Part shown: positions 1 through 46,553 of the stretch, in pieces
Numbering within the stretch: position 1 is the first letter of the stretch
How the letters are laid out: each line of letters begins with the position of its first letter
Virus record (IMG/VR): IMGVR_UViG_3300020201_000002
Location: 1-46,553 of that record
Strand: one strand, 5' to 3'
Length of the DNA stretch: 46,553 nucleotides
Origin: a virus
Notes under the pieces: generated by a model
Told to the model about the DNA's origin: nothing
Database searches by the model: none
The model's input: only the letters and a program-made list of their open reading frames with translations
Position numbers and translations under genes: made by a program

Positions 1-1724
1 GTTTTCCACTTCAAACTGGAAACGCAGGAGAAGTTCTAGGGACTGACGGCACAAACCTATCATGGGTTGCTGGAGCAGGTATTAACTCACTGACCAACGT
101 AGGAGCTGGTGTTGGACAGGTTGGTAAAAACATAGTTGGTCCAGTACTCAACCTAAAGACTCTGCAAGCAGGAGCAAACGTAACCATTGTTAACAACGCA
201 GACGAGATTGTAATCAGCAGTACAGGCGGTGGTGGTGGCTCAGCTACTGAGTTCCAGATACTTGCAGCAGACCCAGGTGCACCAACAAACGGGGATGTTT
301 GGTACAACTCTACGACGAACTTGTTTAAGTTCCAGCAGAACGGTGTAGCAACAATACTCGGTAGCGGAAGTGGCTCACCAGCTGTTCAAGAAGACGTTAC
401 TCCATTTGTTGGAACGGTTATAAACGTAGTAACGTCAATCGTTGCTTTGTTTACTCTGTACAAGAATGGTGTTCTACAGACTGTAGCAGGCGGTGACTAC
501 ACAAGAGCAGGTCAGGTGGTAACTCTCGGAAGTGCTTCACTGATTACTGACAGGTTCACCATGATTATCGGTGTTTCTCTAGTAGGAGCAACAGGGACTG
601 TAGCGTCATCTACTGTTACCAACGAAGGTAACACAATAAACAGCTCAACATCAACTATTATTAATCAAGCAGGAAGTACAACAACCTACGCAGATACTAG
701 TATTATCACAAACAACAGTGACACTACTAATACAGCAAGCTCTACTACTGTCTTTGCAGACAATAGTGTAATCACCAACAACGGTGACACTACATACGGG
801 GCTACTGCTACAAATGTATACGCAGCTAGTAGTACTACTACGTTTGCTGACGAGTCAGTAATATCCAATCAAGCAGACGAGACATACGGAGCAGGATACG
901 AGGGAGTGTATCAGTCAGGTGCTAACACTCAATTCCAATCAGGTAGTACCACAGACTTCAACGCTGGAGCAGTAGTAGATTTCACAGGAGCTACAGTTAC
1001 TGGGTTGGCAACTGGTGGTGGCACAGTAACTATGCCTTACAAAGGTTCAACCAATATTGGGTCACCTTGGTATGCTAGTTCACTAGCTAGTACTACCTGG
1101 GGAATAAGTACAACTTCTCTTGTAGTGAAGACATTCGGAGGTCCATTACAGTCACGTACACTATCAGCAGACGTGACCAACTTTGGCAGAGTAGAGGGTT
1201 CTGCTCTTATTGGGACATCACTATATTTGTTCTGTATTCGAACTAATCCAAGCGTTCCACAGATTGCTATATACGACACAGCGAATATCCCAGCAGGTCC
1301 AGTAATAGCTACCTTTGCAGGTGCTACAGTACCTGTGTACAGCGGACCTGGTACTAGTATGTCTACAGATGGAACAACATTCTATTTCACTTATAACGCT
1401 GGTAACTCTGCCAACTCATTTGCGGTAGCAAAGTACTCGTTAGCTGGTACTACATTTACATATGTATCAACGGTAACGTGTGGTGCTATCACTCTGAATG
1501 GTTTCAGTAATGGTCAAGTATATGTAGCACCTAGTGGTGACATATATTCATTCGGAGTAGGAAGTGATAACGGACAGATTACAAGGTTCAACAGTGTGGG
1601 TACTCAGGTGTATCAAGACTCTGCAGGTTTCGGGGTAAGTCCACGTTCACTAAACCTAGCAGGCGTTGCTTTGTATAACATAGGCACTGATAACCCAGAC
1701 CTATTCCTACCAGCACCAATCTAA
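1..1724 (+). CDS. Tail fibre protein, C-terminal part (gene continues from 46039 across the circular junction)
   Basis: The frame is open from base 3 and continues that of the gene starting at 46039; joined, they give 703 residues. The middle carries repeats of roughly 20-25 residues built on TTTYADTSIITNN-like units, typical of a beta-helical or triple-beta fibre stem. A segment with ETYGAGYEGVYQSG and DFTGATVTGL follows, and then a tip of about 230 residues. The last two parts are paralogous to the next gene (1735). The role inferred is receptor binding on the virion. An ATG at 321 exists but is internal; translation before it is continuous and resembles common fibre sequence (FQILAADPGAPTNGDVWYN). 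The stop TAA lies 10 bases before the next ATG. The specific receptor cannot be told. Confidence 0.85.
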   Translation, partial: FPLQTGNAGEVLGTDGTNLSWVAGAGINSLTNVGAGVGQVGKNIVGPVLNLKTLQAGANVTIVNNADEIVISSTGGGGGSATEFQILAADPGAPTNGDVWYNSTTNLFKFQQNGVATILGSGSGSPAVQEDVTPFVGTVINVVTSIVALFTLYKNGVLQTVAGGDYTRAGQVVTLGSASLITDRFTMIIGVSLVGATGTVASSTVTNEGNTINSSTSTIINQAGSTTTYADTSIITNNSDTTNTASSTTVFADNSVITNNGDTTYGATATNVYAASSTTTFADESVISNQADETYGAGYEGVYQSGANTQFQSGSTTDFNAGAVVDFTGATVTGLATGGGTVTMPYKGSTNIGSPWYASSLASTTWGISTTSLVVKTFGGPLQSRTLSADVTNFGRVEGSALIGTSLYLFCIRTNPSVPQIAIYDTANIPAGPVIATFAGATVPVYSGPGTSMSTDGTTFYFTYNAGNSANSFAVAKYSLAGTTFTYVSTVTCGAITLNGFSNGQVYVAPSGDIYSFGVGSDNGQITRFNSVGTQVYQDSAGFGVSPRSLNLAGVALYNIGTDNPDLFLPAPI

Positions 1725-1734
1725 ATAACCCTAT

Positions 1735-2709
1735 ATGAATAAAATAAACTCAAATCAAATAGACAATTCAGGTACAACTACAATACCAGCGAGTGGTGTT
1801 ATCCTAAACGGAGGTGACACTACATTCCAGGCTACGTCTACGAATACGCATCAGTCAGGTAGTACAACTACATTAGATAACGAATCAATAGTATCAAACC
1901 AGTCAGACGAAACATTCGGAGCAGGATACGAAGGAGTGTATCAGTCAGGTAGTACAACAGACTTCCAAGCAGGGGCAACAGTAGACTTCACAGGAGCTAC
2001 AGTTACTGGACTGCCTGCATCGGGGAGTACGTTACTTGTTAATCCTGTGATAGGTACAACAGCATTGCTTTTGTACACAGATGACGTGTCAAAAATGGCA
2101 GGGAATACTAATACGAATCTATTCTTACAAAACGGTGTAGGAGTTTCGCAGACTAGAGATACAACGACTGAGTATGCTGCTGCCTCTATAATCAGAGGTG
2201 TTGTAGTAATTGGTTCTTTTACGTATGCTCTCCTTACCAACAACGCTGGTTTTTACGTTATCTATCGTTACCCTAACGCCACATTAAACACAGCAGGTAC
2301 ACTGATGACATTAGTAGGTCAGAACTTCGGCATAAACTCATCAGTCTGGATGACCTCAAACGGCACAGACTTCTTCTTCACGCACAACGCAGGTAACTCA
2401 GCGAGTGCTAATGCATTAGGGCGATACTCATTAGCTGGTACAGTACTGACTTTTGTTTCGACGACAACGTATGGTGCACTAGCAGCAGGTTTTACCTTAG
2501 GTAACTTCTCTGTTTATTCTGGCAACGAGTGTGTGACAATAGATACAACCTTTGGATTCAGGTATTTCGACGGCTCTGGTGTGTTGATTTCTTCTGATGG
2601 TAATCCGAGTAGTAGACTAGCAACTTATCAAGAACAGCTTATCAATGTCGCTAACACAGTGTTCTGTCAGGTTCAGGGTGGGATATTTTCACCAGTACCT
2701 GTAATATAG
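1735..2709 (+). CDS. Tail fibre / adhesin, shortened paralogue of the preceding fibre
   Basis: 324 residues. The N-terminal 30 residues are new. They are followed by one or two stem repeats, the ETFGAGYEGVYQSG / DFTGATVTGL segment shared with the upstream fibre, and a C-terminal domain that aligns with the upstream tip: FFFTHNAGNSASANALGRYS here against FYFTYNAGNSANSFAVAKYS there. It lacks the long N-terminal attachment region of its neighbour, so it may assemble onto it or be an alternative tip. The start ATG is preceded by CCCTAT and follows the previous stop by 10 bases, so the two are probably co-translated. The pair looks like a tandem duplication with divergence of the receptor-binding end. 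No enzymatic motif was seen. Confidence 0.75.
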   Translation: MNKINSNQIDNSGTTTIPASGVILNGGDTTFQATSTNTHQSGSTTTLDNESIVSNQSDETFGAGYEGVYQSGSTTDFQAGATVDFTGATVTGLPASGSTLLVNPVIGTTALLLYTDDVSKMAGNTNTNLFLQNGVGVSQTRDTTTEYAAASIIRGVVVIGSFTYALLTNNAGFYVIYRYPNATLNTAGTLMTLVGQNFGINSSVWMTSNGTDFFFTHNAGNSASANALGRYSLAGTVLTFVSTTTYGALAAGFTLGNFSVYSGNECVTIDTTFGFRYFDGSGVLISSDGNPSSRLATYQEQLINVANTVFCQVQGGIFSPVPVI

Positions 2710-2719
2710 TTAACAATAT

Positions 2720-4531
2720 ATGTTTCCTACCTACTATCTAACACAACAGGAATATGCACAGTACGTACAGTCAACGACTACGTTGCCTGTGTATTCAGTG
2801 CAACCTCAGTTGTTCATTAGATATGGGCGACTCAAGCAACCACTGATTGTTCCGTTAGATGACTTACTAACAGACACAGAAACAACCACAGCAGACGAAC
2901 AAACTAGCCTAACAACAGTTAAGCTAGTCAATGCTGATGGTTTTTCTGTAGGTGATTTTATCTTGCTAGGAGCTTACGGAAATGAGACATCTGAGATTGT
3001 ATCTATTACAGCACTAGTAGCTAACTCAGCTACTGTCGTTGCAAAGTTCTTACATCCAACAGGGACTCTCATTTCACGACTAGCTTTTAACCAGGTAGAA
3101 ATATCAAACGCCCCTAATGTCGGTGTAACAAAGACAGTCATGGGTACAGTAAACCTAGAGGCTGATAACGATACGCTGTTCATACCTACACTTGAGGGTG
3201 GTCTGTACTACGCAAGGTACTATAACTCATTCTCACAGAACTTCTCAGATTACTCTGATGCTCTACCATATCTAGGATTTAATAAAAACATGTGTCGTGC
3301 AATCATAGACAACGCACTACTTGGGATTAACAAAGAAGTTAACGCGACACTTACAGACGAGTACGGCTATGTTGAGCTGAACAACTGTCTCGAAGAAGTA
3401 CAAAGGGCTTCAAAGCGTTACTCGTTCTATCAGGTAAACCGTCATGCTATCAAAGCAGAACCAGGGAGGATGACATACAACGCTCCTAATAATATCGACA
3501 ACAGTCAGATTCTGTACATGGAGTACTCTAACCCTAATCTAGGGTCTACGAACAACTACTACGGAGGCTGGACTGGAATGGGTAACGGTAACGACTGGAA
3601 TAGAAACGGATGGGCTGGAGCTGGTAACGGAGCACTGCAGTATCTTGATAACAGGGATTTCGATTCAATGATGCCTAGCAGGACCAAGATAACAGAACCG
3701 CTATCAATCGGTGCAGGAGTAGTAAAGGTATTGAACTCTAACGACTTTCCTAGCCGAGTAGACTTCACACCGTCAGCACCGATTATCCTATCAATAGGTG
3801 GCACAGGAGCTACATCGTATACGTATCTACTAGAAGTTAACACGTCACGTGGTTGGAGTAGAATGGCAGGTAACCAGATAACGAACGGATTCGCTACGCT
3901 AACACCTTTTATCTACAACAACATATCTTGGAGTGAGATGCCTAATGCAACAGAGTACAGACTCTACAGGTCAGAGGGCGGTACATCACAAGGTCTTATA
4001 TACCAAGGAGCATATGTCACTTCTTTTAACGATACTAATAATAAGGCTACGACAGCTATTGATACACAACAAGCTATTGGAACTGTATTCGTTGGAGGTG
4101 TTGGATTACCTTACATCGAAAACGAAAATAATATATTCACACTGCAGTACCCGTCTCCTGTGTCGGCAGAATACGGAGCAGACGTAACAGTAGAACGAGA
4201 TGTTGGATACCCGTACTACTTTACATACTACTTAGAGGACAACACGTTGGCTGTCTACCCCGCACCAAACTCAGAACGAAACTTTTACTTAACTTACTAC
4301 ACGACAAACGAATACTTGGATAAGGACCAGGATACAATCCCTTTTCCAAATACTATGATTGTTGTGTACTATCTACAGTGGAAATTTCTTACGAGACAAA
4401 ACAACGGGATTGAGACAGAGGATTCCATGGCGAAGAAATCTCAGTACGATAAGCAGTTATATTTACTAAGAACAAAGGACAACAACGGGGTGACAAAGTT
4501 AACACCACGTGTCCGTAATTGGAAAAACTAA
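2720..4531 (+). CDS. Head-tail adaptor (tail tubular protein A-like)
   Basis: 603 residues. The N-terminus and middle contain a helical stretch (CRAIIDNALLGINKEVN, then NNCLEEVQRASKRYSFYQ) like that of podovirus adaptor proteins. The C-terminus has the pattern LAVYPAPNSERNFYLTYY ... IPFPNTMIVVYYLQWKFL ... YDKQLYLLRTK, which resembles the end of T7 gp11 / P22 gp4-type adaptors as I know them. Between them lies an insertion at about residues 335-450 that looks like an Ig or fibronectin-like beta domain (SRGWSRMAGNQ, ATEYRLYRSEGG). It would form the ring that connects portal and nozzle. It is longer than the usual adaptor of about 200 residues because of the beta insertions. The assignment rests on pattern recognition only. 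The nozzle gene at 6701 supports it. Confidence 0.55.
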   Translation: MFPTYYLTQQEYAQYVQSTTTLPVYSVQPQLFIRYGRLKQPLIVPLDDLLTDTETTTADEQTSLTTVKLVNADGFSVGDFILLGAYGNETSEIVSITALVANSATVVAKFLHPTGTLISRLAFNQVEISNAPNVGVTKTVMGTVNLEADNDTLFIPTLEGGLYYARYYNSFSQNFSDYSDALPYLGFNKNMCRAIIDNALLGINKEVNATLTDEYGYVELNNCLEEVQRASKRYSFYQVNRHAIKAEPGRMTYNAPNNIDNSQILYMEYSNPNLGSTNNYYGGWTGMGNGNDWNRNGWAGAGNGALQYLDNRDFDSMMPSRTKITEPLSIGAGVVKVLNSNDFPSRVDFTPSAPIILSIGGTGATSYTYLLEVNTSRGWSRMAGNQITNGFATLTPFIYNNISWSEMPNATEYRLYRSEGGTSQGLIYQGAYVTSFNDTNNKATTAIDTQQAIGTVFVGGVGLPYIENENNIFTLQYPSPVSAEYGADVTVERDVGYPYYFTYYLEDNTLAVYPAPNSERNFYLTYYTTNEYLDKDQDTIPFPNTMIVVYYLQWKFLTRQNNGIETEDSMAKKSQYDKQLYLLRTKDNNGVTKLTPRVRNWKN

Positions 4532-4532
4532 T

Positions 4533-5984
4533 ATGGCAACAGGATTTGAAACAAAGGTAAATAACCAAGACAACCTATACGCCTCATTTTACAATAAGGA
4601 CGGTTTTATAATGAAAGCTACTGTGTACAACACAGGAGTTATACCAATGGATGCTCCGTATGCAGGTGGTTGTCAGATAACTATAGACCAGACTGGTGCT
4701 ACCTATATAAACTCTGGACCATCAGGAGGCACACCAATATTCTCACAGGTCAACACTGGTTCAGCAGGTGCAGTAGTAAGTGTATTTGGTCGTGCTGGAG
4801 CAATAACTGCTCAGCCTGGTGACTACACACCTGTGCTCATAGGACTGGGAAGTGTAAACGACACAAGTGATGCTGATAAGCCTGTCAGCACAGCAACACA
4901 AACAGCTCTCGATGCAAAAGCAGCTAACGCAACTGTTATCTCATCAGGAACTGGACTTACTGGTGGTGGAGACTTAACTGCCAACAGAACACTCTCACTA
5001 GACATAAACTCACTCACTCCTGAGGTTGTTATAGACGGTGTAAACGACTACATCCCATTTTACGATGCGAGTACTGGTACAGCAAAGAAAGTATCTGTAA
5101 ACGACCTACCGTCTAGTGGTGGAAATGCACTCACGTCTAACCCACTTTCACAGTTCGCAGCAACAACTTCTGCACAGCTTGCAGGAGTAATCAGTGACGA
5201 AACAGGTTCTGGAGAGTTGGTATTTGCTACTGGTCCAACACTGGTAGCACCTGCTCTAGGGACTCCATCAAGTGGAGTAATGACTAACGTTATTGGTACA
5301 GCATCAGGACTTACTGCAGGAAACGTTACTACTAACGCAAACCTAACAGGAGTAGTTACTTCTACAGGCAACACTACAGCTATCGCAGATGCAGCACTTT
5401 CTATCGCAAAGACTACAGGACTACAGACAGAACTAGACGGGAAAATCACCAACCCGATGACTACAGGTGGAGACGTTATTTATGGTGGAGTTTCTGGAGT
5501 GCCTACAAGACTTGCAAACGGTACAGCAGGTCGGGTTCTTCAGAGTAATGGGACAACGTTAGCACCTACATGGGAGACACCAAGTCCAGCTGGAACAAAC
5601 CTATTCACAGCGGACCAGACACAGACAGCCGCTAGAACGCACACACAAGGAGGGTTCACGCAGAACATCAACGGTGCAGGGCAGTGGGTATTCACAGGAA
5701 CAGGTACTAACGATATACGCATCGACACAGACGGTAACCAGATTTCAGTTGGAGATGGAACATTTGCCGGATACCTAGAGCCAAGTAGAGTATTTGTTCA
5801 AAACGCCACAGACACAGCAGCTGTTGAGATGCAATCAATTGGCTCAACAGATGCAACAGTAGCATTCTACTGGGGAGCTGAGGCAGTAGATGGCTCGTGG
5901 AGAATGGTCAGAGTAGGAGCGAACTTAGAAACACAACTCAGAGTCGCTGGAGTGTGGACAGTCAAATCAACAGTAACCCCTTAA
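4533..5984 (+). CDS. Tail fibre with N-terminal anchor module shared with the 13953 fibre
   Basis: 483 residues from the ATG at 4533, which directly follows the previous stop as TAATATG; an upstream GTG at 4509 is less likely. Residues 1-130 (GGCQITIDQTGATYINSGPSG, VSVFGRAGAITAQPGDYTP, NDTSDADKPVSTATQTALDAK) match the N-terminus of the fibre at 13953 and the widespread phage fibre motif DTSDADKPxSTxTQxAL. The rest is low-complexity Thr/Ala/Gly-rich sequence with LTANRTLSLD and TSTGNTTAIADAALSIAKTTG units, as found in fibre shafts. The C-terminal 90 residues (WVFTGTGTNDIRIDTDGNQISVGDG) also recur in the 13953 protein. The shared ends suggest a common attachment point on the virion. Function: probable side fibre. 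Confidence 0.75.
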   Translation: MATGFETKVNNQDNLYASFYNKDGFIMKATVYNTGVIPMDAPYAGGCQITIDQTGATYINSGPSGGTPIFSQVNTGSAGAVVSVFGRAGAITAQPGDYTPVLIGLGSVNDTSDADKPVSTATQTALDAKAANATVISSGTGLTGGGDLTANRTLSLDINSLTPEVVIDGVNDYIPFYDASTGTAKKVSVNDLPSSGGNALTSNPLSQFAATTSAQLAGVISDETGSGELVFATGPTLVAPALGTPSSGVMTNVIGTASGLTAGNVTTNANLTGVVTSTGNTTAIADAALSIAKTTGLQTELDGKITNPMTTGGDVIYGGVSGVPTRLANGTAGRVLQSNGTTLAPTWETPSPAGTNLFTADQTQTAARTHTQGGFTQNINGAGQWVFTGTGTNDIRIDTDGNQISVGDGTFAGYLEPSRVFVQNATDTAAVEMQSIGSTDATVAFYWGAEAVDGSWRMVRVGANLETQLRVAGVWTVKSTVTP

Positions 5985-5991
5985 CTATAAT

Positions 5992-6699
5992 ATGGCGATA
6001 CAATCAGAAAAAATAACCCAGACAGGAGTAGATAATGCAATGGGAATACCGTCTATGACTACAGCACAGCGTGACGCTATTGCTAGCCCACTAGTTGGTA
6101 ACACAGTTTACAACTCAACAACAAGTGCTCTCAACGTATACAACGGAACAGCATGGGTAGCGGTAGGAGGAGGTGGAGGTGCGACGCCTATCGAAGACGA
6201 GGGTTCGGTAGTAGTTGCTTCACCAACTGCTATCAACTTCGTAGGTGCTGGCGTTAATGCATCAGACTCAAGTGGAGTTGCAACTATCACTATACCTGGT
6301 GCAAGTAGCACCGCAGGAGTAGCTTTCAAGTCAACAAACACAAACACATCAATCTCAACTACTATTGAATGGAATAATGCAGGAACTGCTGGTGCTTATG
6401 CAGACGGACCTTTTGGGGTAACTGTTTCAGGTCAGCAGATTACCCTACCGCAAAGTAATCTAATTTGGAACGTAGAATGTATTATATACTCAGCAGCAGT
6501 TTTGGTTGGAACTTACGCACTGACTAATGCTTCGTCAGGTGTGTACACTAACAGTAATACATCACCTGCTGGTGGCTATGTAGCAGTTATAACTACTAGG
6601 TTAACGTCAGCCTTTACATCATTGGCTCTGAGAGCTACAAAATTAACAGGCGGTACAGATACAATAATTGGAGCTCATATAACCGTCAGAGCTTCTTAA
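5992..6699 (+). CDS. Short tail fibre / adhesin
   Basis: 235 residues. The N-terminus MTTAQRDAIASPLVGNTVYN followed by ALNVYNGTAWVAVG is a motif common to many phage fibre and head-fibre proteins. A glycine stretch (GGGGG) then leads into a beta-rich C-terminus of about 130 residues that could be a C1q/TNF-like jelly roll. No catalytic residues are visible. It lies in the co-directional structural operon: the start is 7 bases after the previous stop (context TATAATATG) and its own stop is one base from the next ATG. The role as a small receptor-binding or capping fibre is inferred from composition and position. Confidence 0.6.
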   Translation: MAIQSEKITQTGVDNAMGIPSMTTAQRDAIASPLVGNTVYNSTTSALNVYNGTAWVAVGGGGGATPIEDEGSVVVASPTAINFVGAGVNASDSSGVATITIPGASSTAGVAFKSTNTNTSISTTIEWNNAGTAGAYADGPFGVTVSGQQITLPQSNLIWNVECIIYSAAVLVGTYALTNASSGVYTNSNTSPAGGYVAVITTRLTSAFTSLALRATKLTGGTDTIIGAHITVRAS

Positions 6700-6700
6700 T

Positions 6701-8149
6701 ATGGAAAAAATACCTGGACCAAATCTAGTGGACTTCAAGAAAGGAATCATCTCACCTAACAAGGTGAGTACCTTTCTTGTGCCCGACAACTCTGCTAGTA
6801 AAGCAGTTAATGTCGACTTTGATGTTCGTATGGGTTCTGTACTGCCCCGTAAGGGTGCGGTACAGTTAGTTGGCGGTCTGGGTGTTTCTCATGGTACTGG
6901 TACATTCATTAACTCGTCAGGAGTTATCAACATAGCTTTGATAGCCATCAACGATAAGATTAAAGTATGGAACGGTGTATCACTAGTAGATGCATCTATA
7001 ACCATTAACGCTAACAACAGAGTACGTTACGCGAACTTAGGTGATAGTGTGTTCTTTGTAAACGGTATTGGAATGTTTGCATCGATTGATGGGATAGCGT
7101 GGAGTCAGTCCAACTGTATTACTACAGCTTTTCCAACACTGATAATGCGTAGTAAACAACACATGGTGTGTGCAGGTGATGCGACACTTCCAGATAGAAT
7201 ATTCTTCTCGTCTGTTATTAATCCAACAGCTTCTCCGTTTATTACATGGAACACAACTGTGTTTGCCTCATCGGCTGGAGGTTGGATAGATATTAACCCT
7301 GACGACGGTGACAACATAACAGCACTGCAGGAGACATCTGATACTATCTTAGTCTTCAAAAGAAACTCTGTGTACCGTGTAGATACTATTTCTAAGAGTA
7401 TAGCTAGTACTAACATATACAACGCTGGGGCTGTGTCTCAGGAGGCTACAACACGATGTCGTGGTATGGTGTACTTCTATACAGGAAAAGAGATTATGCG
7501 TACTGACGGTGGCTACCCAGAGCAGATTTCTCGCATATCAGTACAGCCGTACTTAGATGCTATTGGAGACTCAAGTGTTGTAAACATGTGGAGCGACTAC
7601 TCTACTGTCTATGTAAGTATTGGTGATGTAGTTGTATCGGGTCAGTTGCACAAGAATGTTGTTCTCAAGTTTAGCACTCTTGATGAGAGCTGGACTACTT
7701 ATGAGTATCCACGTTTCTTGAAGGGTTTTGTGACATACAAAGACGAACTGGTTGGTGGTGCTAGTGTGGTACTTGATGGCTCACTTGTTAAAGTACAGTC
7801 AGGGTACACAGACTTCGGGGCAGATGTCCCGTTCAACTTTGAGACACAGAATGTACTACTTGGTAACCTACACCAGAAATCAATTACAGACAGGGTAGTA
7901 ATTGTATCTAGGTACGCATCGTCAACGACTGTGTACTGCATACTCGATGCTTTTTCTCCGAGTACAAAACGAGTAGAACTACCAGTAAAGCTAACAGACT
8001 TTGTTACAGCTTGTAAGAACGTCAATGTAACGTTTAGGACGATTGCTTTCGGTTGGAACGGTATTTCTAACGATGGTTTCAAGGACACAGAGCCAGAGCT
8101 TTTAGCATTCTCAGTCGAAGAAGTAAGCGACCTAGGTCTAGTTCTATAG
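6701..8149 (+). CDS. Tail nozzle / tubular protein B-like
   Basis: 482 residues. The opening pattern GPNLVDFKKGIISPNKVSTF, then ASKAVNVDFDVRMGSVLPRKG, is the signature of podovirus nozzle and stabilisation proteins (gene product 10 of P22, tubular protein B of T7 type): a short N-terminal arm, then NVDF...GSVxPRKG, then repeated beta strands. The remainder has many short beta segments (IKVWNGVSLVD, SVFFVNGIGMFASIDG, TILVFKRNSVYRVD) consistent with a beta-propeller. It would form the short tail tube distal to the adaptor. ATG follows the previous stop as TAATATG. The downstream fibre starts 3 bases after its stop. This is the strongest single sign of a podovirus tail. Confidence 0.65.
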   Translation: MEKIPGPNLVDFKKGIISPNKVSTFLVPDNSASKAVNVDFDVRMGSVLPRKGAVQLVGGLGVSHGTGTFINSSGVINIALIAINDKIKVWNGVSLVDASITINANNRVRYANLGDSVFFVNGIGMFASIDGIAWSQSNCITTAFPTLIMRSKQHMVCAGDATLPDRIFFSSVINPTASPFITWNTTVFASSAGGWIDINPDDGDNITALQETSDTILVFKRNSVYRVDTISKSIASTNIYNAGAVSQEATTRCRGMVYFYTGKEIMRTDGGYPEQISRISVQPYLDAIGDSSVVNMWSDYSTVYVSIGDVVVSGQLHKNVVLKFSTLDESWTTYEYPRFLKGFVTYKDELVGGASVVLDGSLVKVQSGYTDFGADVPFNFETQNVLLGNLHQKSITDRVVIVSRYASSTTVYCILDAFSPSTKRVELPVKLTDFVTACKNVNVTFRTIAFGWNGISNDGFKDTEPELLAFSVEEVSDLGLVL

Positions 8150-8152
8150 CTT

Positions 8153-9001
8153 ATGGAGTACGATAACTTTGGAACACTCATAAGCGGTAAGCGTACTCCA
8201 TCGTTTATTCCTAACAGGATAAACGCTATTTCTGGTAAGCAACTTATGAGTGGAACTGGTATATCGTCAGACTTAGAAATGGAAGGTAACGCTCTGTTTG
8301 CTTTCAGAAATACGTTCACAGAAACAGAAAACGTAGAGGGCTTTCGTTTGGGTATCGACCAGTTCGACAACCAAGGTAAGTTCTTTATCGGAGACAGCAA
8401 CCACTTTTTTAAGTGGGACGGTAACAACGCTACTATCAACGGTATTCTGTTTTCAACAGAAGGAAACATAGCTGGCTGGACGATTACAAACACAGCACTG
8501 ACAGGGAACAAGGTTAGACTATCGAGTGGTGGTGTCATAACATCAGGAGACTTCACTGGTCGTAGAACAGAGATAGACGGCATCAACGAAAACATTATTT
8601 TCTACAACGATTCAGGAGTAAAGGCTGCAGTAATAGACGTAGACACATCAGACCCAGCATTTCCGAACATCAGGATAGATGTTACAGCAAACAGCTCTGC
8701 AGGAGGTTCTGCATCTTTCGGAGTAGATGGTGCAGCAAATATCCAAGTCAACCAAGCACCAACTTCTGGTTTGATTACTGTAGACATAGCAGGTGGTATC
8801 GTGAATGTAACGGGTCGTGATGTAACAGTAATTGCTACAGACGGAGTTAACTCGTCACAGATAGTAATGCGACCAGACTCTATAATGATGACCTCTGCAG
8901 ATGGTTCTGACGGGTCGCTGATACAAATGGAGCCGACCTCTATAACAATGTCGTGTTCTGTTGCAGGAAGCATAACCGCTAACGGAAATATTCTAGGCTA
9001 A
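8153..9001 (+). CDS. Fibre-like beta-rich virion protein
   Basis: 282 residues. Residues 100-130 contain GNIAGWTITNTALTGNKVRL, a motif seen in central tail-fibre and host-specificity proteins. The C-terminal half consists of repeating Ser/Asp/Ile-rich strands (VTGRDVTVIATDGVNSSQIV, MRPDSIMMTSADGSDGSLIQ) that suggest a right-handed beta-helix or triple-stranded fibre. No signal peptide or membrane segment. It is translated just after the nozzle gene and before the ejection proteins, so a central spike or fibre attached to the nozzle is plausible. The function is inferred from motif and position, not from a clear family match. Confidence 0.55.
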   Translation: MEYDNFGTLISGKRTPSFIPNRINAISGKQLMSGTGISSDLEMEGNALFAFRNTFTETENVEGFRLGIDQFDNQGKFFIGDSNHFFKWDGNNATINGILFSTEGNIAGWTITNTALTGNKVRLSSGGVITSGDFTGRRTEIDGINENIIFYNDSGVKAAVIDVDTSDPAFPNIRIDVTANSSAGGSASFGVDGAANIQVNQAPTSGLITVDIAGGIVNVTGRDVTVIATDGVNSSQIVMRPDSIMMTSADGSDGSLIQMEPTSITMSCSVAGSITANGNILG

Positions 9002-9028
9002 TCATTGATAATAATATATACTAACTAT

Positions 9029-9847
9029 ATGAACCCAAACACAGAAACAGGTCAATACGACGGGTCGGCTCTAACATGGGGGGGAATAGACCCTGCTTTA
9101 TATAACAGACTATCTCCTGCACAAAGAGGCATGTTAGATTTGTACGCAGGGAAATCTCAGATAAACATTGCCAACGGTACTCGTGCACAAAACGTAACAG
9201 CACAGTTGCTACAGGTATTTTATCAGGATGCTTTGAACGACCCGACTATTGATACTTTTTATAAAGACCAACTTGCTCTAGGACAGCGTGAGTTGCAAAT
9301 GAACCTAGAGTACGTGAACGCAAAGGATACGTTTGAGAAAGAGCAGTCTCAGAGAAGGTTTGAAGACCAGAAGAACGCAGATGCAAATGCAGCAGCGGCT
9401 AGTGGAACAGCTTATTCGTCATACCGAAACAGAACAGACGAGAATAGAAATCTTGAACAGTTTGGTGTGACTGACTTGCGAAACAGAACTAACCGACGAG
9501 ATGCTTTCAATCTCGGTAATCAGTTTGAGCAAAACTTTGGCTCAGCAAACACTGGGAACATATCAATAGGTGGTCAGCAGTATTCTCAGTTCGGTGGGAT
9601 GCTAGGTACAAACGAGAGAAACAGGGTAATGTCGACTAATGCTTTAGCAGGCGAAAACGCTAAAGCGTTCCTAACAACTGGTGGTCTACCTAATACGTCT
9701 AGCCTACCACTAGCTACAGTGTCTGCACCAGCTGCACCAGCTGCCGCTGCAGCGACTACTCCAACTGCCAAAGCTATATTGCGTGGCAACCCTGGGTTCT
9801 CGAAACAGCGAATGCTTGTAAGAAAAGGTAAACTAACTCTACAATAA
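9029..9847 (+). CDS. Internal virion (ejection) protein, small
   Basis: 272 residues from the ATG at 9029 (context ACTATATG). The N-terminus (YNRLSPAQRGMLDLYAGKSQ) and the centre are strongly helical and polar, with long Gln/Asn/Arg/Glu runs (ERELQMNLEYVNAKDTFEK type) expected to form coiled coils. A Gly/Asn-rich stretch (NFGSANTGNISIGGQQYSQF) and an Ala/Pro tail follow. Size, composition and position directly before two large proteins with murein-cleaving signatures recall the internal virion proteins of podoviruses (T7 gp14 type). No membrane helix is obvious. The assignment is by context; no clear sequence match was recognised. Confidence 0.45.
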   Translation: MNPNTETGQYDGSALTWGGIDPALYNRLSPAQRGMLDLYAGKSQINIANGTRAQNVTAQLLQVFYQDALNDPTIDTFYKDQLALGQRELQMNLEYVNAKDTFEKEQSQRRFEDQKNADANAAAASGTAYSSYRNRTDENRNLEQFGVTDLRNRTNRRDAFNLGNQFEQNFGSANTGNISIGGQQYSQFGGMLGTNERNRVMSTNALAGENAKAFLTTGGLPNTSSLPLATVSAPAAPAAAAATTPTAKAILRGNPGFSKQRMLVRKGKLTLQ

Positions 9848-9850
9848 TAT

Positions 9851-11509
9851 ATGAACCCTACGCTACAAAATCCAGGAGAAGTACCATCAGGAGTAACTAT
9901 CCCATTAGGGAAGTCACGCACTGTACCAGGCACACAGCAGGCATCGTCTGCTTCTGTTACTGGTATGCCGACTACTCAGCAGTCACCTAATGTTTCTCCA
10001 ACCCAAGTACCACAAGGCAACACGACTCAGTACACAGGTGCTAGTACTCAACAAACTATGGCTGGCAACCCGTTAGACTTTCAAGATGCTATTTACCAGA
10101 TGGATAGAAAAGCTCGTGGAGTACAGGATTTACAGGACCAGAAGAACGCACTACTAGGTGTGCTCTATCAGAGTAACGTGTCACCAGAAGTAATGGCAAA
10201 GCTCACACCAGAGCAGGCACTAGCTATCAAGTCAGGTCGCCGAGAAACAATAGACTCAGCAGTACGTAGTATTAACAACCAGATTGAAGGTCGGTACACG
10301 GAAGCTAATAGTGCGTTAGAGTATATCAACGGTCTAGCTGACAAAACAAAGGACTCAAGTAAAGAGCTACTGGGCTTGTTAAAAGACCCAGAAGGTCAGA
10401 AGTTCTTAAAAGACAACTTAACAGAGGAGGGTAGAAACATGCTCAGCAAGTTAGGAATAAGTGTAGACAAACCTAGTTCTGGAATGAATCTAGCACAGCG
10501 AAATAACAACCCTGGTAACATAAGAGACGTTGTTACTGGGCAGTTCAGAGTATTCAACTCAGTAGAGGAGGGTAAGAAGGCATGGCTAGACGACTTCACA
10601 GTTAAGGCTACTGGTCGTTCACGTACTGGTATCAAGCCAGAGTCTACCCTAGCAGAATATATTGCTGTGTACGCTCCGAAAGAAGATAACAACGATGTAG
10701 GTTCATACATAAAAAGTGTAGTCCAGAAGACAGGTTTCTCGGAGACAGCAACACTTGCAGACATCTTAGCAGCTGGTAGAGCAAACGAACTAGGCGAGGC
10801 TATGTTCACTCATGAAGGTTTCTATAACAAAACATCAGGTGGAACTGGAACTGGTGTATCTGAGTTAGAACAGAATTACGACGAGCTTATGAAAGACGAA
10901 TCGACAGCAGGATTTGTGTACAGACTAATAGGTGGTGCTTCACAGTCATCTATCCCTCAAGGTATACGTGAAAAAATAGTAGGGCTTGCAGAAGTATACT
11001 ACAACAGAAAGGTAGAATCCTCTGACTCAACACTACGTTCTCAGAAGTCATTCGGTTATCTACCATCACAAGATAAGACACGTGCACTGACTACTGACGA
11101 TGTTATTGTTTCTCTACAGGACTACAAAAAGGTATATGACGAGGAAACCAAGAGTAGGATTTTCGGTTCTAAGATTACAGGAACAGGTGCAGCACGAATT
11201 AACTCGGCGTACAACGACTTGATATTTAAGTACGCTCAAGCAGTAGGTACTGGTGCGTTGCAGGCTGCGGATAAGGAAGTAATCGAAGACATCATTCCAA
11301 ATGGTGCTGCGTTGTCTGGAGTACGTTTGTTCCGTGGAGGTAAAGAGGGTGTTCTGGCTACACTAGATGACCGAATAAAATCAAACACACAGAAGCTTAG
11401 TGCTTACGGGTTAATGCCGTCTACCTCTAAGGACAAAGCTACAGTTGAGAAGCCAGCCAGTACTACGTCGGGTACAGCATCAGGAATGGGCTGGAAAGTA
11501 GTAAACTAA
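9851..11509 (+). CDS. Internal virion protein with muramidase-like domain
   Basis: 552 residues. Residues about 1-90 are Pro/Gln/Thr-rich and probably disordered, and residues 90-215 are helical. At about 218-300 stands NNPGNIRDVVTGQFRVFNSV, then EEGKKAWLDDF and LAEYIAVYAPKEDNNDVGSY. This pattern (NNPGNIR...F.S.E.G..A......L.E.I..YAP..DNN...YI) is typical of virion-associated lysozyme-like proteins of phages. The C-terminal 200 residues are helical. It would be packaged in the head and locally open the peptidoglycan during DNA entry. It lies between the small ejection protein and the large 782-residue one, which mirrors the T7 gp14-gp15-gp16 order. The catalytic acid was not identified. Confidence 0.6.
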   Translation: MNPTLQNPGEVPSGVTIPLGKSRTVPGTQQASSASVTGMPTTQQSPNVSPTQVPQGNTTQYTGASTQQTMAGNPLDFQDAIYQMDRKARGVQDLQDQKNALLGVLYQSNVSPEVMAKLTPEQALAIKSGRRETIDSAVRSINNQIEGRYTEANSALEYINGLADKTKDSSKELLGLLKDPEGQKFLKDNLTEEGRNMLSKLGISVDKPSSGMNLAQRNNNPGNIRDVVTGQFRVFNSVEEGKKAWLDDFTVKATGRSRTGIKPESTLAEYIAVYAPKEDNNDVGSYIKSVVQKTGFSETATLADILAAGRANELGEAMFTHEGFYNKTSGGTGTGVSELEQNYDELMKDESTAGFVYRLIGGASQSSIPQGIREKIVGLAEVYYNRKVESSDSTLRSQKSFGYLPSQDKTRALTTDDVIVSLQDYKKVYDEETKSRIFGSKITGTGAARINSAYNDLIFKYAQAVGTGALQAADKEVIEDIIPNGAALSGVRLFRGGKEGVLATLDDRIKSNTQKLSAYGLMPSTSKDKATVEKPASTTSGTASGMGWKVVN

Positions 11510-11510
11510 T

Positions 11511-13859
11511 ATGGCTAAAATCCAATTCGATGACGGGACAACATTAGAGTTTGATGGAGTACCAACTGATGCACAAGCTCAGGAGGCTTACAGTCAGTTC
11601 AAGGGTTCTGAGAAACCTAAGGGTGATTTTTTTCAACGTGCTGCAGAGGCAACAAAGGATATGCCTGGTGCTGTAATAGGTGAAAAGATAGGTACAGCTA
11701 TCGCAAAGATAGGTGCACCGAAAGGTGTTCGTGACACCATAGGGTCTGACTTTACTACTGGGCAACTTTTAGGAGATGTCGCACAGTCAGCTGCTTCTGT
11801 AATTCCTATCGGGAGGCTTTTTAAGGGTGCTTCAACACTTGCAAAGGCTGCGAACTACGGGGTGAATGTTCTTGCTGGATATGGAACAGATGTCGCAGCT
11901 AACGTAGTTGCTGGGGAAGAGAAGGTAGGTGCAGCTGGTTTCGGTACAGCGATAGCTGCAGGACTACCTGTAGCCGCACCAATACTACGGGGTGCAGCAG
12001 GACTCGCAAAAGGTGCGGCTCGTGTTGTTCGTAACGTTGTAGGTGCGACACCAGGTTTACTCACAGACTCTGCAGATGTGTTAGCAAACAAGCGTACTGA
12101 TACACTTATCAATAGACTATTCAGAAGCTCTGCTGGCTCAGTAGATGCTGGGACTGCAGCCATTGCAAAACAAAAAGTTAAAAACGGAGCGGACATTCTT
12201 AGAGAGTTCCTAGACGAAGGTTTTGACCTACCTGTTGAGGGTAAGATAGGTCAAGTAGGTGAGTCTGTAGCGGACGGAATCGCAAGCGGAACTATCCCTA
12301 GCGTTCCTTACAAGCCTGGTACAAAGCTAACTGTTCAACAGCTTGGTTATACAATCAAGAATGCTGCGAACAAATTGGTTCAGGTTGCTCGGTCTTCTGT
12401 AGAGGCTGCGAGAGATAGAAAGATTAACGTGAATACTGATAAGGCGTTTGGTGTGTTATTTCAAGTACTAAACGCTAACAAATCCAGGACACAGGTCAAC
12501 GCTGCAAATGAAATGATAGAAATCCTAGACTCATATAGAGGTGACCCAGTTAAAATATTTGATTGGGTTCAGGATGCTAATAAGAACTTCGGTTCCGATG
12601 CAGCACGAGCATCAGTAGCTAACGACGTAGCAGCAGAGCTACGCACAGCACTTGATGTAATCACAGACCGAAAGGCGTATGGTGACGGGTACAGTTCTAT
12701 TATGGAATACAAAAGAGCTTTTGTAGCAGCGGCAAAAAAAGCTAACAAAAAGTTAGACTATATAGACCTTGCTTCTGATATTGCCATAGATGCATACTTA
12801 GCATCTCAGTTTGCAAACGTAGGACCAGGTATCGGTTTTGCAGCACGAAATACAGCAGGCAAGTTATTCGCTGGTCTGAGCAATCAAAAAGACTTTGACA
12901 GACTAGGTGAATTGATTGACCTGTCACGTACAAGTGGTCGTACAGCAGTAGCTCCACGAGGTGTAGTTAGACTTCCACCAGACAGGCAACTACCAGCAGG
13001 TAGAGCAGAAGCTACGCCTACAACAGGAGTAGGTGGACCTATCACTAAGCCAGTAGTAGACTTCGTTACTGACCCAGCTGGAACCACTATGATTGCACAG
13101 AAAGGTATTCAAACAGATGTTCGTGGTAATCTGATAAACCCTAAGACGGGTATACAAGACATCATAGAGAAAGGTGGAGCAGGTGCGTTAGCAGTTGGAG
13201 GTCTAGCGTTAGGTGCTAGTGAGGCAGATGCCTCTACCGCTAAAGCTAAACCTGTAGCTGTCAAAGACCCACCAGACCCTGTGTACAAACCGTTTGTTAC
13301 AAAGAGGTTAACAGACAACCCAACCAACCTAGAGACTGGATACAGAGACATCGGAACAGTAGATAAAGACCATATACGAAATGCTATCAAGACATACGAA
13401 TCGCTGTTTCCAAACGACAAAGTAGGTACAGATGGTACAAATGGCTTCTCTATCACAGAGGCAGAGATACAAGCATTGTACAACAAGGAGAGTAGTGCAG
13501 GAGTTGACGATTCAGACTCTGGAGACAAGACACGATACAAAGCAGGGTACACGTGGCTCTACGGAATAGAGGATGCAACTATAAACAGCATTCTCAAGTC
13601 TACAAAGAAAAGAGACAAAACTATTGCACCTTATCTTAAAAATATTAACACACCAGAGAAGGCAGCTATCGCAGCAGTACTCATATGGAGAATGAAGAAA
13701 GTAATCTCTACAGAGGCAGTAGATGATAAGGGTAAAAAGACTGGAGGGCTTGCTTATGGAGGGGCGAGAGACACAACTGCGACATACGATAACTACTCGG
13801 GTGGTAACAAACCAGAAGCAGTAAAAGAATACGCTAAGATGTTGAAAACCTACGAGTAA
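11511..13859 (+). CDS. Large ejection protein with C-terminal lytic-transglycosylase-like domain
   Basis: 782 residues. It opens with a short ubiquitin-like segment (AKIQFDDGTTLEFDGVPTDA) found at the start of several phage injection proteins. Residues 90-180 are a long Ala/Gly/Val-rich hydrophobic stretch (LAGYGTDVAANVVAGEEKVG, FGTAIAAGLPVAAPILRGAA) that could cross membranes during ejection. The centre is helical. The C-terminal 160 residues contain ITEAEIQALYNKESSAGVDD, with a candidate catalytic Glu near residue 660, and a helical lysozyme-like remainder (AAIAAVLIWRMKKVI). It is inferred to form part of the trans-envelope conduit and cut peptidoglycan. It begins one base after the upstream stop (TAATATG) and is followed by a 93-base gap with its own promoter. 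Confidence 0.55.
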   Translation: MAKIQFDDGTTLEFDGVPTDAQAQEAYSQFKGSEKPKGDFFQRAAEATKDMPGAVIGEKIGTAIAKIGAPKGVRDTIGSDFTTGQLLGDVAQSAASVIPIGRLFKGASTLAKAANYGVNVLAGYGTDVAANVVAGEEKVGAAGFGTAIAAGLPVAAPILRGAAGLAKGAARVVRNVVGATPGLLTDSADVLANKRTDTLINRLFRSSAGSVDAGTAAIAKQKVKNGADILREFLDEGFDLPVEGKIGQVGESVADGIASGTIPSVPYKPGTKLTVQQLGYTIKNAANKLVQVARSSVEAARDRKINVNTDKAFGVLFQVLNANKSRTQVNAANEMIEILDSYRGDPVKIFDWVQDANKNFGSDAARASVANDVAAELRTALDVITDRKAYGDGYSSIMEYKRAFVAAAKKANKKLDYIDLASDIAIDAYLASQFANVGPGIGFAARNTAGKLFAGLSNQKDFDRLGELIDLSRTSGRTAVAPRGVVRLPPDRQLPAGRAEATPTTGVGGPITKPVVDFVTDPAGTTMIAQKGIQTDVRGNLINPKTGIQDIIEKGGAGALAVGGLALGASEADASTAKAKPVAVKDPPDPVYKPFVTKRLTDNPTNLETGYRDIGTVDKDHIRNAIKTYESLFPNDKVGTDGTNGFSITEAEIQALYNKESSAGVDDSDSGDKTRYKAGYTWLYGIEDATINSILKSTKKRDKTIAPYLKNINTPEKAAIAAVLIWRMKKVISTEAVDDKGKKTGGLAYGGARDTTATYDNYSGGNKPEAVKEYAKMLKTYE

Positions 13860-13870
13860 AAGATTATAAT
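13842..13870 (+). promoter_or_regulatory. Sigma-70-type promoter for the large adhesin genes
   Basis: TTGAAA (13842-13847), a 17-base spacer and TATAAT (13865-13870): one mismatch from the consensus. The -35 box lies in the last codons of the ejection protein. Transcription would start near 13877 and leave a leader of about 75 bases before the ATG at 13953. That leader contains the hairpin CGACTG / CAGTCG (13881-13901). It allows the adhesin and lysis genes to be expressed separately from the head genes. Confidence 0.6.
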
Positions 13871-13880
13871 AAGTTGGCAC

Positions 13881-13901
13881 CGACTGCTAAGCATTCAGTC
13901 G
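13881..13901 (+). other. Leader hairpin before the 1009-residue fibre gene
   Basis: CGACTG (13881-13886) and CAGTCG (13896-13901) form a perfect 6-bp stem with a 9-base loop that itself contains TGCTAAGCA-type symmetry. No T-run follows, so it is not a typical terminator. It lies in the leader of the predicted transcript from 13877. It may stabilise the mRNA; the role is unknown. Confidence 0.35.
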
Positions 13902-13952
13902 TTAAACAAGTATGTTGTTGGCTACTATTAACAACAAACAAATTCAACAACT

Positions 13953-16900
13953 ATGGCTACAAATTTACTAACTCAAGACGATGTAAACCCAGCAGTATTT
14001 GCATCGCTACAGAATGAACTTGGTTACATCACAGACTGTGAGGTTAGGGGTACTTCTGTGATACCCACTGAACCTATATTCGCAAAGGGTTGTAGAATGT
14101 ATCTCGAACAGACAGGTGTGTATTTTATAAATGCAAGTCCAGCTGGAGTAGCTCCTTCATGGGACGGCGTACCTGTAGGACCTATTGGTTCTGGTGTTTC
14201 ATCGTTTAACACTAGGTCTGGTGCTGTAGTTCCTCAAGCAGGAGACTACGACAAGACACTTGTAGGTCTAGCAGACGTAGACGACACAAGCGATGCTGAT
14301 AAGCCTATCAGCACAGCTACTCAGACAGCACTTAACCTAAAGCTAAACGACAACATGGCTACAGGTCGTTTGTTGGGTCGCTCTTCAGCAGGTGCAGGTG
14401 CGGTTCAAGAGATAACTATAGGGGACGGATTGGAGATGATAGCTGGTGAACTAAGCAGTACAGGTCTTAACTTGTTCAGTGGTGACTTGACTCAGATTGC
14501 GAGCAGAACCCACGACCAAGATGGTTTTAACCAAACCATTGATAATGCAGGTGTATGGACATTCAGTAGTGGAACTAACGATATTGTACTCGACACAGTA
14601 AGCCAACAAATTTCTTTTGGGGACGGGACTAATGCTGCAATCTACGAAGTAGGGCAGATGTCTTTTACTGATGGGGTAGATTCTGTTGGTCTTAACCAGC
14701 TTGATGTAGACGGTAAGTATCTCAACATAACTAAGGGTGGTCTAAACTTCGGAGACTATGTAGGTACAGGTTCTCCAGAGGGAGTAGTTGTTTCTGAGTT
14801 GGCATCTATTTATAGAAATCAGGCAAACGGTTCGTTGTGGTCGAAGACATCAGATGCTGGACTGAACACTGGTTGGACACTTGTTGGTTCTGTTCTGGAT
14901 ACACTTACAGTTAACAAATCAATAGAGTTAAATGCAGGTACTCAGTACGGTGTTCTAGCTCTGGGTGACTTTCCAACTGGAGGTTCAATCGGGACAGCAC
15001 TAGCAACGGTAGATGTAACAACCTATATATCTATAGCTCAAGGTACATCAGCACAGACACTCATCCTACCAACACCAACTATCACAACTGATGCAAAGCC
15101 TATTATTATAGAGAATAAAGGAACGGAACAGTTCATTATGGCTGGTAATCCAATCAGCTCAGGCGATATTGTTACCTTCGTGTACAACACGACAGGTTGG
15201 GTTCTCATGAGAGCAGGACAGGTAGGTGGAGGTTGGGCAATAATATCAGTGCCAGCAACTCTAGTAGTAAACTCAAACTATATCTTATTAGGTGCAGGAA
15301 CTTACACATTACCTGCAGGAGCATCGAGTGGAGATGTAATTGAGGTAATCCCATCAGCAGCAGGAGTTCTACTCAGTAACCCATCAGGTTCAATCTTTTC
15401 AAGCCCAGGAGCAATGGTAAACCCTATTGAGCTACCTCTCTACACAAAGTTTACTATCTTCTCGGTAGGGGGAGACAACTGGTCACTCATCAAGCAGTTT
15501 GATGCACGAATAGACTTCCCAGACCAAGTAGCATCAGGTGTGCTCGGAGATAACAACAACTTCCTCTCAAATGTGTGGACGGTAGACCAGACTACTGCAA
15601 GTGTAGATTTAACATCACCAGCTGTTCCACTGCCTGCTACTTATGTAGTACAAGTACAGAACACAGGGTCTGCGACTTTCACATTTGAAACGGCAGTCAT
15701 CGCTCCAGGTAAAGTAGTGCAGATGTTATGGAACGGACTAACATGGACTGCTGTTGGAGCAGGAGAAGCAATACTGGACCCATGGTCAGCATCAACAAGC
15801 TACGTGGCAGGTAACACAGTAACCCAAGGCTCTCGTACAATCCGTCGTACAGCAATTGGGACATCAGGTGCATCGTTCGACAACACCGAGGCAGCAAGCT
15901 GGACCTTAGTTGAGAACAACGCTACAACAGCATTTGTTGGAAGTAACTATTACTACTCGACCGAGTTAGTAACAGCAGAGGCACGAACTTTAACTAGAGG
16001 AGTATCAGGAGTGTCAGCAGCGACAATCGACCTAGACCGCATAAACTGGAGTGTGGTAATCCCACTACCAACAGCTGACTGGGTAGCGAGTATTTTCTAC
16101 TACGCAGGAGATGATGTCTTCCAGGGAGGCTTTCTGTACCAGCGAATTGCTAATGGAACATCAGGTCTCACCTTTGACGCAACAGAGGAGACGTTCTGGA
16201 CCAAAGAGATTGGTGGTGGAAGTATTCCAGCATGGGTTTCAGGTGTAGCGTATGGAGTAGGAGATACTGTGGTAACAGAGTTTCGTATTTATCGTGCAGT
16301 AACAGCAGGGACATCATCAGCACTCTTCGCAACTGACCGTGCAAGATGGGTAGTGATAGCATCGCTACGAGCAGGAACAGACTGGACAGCCAGTACCTAC
16401 TACTATGCAAATGATGTTGTTCGACAAGGAAGTGGACTCGCTCGCAGAATTACAAGTGGAGATTCGTTGGCAGTGTTCGACGCATCAGAAGGAAGTACTT
16501 GGACTCGCATATCTCAGGCATCACTGAACACAGCATGGGCAGCAACCATTTACTACTACGTAGGCGATGTAGTGGTTGATTCTAATATATTGTACACACG
16601 CAACACCGCTGGTGTCTCAGGTGCCTCATTCGATGTGACTGAACAAGGTCAGTGGCGGAACATCGGAGATGCTAACACAGCAGGTATAAAAACCATTTCA
16701 GGAATATACCAAGCACTGCAGTCCGACGGTAGTCTATTCATGGACTCATCGGCTGGAGTTGTTACCTTAGAACTACCACTCTCACTTCCAGAGGGCAAGT
16801 TTTTAACAGTTACATACATCCAGACAGCGAACAGTATCACGTTTGCAGGTACAGGAGGTGCCACTGTAATCTCACCAACTACATACCTACCAGTAGCCTC

Positions 16901-16982
16901 ATTCGTAGCACCAGGTGCCATTGGACAAGTCGGGTCCACTCAATGGTACCGTATCGCGTCAGTATTCTATTTTAACGGCTAA
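13953..16982 (+). CDS. Large tail fibre with six carbohydrate-binding-like modules
   Basis: 1009 residues. Residues 1-130 are paralogous to the N-terminus of the 4533 fibre (GCRMYLEQTGVYFINASPAG, SSFNTRSGAVVPQAGDYD, DDTSDADKPISTATQTAL). A shaft follows. At about residues 608-907 there are six modules of about 50 residues with the pattern W-x(5-6)-Y-x(2)-G/N-D/N-x-V ... Y/R-x-R/A ... G-x-S-x(3)-F-x(6)-W, for example WSASTSYVAGNTV, WVASIFYYAGDDV, WVSGVAYGVGDTV and WAATIYYYVGDVV. The aromatic pattern resembles chitin- or cellulose-binding modules of the CBM5/12 type. The C-terminal 100 residues form a separate beta domain. It is inferred to bind cell-surface polysaccharide. It has its own promoter upstream. 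Confidence 0.75.
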   Translation: MATNLLTQDDVNPAVFASLQNELGYITDCEVRGTSVIPTEPIFAKGCRMYLEQTGVYFINASPAGVAPSWDGVPVGPIGSGVSSFNTRSGAVVPQAGDYDKTLVGLADVDDTSDADKPISTATQTALNLKLNDNMATGRLLGRSSAGAGAVQEITIGDGLEMIAGELSSTGLNLFSGDLTQIASRTHDQDGFNQTIDNAGVWTFSSGTNDIVLDTVSQQISFGDGTNAAIYEVGQMSFTDGVDSVGLNQLDVDGKYLNITKGGLNFGDYVGTGSPEGVVVSELASIYRNQANGSLWSKTSDAGLNTGWTLVGSVLDTLTVNKSIELNAGTQYGVLALGDFPTGGSIGTALATVDVTTYISIAQGTSAQTLILPTPTITTDAKPIIIENKGTEQFIMAGNPISSGDIVTFVYNTTGWVLMRAGQVGGGWAIISVPATLVVNSNYILLGAGTYTLPAGASSGDVIEVIPSAAGVLLSNPSGSIFSSPGAMVNPIELPLYTKFTIFSVGGDNWSLIKQFDARIDFPDQVASGVLGDNNNFLSNVWTVDQTTASVDLTSPAVPLPATYVVQVQNTGSATFTFETAVIAPGKVVQMLWNGLTWTAVGAGEAILDPWSASTSYVAGNTVTQGSRTIRRTAIGTSGASFDNTEAASWTLVENNATTAFVGSNYYYSTELVTAEARTLTRGVSGVSAATIDLDRINWSVVIPLPTADWVASIFYYAGDDVFQGGFLYQRIANGTSGLTFDATEETFWTKEIGGGSIPAWVSGVAYGVGDTVVTEFRIYRAVTAGTSSALFATDRARWVVIASLRAGTDWTASTYYYANDVVRQGSGLARRITSGDSLAVFDASEGSTWTRISQASLNTAWAATIYYYVGDVVVDSNILYTRNTAGVSGASFDVTEQGQWRNIGDANTAGIKTISGIYQALQSDGSLFMDSSAGVVTLELPLSLPEGKFLTVTYIQTANSITFAGTGGATVISPTTYLPVASFVAPGAIGQVGSTQWYRIASVFYFNG

Positions 16983-16996
16983 TAACTAATACATCT

Positions 16997-19132
16997 ATGC
17001 CATTTCCAACACCAGGAGGAGGAGGTTCCTCATCATCTCTCACCATAACAATCACACAAACAGCTCACGGGTTCACAGTAGGTCAGTGGGTATACCTTTC
17101 CGCTGCAAGTACCTACGCATTAACTGATGCAGACCTGTCACAACCGTCAGACAGCATTGGGGTAGTATCAGCAGTAATCAATGCTAATAACTTTACTCTG
17201 CTAACGTCAGGATATGTTATAGGGCTAACAGGACTCACCGCAGCAGAACCTCATTTCCTCTCAGGAACTCCAGGAACAATCACTGCTACAGAACCAACTA
17301 ACCCTGCACAGATACGCAAGCCTGTTCTTATAGCAGACACGACTACATCAGGTTGGGTAATCGACCGAAGTGGAACACCAGTAGTCGGACAGACAGCAGT
17401 AGTGAACAGCGGAGTGAACACTACTATCACAAATAATACATCCACGGGGTCCCTTACGTTTGTGGATGTACCAGGTGGGTCATTTGTTTTACCAGTGGCT
17501 GGAACTTATAAGGTAACGTATTCAGTACCGTGCCTTAACGCTGCAGCAAACGGAGTATTTATCCAACTAGCTGATAGTGCCAACGTATCTGTGCCTAATA
17601 GCATAGCTTTTCATTCATTGGGCAGTGCCAATAATTACATCAGTATCTCCCAGGCGGTCTTGATAACTGTTACAGCTGCAACCACATACAAGCTGCAATT
17701 CAGAGTGGGGGGTGGTACAGGTTTTATTGCAAACAGTACAGCTAACGGAAATGCGACGATTGTTTGGACCCAGCTAGGTGGCACACCAGTCCCAATGAGT
17801 TTGGCTGGAGAGTATGGCGAGAATGTTGGCATCACCGATGCTCAGTCGATAACATCAGCCGCTTTTGTGGATGTTACAAATGGTTCGTTCAACTTACCTA
17901 CCGCTGGTGTCTGGGAAGTTACTTACCATATGTTCAGTCTCGCCTCAGCAACAGGACAAAACAAGTTCGTTATCACCGACACTGCGAATGCTCTAGTGCC
18001 TAACTCGCAGGGAGCTGCACTAGGGTCTAGTGGTCCAGTCAACACGATTGTTCAGGCTTCTAATACTGTGTACCTAACGACCAGTGGTTCCACTACTTAC
18101 AAAATGAGATGGCTTGCGGTAGGCGGTTTAACCGCAGTTCTTTATAACAATTCAAACACTGTTAGTTTCGGTGGTAATTCAAAAGTCACCTGGAGAAAGG
18201 TAAGCGGATTCATTCCGACTACAGGTAGCACGGTTGACTATGTGAATGCGAGAATAACATCATCTACGACGATACTGGCGGCAGCTGCTAATACTGCAGC
18301 TGCGAATATTCCGTTTGCCACTTACTCAGGAAATATCCCCAACACTTCGGGAGTGTTTAGTCTTACGGCAGGGAAGACGTATGCAATATCCGGTAGGATT
18401 TATTTTGCTGGTTCCGTTGGAGCAGCTTCTAATGGTTATCTTGTCTATAAATGGGTGGACGCTGTAACCGGGTCAGCATTAGACGCTACTAGCGGGTCAG
18501 GAATCATAACATCCTCCAACGGAACTACGCCTTACGCCCAACAAAACCAAGCTAGTATTGTTTACACCCCTGTGGCAAATCAGACCATTGTTTTGAGATT
18601 GTTCACCTTTTCTTCGTACACATCTGTTAGCGTAAGCTCGGGTACCGGAGCCAATGCAGAAAGCTCGGCGACCATCGTTCAAATCGGTTCGACCGCGACG
18701 ACACTAACAACTCGTGTAAATGTTATCAACCGTGGTAAGACAGTAGTCAACTCAATGCTAAATAACACTTGGGTAAAGCATACAAACTGGATTAACATAA
18801 CCGACCCAACAAACTCAATGAATGTAGCAACTGGAGTGTTTACAGCTCCACGTACAGCAAACTATTCTTTTACAGGAGGTAACTATATACCGAACAACGC
18901 AAGCGGTCAGTATGCAGGTTTATCGGTCTACAAGAATGCGGTCACTCAGTTATATTCGGTGATATTCGTAGTAGCTGGTCCAACCAACTATCCCTCAACC
19001 TCAGGTGTCATAGAATTAGCAGCAGGAGACACGCTTGAGCTACGAGGGTACAATGGTGGTGCAACAGCAAACGGCAATATCTCCGCATCTGACAACTGGT
19101 TTACCATTACTGAAATAAACCCAACTTTCTAA
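16997..19132 (+). CDS. Adhesin with repeated C1q-like jelly-roll domains
   Basis: 711 residues. The N-terminal 130 residues (ITQTAHGFTVGQWVYLSAAS, LTDADLSQPSDSIGVVSA) match a motif common at the start of phage fibres. Three or four beta domains of about 130-150 residues then follow (starting near residues 137, 268, 415 and 573), each with a pattern like TFVDVPGGSFVLPVAGTYKV ... TYKLQF, as in C1q/TNF-like trimeric heads. The first two are clear repeats of one another; the last (NWINITDPTNSMNVATGVFT, APRTANYSFTGG) is a more typical C1q domain. No cleavage motif was seen. The DNA at about 17440-18715 reads differently from its surroundings (more CG and T in wobble positions), which hints at imported domains. 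Confidence 0.65.
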   Translation: MPFPTPGGGGSSSSLTITITQTAHGFTVGQWVYLSAASTYALTDADLSQPSDSIGVVSAVINANNFTLLTSGYVIGLTGLTAAEPHFLSGTPGTITATEPTNPAQIRKPVLIADTTTSGWVIDRSGTPVVGQTAVVNSGVNTTITNNTSTGSLTFVDVPGGSFVLPVAGTYKVTYSVPCLNAAANGVFIQLADSANVSVPNSIAFHSLGSANNYISISQAVLITVTAATTYKLQFRVGGGTGFIANSTANGNATIVWTQLGGTPVPMSLAGEYGENVGITDAQSITSAAFVDVTNGSFNLPTAGVWEVTYHMFSLASATGQNKFVITDTANALVPNSQGAALGSSGPVNTIVQASNTVYLTTSGSTTYKMRWLAVGGLTAVLYNNSNTVSFGGNSKVTWRKVSGFIPTTGSTVDYVNARITSSTTILAAAANTAAANIPFATYSGNIPNTSGVFSLTAGKTYAISGRIYFAGSVGAASNGYLVYKWVDAVTGSALDATSGSGIITSSNGTTPYAQQNQASIVYTPVANQTIVLRLFTFSSYTSVSVSSGTGANAESSATIVQIGSTATTLTTRVNVINRGKTVVNSMLNNTWVKHTNWINITDPTNSMNVATGVFTAPRTANYSFTGGNYIPNNASGQYAGLSVYKNAVTQLYSVIFVVAGPTNYPSTSGVIELAAGDTLELRGYNGGATANGNISASDNWFTITEINPTF

Positions 19133-19136
19133 ATAT

Positions 19137-20000
19137 ATGTCAACATCAAACATATCAACGGTACTCGGTAACATAGCAGCACCTGCATTCGTAGGGTCTA
19201 CATCAGGTGCTCCAGGAGTGATTGGTCTCGTACCAGCTCCTGCAGCTAACCCAAACGAGGCACGAGTACTAACTGACGCAGGTACATTCCAAGGACTGTC
19301 AACAATCCGACCAGCTCTTGATACACCACCAAAGATAACTCGTTTCGTTACTCCAGGTGTCTTCACTTTTACGCCAGACCCACTAGCCAAGTATGCAATG
19401 GTAGAACTCGTAGGTGCAGGTGGAGCAGGTGCAGGATGTGCAGCGACAGGAGCTTTACAAAACTCAGCTGGGTCAGCTGGAGGTGGCTCTACTTATCTTC
19501 AAATGAGGGTGTCGGCAGCCCAAATGGGTACAGCAAATAGAACAGTAACGGTCGGAGCTGCAGGCGTGGGAGGTACAGGAAACGGTACAGCAGGAGGTAC
19601 GTCATCTATCGATTCGATGATGATTACTCCAGGAGGTTCTCCAGGTACAACTGTGGCACCATCAGGAGGCGAGATTGACCAAACTGGTGGTGCAGGTAAT
19701 TCTAGTCAGTCTTTCTCTGGGGCTGCTCTTATCAAGTCCATCACAGGGCAACGAGGAGGCACAACCGCTTGCAACTCAGGAGGTTCATTTAGGACCGTAG
19801 GTGGTGCAGGAGCATCCTATCTAGGTCTAGGAACACTGGCTAGACCAGTAAGTGGAGCTGGTGGTATTAAACTAACAGGACAGACAGGAAGTGGATATGG
19901 TTCAGGCTCGTCAGGTACGTTCAACTCAGCATCCCAGACAGCAACCTCAGCAGTAGATGCACAAGATGGAGCAGTGTTTATCGTAGAGTACTACCAGTAA
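19137..20000 (+). CDS. Glycine-rich tail tip / adhesin protein
   Basis: 287 residues. Residues 1-75 carry SAPGVIGLVPAPAANPNEAR, a fibre-type linker. From residue 78 a domain of the form FVTPGVFTFTPDPLAKYAMV-ELVGAGGAGAG begins, followed by GSAGGGSTYLQM, VTVGAAGVGGTGNGTAGG and SGYGSGSSG. Such glycine-rich domains, with FTVP..v..v.VevwGaGGGG-type openings, occur at tips of many phage fibres and probably fold as polyglycine-helix sandwiches like T-even adhesins. It is the last gene before the lysis cassette, starting 5 bases after the previous stop (AAATATATG). Inferred role: host recognition. Confidence 0.65.
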   Translation: MSTSNISTVLGNIAAPAFVGSTSGAPGVIGLVPAPAANPNEARVLTDAGTFQGLSTIRPALDTPPKITRFVTPGVFTFTPDPLAKYAMVELVGAGGAGAGCAATGALQNSAGSAGGGSTYLQMRVSAAQMGTANRTVTVGAAGVGGTGNGTAGGTSSIDSMMITPGGSPGTTVAPSGGEIDQTGGAGNSSQSFSGAALIKSITGQRGGTTACNSGGSFRTVGGAGASYLGLGTLARPVSGAGGIKLTGQTGSGYGSGSSGTFNSASQTATSAVDAQDGAVFIVEYYQ

Positions 20001-20003
20001 TAT

Positions 20004-20270
20004 ATGAAAGGCGTTAAAAGCACAGAAGTAGATATAGCCTTGTTGTATGAAAAGCTAAACACTTTTCAAGAAAGCAGTAAGGCAGCTCACACACAAGCTC
20101 GCGAAGTAAACGACCAGATACTTAGACAAGCTCTACTAACTAATGGAAAAATAAAAGATTTTACTGAGTACAAAGTAAGGGCAGAGGCTACTGTAGTAGT
20201 ATTGAAATGGATAGTAGCAACATTAGGTTTATCAAACATATGGATTGTTCTACAAAAAGTAATAGTATAA
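20004..20270 (+). CDS. Small membrane-anchored protein, hemolysin XhlA-like (lysis)
   Basis: 88 residues: a charged, helical, coiled-coil-prone N-terminal part (DIALLYEKLNTFQESSKAAH) and one C-terminal transmembrane helix (VVVLKWIVATLGLSNIWIVL). This layout is that of XhlA-like proteins and some class III holins that cooperate with a holin. It starts 4 bases after the adhesin stop and is separated by one base from the holin-like gene at 20272. No signal peptide. It is most likely a lysis accessory protein; it could also be a membrane anchor of unrelated function. Confidence 0.5.
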   Translation: MKGVKSTEVDIALLYEKLNTFQESSKAAHTQAREVNDQILRQALLTNGKIKDFTEYKVRAEATVVVLKWIVATLGLSNIWIVLQKVIV

Positions 20271-20271
20271 T

Positions 20272-20469
20272 ATGAAAAAAACAACTGAGTATCATGTAAA
20301 GTCGGCAGTAGCTACGTTCGCAATAGCAGTCATAATATCTATCGCATCACAGCTAGAGACGGGTGTAGACGTAGCTTTTACAAGAGATGTGTTTATAGGA
20401 TTTCTAGCTGTAGGTTTACGAGCAGGGTTCAAGGCGTTGGCACAGAAACTTGAAAGCTTACTAGTATGA
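20272..20469 (+). CDS. Putative holin
   Basis: 65 residues: KKTTEYHVKSAVATFAIAV leads into a transmembrane helix (FAIAVIISIASQL), then a short polar turn and a second, more amphipathic helix (FIGFLAVGLRAGFKALAQKL) with a basic end. Size, two hydrophobic helices and the position directly before the endolysin fit a small phage holin. Its TGA stop overlaps the endolysin start as ATGA, so the two are translationally coupled. It would form membrane lesions that release or activate the muralytic enzymes. Confidence 0.6.
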   Translation: MKKTTEYHVKSAVATFAIAVIISIASQLETGVDVAFTRDVFIGFLAVGLRAGFKALAQKLESLLV

Positions 20470-20993
20470 GTACCCTAAGAAAAAACATACTCAGTTTCTA
20501 TATCGGAACACCTAGAGAAAAAAGTTCAGCTACCTGTTACGATGCTGTAGAGACAGCACTAAAAGTACTAGGTATATACAGCCCTCTTACTATGCTGTGT
20601 GCTATGGCTCAGGTACGTGTAGAGACAGGAGACTTTACACCTAAGCGAGAAAAGATAAGCGAGTTAAAAGCTAACCTAGACTATGGTGGTAGATACGGAA
20701 CACCGATAGGTGATGGATACAAATACCGTGGTGCGAACTACTTACAACATACATTCAAAGGTAACTGGGACGAGTTTGGTATGACACCAGACAACTGCCT
20801 AGATGTATTCGTAGGAGCGATAGGGCTTGCGTACTTCTTCAAGTCACGAAAGGTACATATAGCGGCTAACAAAAAAGACTGGCTAAAAGCACGTAAGCTA
20901 GTGAACGGAGTTAACCGCTCAACTGGTTTACCAAACGGATGGGTTGAGTTCCAAAGCATCGTAAAGCAATTCATGGACAGGACCCAGATTTAA
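20466..20993 (+). CDS. Endolysin, glycoside hydrolase family 19 (chitinase-like)
   Basis: 175 residues. LTMLCAMAQVRVETGDFTP contains the candidate catalytic Glu53 in the helix characteristic of GH19/lysozyme-like folds. DYGGRYGTPIGDGYKYRGAN (residues 72-91) followed by YLQHT is the family pattern ..GRY.N...GDG..YRGRG.IQLTG, here with RGANYLQHT. No signal peptide or cell-wall-binding domain, so export would depend on the upstream holin. It cleaves the glycan strand of peptidoglycan. The start is the ATG of the ATGA overlap with the holin-like gene. The stop TAA is followed by 46 bases up to the next gene, which has its own -10 box. Confidence 0.75.
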   Translation: MSTLRKNILSFYIGTPREKSSATCYDAVETALKVLGIYSPLTMLCAMAQVRVETGDFTPKREKISELKANLDYGGRYGTPIGDGYKYRGANYLQHTFKGNWDEFGMTPDNCLDVFVGAIGLAYFFKSRKVHIAANKKDWLKARKLVNGVNRSTGLPNGWVEFQSIVKQFMDRTQI

Positions 20994-21025
20994 TTGTGTA
21001 ACGTAAGGGTGAGTCTAGTGTTTGA

Positions 21026-21031
21026 TATAAT
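21026..21031 (+). promoter_or_regulatory. -10 box 8 bases before an ATG (probable leaderless transcript)
   Basis: A perfect TATAAT (21026-21031) preceded by TTTGA; the ATG of the next gene is at 21040. With the usual 6-8 bases between the -10 box and the start of transcription, the mRNA would begin at or within two bases of the ATG. No good -35 hexamer is seen 16-18 bases upstream. Confidence 0.4.
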
Positions 21032-21039
21032 ATAGGGGT

Positions 21040-21456
21040 ATGCCAATAAGCATAATCTTGGCGGTAGCGTCGGTATTTATCGCCACAACAGCATTACCAA
21101 TAACAATTAAAAAACCACCCGAACCTGTACCGATACCGCCACCAATAGTAGTGGTAGAAGTTAAGCCAGACTACTCTAGGGAAGCACTCAAAAAGTTTGC
21201 TACCCAAGAAGCTAAGAAGGCAGGTATGAGTGAACAAACTATTAAAGACCTATTCAGAACAATCAATTGTGAGAGTGGTTGGCAACACAATGTATATGGT
21301 GATGGCGGTAGAGCTTACTCAGTCAGCCAGTTCCACAGAGCTACGTTTAACGAAAACAGTCTAGGGGGGGAAGTGTATGAGAACCCACACGACCAGATAC
21401 GTGTAATGATAAGGATGTGGAATAATGATATGCACTCTCGTTGGACATGCTATTAG
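21040..21456 (+). CDS. Signal-anchored lytic-transglycosylase-like protein
   Basis: 138 residues. The N-terminal hydrophobic segment ISIILAVASVFIATTALPI is a signal peptide or signal anchor. A proline-rich linker (KKPPEPVPIPPP) follows, and then a lysozyme-like domain: INCESGW with candidate catalytic Glu78, YGDGGRAYSVSQFHRATF as the second conserved block, and a final RWTCY. Cys77 and Cys137 could form a disulfide, fitting an extracytoplasmic location. It may be a second, exported murein hydrolase of the lysis cassette, activated like signal-arrest-release endolysins. Spacing from the GH19 endolysin is 46 bases. It ends directly before a bidirectional terminator. Confidence 0.6.
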   Translation: MPISIILAVASVFIATTALPITIKKPPEPVPIPPPIVVVEVKPDYSREALKKFATQEAKKAGMSEQTIKDLFRTINCESGWQHNVYGDGGRAYSVSQFHRATFNENSLGGEVYENPHDQIRVMIRMWNNDMHSRWTCY

Positions 21457-21460
21457 CTGC

Positions 21461-21488
21461 AAAAAAGACCCCCTAGAGGGTCTTTTTT
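21461..21488. terminator. Bidirectional intrinsic terminator between converging operons
   Basis: Perfect 11-bp inverted repeat AAAAAAGACCC (21461-21471) and GGGTCTTTTTT (21478-21488) with a 6-base loop. There is an A-run on one side and a T-run on the other, so it works for both strands. It lies 4 bases after the lysis gene stop and overlaps the last codons and the TAG stop of the opposing gene (21473). Confidence 0.9.
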
Positions 21489-21973
21489 GTGCACTTAGGA
21501 CAGTTACATGAGAGAGACAGTACACATATTCCTTTCTTGTCTTTTCGTATTCCTGTGTCTCTACAAAGTAAACAGTTCTTATGCTTACAGAATGTTTCTG
21601 ACATTTTGATAGTCATTACTTCGTTTTCTTTTTCTGCCTTGTACAACGGGTCCGACTCTATCTTAGCCAACTCTTCCATCTCCTCAGGAGTAAACTTAGG
21701 ACCTGGCGGTGCAGGCTCTGGCTCAGGTGGTGCAGGTGGTGGCTCAGGTGGTGCAGGTGGTGGCTCAGGTGGTGCAGGTGGTGGTGCAGGTGGTGGCTCT
21801 GGTGGTGGCTCAGGTGGTGGCTCAGGTGGTGGTATCATTACCACCTGAAAGAAATTACCCATGTTGTCTATAAGCAGATTACCGACAAGAGATGCGTTTC
21901 TACCTTTCACTTCTTCATTAACCATTTGTTCCAGTGACACCCAGGATGCGGAGAAAAGTATTTTATATTCCAT
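21473..21973 (-). CDS. Proline-rich zinc-binding protein of the MoxR/VWA gene cluster
   Basis: 166 residues in three parts. Residues 1-45 form a globular N-terminus (SWVSLEQMVNEEVKGRNASL). Residues 48-91 are a nearly pure Pro/Glu/Ala tract made of PPPEPPPAPP-type repeats. The C-terminus has the cysteine cluster CKHKNCLLCRDTG ... CVLSLSCNCPKC, which could hold one or two zinc ions. It is the last gene of the leftward operon; its ATG is one base from the stop of the VWA gene. The proline tract looks like a rigid spacer between two binding domains. The function is unknown; physical partnership with the VWA protein is suggested only by gene order. I did not recognise the family. Confidence 0.75.
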   Translation of the reverse strand: MEYKILFSASWVSLEQMVNEEVKGRNASLVGNLLIDNMGNFFQVVMIPPPEPPPEPPPEPPPAPPPAPPEPPPAPPEPPPAPPEPEPAPPGPKFTPEEMEELAKIESDPLYKAEKENEVMTIKMSETFCKHKNCLLCRDTGIRKDKKGICVLSLSCNCPKCTKKTL

Positions 21974-21974
21974 A

Positions 21975-22829
21975 CTATTTTCTGTGAATATTACGCTTGA
22001 TAAGCTTTACGACTTTTGAAAATATCTCCGTAGGGTTCTGTATTACTTCCGTGTTTTTGCGTGGGTAGTAATCGTAGACATCTTCGGTCAAGATACCTAT
22101 TGCGTACACTTCTATACCTGACTTCATAGCGAGTGCTACTTCATGCTTCAAATCAAACGAGTCAATTGTTCTGTCAGGAAAGTGGTGTGTCCTCCACCAG
22201 TTAGTTGTAGGCCGTCCGTCACTCAGTACGATTATAATATTGTTACCGACTTTATTTTCCAGTATACGTTTATGACATAGTTTAATAGCTATAGGGTCGT
22301 AGTTATCTCCATGTAGAGTTCTTTGAGCTTGCTCGTAACCTTCTGCCTTAAATTGGCTATAAGAGTGTACACTACTGTTGAATATTCTGTTGACATCATC
22401 ACAGTTCCTCCACTCTTCCATACCCATACGAGAATGATGCCATACGGCTTCTAGGACAGTCCTTAGAGACTCTGGTGTAAAGCTTCTATCAGTGAATGCT
22501 TTTACAAGTAGGTCGCAAGCGATGTTATATCCACATATTTCTAGGTTTATAAACTCCTCTTTCTGGAGTGCACCATACACCTCTACTAGAGCATTTATAG
22601 CACACTTTATTTTATCCCCGTTCATAGAGCCAGACATATCGAGCATAAGAGAGATGTTGTACACTTTACCTTTTCGTTCTTCTTTCTTTTTGAACACCTT
22701 TTGTGAGAAACCAGCTTTGTATAAGCTTTTGAAATGTAGTTTGCCAGATTTTTTGTTTTTAACTTCTCGGTCAAACTGGTTGTCTCTGAGTATAGAGCGT
22801 ATTCGTTCTCTGAACGTAAAGCTATTCAT
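21975..22829 (-). CDS. von Willebrand factor A domain protein (CobT-like partner of the ATPase)
   Basis: 284 residues. The VWA fold begins at residue 57 with YNISLMLDMSGSMNG, the DxSxS metal-ion-dependent adhesion site (Asp64, Ser66, Ser68). NNIIIVLSDGRPTTNW supplies the later conserved Asp204. A basic N-terminal 55 residues precede it (FRERIRSILRDNQFD, KKEERKGK). VWA proteins paired with MoxR/CobS-type ATPases act as substrate adaptors for remodelling of target proteins, for example in metal chelation. Here the ATPase gene lies directly upstream and overlaps by 8 bases (ATGAATAG), so equimolar, coupled expression is expected. Target unknown. Confidence 0.85.
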   Translation of the reverse strand: MNSFTFRERIRSILRDNQFDREVKNKKSGKLHFKSLYKAGFSQKVFKKKEERKGKVYNISLMLDMSGSMNGDKIKCAINALVEVYGALQKEEFINLEICGYNIACDLLVKAFTDRSFTPESLRTVLEAVWHHSRMGMEEWRNCDDVNRIFNSSVHSYSQFKAEGYEQAQRTLHGDNYDPIAIKLCHKRILENKVGNNIIIVLSDGRPTTNWWRTHHFPDRTIDSFDLKHEVALAMKSGIEVYAIGILTEDVYDYYPRKNTEVIQNPTEIFSKVVKLIKRNIHRK

Positions 22830-23751
22830 GTACGATACTCTGGCGAAGAGTCTCTACTATTTCCTTCAAGTTCTTATTCTCTAACTCTAGCTGTACAGCC
22901 TGAGCACACATAACACCGTTAGTCTCCAGGATTTCTGCTATAGTAGTGTACTTAGTATTTGCAACAAGTTTCTTCAAGTCGGGTACTAATTCTATTTCCT
23001 CCTTTGTCATTTTTCCACAAATAGAATACTTGATAGCTTGGTCTAGTGGGATGTGAGCAGCTAGGTTTCCTGCGTATATAAGGTCTCTTGTTGAACAAAA
23101 GTAAATTATCTTTTCGTCACTTTTGAGCTTTCTCAAGCTTTGTGCAAGTAGTATAAGTGTAACAGCGTGACTCTCCTGGACTCCGTGGAACTGGCAAAGT
23201 ATTTTATTCTCCATTTCTGTTGTAGGTGGGTCTATTTCAATCACACAAGCAAATCGTGAGAACAAGGCTTTGTTTAGGTCTTTAGTACCTGCGTAATCTT
23301 CCGTTGGGTTCATTGTAGCAAAGAAACGGAACTCGTCGTGAGCTAGTAGCACCTCTGAGTTTTTTTCAACTATAGTAAGTGCACGGGCATCGTCGAGAAC
23401 TGAGTGCAGACAGAAAAGTATTTCTGGGAGAGCAGCGTTAATCTCGTCAAAAACTATCCAGTCACCGTTACGCATAGCCTGAGAAAGAATACCGTCCTGC
23501 CAGTAAGTGGACCCGTCTTTGACGAGCCACTTACCAACGACCTCTTCTATTCCTGTTGTACCATTCAGTGATACACGGTGAACTGTTTTTCCTACTTCTT
23601 CTGCAATACCTTTGATAATAGTTGTCTTACCGCATCCAGTTTCGGATACGAGTAAGACAGGCTTTGCACAAAGGATACTGGCACGTAATGCTGCTTCGTG
23701 CTTTGAGTTGATTTCAAAATTGCGTGGCTTTAAGGTGGTCTTCGTAGCCAT
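22822..23751 (-). CDS. MoxR/CobS-like AAA+ ATPase
   Basis: 309 residues. Walker A is SETGCGKT (36-43). Walker B is WIVFDEINAA (98-107, Asp102/Glu103). Sensor 1 lies in FFATMNPTEDYAG (Asn148) and the arginine finger region in ALFSRFACVIEIDPP. The insert GTTGIEEVVGKWLVKDGSTY and the overall layout are those of the MoxR/CobS group. The AAA+ ring would use ATP to remodel a protein bound by the VWA partner. The start ATG is preceded by GTAATTGT and lies 4 bases after the stop of the upstream gene. No DNA-binding or helicase motif is present. Confidence 0.85.
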   Translation of the reverse strand: MATKTTLKPRNFEINSKHEAALRASILCAKPVLLVSETGCGKTTIIKGIAEEVGKTVHRVSLNGTTGIEEVVGKWLVKDGSTYWQDGILSQAMRNGDWIVFDEINAALPEILFCLHSVLDDARALTIVEKNSEVLLAHDEFRFFATMNPTEDYAGTKDLNKALFSRFACVIEIDPPTTEMENKILCQFHGVQESHAVTLILLAQSLRKLKSDEKIIYFCSTRDLIYAGNLAAHIPLDQAIKYSICGKMTKEEIELVPDLKKLVANTKYTTIAEILETNGVMCAQAVQLELENKNLKEIVETLRQSIVHE

Positions 23752-23755
23752 ACAA

Positions 23756-24139
23756 TTACTTTATCAGGTCTTTGAGTCTCTTATAAAGAGATGTTAACCC
23801 TTCGTTATCTTCTATAGATAGTTCTTTCTCGTAAGAATTCTTTACTAATTCAGCGAAATATCCATAGAAAGCAGCCTGATGCTTTTTAGGTATCTCTTCT
23901 GCAAGCTTAGCGAGTAGAATACCTACAGTGATAGCAACTGAGCATACAAAGCTCGACACGTCACCTTTGACTCGTATCATTTGTACTACACGGTCGTATT
24001 CTGTAGACCCCTTTTCCTCGTTACTGATTGTTAAGCATAGACCTCCGTTATTGAGTACGTCTGCTACTGAGTCTATAAGGGTTTCTACTTGCTCTACTTC
24101 TTCTTGTTCGATTTTAATTTTCATTGAGTGTTCTAACAT
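23756..24139 (-). CDS. Hypothetical protein
   Basis: 127 residues from the ATG at 24139, chosen because it has the local TATATG context; an ATG at 24124 is an alternative. It overlaps the end of the upstream nuclease-like gene by 26 bases. The sequence is acidic and helical (EQEEVEQVETLIDSVADVLN), with a short hydrophobic helix near SSFVCSVAITVGILLAKLAE and a Lys/Glu-rich end. I do not recognise a family. Position between the resolvase-like gene and the MoxR-like ATPase fits either module. Confidence 0.65.
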   Translation of the reverse strand: MLEHSMKIKIEQEEVEQVETLIDSVADVLNNGGLCLTISNEEKGSTEYDRVVQMIRVKGDVSSFVCSVAITVGILLAKLAEEIPKKHQAAFYGYFAELVKNSYEKELSIEDNEGLTSLYKRLKDLIK

Positions 24140-24512
24140 ATATTTTTTCTTTTAGTTCTTCTAATTTATAACTGCGTTCGTAGATTTCTCCACGAGACAT
24201 TCGTGCATCTATTATCATAAACAGGTCGTTATGGTCCTGCCATAGCAGGACTATATACTTAGTGCTTAGATGAAACGCATCGCCTGGTTTTTTATCATAG
24301 CCTACATCAGGCATTTTATAGTAGGTATGTTCCGACAGAGAATGGAGTATCTGATGTTTCTCCATTATTGAAGGATTGAAAGTCCCTCCACGCACTACCT
24401 TTAGCTCCCACAAACAATCGGTATAACCGTATTTGTAGAGTAAGTTTGAAGTGCGTTTGTATTGTTTATTTTCTAATAGCTTATGCGACTTTGGTAACGC
24501 TATAGTAGCCAT
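24114..24512 (-). CDS. PD-(D/E)XK nuclease, Holliday-junction-resolvase-like
   Basis: 132 residues. LWELKVVRGGTFNPSIMEKH gives the E-x-K core (Glu36, Lys38), followed by HQILHSL and the block YKMPDVGYDKKPGDAF with Asp69 and Asp78. The layout WELK...f.ps....HQi..L......K.pD....KPfDa resembles the RecU / phage resolvase-type PD-(D/E)XK enzymes. It probably resolves branched intermediates during recombination or before packaging. It is located between an ssDNA-binding-like gene and a hypothetical gene in the leftward operon. An acidic residue upstream of Glu36 that would complete the site was not confidently placed. Confidence 0.6.
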   Translation of the reverse strand: MATIALPKSHKLLENKQYKRTSNLLYKYGYTDCLWELKVVRGGTFNPSIMEKHQILHSLSEHTYYKMPDVGYDKKPGDAFHLSTKYIVLLWQDHNDLFMIIDARMSRGEIYERSYKLEELKEKIYVRTLNEN

Positions 24513-24517
24513 AGTGG

Positions 24518-25123
24518 TTAGAAATCTAGCCCAGCACCTACTGTTTTGTATTCTGGAGATGCCTTAATCTTTTCGAGAATCCACTTAGGAATTATCTTTG
24601 CTTCTTCTTCTAGCATTGCTGGGTTGTAGTTAGCACCGAAGTCGAAGAACTTGATTTCCTGTCGTAGAGCAGGTGGTGTCATACCCTTCATAGGTGCTGA
24701 GATTGAGCCAAACTCTAGGTAAGGAGTACCGTCCTCTTTTTTATTCTTGCCTTCTACAAAGCTGATAATACATGGCACGTTGAGTAGTGTTACTAGGTCA
24801 ATTATCTCTCCTGGCTGGACAGATGAACCACGTAGCTCCTTGATTGTTTTTGCTAGAGTAGCCTTCTCACTAAGTGAAAATGTATACGTTTTGCTCTTAA
24901 CACGTGGGAGCATTTCTCCTCCGATTTCTATAGACTCGTCGAGTAGTTCGTAGATAAATACTACTTCGTACTTTGTAGGGTTTTTTGCACCTGGGAAGTT
25001 GTTGGGCTGAGTACCTAGGTGGTAGATAGCCTGTATTCTAGCTGCATAAGTTCCTGGCTCGATGTCCGTGAACGATGCACTGGTTTCGACATGCTTGATA
25101 GTTGATGGCTTAAAATCGCTCAT
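24518..25123 (-). CDS. ssDNA-binding-like phage protein
   Basis: 201 residues. The pattern FTDIEPGTYAARIQAIYHLG followed by TQPNN, then KYEVVFIYELLDE and KTYTFSLSEKATLAKTIKEL, is that of a widespread phage family. Its members have an OB-like beta barrel, lie beside recombination genes and are commonly annotated as single-strand-binding-like. A compact acidic C-terminal tip is lacking, but the end GAGLDF is hydrophobic-acidic as in many SSBs. It would coat ssDNA during replication or recombination. A separate promoter (25195-25223) and a hairpin lie upstream, which fits a need for a high dose of this protein. Confidence 0.5.
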   Translation of the reverse strand: MSDFKPSTIKHVETSASFTDIEPGTYAARIQAIYHLGTQPNNFPGAKNPTKYEVVFIYELLDESIEIGGEMLPRVKSKTYTFSLSEKATLAKTIKELRGSSVQPGEIIDLVTLLNVPCIISFVEGKNKKEDGTPYLEFGSISAPMKGMTPPALRQEIKFFDFGANYNPAMLEEEAKIIPKWILEKIKASPEYKTVGAGLDF

Positions 25124-25165
25124 AAATAGTTTTGGTCCTTAACGGACTAATAAATTGGTTAATGC

Positions 25166-25187
25166 CGAGAACCTGACTTGGTTTTCG
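25166..25187 (-). other. Hairpin in the leader of the ssDNA-binding-like gene
   Basis: CGAGAACC (25166-25173) and GGTTTTCG (25180-25187) pair over 8 bp with one G-T wobble around a 6-base loop. It begins at about the predicted transcription start for the leftward promoter at 25195-25223. A second short inverted repeat (GTCC-GTTAA-GGAC) lies nearer the gene. No T-run follows, so a stabilising or regulatory leader structure is more likely than a terminator. Confidence 0.4.
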
Positions 25188-25194
25188 TAGGACT

Positions 25195-25223
25195 AGTATA
25201 CTATTGTTCTTCTGGAATAGCAA
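25195..25223 (-). promoter_or_regulatory. Internal leftward promoter with ACTAGT element
   Basis: Read leftward: TTGCTA (25223-25218), 17 bases, TATACT (25200-25195), with ACTAGT overlapping the end of the -10 box. It matches the pattern of the other phage promoters and would give a separate transcript starting near 25188 for the ssDNA-binding-like gene and those downstream. Confidence 0.5.
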
Positions 25224-25515
25224 CTTCGGGTGTGGATAAGTCAAACACGTCTGTTCTTGGGTCAAACCCTGTGAATACCTTTACCAAGTCTGCAAGACTC
25301 TCGCCAAATTGCTCTGGTAAAGCTTTCTCTCTGTTGTGACGGTATGCGTATTCAAGTGCTGTTGCAACAAATATATCAAGAGCGTTCAGCATGTCTTGTC
25401 CAGTAAACCCAGTCGGTCGTTCTTCACGTATCACACAGTCGGCTATAGCTTCTGCACAGCCCTCTAGGACTGGTGATAAAATTTCTCCTAATGTTTTTTT
25501 TGGGTCCGTATCCAT
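25201..25515 (-). CDS. Hypothetical protein
   Basis: 104 residues from the ATG at 25515 (context AAAATATG), starting inside the end of the upstream zinc/DUF3820-like gene (28-base overlap). A longer frame reaches further upstream but without the start context. Mostly helical: KKTLGEILSPVLEGCAEAIA, LNALDIFVATALEYAYRH. Ends acidic (TPEVAIPEEQ). No motif recognised. The size and the overlap suggest translational coupling within the recombination operon. Confidence 0.6.
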   Translation of the reverse strand: MDTDPKKTLGEILSPVLEGCAEAIADCVIREERPTGFTGQDMLNALDIFVATALEYAYRHNREKALPEQFGESLADLVKVFTGFDPRTDVFDLSTPEVAIPEEQ

Positions 25516-25784
25516 ATTTTGTAGTCTAGTGGTAATTTTGATAATGGTGTACCTTTGTGTTTTCCGTAACCCATAGGTGAGTTGAGTGTAGCACACGTCT
25601 CGTTACAACCTGTGCACACTAGTAAGTCTAAGTCTTCAACGACTGGATGCCAACCGCAACTTTCGCAGTACCAACAGTCATAGTTTAATGAGTAGTCAAA
25701 CGGGTGGTCATCACAGAAGTAGTCTGAGTTAAACTCCATTCTCCTGTCAGGACCGTAAGCCAGTCTTTTGGAATGCCATTTCAT
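25488..25784 (-). CDS. Zinc-finger plus DUF3820-like protein
   Basis: 98 residues. CWYCESCGW and CTGCNETC supply four to six cysteines for a zinc ribbon in the middle. The C-terminus MGYGKHKGTPLSKLPLDYKI-W is the recognisable pattern of DUF3820 (fGKyKG..l.dlP.dYl.W), often attached to phage and bacterial exonuclease or recombination proteins. It is coupled to the SF2 helicase, whose TGA stop overlaps this ATG (ATGA), and may be a nucleic-acid-binding accessory to it. Confidence 0.7.
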   Translation of the reverse strand: MKWHSKRLAYGPDRRMEFNSDYFCDDHPFDYSLNYDCWYCESCGWHPVVEDLDLLVCTGCNETCATLNSPMGYGKHKGTPLSKLPLDYKIWIRTQKKH

Positions 25785-26863
25785 ACGAAGTCTTGCTTTT
25801 TGAGCAGGTTTGTATGGACACCTTCTGCGACTGTCTTTTCGTTCCAGTCTGGGTAGTACGGAATTAAGTAGTGGTAGTAGTTGTCTTTGAACTTGTTAGA
25901 CCTCGATATTCTACCCATAGATTGCTCGTAGCTTGCGTACGCCCACGACCGAGAAAAGTAAATTATGTTCTTGTGGTCTGGGCACTCCCATCCAGTAGCT
26001 GAGTCAGCTTGTACAACTATCACTGGGTACTTGTCCACGTCTGAATATTCTTCTTTCCATGGAAATTTACCTGAGACAGCGACACAGTTGTACATGTTTT
26101 TCAACATGAGCACTTCCTCTGTGTAGTAACATACTATAAGAGTTCCTGACTCGTACAACCCGTCTAGTTTGTCTAACATAGGCTTAGACCTGTTCTCTGC
26201 TTGAGCTACGTCGTGGATTGAGCCGTACTTTTCCATCATGGGGATAACTATGGGTACTCTGTGGATAATATAGTGGGGTATTCCTGTTGCTACGTCACGC
26301 TTGAAACAGATATTACTTAGCATCATTTTTACTTCACCCTCTGTTTTTGGATTAGGCTTGAGTATTGTTCTGTCACCGCCGATACTTATCTCCACAAAAA
26401 ATCTTTTTCGCCACTCCATGTAGTTCGGATTGAAACCAAATAGCTTGTAGTAGCTGAACACGTTCCATGGTGTAGACCTGTACGGCGTTGCTGTTGAACC
26501 TAAGATGTATTCTGGCTTGGCTCTGTTTATGTAAGCATGAACAGCCTTGAACAACCCGCTTGTGTACATACTGCACGTATGTATCTCGTCGTACACAAGT
26601 AGGTTGTAGTTCGGCACAGTAGCTTTTTGGAACTCTTCTTTTGTGTAGACCTCCAGATTTAACCCAAACCTTTTATTCGTACGCTCCCATTTTTTCTTGT
26701 CTGACTTGATACAAATCAGAACGCCTGGTAGACCTATTTTTCTAATCTTTGCGACGAGTAAATAGGTCTTTCCAGCTCCGCAGTTCAAGTGGTAAATTAC
26801 TTTCTTTTTAGTGTCTGCTACACCCTCTATCTGATAGTCATATAAACTAGGTAGTTCTTCCAT
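25781..26863 (-). CDS. SF2 DEAD/H-type helicase
   Basis: 360 residues. Motif I is NCGAGKT (27-33), motif II is DEIH (92-95) and motif III is GSTATPYR (122-129). The second RecA-like domain has the threonine/serine block TLIVCYYTEE (241-250) and motif VI QSMGRISRSNK with Arg318 and Arg321. This is the compact phage form (UvsW/RadD-like in outline), without extra nuclease or zinc domains. It would unwind or remodel branched DNA during replication and recombination. It overlaps the upstream RecB-like nuclease by 17 bases and the downstream zinc protein by 4 bases, so the three are probably a functional unit. Confidence 0.85.
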   Translation of the reverse strand: MEELPSLYDYQIEGVADTKKKVIYHLNCGAGKTYLLVAKIRKIGLPGVLICIKSDKKKWERTNKRFGLNLEVYTKEEFQKATVPNYNLLVYDEIHTCSMYTSGLFKAVHAYINRAKPEYILGSTATPYRSTPWNVFSYYKLFGFNPNYMEWRKRFFVEISIGGDRTILKPNPKTEGEVKMMLSNICFKRDVATGIPHYIIHRVPIVIPMMEKYGSIHDVAQAENRSKPMLDKLDGLYESGTLIVCYYTEEVLMLKNMYNCVAVSGKFPWKEEYSDVDKYPVIVVQADSATGWECPDHKNIIYFSRSWAYASYEQSMGRISRSNKFKDNYYHYLIPYYPDWNEKTVAEGVHTNLLKKQDFV

Positions 26864-27482
26864 AAAGTTCTACAAGCTGGCTCGCTTGAATAACTGACCT
26901 AGTAAATGACTCTCGTATCTGCTCCATGTCTGCCTCGGTGTACTGTACTGAGTATAAAGTAAACGTCCCAGTCTCTACGTTGTTAACCATGTCTACTACA
27001 CAGCAACGAAACTGAGGTATTTTTCCAGTAAGCTCGTACACGCCTAGTGAGTACAATCTGAACTGCTGAGAGTTGTACACTTGTCGTCTATCCCACGGTG
27101 ACTTTTTATATAAGTCAGCTGTCTTGTCGTCTTGTAAGATAGACAAGTCCTCACTAGCACAGTCGACCTTTATCAACACACACGCTTTTTTGTCGATACC
27201 TGTTAACTGAACAGGTATCACTATAGTCTTCTCTTTTAGTGGTAGGCTCGGATACTTCTCTCCGTAGTACTCGTCGTTCTCTCGCTTGTCAGCAAAATTT
27301 GCACCTGCTTTGATGTACGAGATGCCCGACAAGTCTTGCTTGTTGCCCTTCAGGTAGTGCTCTATCCACGCATCAGGTGACTTGAGCTTGTCCATACTGC
27401 TGTTAGACAAGTAACCATTCGGCAACACAATGTCTGGGTCACCTCCGTACTTCTCACCGTCATTTTTCCATTTTTCGTACAT
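26847..27482 (-). CDS. RecB/Cas4-like PD-(D/E)XK exonuclease
   Basis: 211 residues. N-terminal LSNSSMDKLKSPDAWIEHYL is the usual helical opening of RecB-family nucleases. The core follows as IKVDCASEDLSILQDDKTAD, with Asp107 and the D-x-K at 118-120. The downstream helix VYNSQQFRLYSLGVYELTG contains the conserved Gln/Tyr pattern. No four-cysteine iron-sulphur cluster was found, so it is closer to phage lambda-type or RecB-like nucleases than to canonical Cas4. With the neighbouring helicase and ssDNA-binding-like proteins it would form a recombination module. The start has the AATTATATG context. Confidence 0.75.
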   Translation of the reverse strand: MYEKWKNDGEKYGGDPDIVLPNGYLSNSSMDKLKSPDAWIEHYLKGNKQDLSGISYIKAGANFADKRENDEYYGEKYPSLPLKEKTIVIPVQLTGIDKKACVLIKVDCASEDLSILQDDKTADLYKKSPWDRRQVYNSQQFRLYSLGVYELTGKIPQFRCCVVDMVNNVETGTFTLYSVQYTEADMEQIRESFTRSVIQASQLVELYGRTT

Positions 27483-27487
27483 ATAAT

Positions 27488-27919
27488 TTATAGACTGACT
27501 ATCTTTACAGAGTCCAGTGAGCAGCCAGGAACAACTACGCCTGATTTTAATAATTCTGCGATACTCTTCTCATCTGGTATCATTAGCTCTCGTGGAATAA
27601 GGTCAACATCGTGTATAACCAGTTTCTTGATTTTCTTGTACTTCACCGCCATTACTGGGGCGGTCTCTGTGACAGCTCTGTTGTTAGCAAAACTAGCTAG
27701 GTGCTCTTTGAGAACGGTTAAAACGTTTTCTATATCAGTCTCTATCTGTGCGTACTCTTCTCTTATAGCTTTTATCTGTGCTGTCAGCGGTCCAGTACGC
27801 TCTTTTTTGAGTGCCTCGATACTGTCTGCCATGCCTCTAATATTTGAGTACAGCTCTGCTGCCTCAACTTCTGGTAACTCTAGTATAGTGTCTTTGTTTG
27901 GTAAATTTGTGTTGTTCAT
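27488..27919 (-). CDS. Coiled-coil phage protein (Gp157/Gam-like pattern)
   Basis: 143 residues. Residues 10-75 are a long amphipathic coiled coil (AELYSNIRGMADSIEALKKE, YAQIETDIENVLTVLKEHLA). The C-terminus IPRELMIPDEKSIAELLKSG, then VVVPGCSL, follows the pattern (vP.ey..pD...i...lk.G..vPG) known from phage proteins beside recombination genes such as Gp157-like and Gam-like families. It may protect DNA ends or regulate the adjacent nuclease. Family assignment is tentative. The start lies after AATTATT, and the stop is 5 bases before the nuclease gene. Confidence 0.6.
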   Translation of the reverse strand: MNNTNLPNKDTILELPEVEAAELYSNIRGMADSIEALKKERTGPLTAQIKAIREEYAQIETDIENVLTVLKEHLASFANNRAVTETAPVMAVKYKKIKKLVIHDVDLIPRELMIPDEKSIAELLKSGVVVPGCSLDSVKIVSL

Positions 27920-27940
27920 AATAAATTGTTGTGTTCATAT

Positions 27941-28249
27941 TTATTCTGAGTAGTCGCTCTCCTGGATTACTTGTAATCTCACCAAGTCTTTTCTGACTAG
28001 AGGTAGCACCTGTTTTCGCAACTTTTGTGCAACCTCATCTTCACCAAACATAGCCAGTGAACGAGTTGCCAGTCCTGAGGTATCTTGGCGTAGCCTAGTT
28101 ATAACTTCATTCATAGCAGACTCCTTTGCTTGTACAATTTCTGTAATCGATAAGTTATCTATTTTTAGTATTTCAACAATTAACCTGATGCGACCTGATG
28201 CTGTTTTTAGCAATTCTGTTCCTGATAGAATTAGTTCTGTTTCGTTCAT
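27941..28249 (-). CDS. Hypothetical helical protein
   Basis: 102 residues from the ATG at 28249. A longer frame extends to 28297, but that start would run 37 bases into the upstream gene, which ends at 28261. Sequence: NETELILSGTELLKTASGRI, LSITEIVQAKESAMNEVITR, then LRKQVLPLVRKDLVRLQVIQ. All helix, charged, no family recognised. One of the few starts with a possible purine-rich ribosome site (AGGA 7 bases upstream). Confidence 0.6.
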   Translation of the reverse strand: MNETELILSGTELLKTASGRIRLIVEILKIDNLSITEIVQAKESAMNEVITRLRQDTSGLATRSLAMFGEDEVAQKLRKQVLPLVRKDLVRLQVIQESDYSE

Positions 28250-28260
28250 AGTATCCTGTG

Positions 28261-28407
28261 TTAAAGCTCGTAACCCTTTTCTTGTAATGAAATCCAAGCG
28301 TGTACCTCTACTATAGTTCCTTTGAACATCACATTATTATACCCACCTATCATCTTGTACACATAGTACTCCTTATCCCACCAGAGTGTTATTGTGTATT
28401 TTTCCAT
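28261..28407 (-). CDS. Small hypothetical protein
   Basis: 48 residues: MEKYTITLWWDKEYYVYKMI, GGYNNVMFKGTIVEVHAWIS, LQEKGYEL. The start at 28407 has the local TATATG context, and the frame is bounded by neighbours on both sides without overlap (downstream ATG at 28249, upstream stop at 28412). Aromatic-rich, predicted beta then helix. Function unknown. Confidence 0.55.
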   Translation of the reverse strand: MEKYTITLWWDKEYYVYKMIGGYNNVMFKGTIVEVHAWISLQEKGYEL

Positions 28408-28411
28408 ATAG

Positions 28412-28534
28412 TTATTGCCCACCAGCACTTAATACGATAAGGCATATTACTACTGTAATAAAACCAAGTATCGGATGTACCATAAATGCTCCTACCATCA
28501 CTAGCACTATGAGTGCGAATACTAAGAAACCCAT
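28412..28534 (-). CDS. Small two-helix membrane protein
   Basis: 40 residues: MGFLVFALIVLVMVGAFMVH, then PILGFITVVICLIVLSAGGQ. Two transmembrane helices separated by a short HP turn. The start at 28534 has the TATATG context and follows the HTH-like gene stop by 4 bases. The gene fills an otherwise empty interval. It could be an inner-membrane superinfection-exclusion or anti-host peptide; this is inference only. Confidence 0.6.
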   Translation of the reverse strand: MGFLVFALIVLVMVGAFMVHPILGFITVVICLIVLSAGGQ

Positions 28535-28537
28535 ATA

Positions 28538-28852
28538 TTATTTCTTACCTGCTCTCATCATGAACAGAGCAACTCGGTAACAAGCTGACTGGACTTGGTA
28601 TGTGTTTAAGCCGAACTCTCGTGAGATTTGGGTATACCCTTGTCCATCTTCAAACTTCTTAGCAATCTTATAATCTTCGAGACTAGGACTATTCAGTACA
28701 GACCCAACTCGTTGCTTAGAATTATCTTTATATTGGTCATAGAACTTATCTTGTTCTATCTGTGACATAAATCTTGCGATTACAGTTCCACAGAAATATC
28801 TTTCAGTAAATGGTCGGTCTGCTCTTGATGTTTTGTGTTTTTGGTTTTTCAT
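28538..28852 (-). CDS. Small putative DNA-binding protein with HTH-like C-terminus
   Basis: 104 residues from the ATG at 28852 (AATTATATG context). The N-terminus is very basic (KNQKHKTSRADRPFTERY). The C-terminal part LEDYKIAKKFEDGQGYTQIS then REFGLNTYQVQSACYRV has the spacing of a helix-turn-helix (YTQISREFGLNTYQVQSA). Possible transcription regulator of the phage, perhaps a partner of the ACTAGT-type operators, although nothing here ties it to that site. Moderate confidence in DNA binding, low in role. Confidence 0.55.
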   Translation of the reverse strand: MKNQKHKTSRADRPFTERYFCGTVIARFMSQIEQDKFYDQYKDNSKQRVGSVLNSPSLEDYKIAKKFEDGQGYTQISREFGLNTYQVQSACYRVALFMMRAGKK

Positions 28853-28856
28853 ATAA

Positions 28857-28961
28857 TTATTTTTGTAGTTTTTCAATTCTTTTTTTTAGAAGAACTATTT
28901 GTTCTTCTAATGCTTTTATAAGTGCCTCGTTAAGGCTGTTAAGTTTTTGTTGCTCGCTCAT
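28857..28961 (-). CDS. Tiny coiled-coil protein
   Basis: 34 residues: MSEQQKLNSLNEALIKALEE, QIVLLKKRIEKLQK. Heptad-like Leu/Ile spacing suggests a dimeric coiled coil. The start at 28961 (AAATATG) follows the previous stop by 3 bases; its own stop is 4 bases from the next ATG. Short, but well placed in a tightly packed operon. Function unknown. Confidence 0.5.
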   Translation of the reverse strand: MSEQQKLNSLNEALIKALEEQIVLLKKRIEKLQK

Positions 28962-28964
28962 ATT

Positions 28965-29180
28965 TTAGTGCCCGTGTGGGGTGTCTATTCTGATAATACA
29001 TGCTTGTAGCATAGTAGCGTTTTCTGCATCTAGTCTACATGACGAGACTTGCAAGTCGTAGAGTAGTCCTTCTAGTCGGTTAATGCTTCCTCTCTGGATA
29101 AAAATGACACTCAGTAGTGCGTACATCAAAAGGATTGATGTTACGACTACTACTCCGAGTTCAGTTAAATTGTTCCGCAT
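28965..29180 (-). CDS. Small single-pass membrane protein
   Basis: 71 residues. N-terminal transmembrane helix (LGVVVVTSILLMYALLSVIF), then a polar helical tail (NRLEGLLYDLQVSSCRLDAE) with Cys residues, ending TPHGH. The layout (N-in anchor, external coil) resembles i-spanins and other phage inner-membrane proteins, but it lies far from the lysis cassette and probably belongs to the early operon. The start at 29180 has the TTATATG context and overlaps the upstream gene by 16 bases. Confidence 0.6.
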   Translation of the reverse strand: MRNNLTELGVVVVTSILLMYALLSVIFIQRGSINRLEGLLYDLQVSSCRLDAENATMLQACIIRIDTPHGH

Positions 29181-29458
29181 ATAAGGTCAAAGGTTTTAGT
29201 TACTTCCAGTGGCACTGGAAAGTCCATATCTGATAGTGTTAGAGATATGTTACCGTCAGCAAAGTCTGCTGATAGAACTGCCTGGGCTGGAACGCTCGTA
29301 ATGTCGTCGTGCTCGCCTCGGCTTATCTCTGTGTTGTAATGAATACTGAGGTACATTCCTGATACATTTCTGTCAGTAATGTCGCTTGGCTTTATGCCAA
29401 GAGCTTTTTCTAGTAAGTATCCCCAGTAAAAGACTGTATTCTCAAATGGTTCTGTCAT
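29165..29458 (-). CDS. Hypothetical protein, first gene of the leftward operon
   Basis: 97 residues: TEPFENTVFYWGYLLEKALG, then VSGMYLSIHYNTEISRGEHD, then FADGNISLTLSDMDFPVPLE. Mixed alpha/beta, acidic, no family recognised. It is the first gene after the leftward promoter at 29507-29535, with a leader of about 40 bases, so it is expected to be the earliest and most abundant product of this operon. That position is typical for host take-over or anti-defence proteins. Confidence 0.6.
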   Translation of the reverse strand: MTEPFENTVFYWGYLLEKALGIKPSDITDRNVSGMYLSIHYNTEISRGEHDDITSVPAQAVLSADFADGNISLTLSDMDFPVPLEVTKTFDLICGTI

Positions 29459-29506
29459 ATAATAAATTATATTGATTGTTAATGTAGTTTCGATTTCTAC
29501 CTACGG

Positions 29507-29535
29507 AGTATATACTAGTAGTATAGTGAAGTCAA
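29507..29535 (-). promoter_or_regulatory. Leftward early promoter
   Basis: Read leftward: TTGACT (29535-29530), 17-base spacer, TATACT (29512-29507). Both boxes are close to consensus and the spacing is ideal. The spacer and -10 region hold ATACTAGTAGTATA, an interrupted palindrome. A 15-base stretch, ATATACTAGTAGTAT, also occurs at the terminase promoter (38670-38684). It drives the operon 29458 to 21473. A regulator binding the palindrome would block or modulate RNA polymerase here. Confidence 0.75.
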
Positions 29536-29551
29536 GTGACCTGGGGATAAC

Positions 29552-29580
29552 TTGCATTATTCAATAACTAGTGCTACAGT
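29552..29580 (+). promoter_or_regulatory. Rightward promoter for the 29589 gene and primase
   Basis: TTGCAT (29552-29557), 17 bases, TACAGT (29575-29580); the spacer contains ACTAGT. The ATG of the gene is at 29589, 8 bases after the -10 box, so the transcript would be leaderless or nearly so. It is divergent from the leftward promoter, about 16 bp away, so one operator complex could act on both. Confidence 0.55.
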
Positions 29581-29588
29581 CTAGTTAT

Positions 29589-29876
29589 ATGGCATACAGC
29601 ACAACAGCACAGGAAAACCTTAGAGCAAATACAGAGCTACTCTCAGGGTGGTTTAGTTACGCATCTAGCAAAATGGTCGGCATGTACCTGCCTACTAACA
29701 GCCCTTATAAGATAGTAGTTCTTCACAACCTGCGTGGTGAAAGCGTTAGTTGGTTTCCAAATACTGGAAACTTGCGAGCACCAAACAGGAAGGGTGGCAT
29801 AGTTGCACTGAATATTTGCAAGGAAAAGGACTTCAAAACCATAGTAGACACCTTTATTATGACATATCCCCACTAG
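29589..29876 (+). CDS. Hypothetical protein at the divergent early promoter
   Basis: 95 residues from the ATG at 29589 (GTTATATG context); an in-frame codon at 29571 would lie upstream of the predicted -10 box and is rejected. Sequence: TAQENLRANTELLSGWFSYA, then SPYKIVVLHNLRGESVSWFP, then GGIVALNICKEKDFKTIVDT. It looks like a small alpha/beta protein with no recognisable motif. Standing alone between divergent promoters and upstream of the primase, it is a candidate for a regulator or an early take-over protein, on position only. Confidence 0.6.
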   Translation: MAYSTTAQENLRANTELLSGWFSYASSKMVGMYLPTNSPYKIVVLHNLRGESVSWFPNTGNLRAPNRKGGIVALNICKEKDFKTIVDTFIMTYPH

Positions 29877-29901
29877 TACATACCCAAACAAATTATTGTG
29901 A

Positions 29902-29907
29902 TATACT
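29902..29907 (+). promoter_or_regulatory. Possible -10 box upstream of the primase hairpin
   Basis: TATACT preceded by TTGTGA (extended -10-like), with a further ACTAGTA 24 bases upstream (29872-29878). No good -35 box. It would let the hairpin leader and primase be transcribed separately from the 29589 gene. Weak. Confidence 0.25.
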
Positions 29908-29922
29908 GCATAAATTAGCAGA

Positions 29923-30016
29923 GCCTGAGAAGTCGAAACCTGCCTATCGTTCCATTCCAAAAGTTAAATGGTAGGCAGGTTTCGGAAGCTCAGGCATAAT
30001 AACAATCATGGAATGG
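29923..30016 (+). promoter_or_regulatory. Long hairpin and possible pseudoknot before the primase gene
   Basis: Outer stem GCCTGAG (29923-29929) with CTCAGGC (29989-29995), a symmetric AAG/AAG internal loop, and an inner stem of 14 bp: TCGAAACCTGCCTA (29933-29946) with TAGGCAGGTTTCGG (29972-29985), including one T-G pair. The 25-base loop contains CCATTCCA (29952-29959), the exact complement of TGGAATGG (30009-30016), which ends one base before the primase ATG at 30018. An RNA could therefore form a pseudoknot that covers the start site. Alternatively it is a DNA hairpin used in replication priming. There is no T-run after it, so it is not a terminator. Confidence 0.65.
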
Positions 30017-30017
30017 T

Positions 30018-32723
30018 ATGCAAAAAAAAGACTTTATCGACTACTTCGCCCGTCAGGGCTACTCTATTTCGCCCTTAGAACGAGTGAAAAAAAACACTGA
30101 TGGTACGCTGATGCGTGACAAAAAGGGCAGAGTTAATCAGGAGTACAAAGTGTGTAAGCACTGGAAAGAGCAAGAGGGAGGAAAATCTATAAAAGTAGGG
30201 CTAGAACAAGGATACGCTGTAATTCCACGAGATGGTTTTTGCGTACTTGATGCTGATAACTTCATAGACTGCACAGTAGAGCAGGTGTGTGAGTGGCTTG
30301 ATAGTAAAGAAATCCCTTATGTTACTACTCGAAAAGGAGTACATGTCTACGGTGTAGCAAGCTCAATCCCCCATAAGGGGGTAACCGATGACCAGTGGCT
30401 TATCGGTGATTTCAAGGTGACTGGCGAATGGAGAGCCCATAACATGGGCTATGTAGTCGGACCGATGTCACCGTTCTATTTCGGAGAGCTTGGAGACGAC
30501 ACGATGGGTACATATGCACCTAGTGCTTACTTTAACGACATACTAGAACTGGATATACCTATCCCAGAGTTCGACGAGGAGTTTGTTGCAGGAGTAAAAA
30601 CTACATACAAACAGCCTGTTGCGATAGAGGCTATATCTGTACCTGTACCCGTCGGAATGGGCACAGGAGAGCATATACGCAAGCTTATGATGGCAAAGCC
30701 TAGCAAGTATACAAAGTACAACAGCGTGGACAGCAGTCGCTTCAAAAACTGCTTGGACATACCTATCGGGCAGATGTATTTCAGACAGTCAGAGCGTGTA
30801 GAGGCTGTCCCAGAGGATGTAATCGGTCGTAACGATGCGTTGTTAGATGTGGTCACTATGTGGGTACATGTTTTACTGAACCACGACGTAGAAAAGTCAG
30901 CTATAGGCGGAGAGGTTATGTATGCTATGCACACTCTATATCACAGTAAAGACATACTTGGTAACGATAGAGTTGAAAAAGACGATTTAGAGTGGGGTCA
31001 GTGTGAGCGTATTGTAGAGGGCAAGATTGGTCATTTCCAGAAAATGTTTGACTGGCGTGATAGTCTCGATTGGAACAACGAAGTATCTATGTCTGAGGCT
31101 TTGGAGAGCCTCCCAGATGGCTCGTGGGAGCACTCTAAGGTGCTTAATAGGCTCGAAGTGATGGAGAGCAACCGAGAGAGCATATTAGTCGGTGACGAGC
31201 TGAATAGACGGCTTGGAGCTGTTCCGCTAGCTACTGCCGAGGAAATAGAGACTATGAGTTTTGAGGAGATAGCTACTCGTAATGCTGTTGACCGTACATA
31301 TTTTTATGTCGACGAGTCTATCAGGTGGTCACGAGAGACTGAGGCGAAATATAAAACATATTCTAACTATCTACGGGTAAGACTTCCATATGTCTTTTAC
31401 GAGACATGCAACAGGATGTGGTACAGTTACGATGCACGAACAGGTGCGTGGGCTTCTTTTAGGGGTGACGAGATAGCAGAAAATGCTGTCAGAGAGCTGA
31501 TGATACTTGATAACTATTTCAAGGTCGAAGCGGTTAACAAGTCTACACACTGGCGACCCGTACTACTCGAGTGGAAGTTGCAAATATCAAAGCCACAAGG
31601 CTTGCGTTCTGATGCAAGCTGGCAATCGGGTGGTGAGATGTATAACCGTATATCTTCACTGTTCCTGTGTGCCAACGGAGTCGTGGACTTGCATACAAGT
31701 GTTCTATATCCCCATTCTGCTCTATATGAGTTCTCTAAGTCGTCTCGTGTAGTCTGGCGTGAGCACTCCGAGATAGCCGACGAGGTTGATGAATGGAATG
31801 AGGTTATATCTCGATTTATGTCTGGCGATACAGAAAAAGTACGGTGGTTCGCACAGGTGCTCGGGTACTGTTTGACTGGTAGTGTGCGGTTGAATAAGAT
31901 GTTTGTGATACATGGTGTAGCAGGTGCAGGTAAGTCTACTATTATCGGTGCATTTCTCGATGTAATGGGTGGTCACGGTGTCGGCAAGCATCTCGCAAAG
32001 CTTGCAAGTGAGTTTGGACTCGGTGGGGTAGTCGGGAAGCGGTTCGCATTTTCTGACGAGGTAGGTGAGAGTAGGTTAGATGCAGAGATTTTGAAAAGTC
32101 TTATATATGGTTCTCGCACTACGGCGAATGAAAAGCATATAGTTGCGTATGAGTTCGACCCGATATGCAAGTTTATGCTCGCGTGTAATGAGCTCCCGAA
32201 GTTCACCGAGGGTGACCAGTCGATGATGGACAGATTATCTACATGTCGTATAACCTCCCGTATCCGAGGTACTGCACACGAAAATAGTAATTTTCTACAT
32301 AGGCTACGGCGTGACAAAATGCAATCGGCTATCCTTGCGTGGGCTGTTGCAGGGCTTGCCGACTTGCGTGCATCCAACTGGAAGCTCGTAACACTTGCCG
32401 AGCAAGCCGAGGTCATCCGCTCGATAGAGATGTCTAGTGATAGCCTGAAGGCGTTCCTGTATGATACCGAGTGCGTGACAATAGATGCAGAAGCAGAGAG
32501 AGAGTTTATACAAAACTCTACTAACCCGTGGTGGGTGAGACGAGCCGATTTATACGATAAATATATTGGGTGGTGTGAGTATAACGGGGTTAATCCACGG
32601 TTTCGAATAGGTAGGAATAAACTATATCAGCGTATAGAGGATATGAATATTCCGTTCAAAAAAGACGGGGTCACTGGTGATAGATATTTCATGGGTATGC
32701 AACTGGTAGTAAGTAGCAAGTAA
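30018..32723 (+). CDS. Primase-helicase (prim-pol plus D5/P4-type SF3 helicase)
   Basis: 901 residues. Residues 60-160 hold a prim-pol-type domain: FCVLDADNF with Asp78 and Asp80, TRKGVHVYG (His109), and IGDFKVTGEW. The central part is helical. The C-terminal 330 residues form a D5/P4-family helicase: Walker A GVAGAGKST (about 633-641), Walker B FSDEVG (about 675-680), motif C ACNELPKF (about 722-729), then a winged-helix-like end (RIGRNKLYQRIEDMNIPF). It would open the origin, unwind DNA and synthesise primers; as no DNA polymerase gene was found, elongation must use a host enzyme. A structured leader precedes it and a strong terminator follows it directly. Confidence 0.9.
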   Translation: MQKKDFIDYFARQGYSISPLERVKKNTDGTLMRDKKGRVNQEYKVCKHWKEQEGGKSIKVGLEQGYAVIPRDGFCVLDADNFIDCTVEQVCEWLDSKEIPYVTTRKGVHVYGVASSIPHKGVTDDQWLIGDFKVTGEWRAHNMGYVVGPMSPFYFGELGDDTMGTYAPSAYFNDILELDIPIPEFDEEFVAGVKTTYKQPVAIEAISVPVPVGMGTGEHIRKLMMAKPSKYTKYNSVDSSRFKNCLDIPIGQMYFRQSERVEAVPEDVIGRNDALLDVVTMWVHVLLNHDVEKSAIGGEVMYAMHTLYHSKDILGNDRVEKDDLEWGQCERIVEGKIGHFQKMFDWRDSLDWNNEVSMSEALESLPDGSWEHSKVLNRLEVMESNRESILVGDELNRRLGAVPLATAEEIETMSFEEIATRNAVDRTYFYVDESIRWSRETEAKYKTYSNYLRVRLPYVFYETCNRMWYSYDARTGAWASFRGDEIAENAVRELMILDNYFKVEAVNKSTHWRPVLLEWKLQISKPQGLRSDASWQSGGEMYNRISSLFLCANGVVDLHTSVLYPHSALYEFSKSSRVVWREHSEIADEVDEWNEVISRFMSGDTEKVRWFAQVLGYCLTGSVRLNKMFVIHGVAGAGKSTIIGAFLDVMGGHGVGKHLAKLASEFGLGGVVGKRFAFSDEVGESRLDAEILKSLIYGSRTTANEKHIVAYEFDPICKFMLACNELPKFTEGDQSMMDRLSTCRITSRIRGTAHENSNFLHRLRRDKMQSAILAWAVAGLADLRASNWKLVTLAEQAEVIRSIEMSSDSLKAFLYDTECVTIDAEAEREFIQNSTNPWWVRRADLYDKYIGWCEYNGVNPRFRIGRNKLYQRIEDMNIPFKKDGVTGDRYFMGMQLVVSSK

Positions 32724-32758
32724 AAAAAAAGTAACCCGTAATGGGTTACTTTTTTTTT
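32722..32758. terminator. Strong bidirectional intrinsic terminator
   Basis: Perfect 16-bp inverted repeat: nine A then GTAACCC (32722-32737), 5-base loop, GGGTTAC then nine T (32743-32758). A-run and T-run make it work on both strands: it ends the primase transcript and the leftward small-gene transcripts. It overlaps the primase stop codon. Confidence 0.95.
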
Positions 32759-32777
32759 GACTAGCGGGGTACAGCTA

Positions 32778-32843
32778 TTATCGCATGGATACAATCCAAA
32801 GCAATAGGGCGGTAGCAATTAGGAATATGATGAATGGTTGCAT
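32778..32843 (-). CDS. 21-residue hydrophobic peptide
   Basis: MQPFIIFLIATALLLWIVSMR followed by TAA. A single transmembrane helix makes up almost the whole peptide. It starts 4 bases after the stop of the upstream gene and is the last frame before the terminator. The length is close to chance limits, but composition and packing favour a real small membrane peptide. Possible role in superinfection exclusion or membrane stress, not demonstrable here. Confidence 0.4.
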   Translation of the reverse strand: MQPFIIFLIATALLLWIVSMR

Positions 32844-32847
32844 AGTG

Positions 32848-33240
32848 TTATATATCCGCCTCGTATGTACACGAACCATGCTCTCTGATACAGTCGACTA
32901 TCTTATTGCCTAGCTCGATTGAAAAGTATGTCCGTTCGTACAGGATACAGTCCGTATGTGATAGTGATATTCCGTATGTATCCATGAAGTACTGTATAAC
33001 TCCTGCGTCGCTGTACATATTCCTGCCGTCTGTTTCAAAGTAGCTGGCGATGCGTTGGTAGTTGTCGCCTAGTAATGCTAGTAGTCGCTTGACTCCCTCC
33101 TTCGCTTGCTCCAAGTCCTCTGAATAGTAGCGTATAGTGTTTGGTGACTCTTCTGTCATTCCAAATTGCTCGCCGTCGCAACTCGATTGTGAGCCCACGG
33201 CAAACTTTCCGTTGATGTCTCCGCTGTAATATCGTCCCAT
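32848..33240 (-). CDS. Hypothetical protein
   Basis: 130 residues from the ATG at 33240 (CTATAATTATATG context); the longer frame to 33390 overlaps the upstream gene and is not preferred. Sequence starts GRYYSGDINGKFAVGSQSSC, continues NTIRYYSEDLEQAKEGVKRL, and ends DCIREHGSCTYEADI. The opening resembles phage proteins that begin MGRYYxGDIxGKFxFGVQSS, seen in accessory regions of various phages, of unknown function. Belongs to the leftward run of small genes. Confidence 0.65.
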   Translation of the reverse strand: MGRYYSGDINGKFAVGSQSSCDGEQFGMTEESPNTIRYYSEDLEQAKEGVKRLLALLGDNYQRIASYFETDGRNMYSDAGVIQYFMDTYGISLSHTDCILYERTYFSIELGNKIVDCIREHGSCTYEADI

Positions 33241-33244
33241 ATAA

Positions 33245-33448
33245 TTATAGTGTGTCTTGTATTGTAATAGCTGTGAATGCACTTTGTTGGTGTATTCCGC
33301 TGATAATTTCTGATACCTGTAATTCTGGGTCGTTGACTCGCAACCTACCAATTGATAGGTTGAATAGTCTTGTCTGGTTATTGTTAGCACAAAATACTCT
33401 GTACTCTCTGCCGTTGGTGTAGTTTACTCTGAAAAGTGTTGATGACAT
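33245..33448 (-). CDS. Small hypothetical protein
   Basis: 67 residues: SSTLFRVNYTNGREYRVFCA, NNNQTRLFNLSIGRLRVNDP, then QVSEIISGIHQQSAF. Predicted beta-rich. The start at 33448 has AATTATATG and is 4 bases from the previous stop. No family recognised. Confidence 0.55.
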   Translation of the reverse strand: MSSTLFRVNYTNGREYRVFCANNNQTRLFNLSIGRLRVNDPELQVSEIISGIHQQSAFTAITIQDTL

Positions 33449-33452
33449 ATAA

Positions 33453-34085
33453 TTATACTATTAGTGACTCTGATAATCGCTGTGCTCGCACTACTCTATC
33501 GTCGATATATTCTGTTAGGTTTGTATATATCTCCTCCAGTAGGTCGTCACTCTCGATATAGTTCTCCAGTCCTTTGACTGCTTTTTCTGTATAGGTAATA
33601 GTCTCTGCAATTGTCTTTTCTGCTTTGATTAGGTTTTTATATGTCTCGTTGACTATTTTGTTGTCTGTCTCGTTGTAGTCTGCGATGTCCTCCATGTCGC
33701 TCCGCAAGTTGTCAAAATTGTACACGATGCAAAGCCAACCGCCTGAGTTTCCGCCGTAGTCGAAACTATCAATCTGTGAAAACTTTTCCTTCATGTCCTC
33801 CTCGTATTGCTCACGGTGCTGGTGTATAGTTCCATAATGCTCCCATACATGCTCGTTGATGTAGTCATCTATTTCTAGTCCTAGTAGGCTGTAGTTAACT
33901 TCTTGTTGTGGTGTTAACTTTGCAAGTAGTGCATCACTGTCTATATAGGCGTGTATTTTCACATTGATACAGTCGTCGCTGTTGCGGTTGGTGTACCACC
34001 ATGAGTGGTGACCTAGTGGTTTTTGCATGCGTTCGATGTAATCGTATTGCTTGGTTATATATTCGATTTTTTGTAGTTTAGTCAT
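33453..34085 (-). CDS. Hypothetical protein, helical
   Basis: 210 residues. N-terminus TKLQKIEYITKQYDYIERMQ, then HSWWYTNRNSDDCINVKIHA; the middle contains the distinctive DYGGNSGGWLCIVYNF. The C-terminal 90 residues are coiled-coil-like and acidic (ETYKNLIKAEKTIAETITYT). Similar SGGWLxI proteins occur in accessory regions of other phages to my knowledge, without assigned function. The start has the ACTATATATG context; neighbours are 5-6 bases away on both sides. Confidence 0.6.
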   Translation of the reverse strand: MTKLQKIEYITKQYDYIERMQKPLGHHSWWYTNRNSDDCINVKIHAYIDSDALLAKLTPQQEVNYSLLGLEIDDYINEHVWEHYGTIHQHREQYEEDMKEKFSQIDSFDYGGNSGGWLCIVYNFDNLRSDMEDIADYNETDNKIVNETYKNLIKAEKTIAETITYTEKAVKGLENYIESDDLLEEIYTNLTEYIDDRVVRAQRLSESLIV

Positions 34086-34091
34086 ATATAG

Positions 34092-34319
34092 TTATATGTT
34101 AGTTGTGATAATGATACTGTCTTGGTCGTTCCAGAAGTATACATCTGTTAATAGTGGTTCATCTGTGCATCTAGGTAATAGTAGTGCGTGCATTTTTGTG
34201 TCTGGTCGTACTTCTGCTAGTGTTCCGAATACGCCTTTGGGTGTGAATAGTTGGTAGTACTCGCCTGTCTCTGCTGTGTAGTGTAGTAGTTGATTGATGT
34301 TAAGCTTTATGGTTTGCAT
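34092..34319 (-). CDS. Small hypothetical protein
   Basis: 75 residues: QTIKLNINQLLHYTAETGEY, YQLFTPKGVFGTLAEVRPDT, then KMHALLLPRCTDEPLLTDVY. Probably a small beta-barrel-like protein. Packed between genes on the same strand, with 6 and 8 bases of spacing. No recognised family; no metal or catalytic motif. Confidence 0.55.
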   Translation of the reverse strand: MQTIKLNINQLLHYTAETGEYYQLFTPKGVFGTLAEVRPDTKMHALLLPRCTDEPLLTDVYFWNDQDSIIITTNI

Positions 34320-34327
34320 ATGATTGA

Positions 34328-34564
34328 TTAGTTAGTGGGTAGCCACTGTACACTGTATATATACTGTACAATGTCTGGTGAATAGTCGCCTTGTATAATG
34401 TAGGTTGATAGTGCTTTGCGTATATCGTGCTCCGTTCCAGTGTCTAGTGCCTCTGATACAGGTATAACACAGTCGAAGTAGTTAAAAGTTGATACTTGAT
34501 TATAGAATTGCTTTGCGTTGTAGGGTTTGCCGTCTTTTCGGTCTAGGATTAGGTCGATAACCAT
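34328..34564 (-). CDS. Small hypothetical protein
   Basis: 78 residues from the ATG at 34564, which follows the upstream stop as TAATATG; a GTG four codons upstream is rejected. Sequence: VIDLILDRKDGKPYNAKQFY, NQVSTFNYFDCVIPVSEALD, then TYIIQGDYSPDIVQYIYSVQ. The ending DYSPDIVQYIYSVQWLP recalls helical pairs in phage accessory proteins. Function unknown. Confidence 0.55.
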   Translation of the reverse strand: MVIDLILDRKDGKPYNAKQFYNQVSTFNYFDCVIPVSEALDTGTEHDIRKALSTYIIQGDYSPDIVQYIYSVQWLPTN

Positions 34565-34565
34565 A

Positions 34566-34880
34566 TTATTCCGCACTTGTGCCTTGTTCTGATAAAAAGT
34601 CTGTAACTAGCTTGATAGCCTGTGTCTCTGTGATGCAACATTGTTTGCCATATCGTGGTGATATTTTTATATCTGATAATGGTACTGCTCCGAATTGCTG
34701 TGTATATCCTGCATATTTGATGATAGAGGATACTCTGTAACTCGCTCCGCTGTCTCCGTAATACCGTGCTCCAACTTGAAACAGTCCGTCGTGGTATACA
34801 TTTAGTATGCAGTACTCTGTGCGGTTGCCGTTGGTGTCCATACTGTATCCGAAACTGTTTGATGTATAGGTTTTTTTCAT
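34566..34880 (-). CDS. Hypothetical protein
   Basis: 104 residues: KKTYTSNSFGYSMDTNGNRT, LNVYHDGLFQVGARYYGDSG, ASYRVSSIIKYAGYTQQFGA, then a helical C-terminus ETQAIKLVTDFLSEQG. The start at 34880 has the TATATG context, 17 bases after the upstream stop. Tyr- and Gly-rich beta part, so perhaps an exposed-strand protein. No family recognised. Confidence 0.55.
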   Translation of the reverse strand: MKKTYTSNSFGYSMDTNGNRTEYCILNVYHDGLFQVGARYYGDSGASYRVSSIIKYAGYTQQFGAVPLSDIKISPRYGKQCCITETQAIKLVTDFLSEQGTSAE

Positions 34881-34897
34881 ATAGTAGTTAATAGTAG

Positions 34898-35293
34898 TTA
34901 ATAGTTGACTAAGTCCTTGTCTGTTAGTTTTTTATTTCTAAACACGGCTTGTACTTGTGATGGTGTAATCATGTATGCATCTAACGCTTCCGCCGTGTCT
35001 GTCGTATCGCCTGTGTAGTATGCTTCGTGATTATTTAACTCTCGCTTTATAATCTTTACTAGCCCGTTTTCTGCTATGTCCTGTGCAATACTATCTGTAT
35101 GTATCTCGCATAGGGTTAACAGTAACTGCTTTGCCTTGTCTAGTGGACATATCAGCCCTCCCATTAGTTGTGTATACTCTACGCCTTCTACTTTAGCCTT
35201 GTTGAACTGTTCATTGCCGAAGGCAAAGAACGCTCCTGCTTCGTCGAATGCTATTGTTTGCCTGTCCGTCATGTAATCCTGTAAGTATTTCAT
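34898..35293 (-). CDS. Conserved phage accessory protein (DUF7659-like pattern)
   Basis: 131 residues. KYLQDYMTDRQTIAFDEAGA, FFAFGNEQFNKAKVEGVEYT and MGGLICPLDKAKQLL are a pattern I recall from a small phage/plasmid protein family in several host groups (KYLxDYMxxRQxxxFxExGAFFAFxxxQF), with IxRELxNHEAYYTGD further on. Function unknown. First gene after promoter repeat R1 (35346-35373) and upstream of seven small genes down to the terminator at 32758, so these probably form one transcript. Confidence 0.65.
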   Translation of the reverse strand: MKYLQDYMTDRQTIAFDEAGAFFAFGNEQFNKAKVEGVEYTQLMGGLICPLDKAKQLLLTLCEIHTDSIAQDIAENGLVKIIKRELNNHEAYYTGDTTDTAEALDAYMITPSQVQAVFRNKKLTDKDLVNY

Positions 35294-35318
35294 AATAGTT
35301 TATGATTATCTTTTTAAT

Positions 35319-35374
35319 AGTGTACTATTTCTTTAGTACTGTACTAGTATATCATACTAGTATTATAATGCAAG
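35319..35374 (-). repeat. Promoter repeat R1
   Basis: One of five near-identical 56-base repeats. Read leftward: TTGCAT (35373-35368), 16-base spacer holding TAATACTAGTATGA, TATACT (35351-35346). ATACTAGTAT in the spacer is a perfect palindrome. Followed by a conserved leader (AGTACAGTACTAAAG). Drives the 35293 gene and those after it. Confidence 0.75.
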
Positions 35375-35408
35375 CGGTAGGGGTGTGTCGGGGTGTGTAT
35401 AACTAACA

Positions 35409-35426
35409 ACCGCCTTGTCAGGCGGT
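35409..35426 (-). terminator. Cassette terminator a
   Basis: ACCGCC (35409-35414), 6-base loop, GGCGGT (35421-35426). It lies between the end of the 35445 gene and promoter repeat R1, read leftward. The T-run after it is weak, so termination may be partial. Confidence 0.5.
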
Positions 35427-35444
35427 CGGTGTTGGGGGTGTTGA

Positions 35445-35966
35445 TTAGATTGTTATAGTGTACTCCATTAGCTTTTCTCCTTTGATAGTGTTGTCTCTGA
35501 CAGTCTGTGTATTGTAGTCGTATTTCAGCCCCCGTACTTCCTCGTGACCCATTAGGTATTCTGCATCGTGCGTTCTGTAATAGGACAAGTCGAGATAGTG
35601 TGAGCCGTTTCCGTCTGACATAATTTCATTGCGTATTTTCTCCGCATTTTCTGGTCGACTACTAGGGACGTTGTCTCTGATAGCCTGCTCGCTCGCTGTG
35701 AGCGGTCGGTATCCTGCATCATATACTGTGAATACATTGTCTGTATATTCTAGTAGTGATGCCTTTGGATAGTCAAGATGTGAACCTGTTTTTGCTGTCT
35801 TGTCTGCATTGAAACATATTCCAACAGTGTTTTTTTTGACTACATATCTAGGTATATTGATTAGTTTTGCGATACGCTCGCTGTCGTCGCTCCTGTTACT
35901 GTATATCATTGTAACTGCTGTGCCTATTGCTAGGTCGGTTTTTAGTTGTGCAAGTGTTTTATTCAT
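35445..35966 (-). CDS. Hypothetical protein (single-gene cassette)
   Basis: 173 residues: TLAQLKTDLAIGTAVTMIYS, ERIAKLINIPRYVVKKNTVG, then YDAGYRPLTASEQAIRDNVP. The first 80 residues look like a small DNA- or RNA-related SH3-like fold; the centre contains RPLTxxExAIxxNxPS, seen in other phage accessory proteins. No catalytic motif. It is flanked by promoter repeat R2 upstream and terminator a downstream, so it is a self-contained unit. The start has the TAATATATG context. Confidence 0.6.
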   Translation of the reverse strand: MNKTLAQLKTDLAIGTAVTMIYSNRSDDSERIAKLINIPRYVVKKNTVGICFNADKTAKTGSHLDYPKASLLEYTDNVFTVYDAGYRPLTASEQAIRDNVPSSRPENAEKIRNEIMSDGNGSHYLDLSYYRTHDAEYLMGHEEVRGLKYDYNTQTVRDNTIKGEKLMEYTITI

Positions 35967-35994
35967 ATATTAGTATATATATTAGTTGGTTAGT

Positions 35995-36050
35995 AGTGTA
36001 CTATTTCTCTAGTACTGTACTAGTATAGCATACTAGTATTATAATGCAAG
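35995..36050 (-). repeat. Promoter repeat R2
   Basis: Leftward TTGCAT (36049-36044), 16-base spacer with ATACTAGTAT, TATACT (36027-36022). Together with terminator b it is part of an 85-base stretch (36011-36095) identical to 36598-36682. Drives the 35966 gene. Confidence 0.75.
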
Positions 36051-36066
36051 TAGTCGGGGTGTGCAA

Positions 36067-36086
36067 AACCGCCTTGTTAGGCGGTT
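36067..36086 (-). terminator. Cassette terminator b
   Basis: AACCGCC (36067-36073), 6-base loop, GGCGGTT (36080-36086), followed leftward by TT. The stop codon of the 36077 gene lies in the loop. Terminates the 36565 transcript before promoter R2. Confidence 0.6.
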
Positions 36087-36565
36087 GGTGTTGGTACTGG
36101 TATTAGCTCCATGGTGGTATTTTCATAGTATAACTCGCTTGATGTATCGTACATTTCGGCTAAATAGTTACCTTCACTATATATACTGTCTAGGTAGGCT
36201 ATTAGTTCAGCTTCTGTCTCTAGGGTTGTCTCTATTTCCATGCTGTATCCGTCGGTACTGTAGTTATATTCTTTAGGGCTGTCGGTACCTATAACGGTTA
36301 TATTCTGGATTATAGCCTTGTCGGCGTATTCTTTTATTAGTTCTATACTTGCTTCAGCAAGCCCCTTTAGTACCGCTTGCATGTTATAGTTCCAGTCGAA
36401 GTGGTCATATTCTAGCTGTGTATCTATATATGTATCTGTGTGTGTATCTGGTTTACATGCTTCATTGTACTGTTCTAGCATATATTCCTCGGTATGGTCG
36501 CTTGTAAACGTCTGGTACATGTCGACGGTATATCTTGTCTCGCTGTTGTGTATTTTATATATCAT
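36077..36565 (-). CDS. Hypothetical acidic protein (single-gene cassette)
   Basis: 162 residues, strongly acidic and Thr/Tyr/Glu-rich: IYKIHNSETRYTVDMYQTFT, KPDTHTDTYIDTQLEYDHFD, ETTLETEAELIAYLDSIYSE. Ends VPVPTPTA. The acidity and all-in-one cassette would suit a DNA-mimic or inhibitor type of accessory protein, but this is speculation. The start has the TATATG context. Promoter repeat R3 lies upstream and terminator b at its end. Confidence 0.6.
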   Translation of the reverse strand: MIYKIHNSETRYTVDMYQTFTSDHTEEYMLEQYNEACKPDTHTDTYIDTQLEYDHFDWNYNMQAVLKGLAEASIELIKEYADKAIIQNITVIGTDSPKEYNYSTDGYSMEIETTLETEAELIAYLDSIYSEGNYLAEMYDTSSELYYENTTMELIPVPTPTA

Positions 36566-36581
36566 ATATTAGTTGGTTATT

Positions 36582-36636
36582 AGTGCACTATTTCTTTAGT
36601 ACTGTACTAGTATAGCATACTAGTATTATAATGCAA
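36582..36636 (-). repeat. Promoter repeat R3
   Basis: Leftward TTGCAT (36636-36631), 16-base spacer with ATACTAGTAT, TATACT (36614-36609). Nearly identical to R2. Drives the 36565 gene. Confidence 0.75.
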
Positions 36637-36653
36637 GTAGTCGGGGTGTGCAA

Positions 36654-36673
36654 AACCGCCTTGTTAGGCGGTT
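36654..36673 (-). terminator. Cassette terminator c
   Basis: AACCGCC (36654-36660), 6-base loop, GGCGGTT (36667-36673), then leftward TTTT overlap. Ends the transcript of the 36839 and 37020 genes. Confidence 0.6.
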
Positions 36674-36689
36674 GGTGTTGGTGTTGGTG

Positions 36690-36839
36690 TTAGTTGGTGA
36701 CAGTGTGTACTTTTTTATACTTGCCGTTTGTTAACTTGTATATATTGCCTTGCCAGATATTGTAGTGTTGGGGCGTTTCGGTGTGTATGGTGAACCGCTT
36801 GTCGTTTCTATCGCGTCCGCATATTTTGTATGTTGTCAT
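36690..36839 (-). CDS. Small hypothetical protein
   Basis: 49 residues: MTTYKICGRDRNDKRFTIHT, ETPQHYNIWQGNIYKLTNGK, YKKVHTVTN. Basic, beta-rich. The ATG at 36839 follows the stop of the 37020 gene with the AATTATATG context, so the two are probably co-translated. The gene ends 17 bases before terminator c. No family recognised. Confidence 0.6.
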   Translation of the reverse strand: MTTYKICGRDRNDKRFTIHTETPQHYNIWQGNIYKLTNGKYKKVHTVTN

Positions 36840-36843
36840 ATAA

Positions 36844-37020
36844 TTATCTTGGTGGTATCACTTCAGTAAGGGTGCAACCTAGTTTGCGTAGGTAGTTTAT
36901 ATCGTACTGACTGACAGTCTTCTTGCCTGTTAGCCCTGATATTATATCAGCTTGTAGTTCATCCTTTATATAAATATGCTCATTGCCGTAAACATTTTTA
37001 TAGTAGTAGTTGATTGTCAT
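36844..37020 (-). CDS. Small hypothetical protein
   Basis: 58 residues: MTINYYYKNVYGNEHIYIKD, ELQADIISGLTGKKTVSQYD, INYLRKLGCTLTEVIPPR. The middle GLTGKKTVSQYDINYLRKLG has helix-turn-helix-like spacing, so weak DNA binding is possible. Short N-terminal beta part. First gene after promoter repeat R4; the start context is TATATG. Confidence 0.6.
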   Translation of the reverse strand: MTINYYYKNVYGNEHIYIKDELQADIISGLTGKKTVSQYDINYLRKLGCTLTEVIPPR

Positions 37021-37047
37021 ATATTAGTTGGTTATTAGTTGGTTAGT

Positions 37048-37103
37048 AGTGTACTATTTCTTTAGTACTGTACTAGTATATCATACTAGTTCTGACAATG
37101 CAA
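37048..37103 (-). repeat. Promoter repeat R4 (variant)
   Basis: Leftward TTGCAT (37103-37098), 17-base spacer, TATACT (37080-37075). The spacer has GAACTAGTATGA instead of the perfect palindrome of the other copies, and a 20-bp perfect palindrome abuts its -35 box. Drives the 37020 gene. Confidence 0.7.
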
Positions 37104-37123
37104 CTACTAGTTGCAACTAGTAG
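37104..37123. promoter_or_regulatory. 20-bp perfect palindrome (operator candidate)
   Basis: CTACTAGTTG followed by CAACTAGTAG: two ACTAGT-containing half-sites around TTGCAA. It abuts the -35 box of promoter R4. Shares its core with the ACTAGT elements of the other promoters and is the best candidate for the primary operator of a dimeric phage regulator. Confidence 0.6.
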
Positions 37124-37139
37124 GGTGTGTATAACTTCT

Positions 37140-37167
37140 GGGGGTTGGGTTGGGTTGGGTTGGGTGG
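37140..37167 (+). repeat. G-quadruplex-type repeat (GGGTT)n
   Basis: Five runs of at least three G separated by TT, followed by GG. Such tracts fold into G-quadruplexes in single-stranded DNA or RNA. It lies in a gene-free stretch between promoter R4 and terminator d. No coding explanation. Confidence 0.7.
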
Positions 37168-37250
37168 TAACTAGTATGGTGGTGTAGTACCTATTGGGGT
37201 GGAATAGCTCCATGTCGCACAATATGGTTTTTATGGGTTGGCGATGCACT

Positions 37251-37275
37251 AAAAAACCGCCCTAGTAGGGCGGTT
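37251..37275 (-). terminator. Cassette terminator d
   Basis: AACCGCCC (37255-37262), 5-base loop, GGGCGGTT (37268-37275), followed leftward by TTTTTT. A clear intrinsic terminator for the 37290-37586 gene. Confidence 0.85.
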
Positions 37276-37289
37276 GGTATTAGTGTTGG

Positions 37290-37586
37290 CTATATCGTAT
37301 ATTCTCCACTCTTTGTGATTGCAACGCCGTTTAGGTAGGGTGTACCCTGCTTGGTTGTTAAGCGTACGCCGTTAAAGCCGTTAAGCCGTTCTCTTGTGGT
37401 AGCAGTGTTATATCCCGACAGTGTAATCTGTACTATACCACTCTTTGAATTTTTCCATGCTATCACGCTATCAAACAATTTCATCACTACACTGCCGTTG
37501 TCGTTTACTGTGATTGTAGTGTTACTTTTGCGGTACGCTTCACTGTTAGTGAACGCCTTGCATGCATCTTCTGTTATTTTACGCAT
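37290..37586 (-). CDS. Conserved phage accessory protein (DUF8033-like)
   Basis: 98 residues. RKITEDACKAFTNSEAYRKS, NTTITVNDNGSVVMKLFDSV, IAWKNSKSGIVQITLSGYNT, then TTRERLNGFNGVRLTTKQGT and PYLNG. This is the pattern (MRKIT..A..AF.....f..sNT.V......v....GY.T.TT.ERLNG..g......kG..yLNG) of a small protein common in accessory regions of many unrelated phages, function unknown. The gene stands alone between promoter repeat R5 and terminator d. Confidence 0.75.
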   Translation of the reverse strand: MRKITEDACKAFTNSEAYRKSNTTITVNDNGSVVMKLFDSVIAWKNSKSGIVQITLSGYNTATTRERLNGFNGVRLTTKQGTPYLNGVAITKSGEYTI

Positions 37587-37612
37587 AAAATTTTTATGAT
37601 TAATTAATTAAT

Positions 37613-37667
37613 AGTGTACTAGTCTTCAGTACTATACTAGTATAGCATACTAGTATTATAATGCAAG
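37613..37667 (-). repeat. Promoter repeat R5
   Basis: Leftward TTGCAT (37666-37661), 16-base spacer with ATACTAGTAT, TATACT (37644-37639). The leader part is more divergent than in R1-R4. Drives the 37586 gene. Confidence 0.7.
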
Positions 37668-37710
37668 TAGTAGCGGGTAGTAGTGGGGTGGGGATAACTT
37701 TGGGGTTTTT

Positions 37711-38189
37711 CAATGGCAACTTTTGAATTGTGGGGTGAAAAGTTGCCATTGGGGGGGCAAAGTTGCCATTGGGATTGGTGGGGTTGTTAGTGTTTTGGTG
37801 GGGTTGTTAGTGTTTTGGTGGTGTTGGTGGCTCTGGTAGTGCATTTCAATGGCAACTTCAATGGCACCAATGGCAACTTCAATGGCAGAATGGCAACTTT
37901 TAGGGGTGTTTTGACTTTGTGTGCTATGAAAATTATTTAGCCACTGACATATGAAAATTCTTGCCATTCTTGCCATTCTTGCCATTTTGTACTACTTTTG
38001 TGGAAAACTACTGTCAAGGGTGTGAATACTGTTACTGTATGCACTATTATTAATGGTTACACTAACACGGCAAGCCCCTATTGTACATATGCCCCCCCCG
38101 TTTCAGCATTACACCATTCTGGGGATAACTCTACCGTGAAACACCGTGAAACACTATCACAATGGCAAGAATGGCAAGAATGGCAACTT
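37711..38189. repeat. AATGGCAA repeat clusters
   Basis: Twelve copies of AATGGCAA or its complement, in four groups: single copies near 37712, 37743 and 37763; 37848-37900 (three full and two partial, direct); 37961-37986 (three, inverted, 9-bp period); and 38161-38186 (three, direct, 9-bp period). They are mostly extended to CAATGGCAACTT. A 24-bp tandem duplication (TTGGTGGGGTTGTTAGTGTT unit) lies at about 37775-37825 inside the set. Clustered short repeats of this kind are typical of replication-initiator binding. No credible gene overlaps them. Confidence 0.7.
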
Positions 38190-38478
38190 TTCACGCTATG
38201 AATGATAGGCTATACAAGTGACCGTGAAACCCCGTGAAACACTTGTAAACCGTTTCACGCTATCCGTGAAACACCCCGTGAAACACCGTGAAACACCCCG
38301 TGAAACACCGTGAAACACCGTGAAACACTTTACATGCTACCGTGAAACGGTACATATACACCGTGAAACACCTATAAAGTGTTTCACGCATACCGTGAAA
38401 CACCTATAAAGTGTTTCACGCCCCCCGTGAAACACCTTGCCCCCCCTGTGAAACGTTTCACGCTCACCGTGAAACAAG
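38134..38478. repeat. GTGAAAC iteron array (parS half-site)
   Basis: Sixteen copies of GTGAAAC and four of GTTTCAC within 345 bp, mostly as CCGTGAAACACC. Four times the two orientations face each other as GTTTCACG-N5-CGTGAAAC: 38252-38272, 38381-38401, 38413-38433 and 38455-38475. Two tandem 27-base hairpins CGTGAAACAC-N7-GTGTTTCACG lie at 38362-38388 and 38394-38420. The half-site equals half of the bacterial ParB site TGTTTCACGTGAAACA. Either phage-origin iterons or a ParB-type site. Confidence 0.8.
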
Positions 38479-38523
38479 GGGGGGGAGGGTTACAAAGATT
38501 GATGAGATAAAGGGGGAAGTGCC

Positions 38524-38658
38524 AGGTGACTACTTTTACCAGACTGTTTTGAACTACTTAAGGGTAGGTCTGGTGGCTACTTTTACCAGACTGTAGGGTA
38601 GGTCTGGTGGCTACTTTTACCAGACTGTAGGGTAGGTCTGGTACTCCTTGACCTACCC
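38524..38658. repeat. 34-bp tandem repeats upstream of the terminase promoter
   Basis: Two exact 34-base units (38572-38605, 38606-38639) and one diverged unit with an insertion (38524-38571). Each contains TACCAGAC and GTCTGG in inverted orientation, 10 bases apart. Next to them GGGTAGGTC (38630-38638) is the inverted partner of GACCTACCC (38650-38658), which covers the -35 box of the terminase promoter. Likely binding sites for a late regulator or the small terminase. Confidence 0.75.
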
Positions 38659-38676
38659 CAGATACTGGCATATACT
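38648..38676 (+). promoter_or_regulatory. Late promoter for the packaging and head genes (leaderless)
   Basis: TTGACC (38648-38653), 17-base spacer, TATACT (38671-38676). The small-terminase ATG is at 38683, only 6 bases after the -10 box, so transcription would begin at the A of ATG or within the first codon. ATATACTAGTAGTAT over the -10 box is shared with the early leftward promoter. Confidence 0.75.
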
Positions 38677-38682
38677 AGTAGT

Positions 38683-39078
38683 ATGAAAACACCATATCAA
38701 GACGTATCAATAGAAGGCTTAACAAGTAGTATAAAAGTCATCGCACGGGCACAAGGGCTTGACTTGGACACCACGCAGGCACTAGGGTCGCTCATAAAGT
38801 TTATGAATAGTCCGAAAGACCCAATTAGTATAGATGAAGCAATAGAGAGTGCTATGATGTTTCATCCAACAGCAGTCAGAGAATCCCTGTTCGCAGCCTA
38901 TGAGGCTCTCTATCTATACCAGGCAGCTAAGAAGAACTTATCCCAGGCTGTAGAGGATGGTGACACTAAGGCTATACTGACGTTACTGGAGAATTTCGGC
39001 AAGATAGAGGGCTATCGAGCAGAGAAGGACGTACCAGAGCAGAAAGAGGTGTCTGTTACTATAACTAAGCAGTGGTAA
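38683..39078 (+). CDS. Terminase small subunit
   Basis: 131 residues. Helical throughout; the N-terminal part (SSIKVIARAQGLDLDTTQAL) could be a DNA-binding helical region. The C-terminus TLLENFGKIEGYRAEKDVPE followed by VSVTI resembles the ends of small-terminase proteins. It directly precedes the large terminase (one base between stop and ATG, GGTAATATG). It would bind the packaging site and load the ATPase-nuclease. The 34-bp repeats upstream are candidate sites for it. Its mRNA is predicted to be leaderless. Identification rests on gene order and general pattern. Confidence 0.65.
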   Translation: MKTPYQDVSIEGLTSSIKVIARAQGLDLDTTQALGSLIKFMNSPKDPISIDEAIESAMMFHPTAVRESLFAAYEALYLYQAAKKNLSQAVEDGDTKAILTLLENFGKIEGYRAEKDVPEQKEVSVTITKQW

Positions 39079-39079
39079 T

Positions 39080-40393
39080 ATGTCTGTACGTCATGTAACC
39101 CTACCGCACTTGTACAGTGCCCGTGAGTACCAGAAAGAGATATGGAAGGCTTCTGAGGAGTACAACAGGCTTTTTATAGTCGCTCACAGACGTTCAGGGA
39201 AGGACTACACGTGTTTTAATATACTCGTATCGAAAGCTATCCAAGAACGCTGTATATGCTGGTACATCTTGCCTACCCGTGAGCAAGCTCGTAAGGTAAT
39301 CTGGGATGCTATTACTAATGACGGAGTAAAGTTTCTGGACTGTATCCCACAAGAGCTAATACATAAGATAGACGTTACTACTAAGGTTATTTACTTAATA
39401 AACGGGAGTACAATATGGCTATTAGGGGCAGATGCAGACTCACTTGTAGGAAGTAACCCAAAACATATCGTATTTTCGGAGTACGCTCTATACTCAAAAG
39501 ACCCATATCCGTTGTTACTACCTATTGTGAGAGCAAACGGGGGGTCGCTTATATTTAACACTACGCCACGAGGTATGAACCACGCGTTTTACACCATGCA
39601 GAACGCACTTAACCACCCACAGTGGAAGGTTATTATTCAATCGGTTAAAGAGACTAAAATATTCTCTGAGGAGGAGCTACTCGAGATACAACGCGAGACT
39701 ACGCAGGACTTATACGACCAGGAGTACTTATGTAAGTTTATCGACGGGGCATCACAGTGTTTTAAGGGGGTAGACTCGTTAGTCGACCAGAATCCAACGA
39801 CATATCCGATAATCCCATACGAAAAGTACAAAATCGGGCTAGACATCGCGAAGGTTAACGACGAAACGGTGGTTACTGCAATAAACTTGCATGCCATGCC
39901 GTTTAGGGTGTATCCACAGACATTTTTTAATCAAATTGACTATCCACTACAAAAAGCACGTGTAGAAGCCGAGTGGTACAGGTTCAACAAGTCACCAATA
40001 CTTATGGACGAGACTGGTGGGGGGAAGGTGTTTCTCGACTCGCTTAACCAGACTATATCTAACGTCGAGGGTTTTACGTTTACGGAGCGGTCACGTGCTG
40101 AGCTACTTACTAACCTTGCTATTATTATAGAGCAAAAGAATATTACTATACCGAACGACCCTGAGCTTATCGCACAGCTAAAGGGTTTTCAGTGGGTTAC
40201 TACTGCTACAGGGAAACAACGCATGCAGTCATCGCTACGTCACGACGACAGAGTCATGTCACTCGCTCTAGCAGTATACGACTTACCAAGCAAGGCTAGG
40301 AAGTACAGAAATCAAGAAGTGGACGAGGATACACGGCTATTCGACGCTAACAGATATACACAGTCAAACGCACACAACAGGTTCAGGACATAG
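39080..40393 (+). CDS. Terminase large subunit
   Basis: 437 residues. ATPase: Walker A-like AHRRSGKD (35-42), Walker B IVFSEYAL with Glu134, coupling motif FNTTPRG (159-165). Nuclease: Asp255 in KIGLDIAKVND, Asp310 in PILMDETGGG, Asp389/Asp390 in RHDDRVMSLALAVYD, the RNase-H-like three-acid arrangement of phage terminases. It pumps DNA into the procapsid and cuts the concatemer. Of normal, slightly short length (typical 430-550). It is followed after 27 bases by an HNH gene. Confidence 0.95.
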   Translation: MSVRHVTLPHLYSAREYQKEIWKASEEYNRLFIVAHRRSGKDYTCFNILVSKAIQERCICWYILPTREQARKVIWDAITNDGVKFLDCIPQELIHKIDVTTKVIYLINGSTIWLLGADADSLVGSNPKHIVFSEYALYSKDPYPLLLPIVRANGGSLIFNTTPRGMNHAFYTMQNALNHPQWKVIIQSVKETKIFSEEELLEIQRETTQDLYDQEYLCKFIDGASQCFKGVDSLVDQNPTTYPIIPYEKYKIGLDIAKVNDETVVTAINLHAMPFRVYPQTFFNQIDYPLQKARVEAEWYRFNKSPILMDETGGGKVFLDSLNQTISNVEGFTFTERSRAELLTNLAIIIEQKNITIPNDPELIAQLKGFQWVTTATGKQRMQSSLRHDDRVMSLALAVYDLPSKARKYRNQEVDEDTRLFDANRYTQSNAHNRFRT

Positions 40394-40399
40394 TATAAT
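40394..40399 (+). promoter_or_regulatory. Possible -10 box before the HNH gene
   Basis: Perfect TATAAT directly after the large-terminase stop, 21 bases before the HNH ATG. No recognisable -35 hexamer at 16-18 bases upstream. Weak evidence. Confidence 0.25.
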
Positions 40400-40420
40400 T
40401 AAGAAAACACACCTAGTTAA

Positions 40421-40825
40421 ATGGAAAAAATGCACAAGCACCACATGATACCGTTATCACTTGGTATTATGGGTATTGACTGTCCATGTAACCTCATATC
40501 ACTCACCGAAAAGCAACACTTGGAAGTACACAAAACCCTGAACTTTGGGTACTACCATATGCGACAACACTACAAGACTGTGAACGGCTCTCTGGATATA
40601 GCATTCATATTCAAAGAGCAAGAGAAGATGGTGCGTTTGTACTTCAAGCCATTTGAAAAGATGTCAGCCTTCTTGCGAAAGGCACACCTTGAGAAAATGC
40701 GTGAACAAGTCACTTACGTTACTGAGCAACACAAAGTGGTGTACGGTAATTACGACAAAAATGGTGACTTTCGTTACCAACTCGATGTACTTATATACAC
40801 CTACGCTAAACAAACTAAAGGGTAG
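40421..40825 (+). CDS. HNH endonuclease-like protein
   Basis: 134 residues. HKHHMIPLSLGIMGIDCPCN, then LISLTEKQHLEVHKTL, gives the His-His ... Asn ... His order of a compact HNH motif (HHxxPxxxGG-D-x-x-NLxxLxxxxHxxxH). The C-terminal 80 residues are helical and basic. It lies between large terminase and portal, where HNH nucleases that stimulate terminase cutting are commonly found; a homing endonuclease is the alternative. A terminator overlaps its end. Confidence 0.65.
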   Translation: MEKMHKHHMIPLSLGIMGIDCPCNLISLTEKQHLEVHKTLNFGYYHMRQHYKTVNGSLDIAFIFKEQEKMVRLYFKPFEKMSAFLRKAHLEKMREQVTYVTEQHKVVYGNYDKNGDFRYQLDVLIYTYAKQTKG

Positions 40826-40843
40826 TATACTCTTTAGTTTTTT
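40812..40843 (+). terminator. Intrinsic terminator after the HNH gene
   Basis: AAACTAAAG (40812-40820), 11-base loop, CTTTAGTTT (40832-40840), T-run to 40843. The HNH stop codon lies in the loop. It separates the terminase transcript from the portal and head genes, at least partly. Confidence 0.8.
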
Positions 40844-40848
40844 AATAG

Positions 40849-40876
40849 TATACTTATGGCGTGAAACGTGAAACAT
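40849..40876 (+). promoter_or_regulatory. Possible portal promoter with two GTGAAAC sites
   Basis: TATACT (40849-40854) follows the terminator, and GCGTGAAACGTGAAAC comes right after it, covering the expected transcription start. The portal ATG is at 40890. These are the only GTGAAAC copies found in an intergenic gap outside the array at 38134-38478. No good -35 box, so an activator may be needed. Confidence 0.35.
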
Positions 40877-40889
40877 AATACATACCCAT

Positions 40890-42815
40890 ATGTCTAAAAA
40901 ACAACGAACCTATATACAAACACAAATGGCTGCTGTCGAGAACAAAGATGCACTGTCTCTGGTGTGGGATTTCTGGACACGCGGTAATCTTATAATGCAA
41001 AACGCTTATCCTGAGTTAAAAAACAGGAATCTAACAACATGTCTTCGCTTGTGGCAGACACGATATAACGGATACTCTACACAGAACCCTGACCTGATGT
41101 TTTTGAACTTTACGCGTAACGTATGTGTATCGTACATCGCGAAAGTTGCAGCATCTGGACCGAAGACGCATATAGCGTCTACTAATAAAGTAAGCAACTC
41201 GCCGAATAAAGTACTCGCAGAGATACTCAGCTGTGTTAATAAGGTATCGCTTACCAAAGAAGGTGCTGACGCTAAATATCGGGAGAACGTAACTAGCCAG
41301 ACTGTAAAGGGTACTGTTATTGTATACGAAGGATACAAGCTCAGTATGATAGAGGACGAAGAAGTTCTTAAGTTCAACGCACTTACTGGGAAGTACAAAA
41401 CACAAAAAACAAAGCGAGTACTATTTGACGATGTGTATCAGCAAGAAATACCTGTTGAGGATTTGATTATTACCAATCCGTATCAGCCTGATATTCAAAA
41501 ACAACCTGCGATAATGTGGCGACAGCTTTACGACACAGAAGAATATCTGGAAGAGTTCCATATGTATAAGGACTCAGAGAACGCACAGCCAGGTGCACGC
41601 TTCGGGACTAACGACACAGAGTTTTACGGAAATCAAAACAACAACGTACAGCAAATGCAGTATCAAATCGAGGTAATCAGATTTTACCACCGTTTAATGA
41701 ACAGACATATTATTATCGCTGGGGGTATTGTTATATACGACGGACCAATGCCGTTCAGGCATCGTAAATATCCTTTTTCAAAGGGAGTTTTCGAGTACCC
41801 AACTAACGAGTTCTTCTGGGGTATCGGGTTACCTGAGAAAATCAAAGGCGAGCAGGACACGCTCAACTCGACTATCAACATGATTGACACAAAGACACAG
41901 TACTCGCTCAAGCCGTTTATTCTTACATCAGACGACGACATGGCAGACCAAGAGGAGCTCGACATCATGCAGATAAAGAAAGTATCTGACGTGGATAAAT
42001 ACAAGGTTATAGAGCTACCTGGGATTAACAGCGGAGAAAGTAACTACTTTAATCAACTTCAAGTACTACTTAAAGAGCTTTCAGGTGTGTACGGGGGTGC
42101 TGACTCGTTTACTAAAAACGGAGGTAAGCTAGACATCAAGCAGATTATGCTACAACAAGAAGAGGCTAACGCGACTATCGCGTACTCGTCTACTTTTATG
42201 GAGGATATGGAGGTCAGTAGGACAAAACAACGTCTTGCAAACATCATGCAGTTTTACTCTGTACCACGTGTCGAGCGAAACGTCGGAATGTACGGAGAAA
42301 AGTACACTGAGTTAATATACAAAAACGTACAGGTCCCGTCAGAAAACGAGAACGAGCCAATACGCTCTATCTACTTTCAGAACAGCCCTACACACGAAGA
42401 GCGGATGAGGACATTCGAGCAGATGGACGCAGCAGAGGAGCTTGCTTTCCAGCAAGGTCTTGAGGTGAAGACATACCTAGTCGACGCAGCGGTGTTTGAC
42501 GACCACACATTTGATATTACTGTTCAGCGAAACTCGTCGTGGCTCAAAAACCAAGCTATGGACCAGGCTATGCGACTCGAGTACGCTCAGTACATACTCA
42601 ACCTTATCAGTCAGACGATGGCTATGGGTATCGACGTAGGTGTGGACATGACAAAGGTATTCAAATACGTTAACGAGTCATTCGATGTACCGTTCGCTGA
42701 CCTTATGAAGGACGAGGGTGCACAGCAACAGCCACAAGAACAGCCGTTACCACAGGCATCACCATTTGATGCACCAGTACCGTCGTCTTCTGCACCGCCG
42801 TTACCACAAATATAA
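40890..42815 (+). CDS. Portal protein
   Basis: 641 residues. Order and pattern are those of podovirus portals: an N-terminal alpha/beta wing (QTRYNGYSTQNPDLMFLNFT), central PIEVIRFYHRLMN-like strands, PFRHRKYPFSKGVFEYP, then GIGLPEKIKGEQDTLNSTIN, the conserved portal stretch preceding the stem, and a long helical C-terminus ending in a Gln/Pro-rich tail (QQPQEQPLPQASPF). Twelve copies would form the DNA gate at one vertex. It precedes a small head gene and the scaffold. Start ATG at 40890 after CCCAT; stop TAA is one base from the next ATG. Confidence 0.8.
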   Translation: MSKKQRTYIQTQMAAVENKDALSLVWDFWTRGNLIMQNAYPELKNRNLTTCLRLWQTRYNGYSTQNPDLMFLNFTRNVCVSYIAKVAASGPKTHIASTNKVSNSPNKVLAEILSCVNKVSLTKEGADAKYRENVTSQTVKGTVIVYEGYKLSMIEDEEVLKFNALTGKYKTQKTKRVLFDDVYQQEIPVEDLIITNPYQPDIQKQPAIMWRQLYDTEEYLEEFHMYKDSENAQPGARFGTNDTEFYGNQNNNVQQMQYQIEVIRFYHRLMNRHIIIAGGIVIYDGPMPFRHRKYPFSKGVFEYPTNEFFWGIGLPEKIKGEQDTLNSTINMIDTKTQYSLKPFILTSDDDMADQEELDIMQIKKVSDVDKYKVIELPGINSGESNYFNQLQVLLKELSGVYGGADSFTKNGGKLDIKQIMLQQEEANATIAYSSTFMEDMEVSRTKQRLANIMQFYSVPRVERNVGMYGEKYTELIYKNVQVPSENENEPIRSIYFQNSPTHEERMRTFEQMDAAEELAFQQGLEVKTYLVDAAVFDDHTFDITVQRNSSWLKNQAMDQAMRLEYAQYILNLISQTMAMGIDVGVDMTKVFKYVNESFDVPFADLMKDEGAQQQPQEQPLPQASPFDAPVPSSSAPPLPQI

Positions 42816-42816
42816 T

Positions 42817-43032
42817 ATGAAAATGAACGCACTGGCACAGATATACGGCGACCCAATGTTACGCGAGGCTTTGGAAAAAGAAATAGAGTCGTTAAGGAAC
42901 AAGTTAGAAACAGGTGACAAGGAGGCTTTTGAGTACAATCAAGGGGCACTCCAAACACTTCGCTCTCTTGTTGCACGCTCTAAGAGTACTTTTATAAGCC
43001 TCAATAGCTTAGGGGGGACGGTAGAGTTATAG
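42817..43032 (+). CDS. Small head-region protein
   Basis: 71 residues from the ATG at 42817, which follows the portal stop as TAATATG. Sequence: KMNALAQIYGDPMLREALEK, EIESLRNKLETGDKEAFEYN, QGALQTLRSLVARSKSTFIS. Helical hairpin, charged. Position between portal and scaffold suggests an assembly factor or a head-completion protein. No family recognised. Confidence 0.65.
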   Translation: MKMNALAQIYGDPMLREALEKEIESLRNKLETGDKEAFEYNQGALQTLRSLVARSKSTFISLNSLGGTVEL

Positions 43033-43166
43033 CTCGTTTGTCGGACAGGCTGCATAGAGTGGGTTCGCCAACTTCTTACACTACGCAGCCTTTCGGGCAA
43101 GAGAGCGAAACTCACTTACTCGTAATAGCTAACACCCACGTCTAATGACGTTAAACAAAAACACAT
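43033..43166 (+). other. Structured non-coding gap before the scaffold gene
   Basis: 134 bases without a credible gene. AGGCTGC (43047-43053) pairs with GCAGCCT (43085-43091), with further partial pairing inside (AGTG / CACT). A small GCC-TTTC-GGGC hairpin follows. No T-run, no tRNA fold that I could make work, no clear promoter. Possible mRNA-stabilising or processing element between the portal and the highly expressed scaffold-capsid genes. Confidence 0.4.
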
Positions 43167-43877
43167 ATGGATGATGAAGAAATCACATTAGTAGACGAAG
43201 AGGTAGAAATTACCGAAGACGTTCCAGCGGCTGATGCTGGTAAAACAACAGAAACTGAGGACAAAGACAAAGCTAAGCTTATCAATGAAATCAAAAACCT
43301 AGAAATGGCTAGTGAGCAAGAACTACGTGATATTAAAAAAATCCGTCTTCAAGCTTTACAAGACACACGACAGGTACGTAAGAGTGAACGTCAGAAACTC
43401 ATTGAGAAACTCGACACAGAAGACGAGTCGGTTCAGGTATGGAACGCGAGGATTGAAGAAGAGGTAGCACCTGTTAATCAAATCCTTGAACAAAATAAGC
43501 AGGAAATCTTCGATGAAGCTCTTATGGAGTTCGCACAAGAGCATCCGATGTCTAAGATGATGGTTGAACGTGTTATGAACACTTACTCAGCTCTCGCAAC
43601 GTCATCAGGATTGAATCTTAAAGCGGTTATGCGTGACATATCACGAGCCTACGCAGCAGAATCCGTTGAGGAGCAATCAGCACTGGAAACGAAAGCGTCA
43701 CACGCCGAGAAGTTAGCTACTAGAGCAAGTGCAGGAGTTACTAAGGCAGATGGTTCAAGCGGTGGTTCTGGACCTGCAAAACTCTCTATTCCAAAAGCTG
43801 AGTACGAGATTCTCAAGCAGGCTGGTCTTAGCGATGATAAAATCAAAGCTCATTATAAAGATAAACAAAAACAATAA
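43167..43877 (+). CDS. Scaffolding protein
   Basis: 236 residues. Very acidic N-terminus (DDEEITLVDEEVEITEDVPA), long charged coiled-coil centre (NEIKNLEMASEQELRDIKKI), Ser/Gly linker, and a basic C-terminus (EYEILKQAGLSDDKIKAHYK) as in scaffolding proteins whose basic tail contacts the shell. Located directly before the decoration and capsid genes. It would guide procapsid assembly and leave before packaging. No protease gene is seen nearby, so removal is likely by exit and not by cleavage. Confidence 0.7.
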   Translation: MDDEEITLVDEEVEITEDVPAADAGKTTETEDKDKAKLINEIKNLEMASEQELRDIKKIRLQALQDTRQVRKSERQKLIEKLDTEDESVQVWNARIEEEVAPVNQILEQNKQEIFDEALMEFAQEHPMSKMMVERVMNTYSALATSSGLNLKAVMRDISRAYAAESVEEQSALETKASHAEKLATRASAGVTKADGSSGGSGPAKLSIPKAEYEILKQAGLSDDKIKAHYKDKQKQ

Positions 43878-43880
43878 AAT

Positions 43881-44360
43881 ATGTTCAAGCTATTAAGAAT
43901 GCCTGGCTACAACGACAATTTTGCTGGTAACGTACTTGGAAAGAACTCAGAAGTTTTGACCGACGGCGACCTTGTAACAACTGTTGGAGCGTTAGGTTTG
44001 AAAGTTGCTGCTCCTGGAGAAGCAATTATCGGTGTTATGCAGGGGACTTACACCATGACGGCTACTAACGTAACCGTTAAAAAGGAGGAAGTTATCTTCC
44101 GACCTATCGACCAAGACTATGAATTTGAAGCAGACACAAATGCAGACCTAGACCCTCTACTATCTGTGGGAAGTGCTTACAACATCATCGGGCTAACTGG
44201 TGCACAAATGGTTGACGTACTTGGTGGTGTTACCACTGGTGCTAACGCAATCGTATCATGTGTTCAGGTTGACCCAGCAGGATTGGGAGGTACAGGTGTA
44301 GGAAGTGGACTCCGTGTCGGGGTGTTCAAGATTATCAAGCTAGTAGGTGCAGAAAACTAA
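43881..44360 (+). CDS. Head decoration / stabilisation protein
   Basis: 159 residues. Small, beta-rich, Gly/Val/Thr-rich protein: FAGNVLGKNSEVLTDGDLVT, LGLKVAAPGEAIIGVMQGTY, IFRPIDQDYEFEADTNADLD. This pattern (capsid cement proteins with a start-to-end beta barrel, GxxVxxxxxGDLVxxVGAxGLxxAxxGExIxGV) and the position between scaffold and major capsid support a decoration role. It would bind the outer shell at threefold sites. The stop is 6 bases before the capsid start. Confidence 0.65.
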   Translation: MFKLLRMPGYNDNFAGNVLGKNSEVLTDGDLVTTVGALGLKVAAPGEAIIGVMQGTYTMTATNVTVKKEEVIFRPIDQDYEFEADTNADLDPLLSVGSAYNIIGLTGAQMVDVLGGVTTGANAIVSCVQVDPAGLGGTGVGSGLRVGVFKIIKLVGAEN

Positions 44361-44366
44361 TAATAT

Positions 44367-45311
44367 ATGTCTATTTCTATTGTTCGGTTATTTTCACTCG
44401 TTGACATCAAAGTTACTGACATCTGGAACGAAGCGAAGAGTCAAATCTCACAGCGTACAGAGTATCAGAAGTTTGGTTTTAAGGAGCAGGACGCTATCAA
44501 TTACGAAACTACTATCCAGAACTTCACAGGTTTCGGACCAGCAGAATCAACAGTTGAGCAGCAGCCATACAACCTTGATGACATCGAGGCAGCAGGATTC
44601 ATTACCTTGCGACCTGAGAAGTTTACAAAGGGCTTCGTAGTATCAGAAGAAATGATTCGTTTCTCACGTTGGGACGATGTTTCTAACGCTACCATGGCGT
44701 TGGCAAACTCAATGAACCAGCGTATCGACATGAACGTTGCGAAGATTCTATCAGAAGGATTCAACACATCATACTTTGCTGGTCCTGGTGGCGAGGCTTT
44801 GTTCTCGGCTACTCACGCAATGGTAGATGCTCCTGCACAGTCAAACTACTTGGGAACAATTCCTTTCTCTTACGACAACCTAAAAATTGCCGCACAGATG
44901 TTGGATACCCAGTACGACGACAAGGGAGTACGTTTGATGAACGGACATCGCAAGGTTCTCGTTGTATCGCAGTACTTGAAGCACAAGGCTATCGAAGTTT
45001 TGAAGTCTATTGGTAACCCAGACACAGCTAACCGTGTTAACAACGTCTGGCAGACATTAGAGGGAGAAATCGAGCTTGTTATTTCAAACTACATCGACAA
45101 CAACGGTGCAGCTGCAAATAAGTTCAACTGGTATCTTATCGATACAATGCGTGCAAGCGACATGACACGCATCTTGTGGGGATGGAAGCCTCGAGTAAAT
45201 ACTGAGAACGTTATCACTAACGGTACTAAGATTTACGAAGGCTCTGTTTACTTCAAGGTTGGTTGGTCCGCATTCCAATGGATTGTTGGTTCCAACGCTG
45301 TCACTGTATAG
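44367..45311 (+). CDS. Major capsid protein (HK97 fold)
   Basis: 314 residues. The centre has the typical layout of gpT/HK97-like capsid proteins: KGFVVSEEMIRFSRWDDVSN (E-loop side), FNTSYFAGPGGEALFSATHA (the PLFSxxH block), SYDNLKIAAQMLDTQYDDKG, HRKVLVVSQYLKHKAIEVLK, then IEL VISNYID and SVYFKVGWSAFQWIVG. No N-terminal delta domain of the HK97 kind, consistent with a separate scaffold. It forms the icosahedral shell. A 26-bp palindrome follows it directly, a common arrangement after highly expressed capsid genes. Confidence 0.9.
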   Translation: MSISIVRLFSLVDIKVTDIWNEAKSQISQRTEYQKFGFKEQDAINYETTIQNFTGFGPAESTVEQQPYNLDDIEAAGFITLRPEKFTKGFVVSEEMIRFSRWDDVSNATMALANSMNQRIDMNVAKILSEGFNTSYFAGPGGEALFSATHAMVDAPAQSNYLGTIPFSYDNLKIAAQMLDTQYDDKGVRLMNGHRKVLVVSQYLKHKAIEVLKSIGNPDTANRVNNVWQTLEGEIELVISNYIDNNGAAANKFNWYLIDTMRASDMTRILWGWKPRVNTENVITNGTKIYEGSVYFKVGWSAFQWIVGSNAVTV

Positions 45312-45318
45312 TTTACAG

Positions 45319-45344
45319 TTCACTCTCCTGTACAGGAGAGTGAA
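45319..45344 (+). terminator. 26-bp palindrome after the capsid gene (terminator or attenuator)
   Basis: TTCACTCTCCTG, TA, CAGGAGAGTGAA: a perfect 26-base palindrome centred on TGTACA, 8 bases after the capsid stop. Without a T-run it may be an mRNA-end stabiliser or partial terminator. A third related segment CTCACTCTTCTGTACA (45368-45383) can pair with its right arm, giving an alternative fold. Confidence 0.6.
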
Positions 45345-45377
45345 GTGGGCATGGTGGTCGTGCTCACCTCACTCTTC

Positions 45378-45406
45378 TGTACACATTATTAAAATAGATA
45401 TATAAT
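45378..45406 (+). promoter_or_regulatory. Promoter for the post-capsid genes (leaderless)
   Basis: TGTACA (45378-45383; 4 of 6 to consensus), 17-base spacer, perfect TATAAT (45401-45406). The ATG at 45415 is 8 bases after the -10 box, so the transcript would be leaderless. Its -35 box lies in the third arm of the palindrome system. Confidence 0.5.
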
Positions 45407-45414
45407 ATTACTAT

Positions 45415-45768
45415 ATGGACACAACAAACTTTACAATATCAAAAACAGGAAAAGTTGGTTTGATTACGACTACAATATCGACTGACCAACTAGGCTCTCT
45501 TGTTATTGATTGCAGTACAACAAACTCTAACAAGCTGTCCGTTCAGGCAGCTGGAACATTCACAAGTGTTACAGTAGGTGTAAGTAACGACGGTATCAAC
45601 TACGTTCCTTACACACAGTTAAGGAATACATCAGCAGTAACCGTTCCAACAATTACGGCAGCAGGGCTGTATGTACGTGGTAGTGAAATGGACTACTTTG
45701 CGTATATGCGGTTCACACTTGTCGGTATAAACGACACGTTTTTATTAACAGTAAGAGGTATCTACTAA
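45415..45768 (+). CDS. Small virion protein, head-completion or fibre-associated
   Basis: 117 residues, all beta: TTNFTISKTGKVGLITTTIS, VQAAGTFTSVTVGVSNDGIN, YVPYTQLRNTSAVTVPTITA, and a final TFLLTVRGIY. The pattern VSNDGxNYxPxxxLR resembles small beta-sandwich proteins located near capsid genes in other phages (possible head fibre or cement). Own promoter upstream. Function not certain. Confidence 0.55.
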   Translation: MDTTNFTISKTGKVGLITTTISTDQLGSLVIDCSTTNSNKLSVQAAGTFTSVTVGVSNDGINYVPYTQLRNTSAVTVPTITAAGLYVRGSEMDYFAYMRFTLVGINDTFLLTVRGIY

Positions 45769-45772
45769 TTAT

Positions 45773-46021
45773 ATGGAACAATTTGACAAAAAAACACTAA
45801 TGACATTTGATAAGAACCAGCTAGAGTCTCTGTTAACAGAGGGTGCAAGTGGTTACAAGAGCTTTGTTGAGTCAGTAATACGAGAAAAGTATGCGACACC
45901 AGAAGAAGTACTCGACGATGTAACTGGTAAAATGAACACAATGTTTAACATTGTAGGTGAGGAGATAGTACCAGTAGAAACAGAACCAGAAATTAAAAAA
46001 AGTCGAAAGGTTACTAAATAG
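45773..46021 (+). CDS. Small hypothetical protein of the head-tail region
   Basis: 82 residues: EQFDKKTLMTFDKNQLESLL, TEGASGYKSFVESVIREKYA, TPEEVLDDVTGKMNTMFNIV, acidic with a basic Lys/Arg tail (KKSRKVTK). Helical. The start has the AATTATATG context, 5 bases after the previous stop. Possibly an assembly chaperone for the fibre that follows; this is inference from position only. Confidence 0.55.
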   Translation: MEQFDKKTLMTFDKNQLESLLTEGASGYKSFVESVIREKYATPEEVLDDVTGKMNTMFNIVGEEIVPVETEPEIKKSRKVTK

Positions 46022-46038
46022 GTTGGCAAAAAATCTAT

Positions 46039-46553
46039 ATGTCACGAGCAATCGACCCAGTAACAAATTTTGCGGAGGTCATACCAGTAGGTCTATACAC
46101 TGCAGCGAGTGCATCTATTACGCTAACCTCTGGTGACGGGGGTAAGCTACCAGATACAGTTGAAGGTCAGTTTAACCTAGTATGGTACAACTCCACAGAC
46201 TACACAGGTCCAGCTTCTGACCCACAGCGTGAAATTATACGAGTAGTCACACGAACAGTGGACGCACTCGTTATTTTGCGTGGTCAGGAAGGAACTGTAG
46301 CATCGAATAAGAATATCGCAGGCAAAACATACAAGATGGCTCTTGGTGTCACGAAGAGATTGATTGACGAAATAAACACAGGTCTTGAGGCGTCAGCTGA
46401 CTTGATTGTGTTACTAGGACCTAATGGTTTTCCACTTCAAACTGGAAACGCAGGAGAAGTTCTAGGGACTGACGGCACAAACCTATCATGGGTTGCTGGA
46501 GCAGGTATTAACTCACTGACCAACGTAGGAGCTGGTGTTGGACAGGTTGGTAA
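46039..46553 (+). CDS. Tail fibre protein, N-terminal part (continues at position 1)
   Basis: Start ATG at 46039 (ATCTATATG). The first 110 residues show the common fibre-attachment module: NFAEVIPVGLYTAASASITL, GGKLPDTVEGQFNLVWYNST, REIIRVVTRTVDALVILRGQ, EGTVASNKNIAGKTYKMALG, VTKRLIDEI. This EIIRVTxRxxDxLxxxRxQEGTxAxxxxxGKTY pattern occurs at the N-terminus of many phage fibres. The frame is open at the end of the window and joins the frame open at base 3, for a total of 703 residues. The last 127 bases equal bases 1-127, so the overlap codes for the same residues. Confidence 0.85.
   Translation, partial: MSRAIDPVTNFAEVIPVGLYTAASASITLTSGDGGKLPDTVEGQFNLVWYNSTDYTGPASDPQREIIRVVTRTVDALVILRGQEGTVASNKNIAGKTYKMALGVTKRLIDEINTGLEASADLIVLLGPNGFPLQTGNAGEVLGTDGTNLSWVAGAGINSLTNVGAGVGQVG
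46427..46553 (+). repeat. 127-base terminal direct repeat (circular junction)
   Basis: Exactly identical to positions 1-127. The repeat is inside the fibre gene and keeps its frame, so it most likely marks an assembly overlap of a circular or permuted molecule rather than a physical T7-like terminal repeat. Unique length is 46,426 bases. Confidence 0.9.

Follow-up and report, generated by a model that had tools for sequence, protein, structure and literature searches.

The window analyzed here is a 46,553-base IMG/VR virus record, from an uncultivated phage, that encodes a terminase, a portal, an endolysin and a primase. Within it lie three consecutive ORFs encoding a MoxR-type AAA+ ATPase, a von Willebrand factor A (VWA) protein, and a protein with a proline-rich spacer and a Cys/His domain (Table 1). 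A sequence-only reading of this DNA had described three leftward genes that overlap or nearly touch, and we find all three on the minus strand where it had placed them: the ATPase and VWA ORFs overlap by 8 nt (ATGAATAG), and a single nucleotide separates the VWA stop from the start of the third ORF. Other gaps within the same operon include 5, -26, 4, -4, -17 and 5 nt. The operon's usual packing is thus equally tight, and adjacency is uninformative about the third gene. A terminator-like stem closes the leftward operon, with the third ORF as its last gene; this stem is absent from the output of a consensus terminator scan. Beyond it, the convergent neighbor (window 21040-21456, plus strand) encodes an N-terminal hydrophobic segment and a PPEPVPIPPP spacer of its own, and its product is similar to a portion of a 239-aa protein from the viral contig L053 (33% over 67 aa). 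Another plus-strand ORF, at 40421-40825 between the terminase and portal genes, has a weak homing-endonuclease match (phrog_655, E 2e-4). We found no DNA-level relatives of the window among deposited phages, and its TerL and primase matches are too distant for any host to be named.

Table 1. Features of the three-gene locus, in window coordinates.
Feature	Positions	Strand	Basis
MoxR/CbbQ-NorQ-type AAA+ ATPase, 309 aa	22822..23751	-	Pfam, PHROG and PDB matches
Walker A SETGCGKT (residues 36-43; Ser for first Gly)	23623..23646	-	ATPase alignment
Helix-2-insert (H2i) motif GKWLVKDGST (residues 73-82)	23506..23535	-	Alignment; near NorQ H2i motif
Walker B IVFDE (residues 99-103)	23443..23457	-	D102/E103 invariant in alignment
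Sensor 1 ATMNP (residues 145-149)	23305..23319	-	Invariant or nearly invariant in alignment
Compact CobT_C-type VWA/MIDAS protein, 284 aa	21975..22829	-	CobT_C match, structure model
MIDAS motif DMSGS (residues 64-68)	22626..22640	-	D64, S66, G67 and S68 invariant in 16-sequence alignment
Insertion between MIDAS strands (about residues 111-176), candidate NorD-like finger	22302..22499	-	Model partly low-confidence; role inferred
Third ORF, 166 aa: short N-terminal domain, Pro/Glu/Ala spacer, C-terminal Cys/His domain	21473..21973	-	ORF list, PHROG
PPPEPPP-type spacer (residues 48-92)	21698..21832	-	Encoded by a short tandem repeat
C-x-H-x2-C-x2-C ... C ... C-x-C-x2-C domain, phrog_17149 type (residues 129-161)	21491..21589	-	PHROG match
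Bidirectional terminator-like AAAAAAGACCC-TCTAGG-GGGTCTTTTTT	21461..21488	.	Between convergent operons, overlaps third-ORF stop codon; read directly from sequence

The ATPase matches AAA_5 (2.1e-25) and CbbQ_C (1e-9) in Pfam, with AAA_3 also above cut-off, and phrog_249 (3.4e-45) among the PHROGs. As a single sequence searched against the PDB, it lies nearest to midasin, NorQ (3e-27) and CbbQ, with CobS (1e-14) behind; a PDB search with a profile of the compact ATPase clade described below scored NorQ and CobS alike. Its Walker B, sensor 1, Arg finger and sensor 2 are all intact, as expected of a MoxR/CbbQ-type AAA+ protein. The earlier identification as a MoxR ATPase therefore stands, while its claim of complete motifs fails at one residue: at the first Gly of the P-loop, nearly invariant among relatives, the window has Ser.

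The VWA protein matches CobT_C (7.1e-10) and VWA (2e-6) in Pfam, both above cut-off, and phrog_1576 (5e-18). Alignment confirms the intact DxSxS site that had been noted in the letters, and the later SDG Asp is likewise intact; the window's ATPase thus adjoins a VWA protein with an intact MIDAS. The top structural match of our moderate-confidence model (pLDDT 71.5) is the NorD VWA bound to NorQ, and the midasin MIDAS is within the first ten. The MIDAS-to-SDG distance is 133-150 in the window and its relatives L049-L051, whereas many others have about 75-100, and the finger-like insertion is short or absent in L055 and L056, members of the same clade. We looked for an HExxH motif in the window VWA and found none.

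To assess conservation, viral contigs were scanned with the ATPase alignment as query, relying on ATPase patterns only and not selecting for neighbors, which yielded 78 usable loci in addition to one, L007 (IMGVR_UViG_3300033420_000007), whose long ORFs are open only with TGA as an amino acid. In L007, reading TGA as Gly, as in code 25, restores the ATPase P-loop. A CobT-like VWA gene accompanies the ATPase on the same strand in 78/78 loci, usually a few bases away, although many of these loci are closely related to each other and do not amount to 78 independent cases. The ATPase comes first in 75 loci, mostly with 15 nt or less between the genes (3.4 kb in one locus), and the VWA gene precedes it in the other three. 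The window's ten nearest ATPase relatives are diverse, at 36-48% overall identity to it, and most cellular relatives also carry the pairing. Scanning viral contigs directly with a VWA pattern gave no matches. Genes upstream and downstream of the pair vary between relatives, and a conserved gene 5′ of the ATPase, considered as a missing third part, was rejected, being common to near-relative pairs only (L049/L051, L052/L053 and L061/L065). The close relatives L049 and L051 share this gene at 52% identity, and apparently also a low-complexity gene directly 3′ of the VWA gene (L049:6356-7009 and L051:9876-10463). The top row of the phage-collection ATPase matches, MT836279.1, was excluded as a phage relative; although labelled Bacteriophage sp., it resembles a bacterial chromosome fragment bearing its own MoxR-VWA pair, with efflux-pump-like and NAD synthetase-like ORFs. 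The ATPase and VWA genes are the only conserved unit at the locus. This bears out the MoxR-VWA identification made from the letters, along with the remark that such pairs occur in phages, which the literature also records: they have been reported as cobST in archaeal and bacterial viruses (PMC8651126), in jumbo phages (PMC7824862) and in haloviruses (PMC7911831), and the ATPase and VWA proteins of ATV are known from reviews to interact (PMC4124505). The window pair is a variant of these described pairs, and the label ‘undescribed’ has to be dropped.

In a 57-ATPase tree, the window ATPase groups with L049-L057 and L064 in one clade of eleven (SH-aLRT 93; the tree comes from a quick search, with long branches outside this compact clade). 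The VWA partners in the clade are 250-410 aa long, L052 being truncated by its contig end, and all eleven lack both the HExxH motif and the N-terminal half of other VWAs. They share a conserved C-terminal KR-type tail in alignment. Among the longer forms, HExxH is present in the N-terminal half at 67/68 viral loci and in 6/6 annotated phages examined, often followed by N-x-x-E-D-x-R-x-E, and its state switches twice on the ATPase tree. An N-terminal metallopeptidase-VWA fusion was already recorded in jumbo phages (PMC7824862), whose ATPase-VWA pair has the architecture of our long-form relatives; the window VWA differs from it in having no N-terminal HExxH domain. The compact form is thus a machine cut down to the ring and the VWA domain.

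We consider it very probable that the products of the first two genes make up a MoxR AAA+/VWA remodeling machine of two components in this compact form, and the protein-remodeling role suggested by the sequence-only reading appears right. The best reading, by analogy, is a NorQD- or midasin-like device in which the MIDAS site of the VWA protein would hold the substrate. Homology to NorQD, CbbQO and midasin suggests a hexameric ATPase ring; the VWA protein would dock into it through a pore-inserted loop and a C-terminal tail, the MIDAS metal would bind an acidic residue of the substrate, and ATP hydrolysis would twist the VWA domain and place strain on the substrate. In NorQD, a finger of the VWA domain reaches into the pore of NorQ at the H2i motif, GRxL(L/I)xxxxT, and the last residues of NorD meet the NorQ post-sensor 1 loop (PMC13036017). 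The H2i sequence of the window and the compact KR-type tail agree with NorQD at the level of motifs, which falls short of proving the same mechanism. NorQ-NorD and CbbQ-CbbO share with the window the ATPase family, the H2i motif, a MIDAS-bearing VWA and a C-terminal VWA tail, but NorD has an N-terminal domain and a linker that provide a second leverage point (PMC13036017), and the compact phage VWA has neither. Because the compact clade lacks an N-terminal arm or peptidase-like domain, substrate recognition would have to come from the VWA domain itself.

Neighboring genes offer a hint as to what this compact machine might act upon. Ahead of the window pair, on its strand, lie genes for a helicase, a Gp157/Gam-like protein and a phrog_862 member, and a primase gene is close by; the neighbors in the four compact relatives tested (L051, L053, L055 and L057) include an exonuclease, a DnaB-like helicase, a primase and a helicase. 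L052 and L056 lie near terminase genes, so the link to replication is not uniform. Going by these neighbors, our tentative first choice of substrate would be a protein complex, from phage or host, that belongs to the replication/recombination stage. It is possible, if doubtful, that the compact clade forms a lineage of its own among phage MoxR-VWA machines, one that gave up the peptidase-like arm and was turned to remodeling such a complex.

A role as a virion-assembly chaperone, as put forward for the MoxR-VWA pairs of jumbo phages (PMC7824862) and for p618/p892 of the virus ATV, strikes us as rather unlikely here. In ATV, the VWA protein p892 is bound by p618, a component of the virion, and raises p618 ATPase activity (PMC4124505), and, according to the literature only, this virus-encoded pair is peptidase-less like the window's (PMC7824862, PMC4124505). 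ATV differs in being an archaeal two-tailed virus with p618 as a virion component. Some relatives of the window pair also lie near terminase. The window pair itself sits in a leftward replication block apart from the structural genes. Because replication/recombination genes neighbor the pair both in the window and in the four compact relatives, we favor, with modest confidence, an early DNA-stage role over virion assembly.

The proposal that the locus remodels a host defense complex, as an anti-defense or host-takeover device, is improbable. It would suit an accessory position, and bacterial conflict systems do include MoxR-vWA pairs (PMC7159879). Against this, PADLOC returned nothing beyond weak P-loop similarity, no anti-defense neighbors were recognized, and our literature search found no link, so the anti-defense reading of the earlier note gains nothing from either source. 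As for the ternary VMAP/iSTAND conflict systems, we find no conserved third component here, and the sole convincing match of the third ORF is phrog_17149.

That third protein does have the N-terminal domain, PPPEPPP spacer and cysteine cluster attributed to it from the letters. It matches phrog_17149 over residues 127-163 (4e-10, and 6.7e-11 in a further PHROG search) and nothing above cut-off in Pfam, and its seven Cys and one His, all eight candidate zinc ligands, align across the window and 16 viral relatives (17 sequences). The N-terminal domain, suspected by eye to be DUF1737, received no support from the HMM and is modeled with low confidence. Proteins of the phrog_17149 type are mostly short and come from Vequintavirinae, Sugarlandvirus and uncultivated viruses; the third ORF shares the C-terminal Cys/His domain with small single-domain members such as Seunavirus PVPSE1 gp169, and differs from them in its extra N-terminal domain and proline spacer. 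The domain itself (CLHDxCPxCxGTG...CxHxISCPCPKC) is a small viral one, found at the extreme end of short proteins in many unrelated phages (L018-L048), and a search of 200 genomes from one bacterial phylum found none.

Could this protein be the targeting subunit of a three-component machine, as the sequence-only reading proposed? It shares the operon at 1-nt spacing, which is the operon's norm, and a proline linker could connect a docking domain with the zinc domain. Yet the zinc domain occurs elsewhere without the pair: no MoxR or VWA gene lies within 6 kb of it in any of 31 other viral contigs, and a related ATPase is found anywhere in only one of 21 whole zinc-domain records, about 15 kb off. 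Conversely, no relative of the pair keeps the zinc protein, which appears in 0/13 records with a related ATPase (ten of the compact clade plus L007, L058 and L060), in a search that lacked a positive control. The zinc protein was not found beside MoxR-VWA pairs in these other viruses, so that the third subunit lacks the conserved neighborhood whose absence the sequence-only reading had listed among its grounds for refutation; as downstream genes also vary, we reject the third gene as a conserved partner and hold the three-part module to be quite improbable. The third ORF is most reasonably regarded as an independent viral protein of zinc type, a passenger sharing the operon, though it may be a partner peculiar to the lineage of the window. 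In proposing three parts, the sequence-only reading was misled by operon adjacency; only the first two genes form an evolutionary unit.

We find it scarcely credible that the two are auxiliary metabolic genes for a viral CobS-CobT making cobalamin together with host CobN, as proposed for archaeal and bacterial viruses (PMC8651126) and as suggested by family annotations naming relatives CobS/CobT or porphyrin biosynthesis: judged by sequence, the pair is not a cobaltochelatase, because both proteins fall far below the equivalog cut-offs (58.9 against 558.6 for CobS; 23.3 against 759 for CobT) and CobT's N-terminal domain is absent in its entirety, the 284-aa protein matching only the C-terminal VWA part. 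With the reported cobST the window shares a phrog_249-family ATPase and an adjoining CobT_C-like VWA, and differs in just these respects; its ATPase is also nearer to NorQ/CbbQ than to CobS by single-sequence search, and no cobalamin or ribonucleotide reductase genes were recognized among the searched window proteins, a subset of its genes. A related point concerns the long phage forms (L058, L060-L063, L065-L126 and the annotated phages L004, L005, L006, L009, L010 and L011). In eight genuine proteobacterial CobT proteins (L200-L207), the N-terminal domain aligns with these forms and the motif is degraded (ACHD...H), so that intact HExxH is a property of the long phage ‘CobT’ and not of true CobT. 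Its presence in nearly all of them questions both the cobalamin reading of cobST and the claim that the peptidase annotation of phage CobT is mistaken (PMC8651126).

MoxR-VWA pairs abound in phages and frequently carry the labels CobS/CobT or porphyrin biosynthesis, and this naming feeds claims about vitamin B12 metabolism in phages. The compact pair is a small set of components suited to the in vitro study of substrate choice in MIDAS-driven remodeling. If the compact clade has indeed been redeployed to replication or recombination, this would be a use of MoxR-VWA machines so far undemonstrated.
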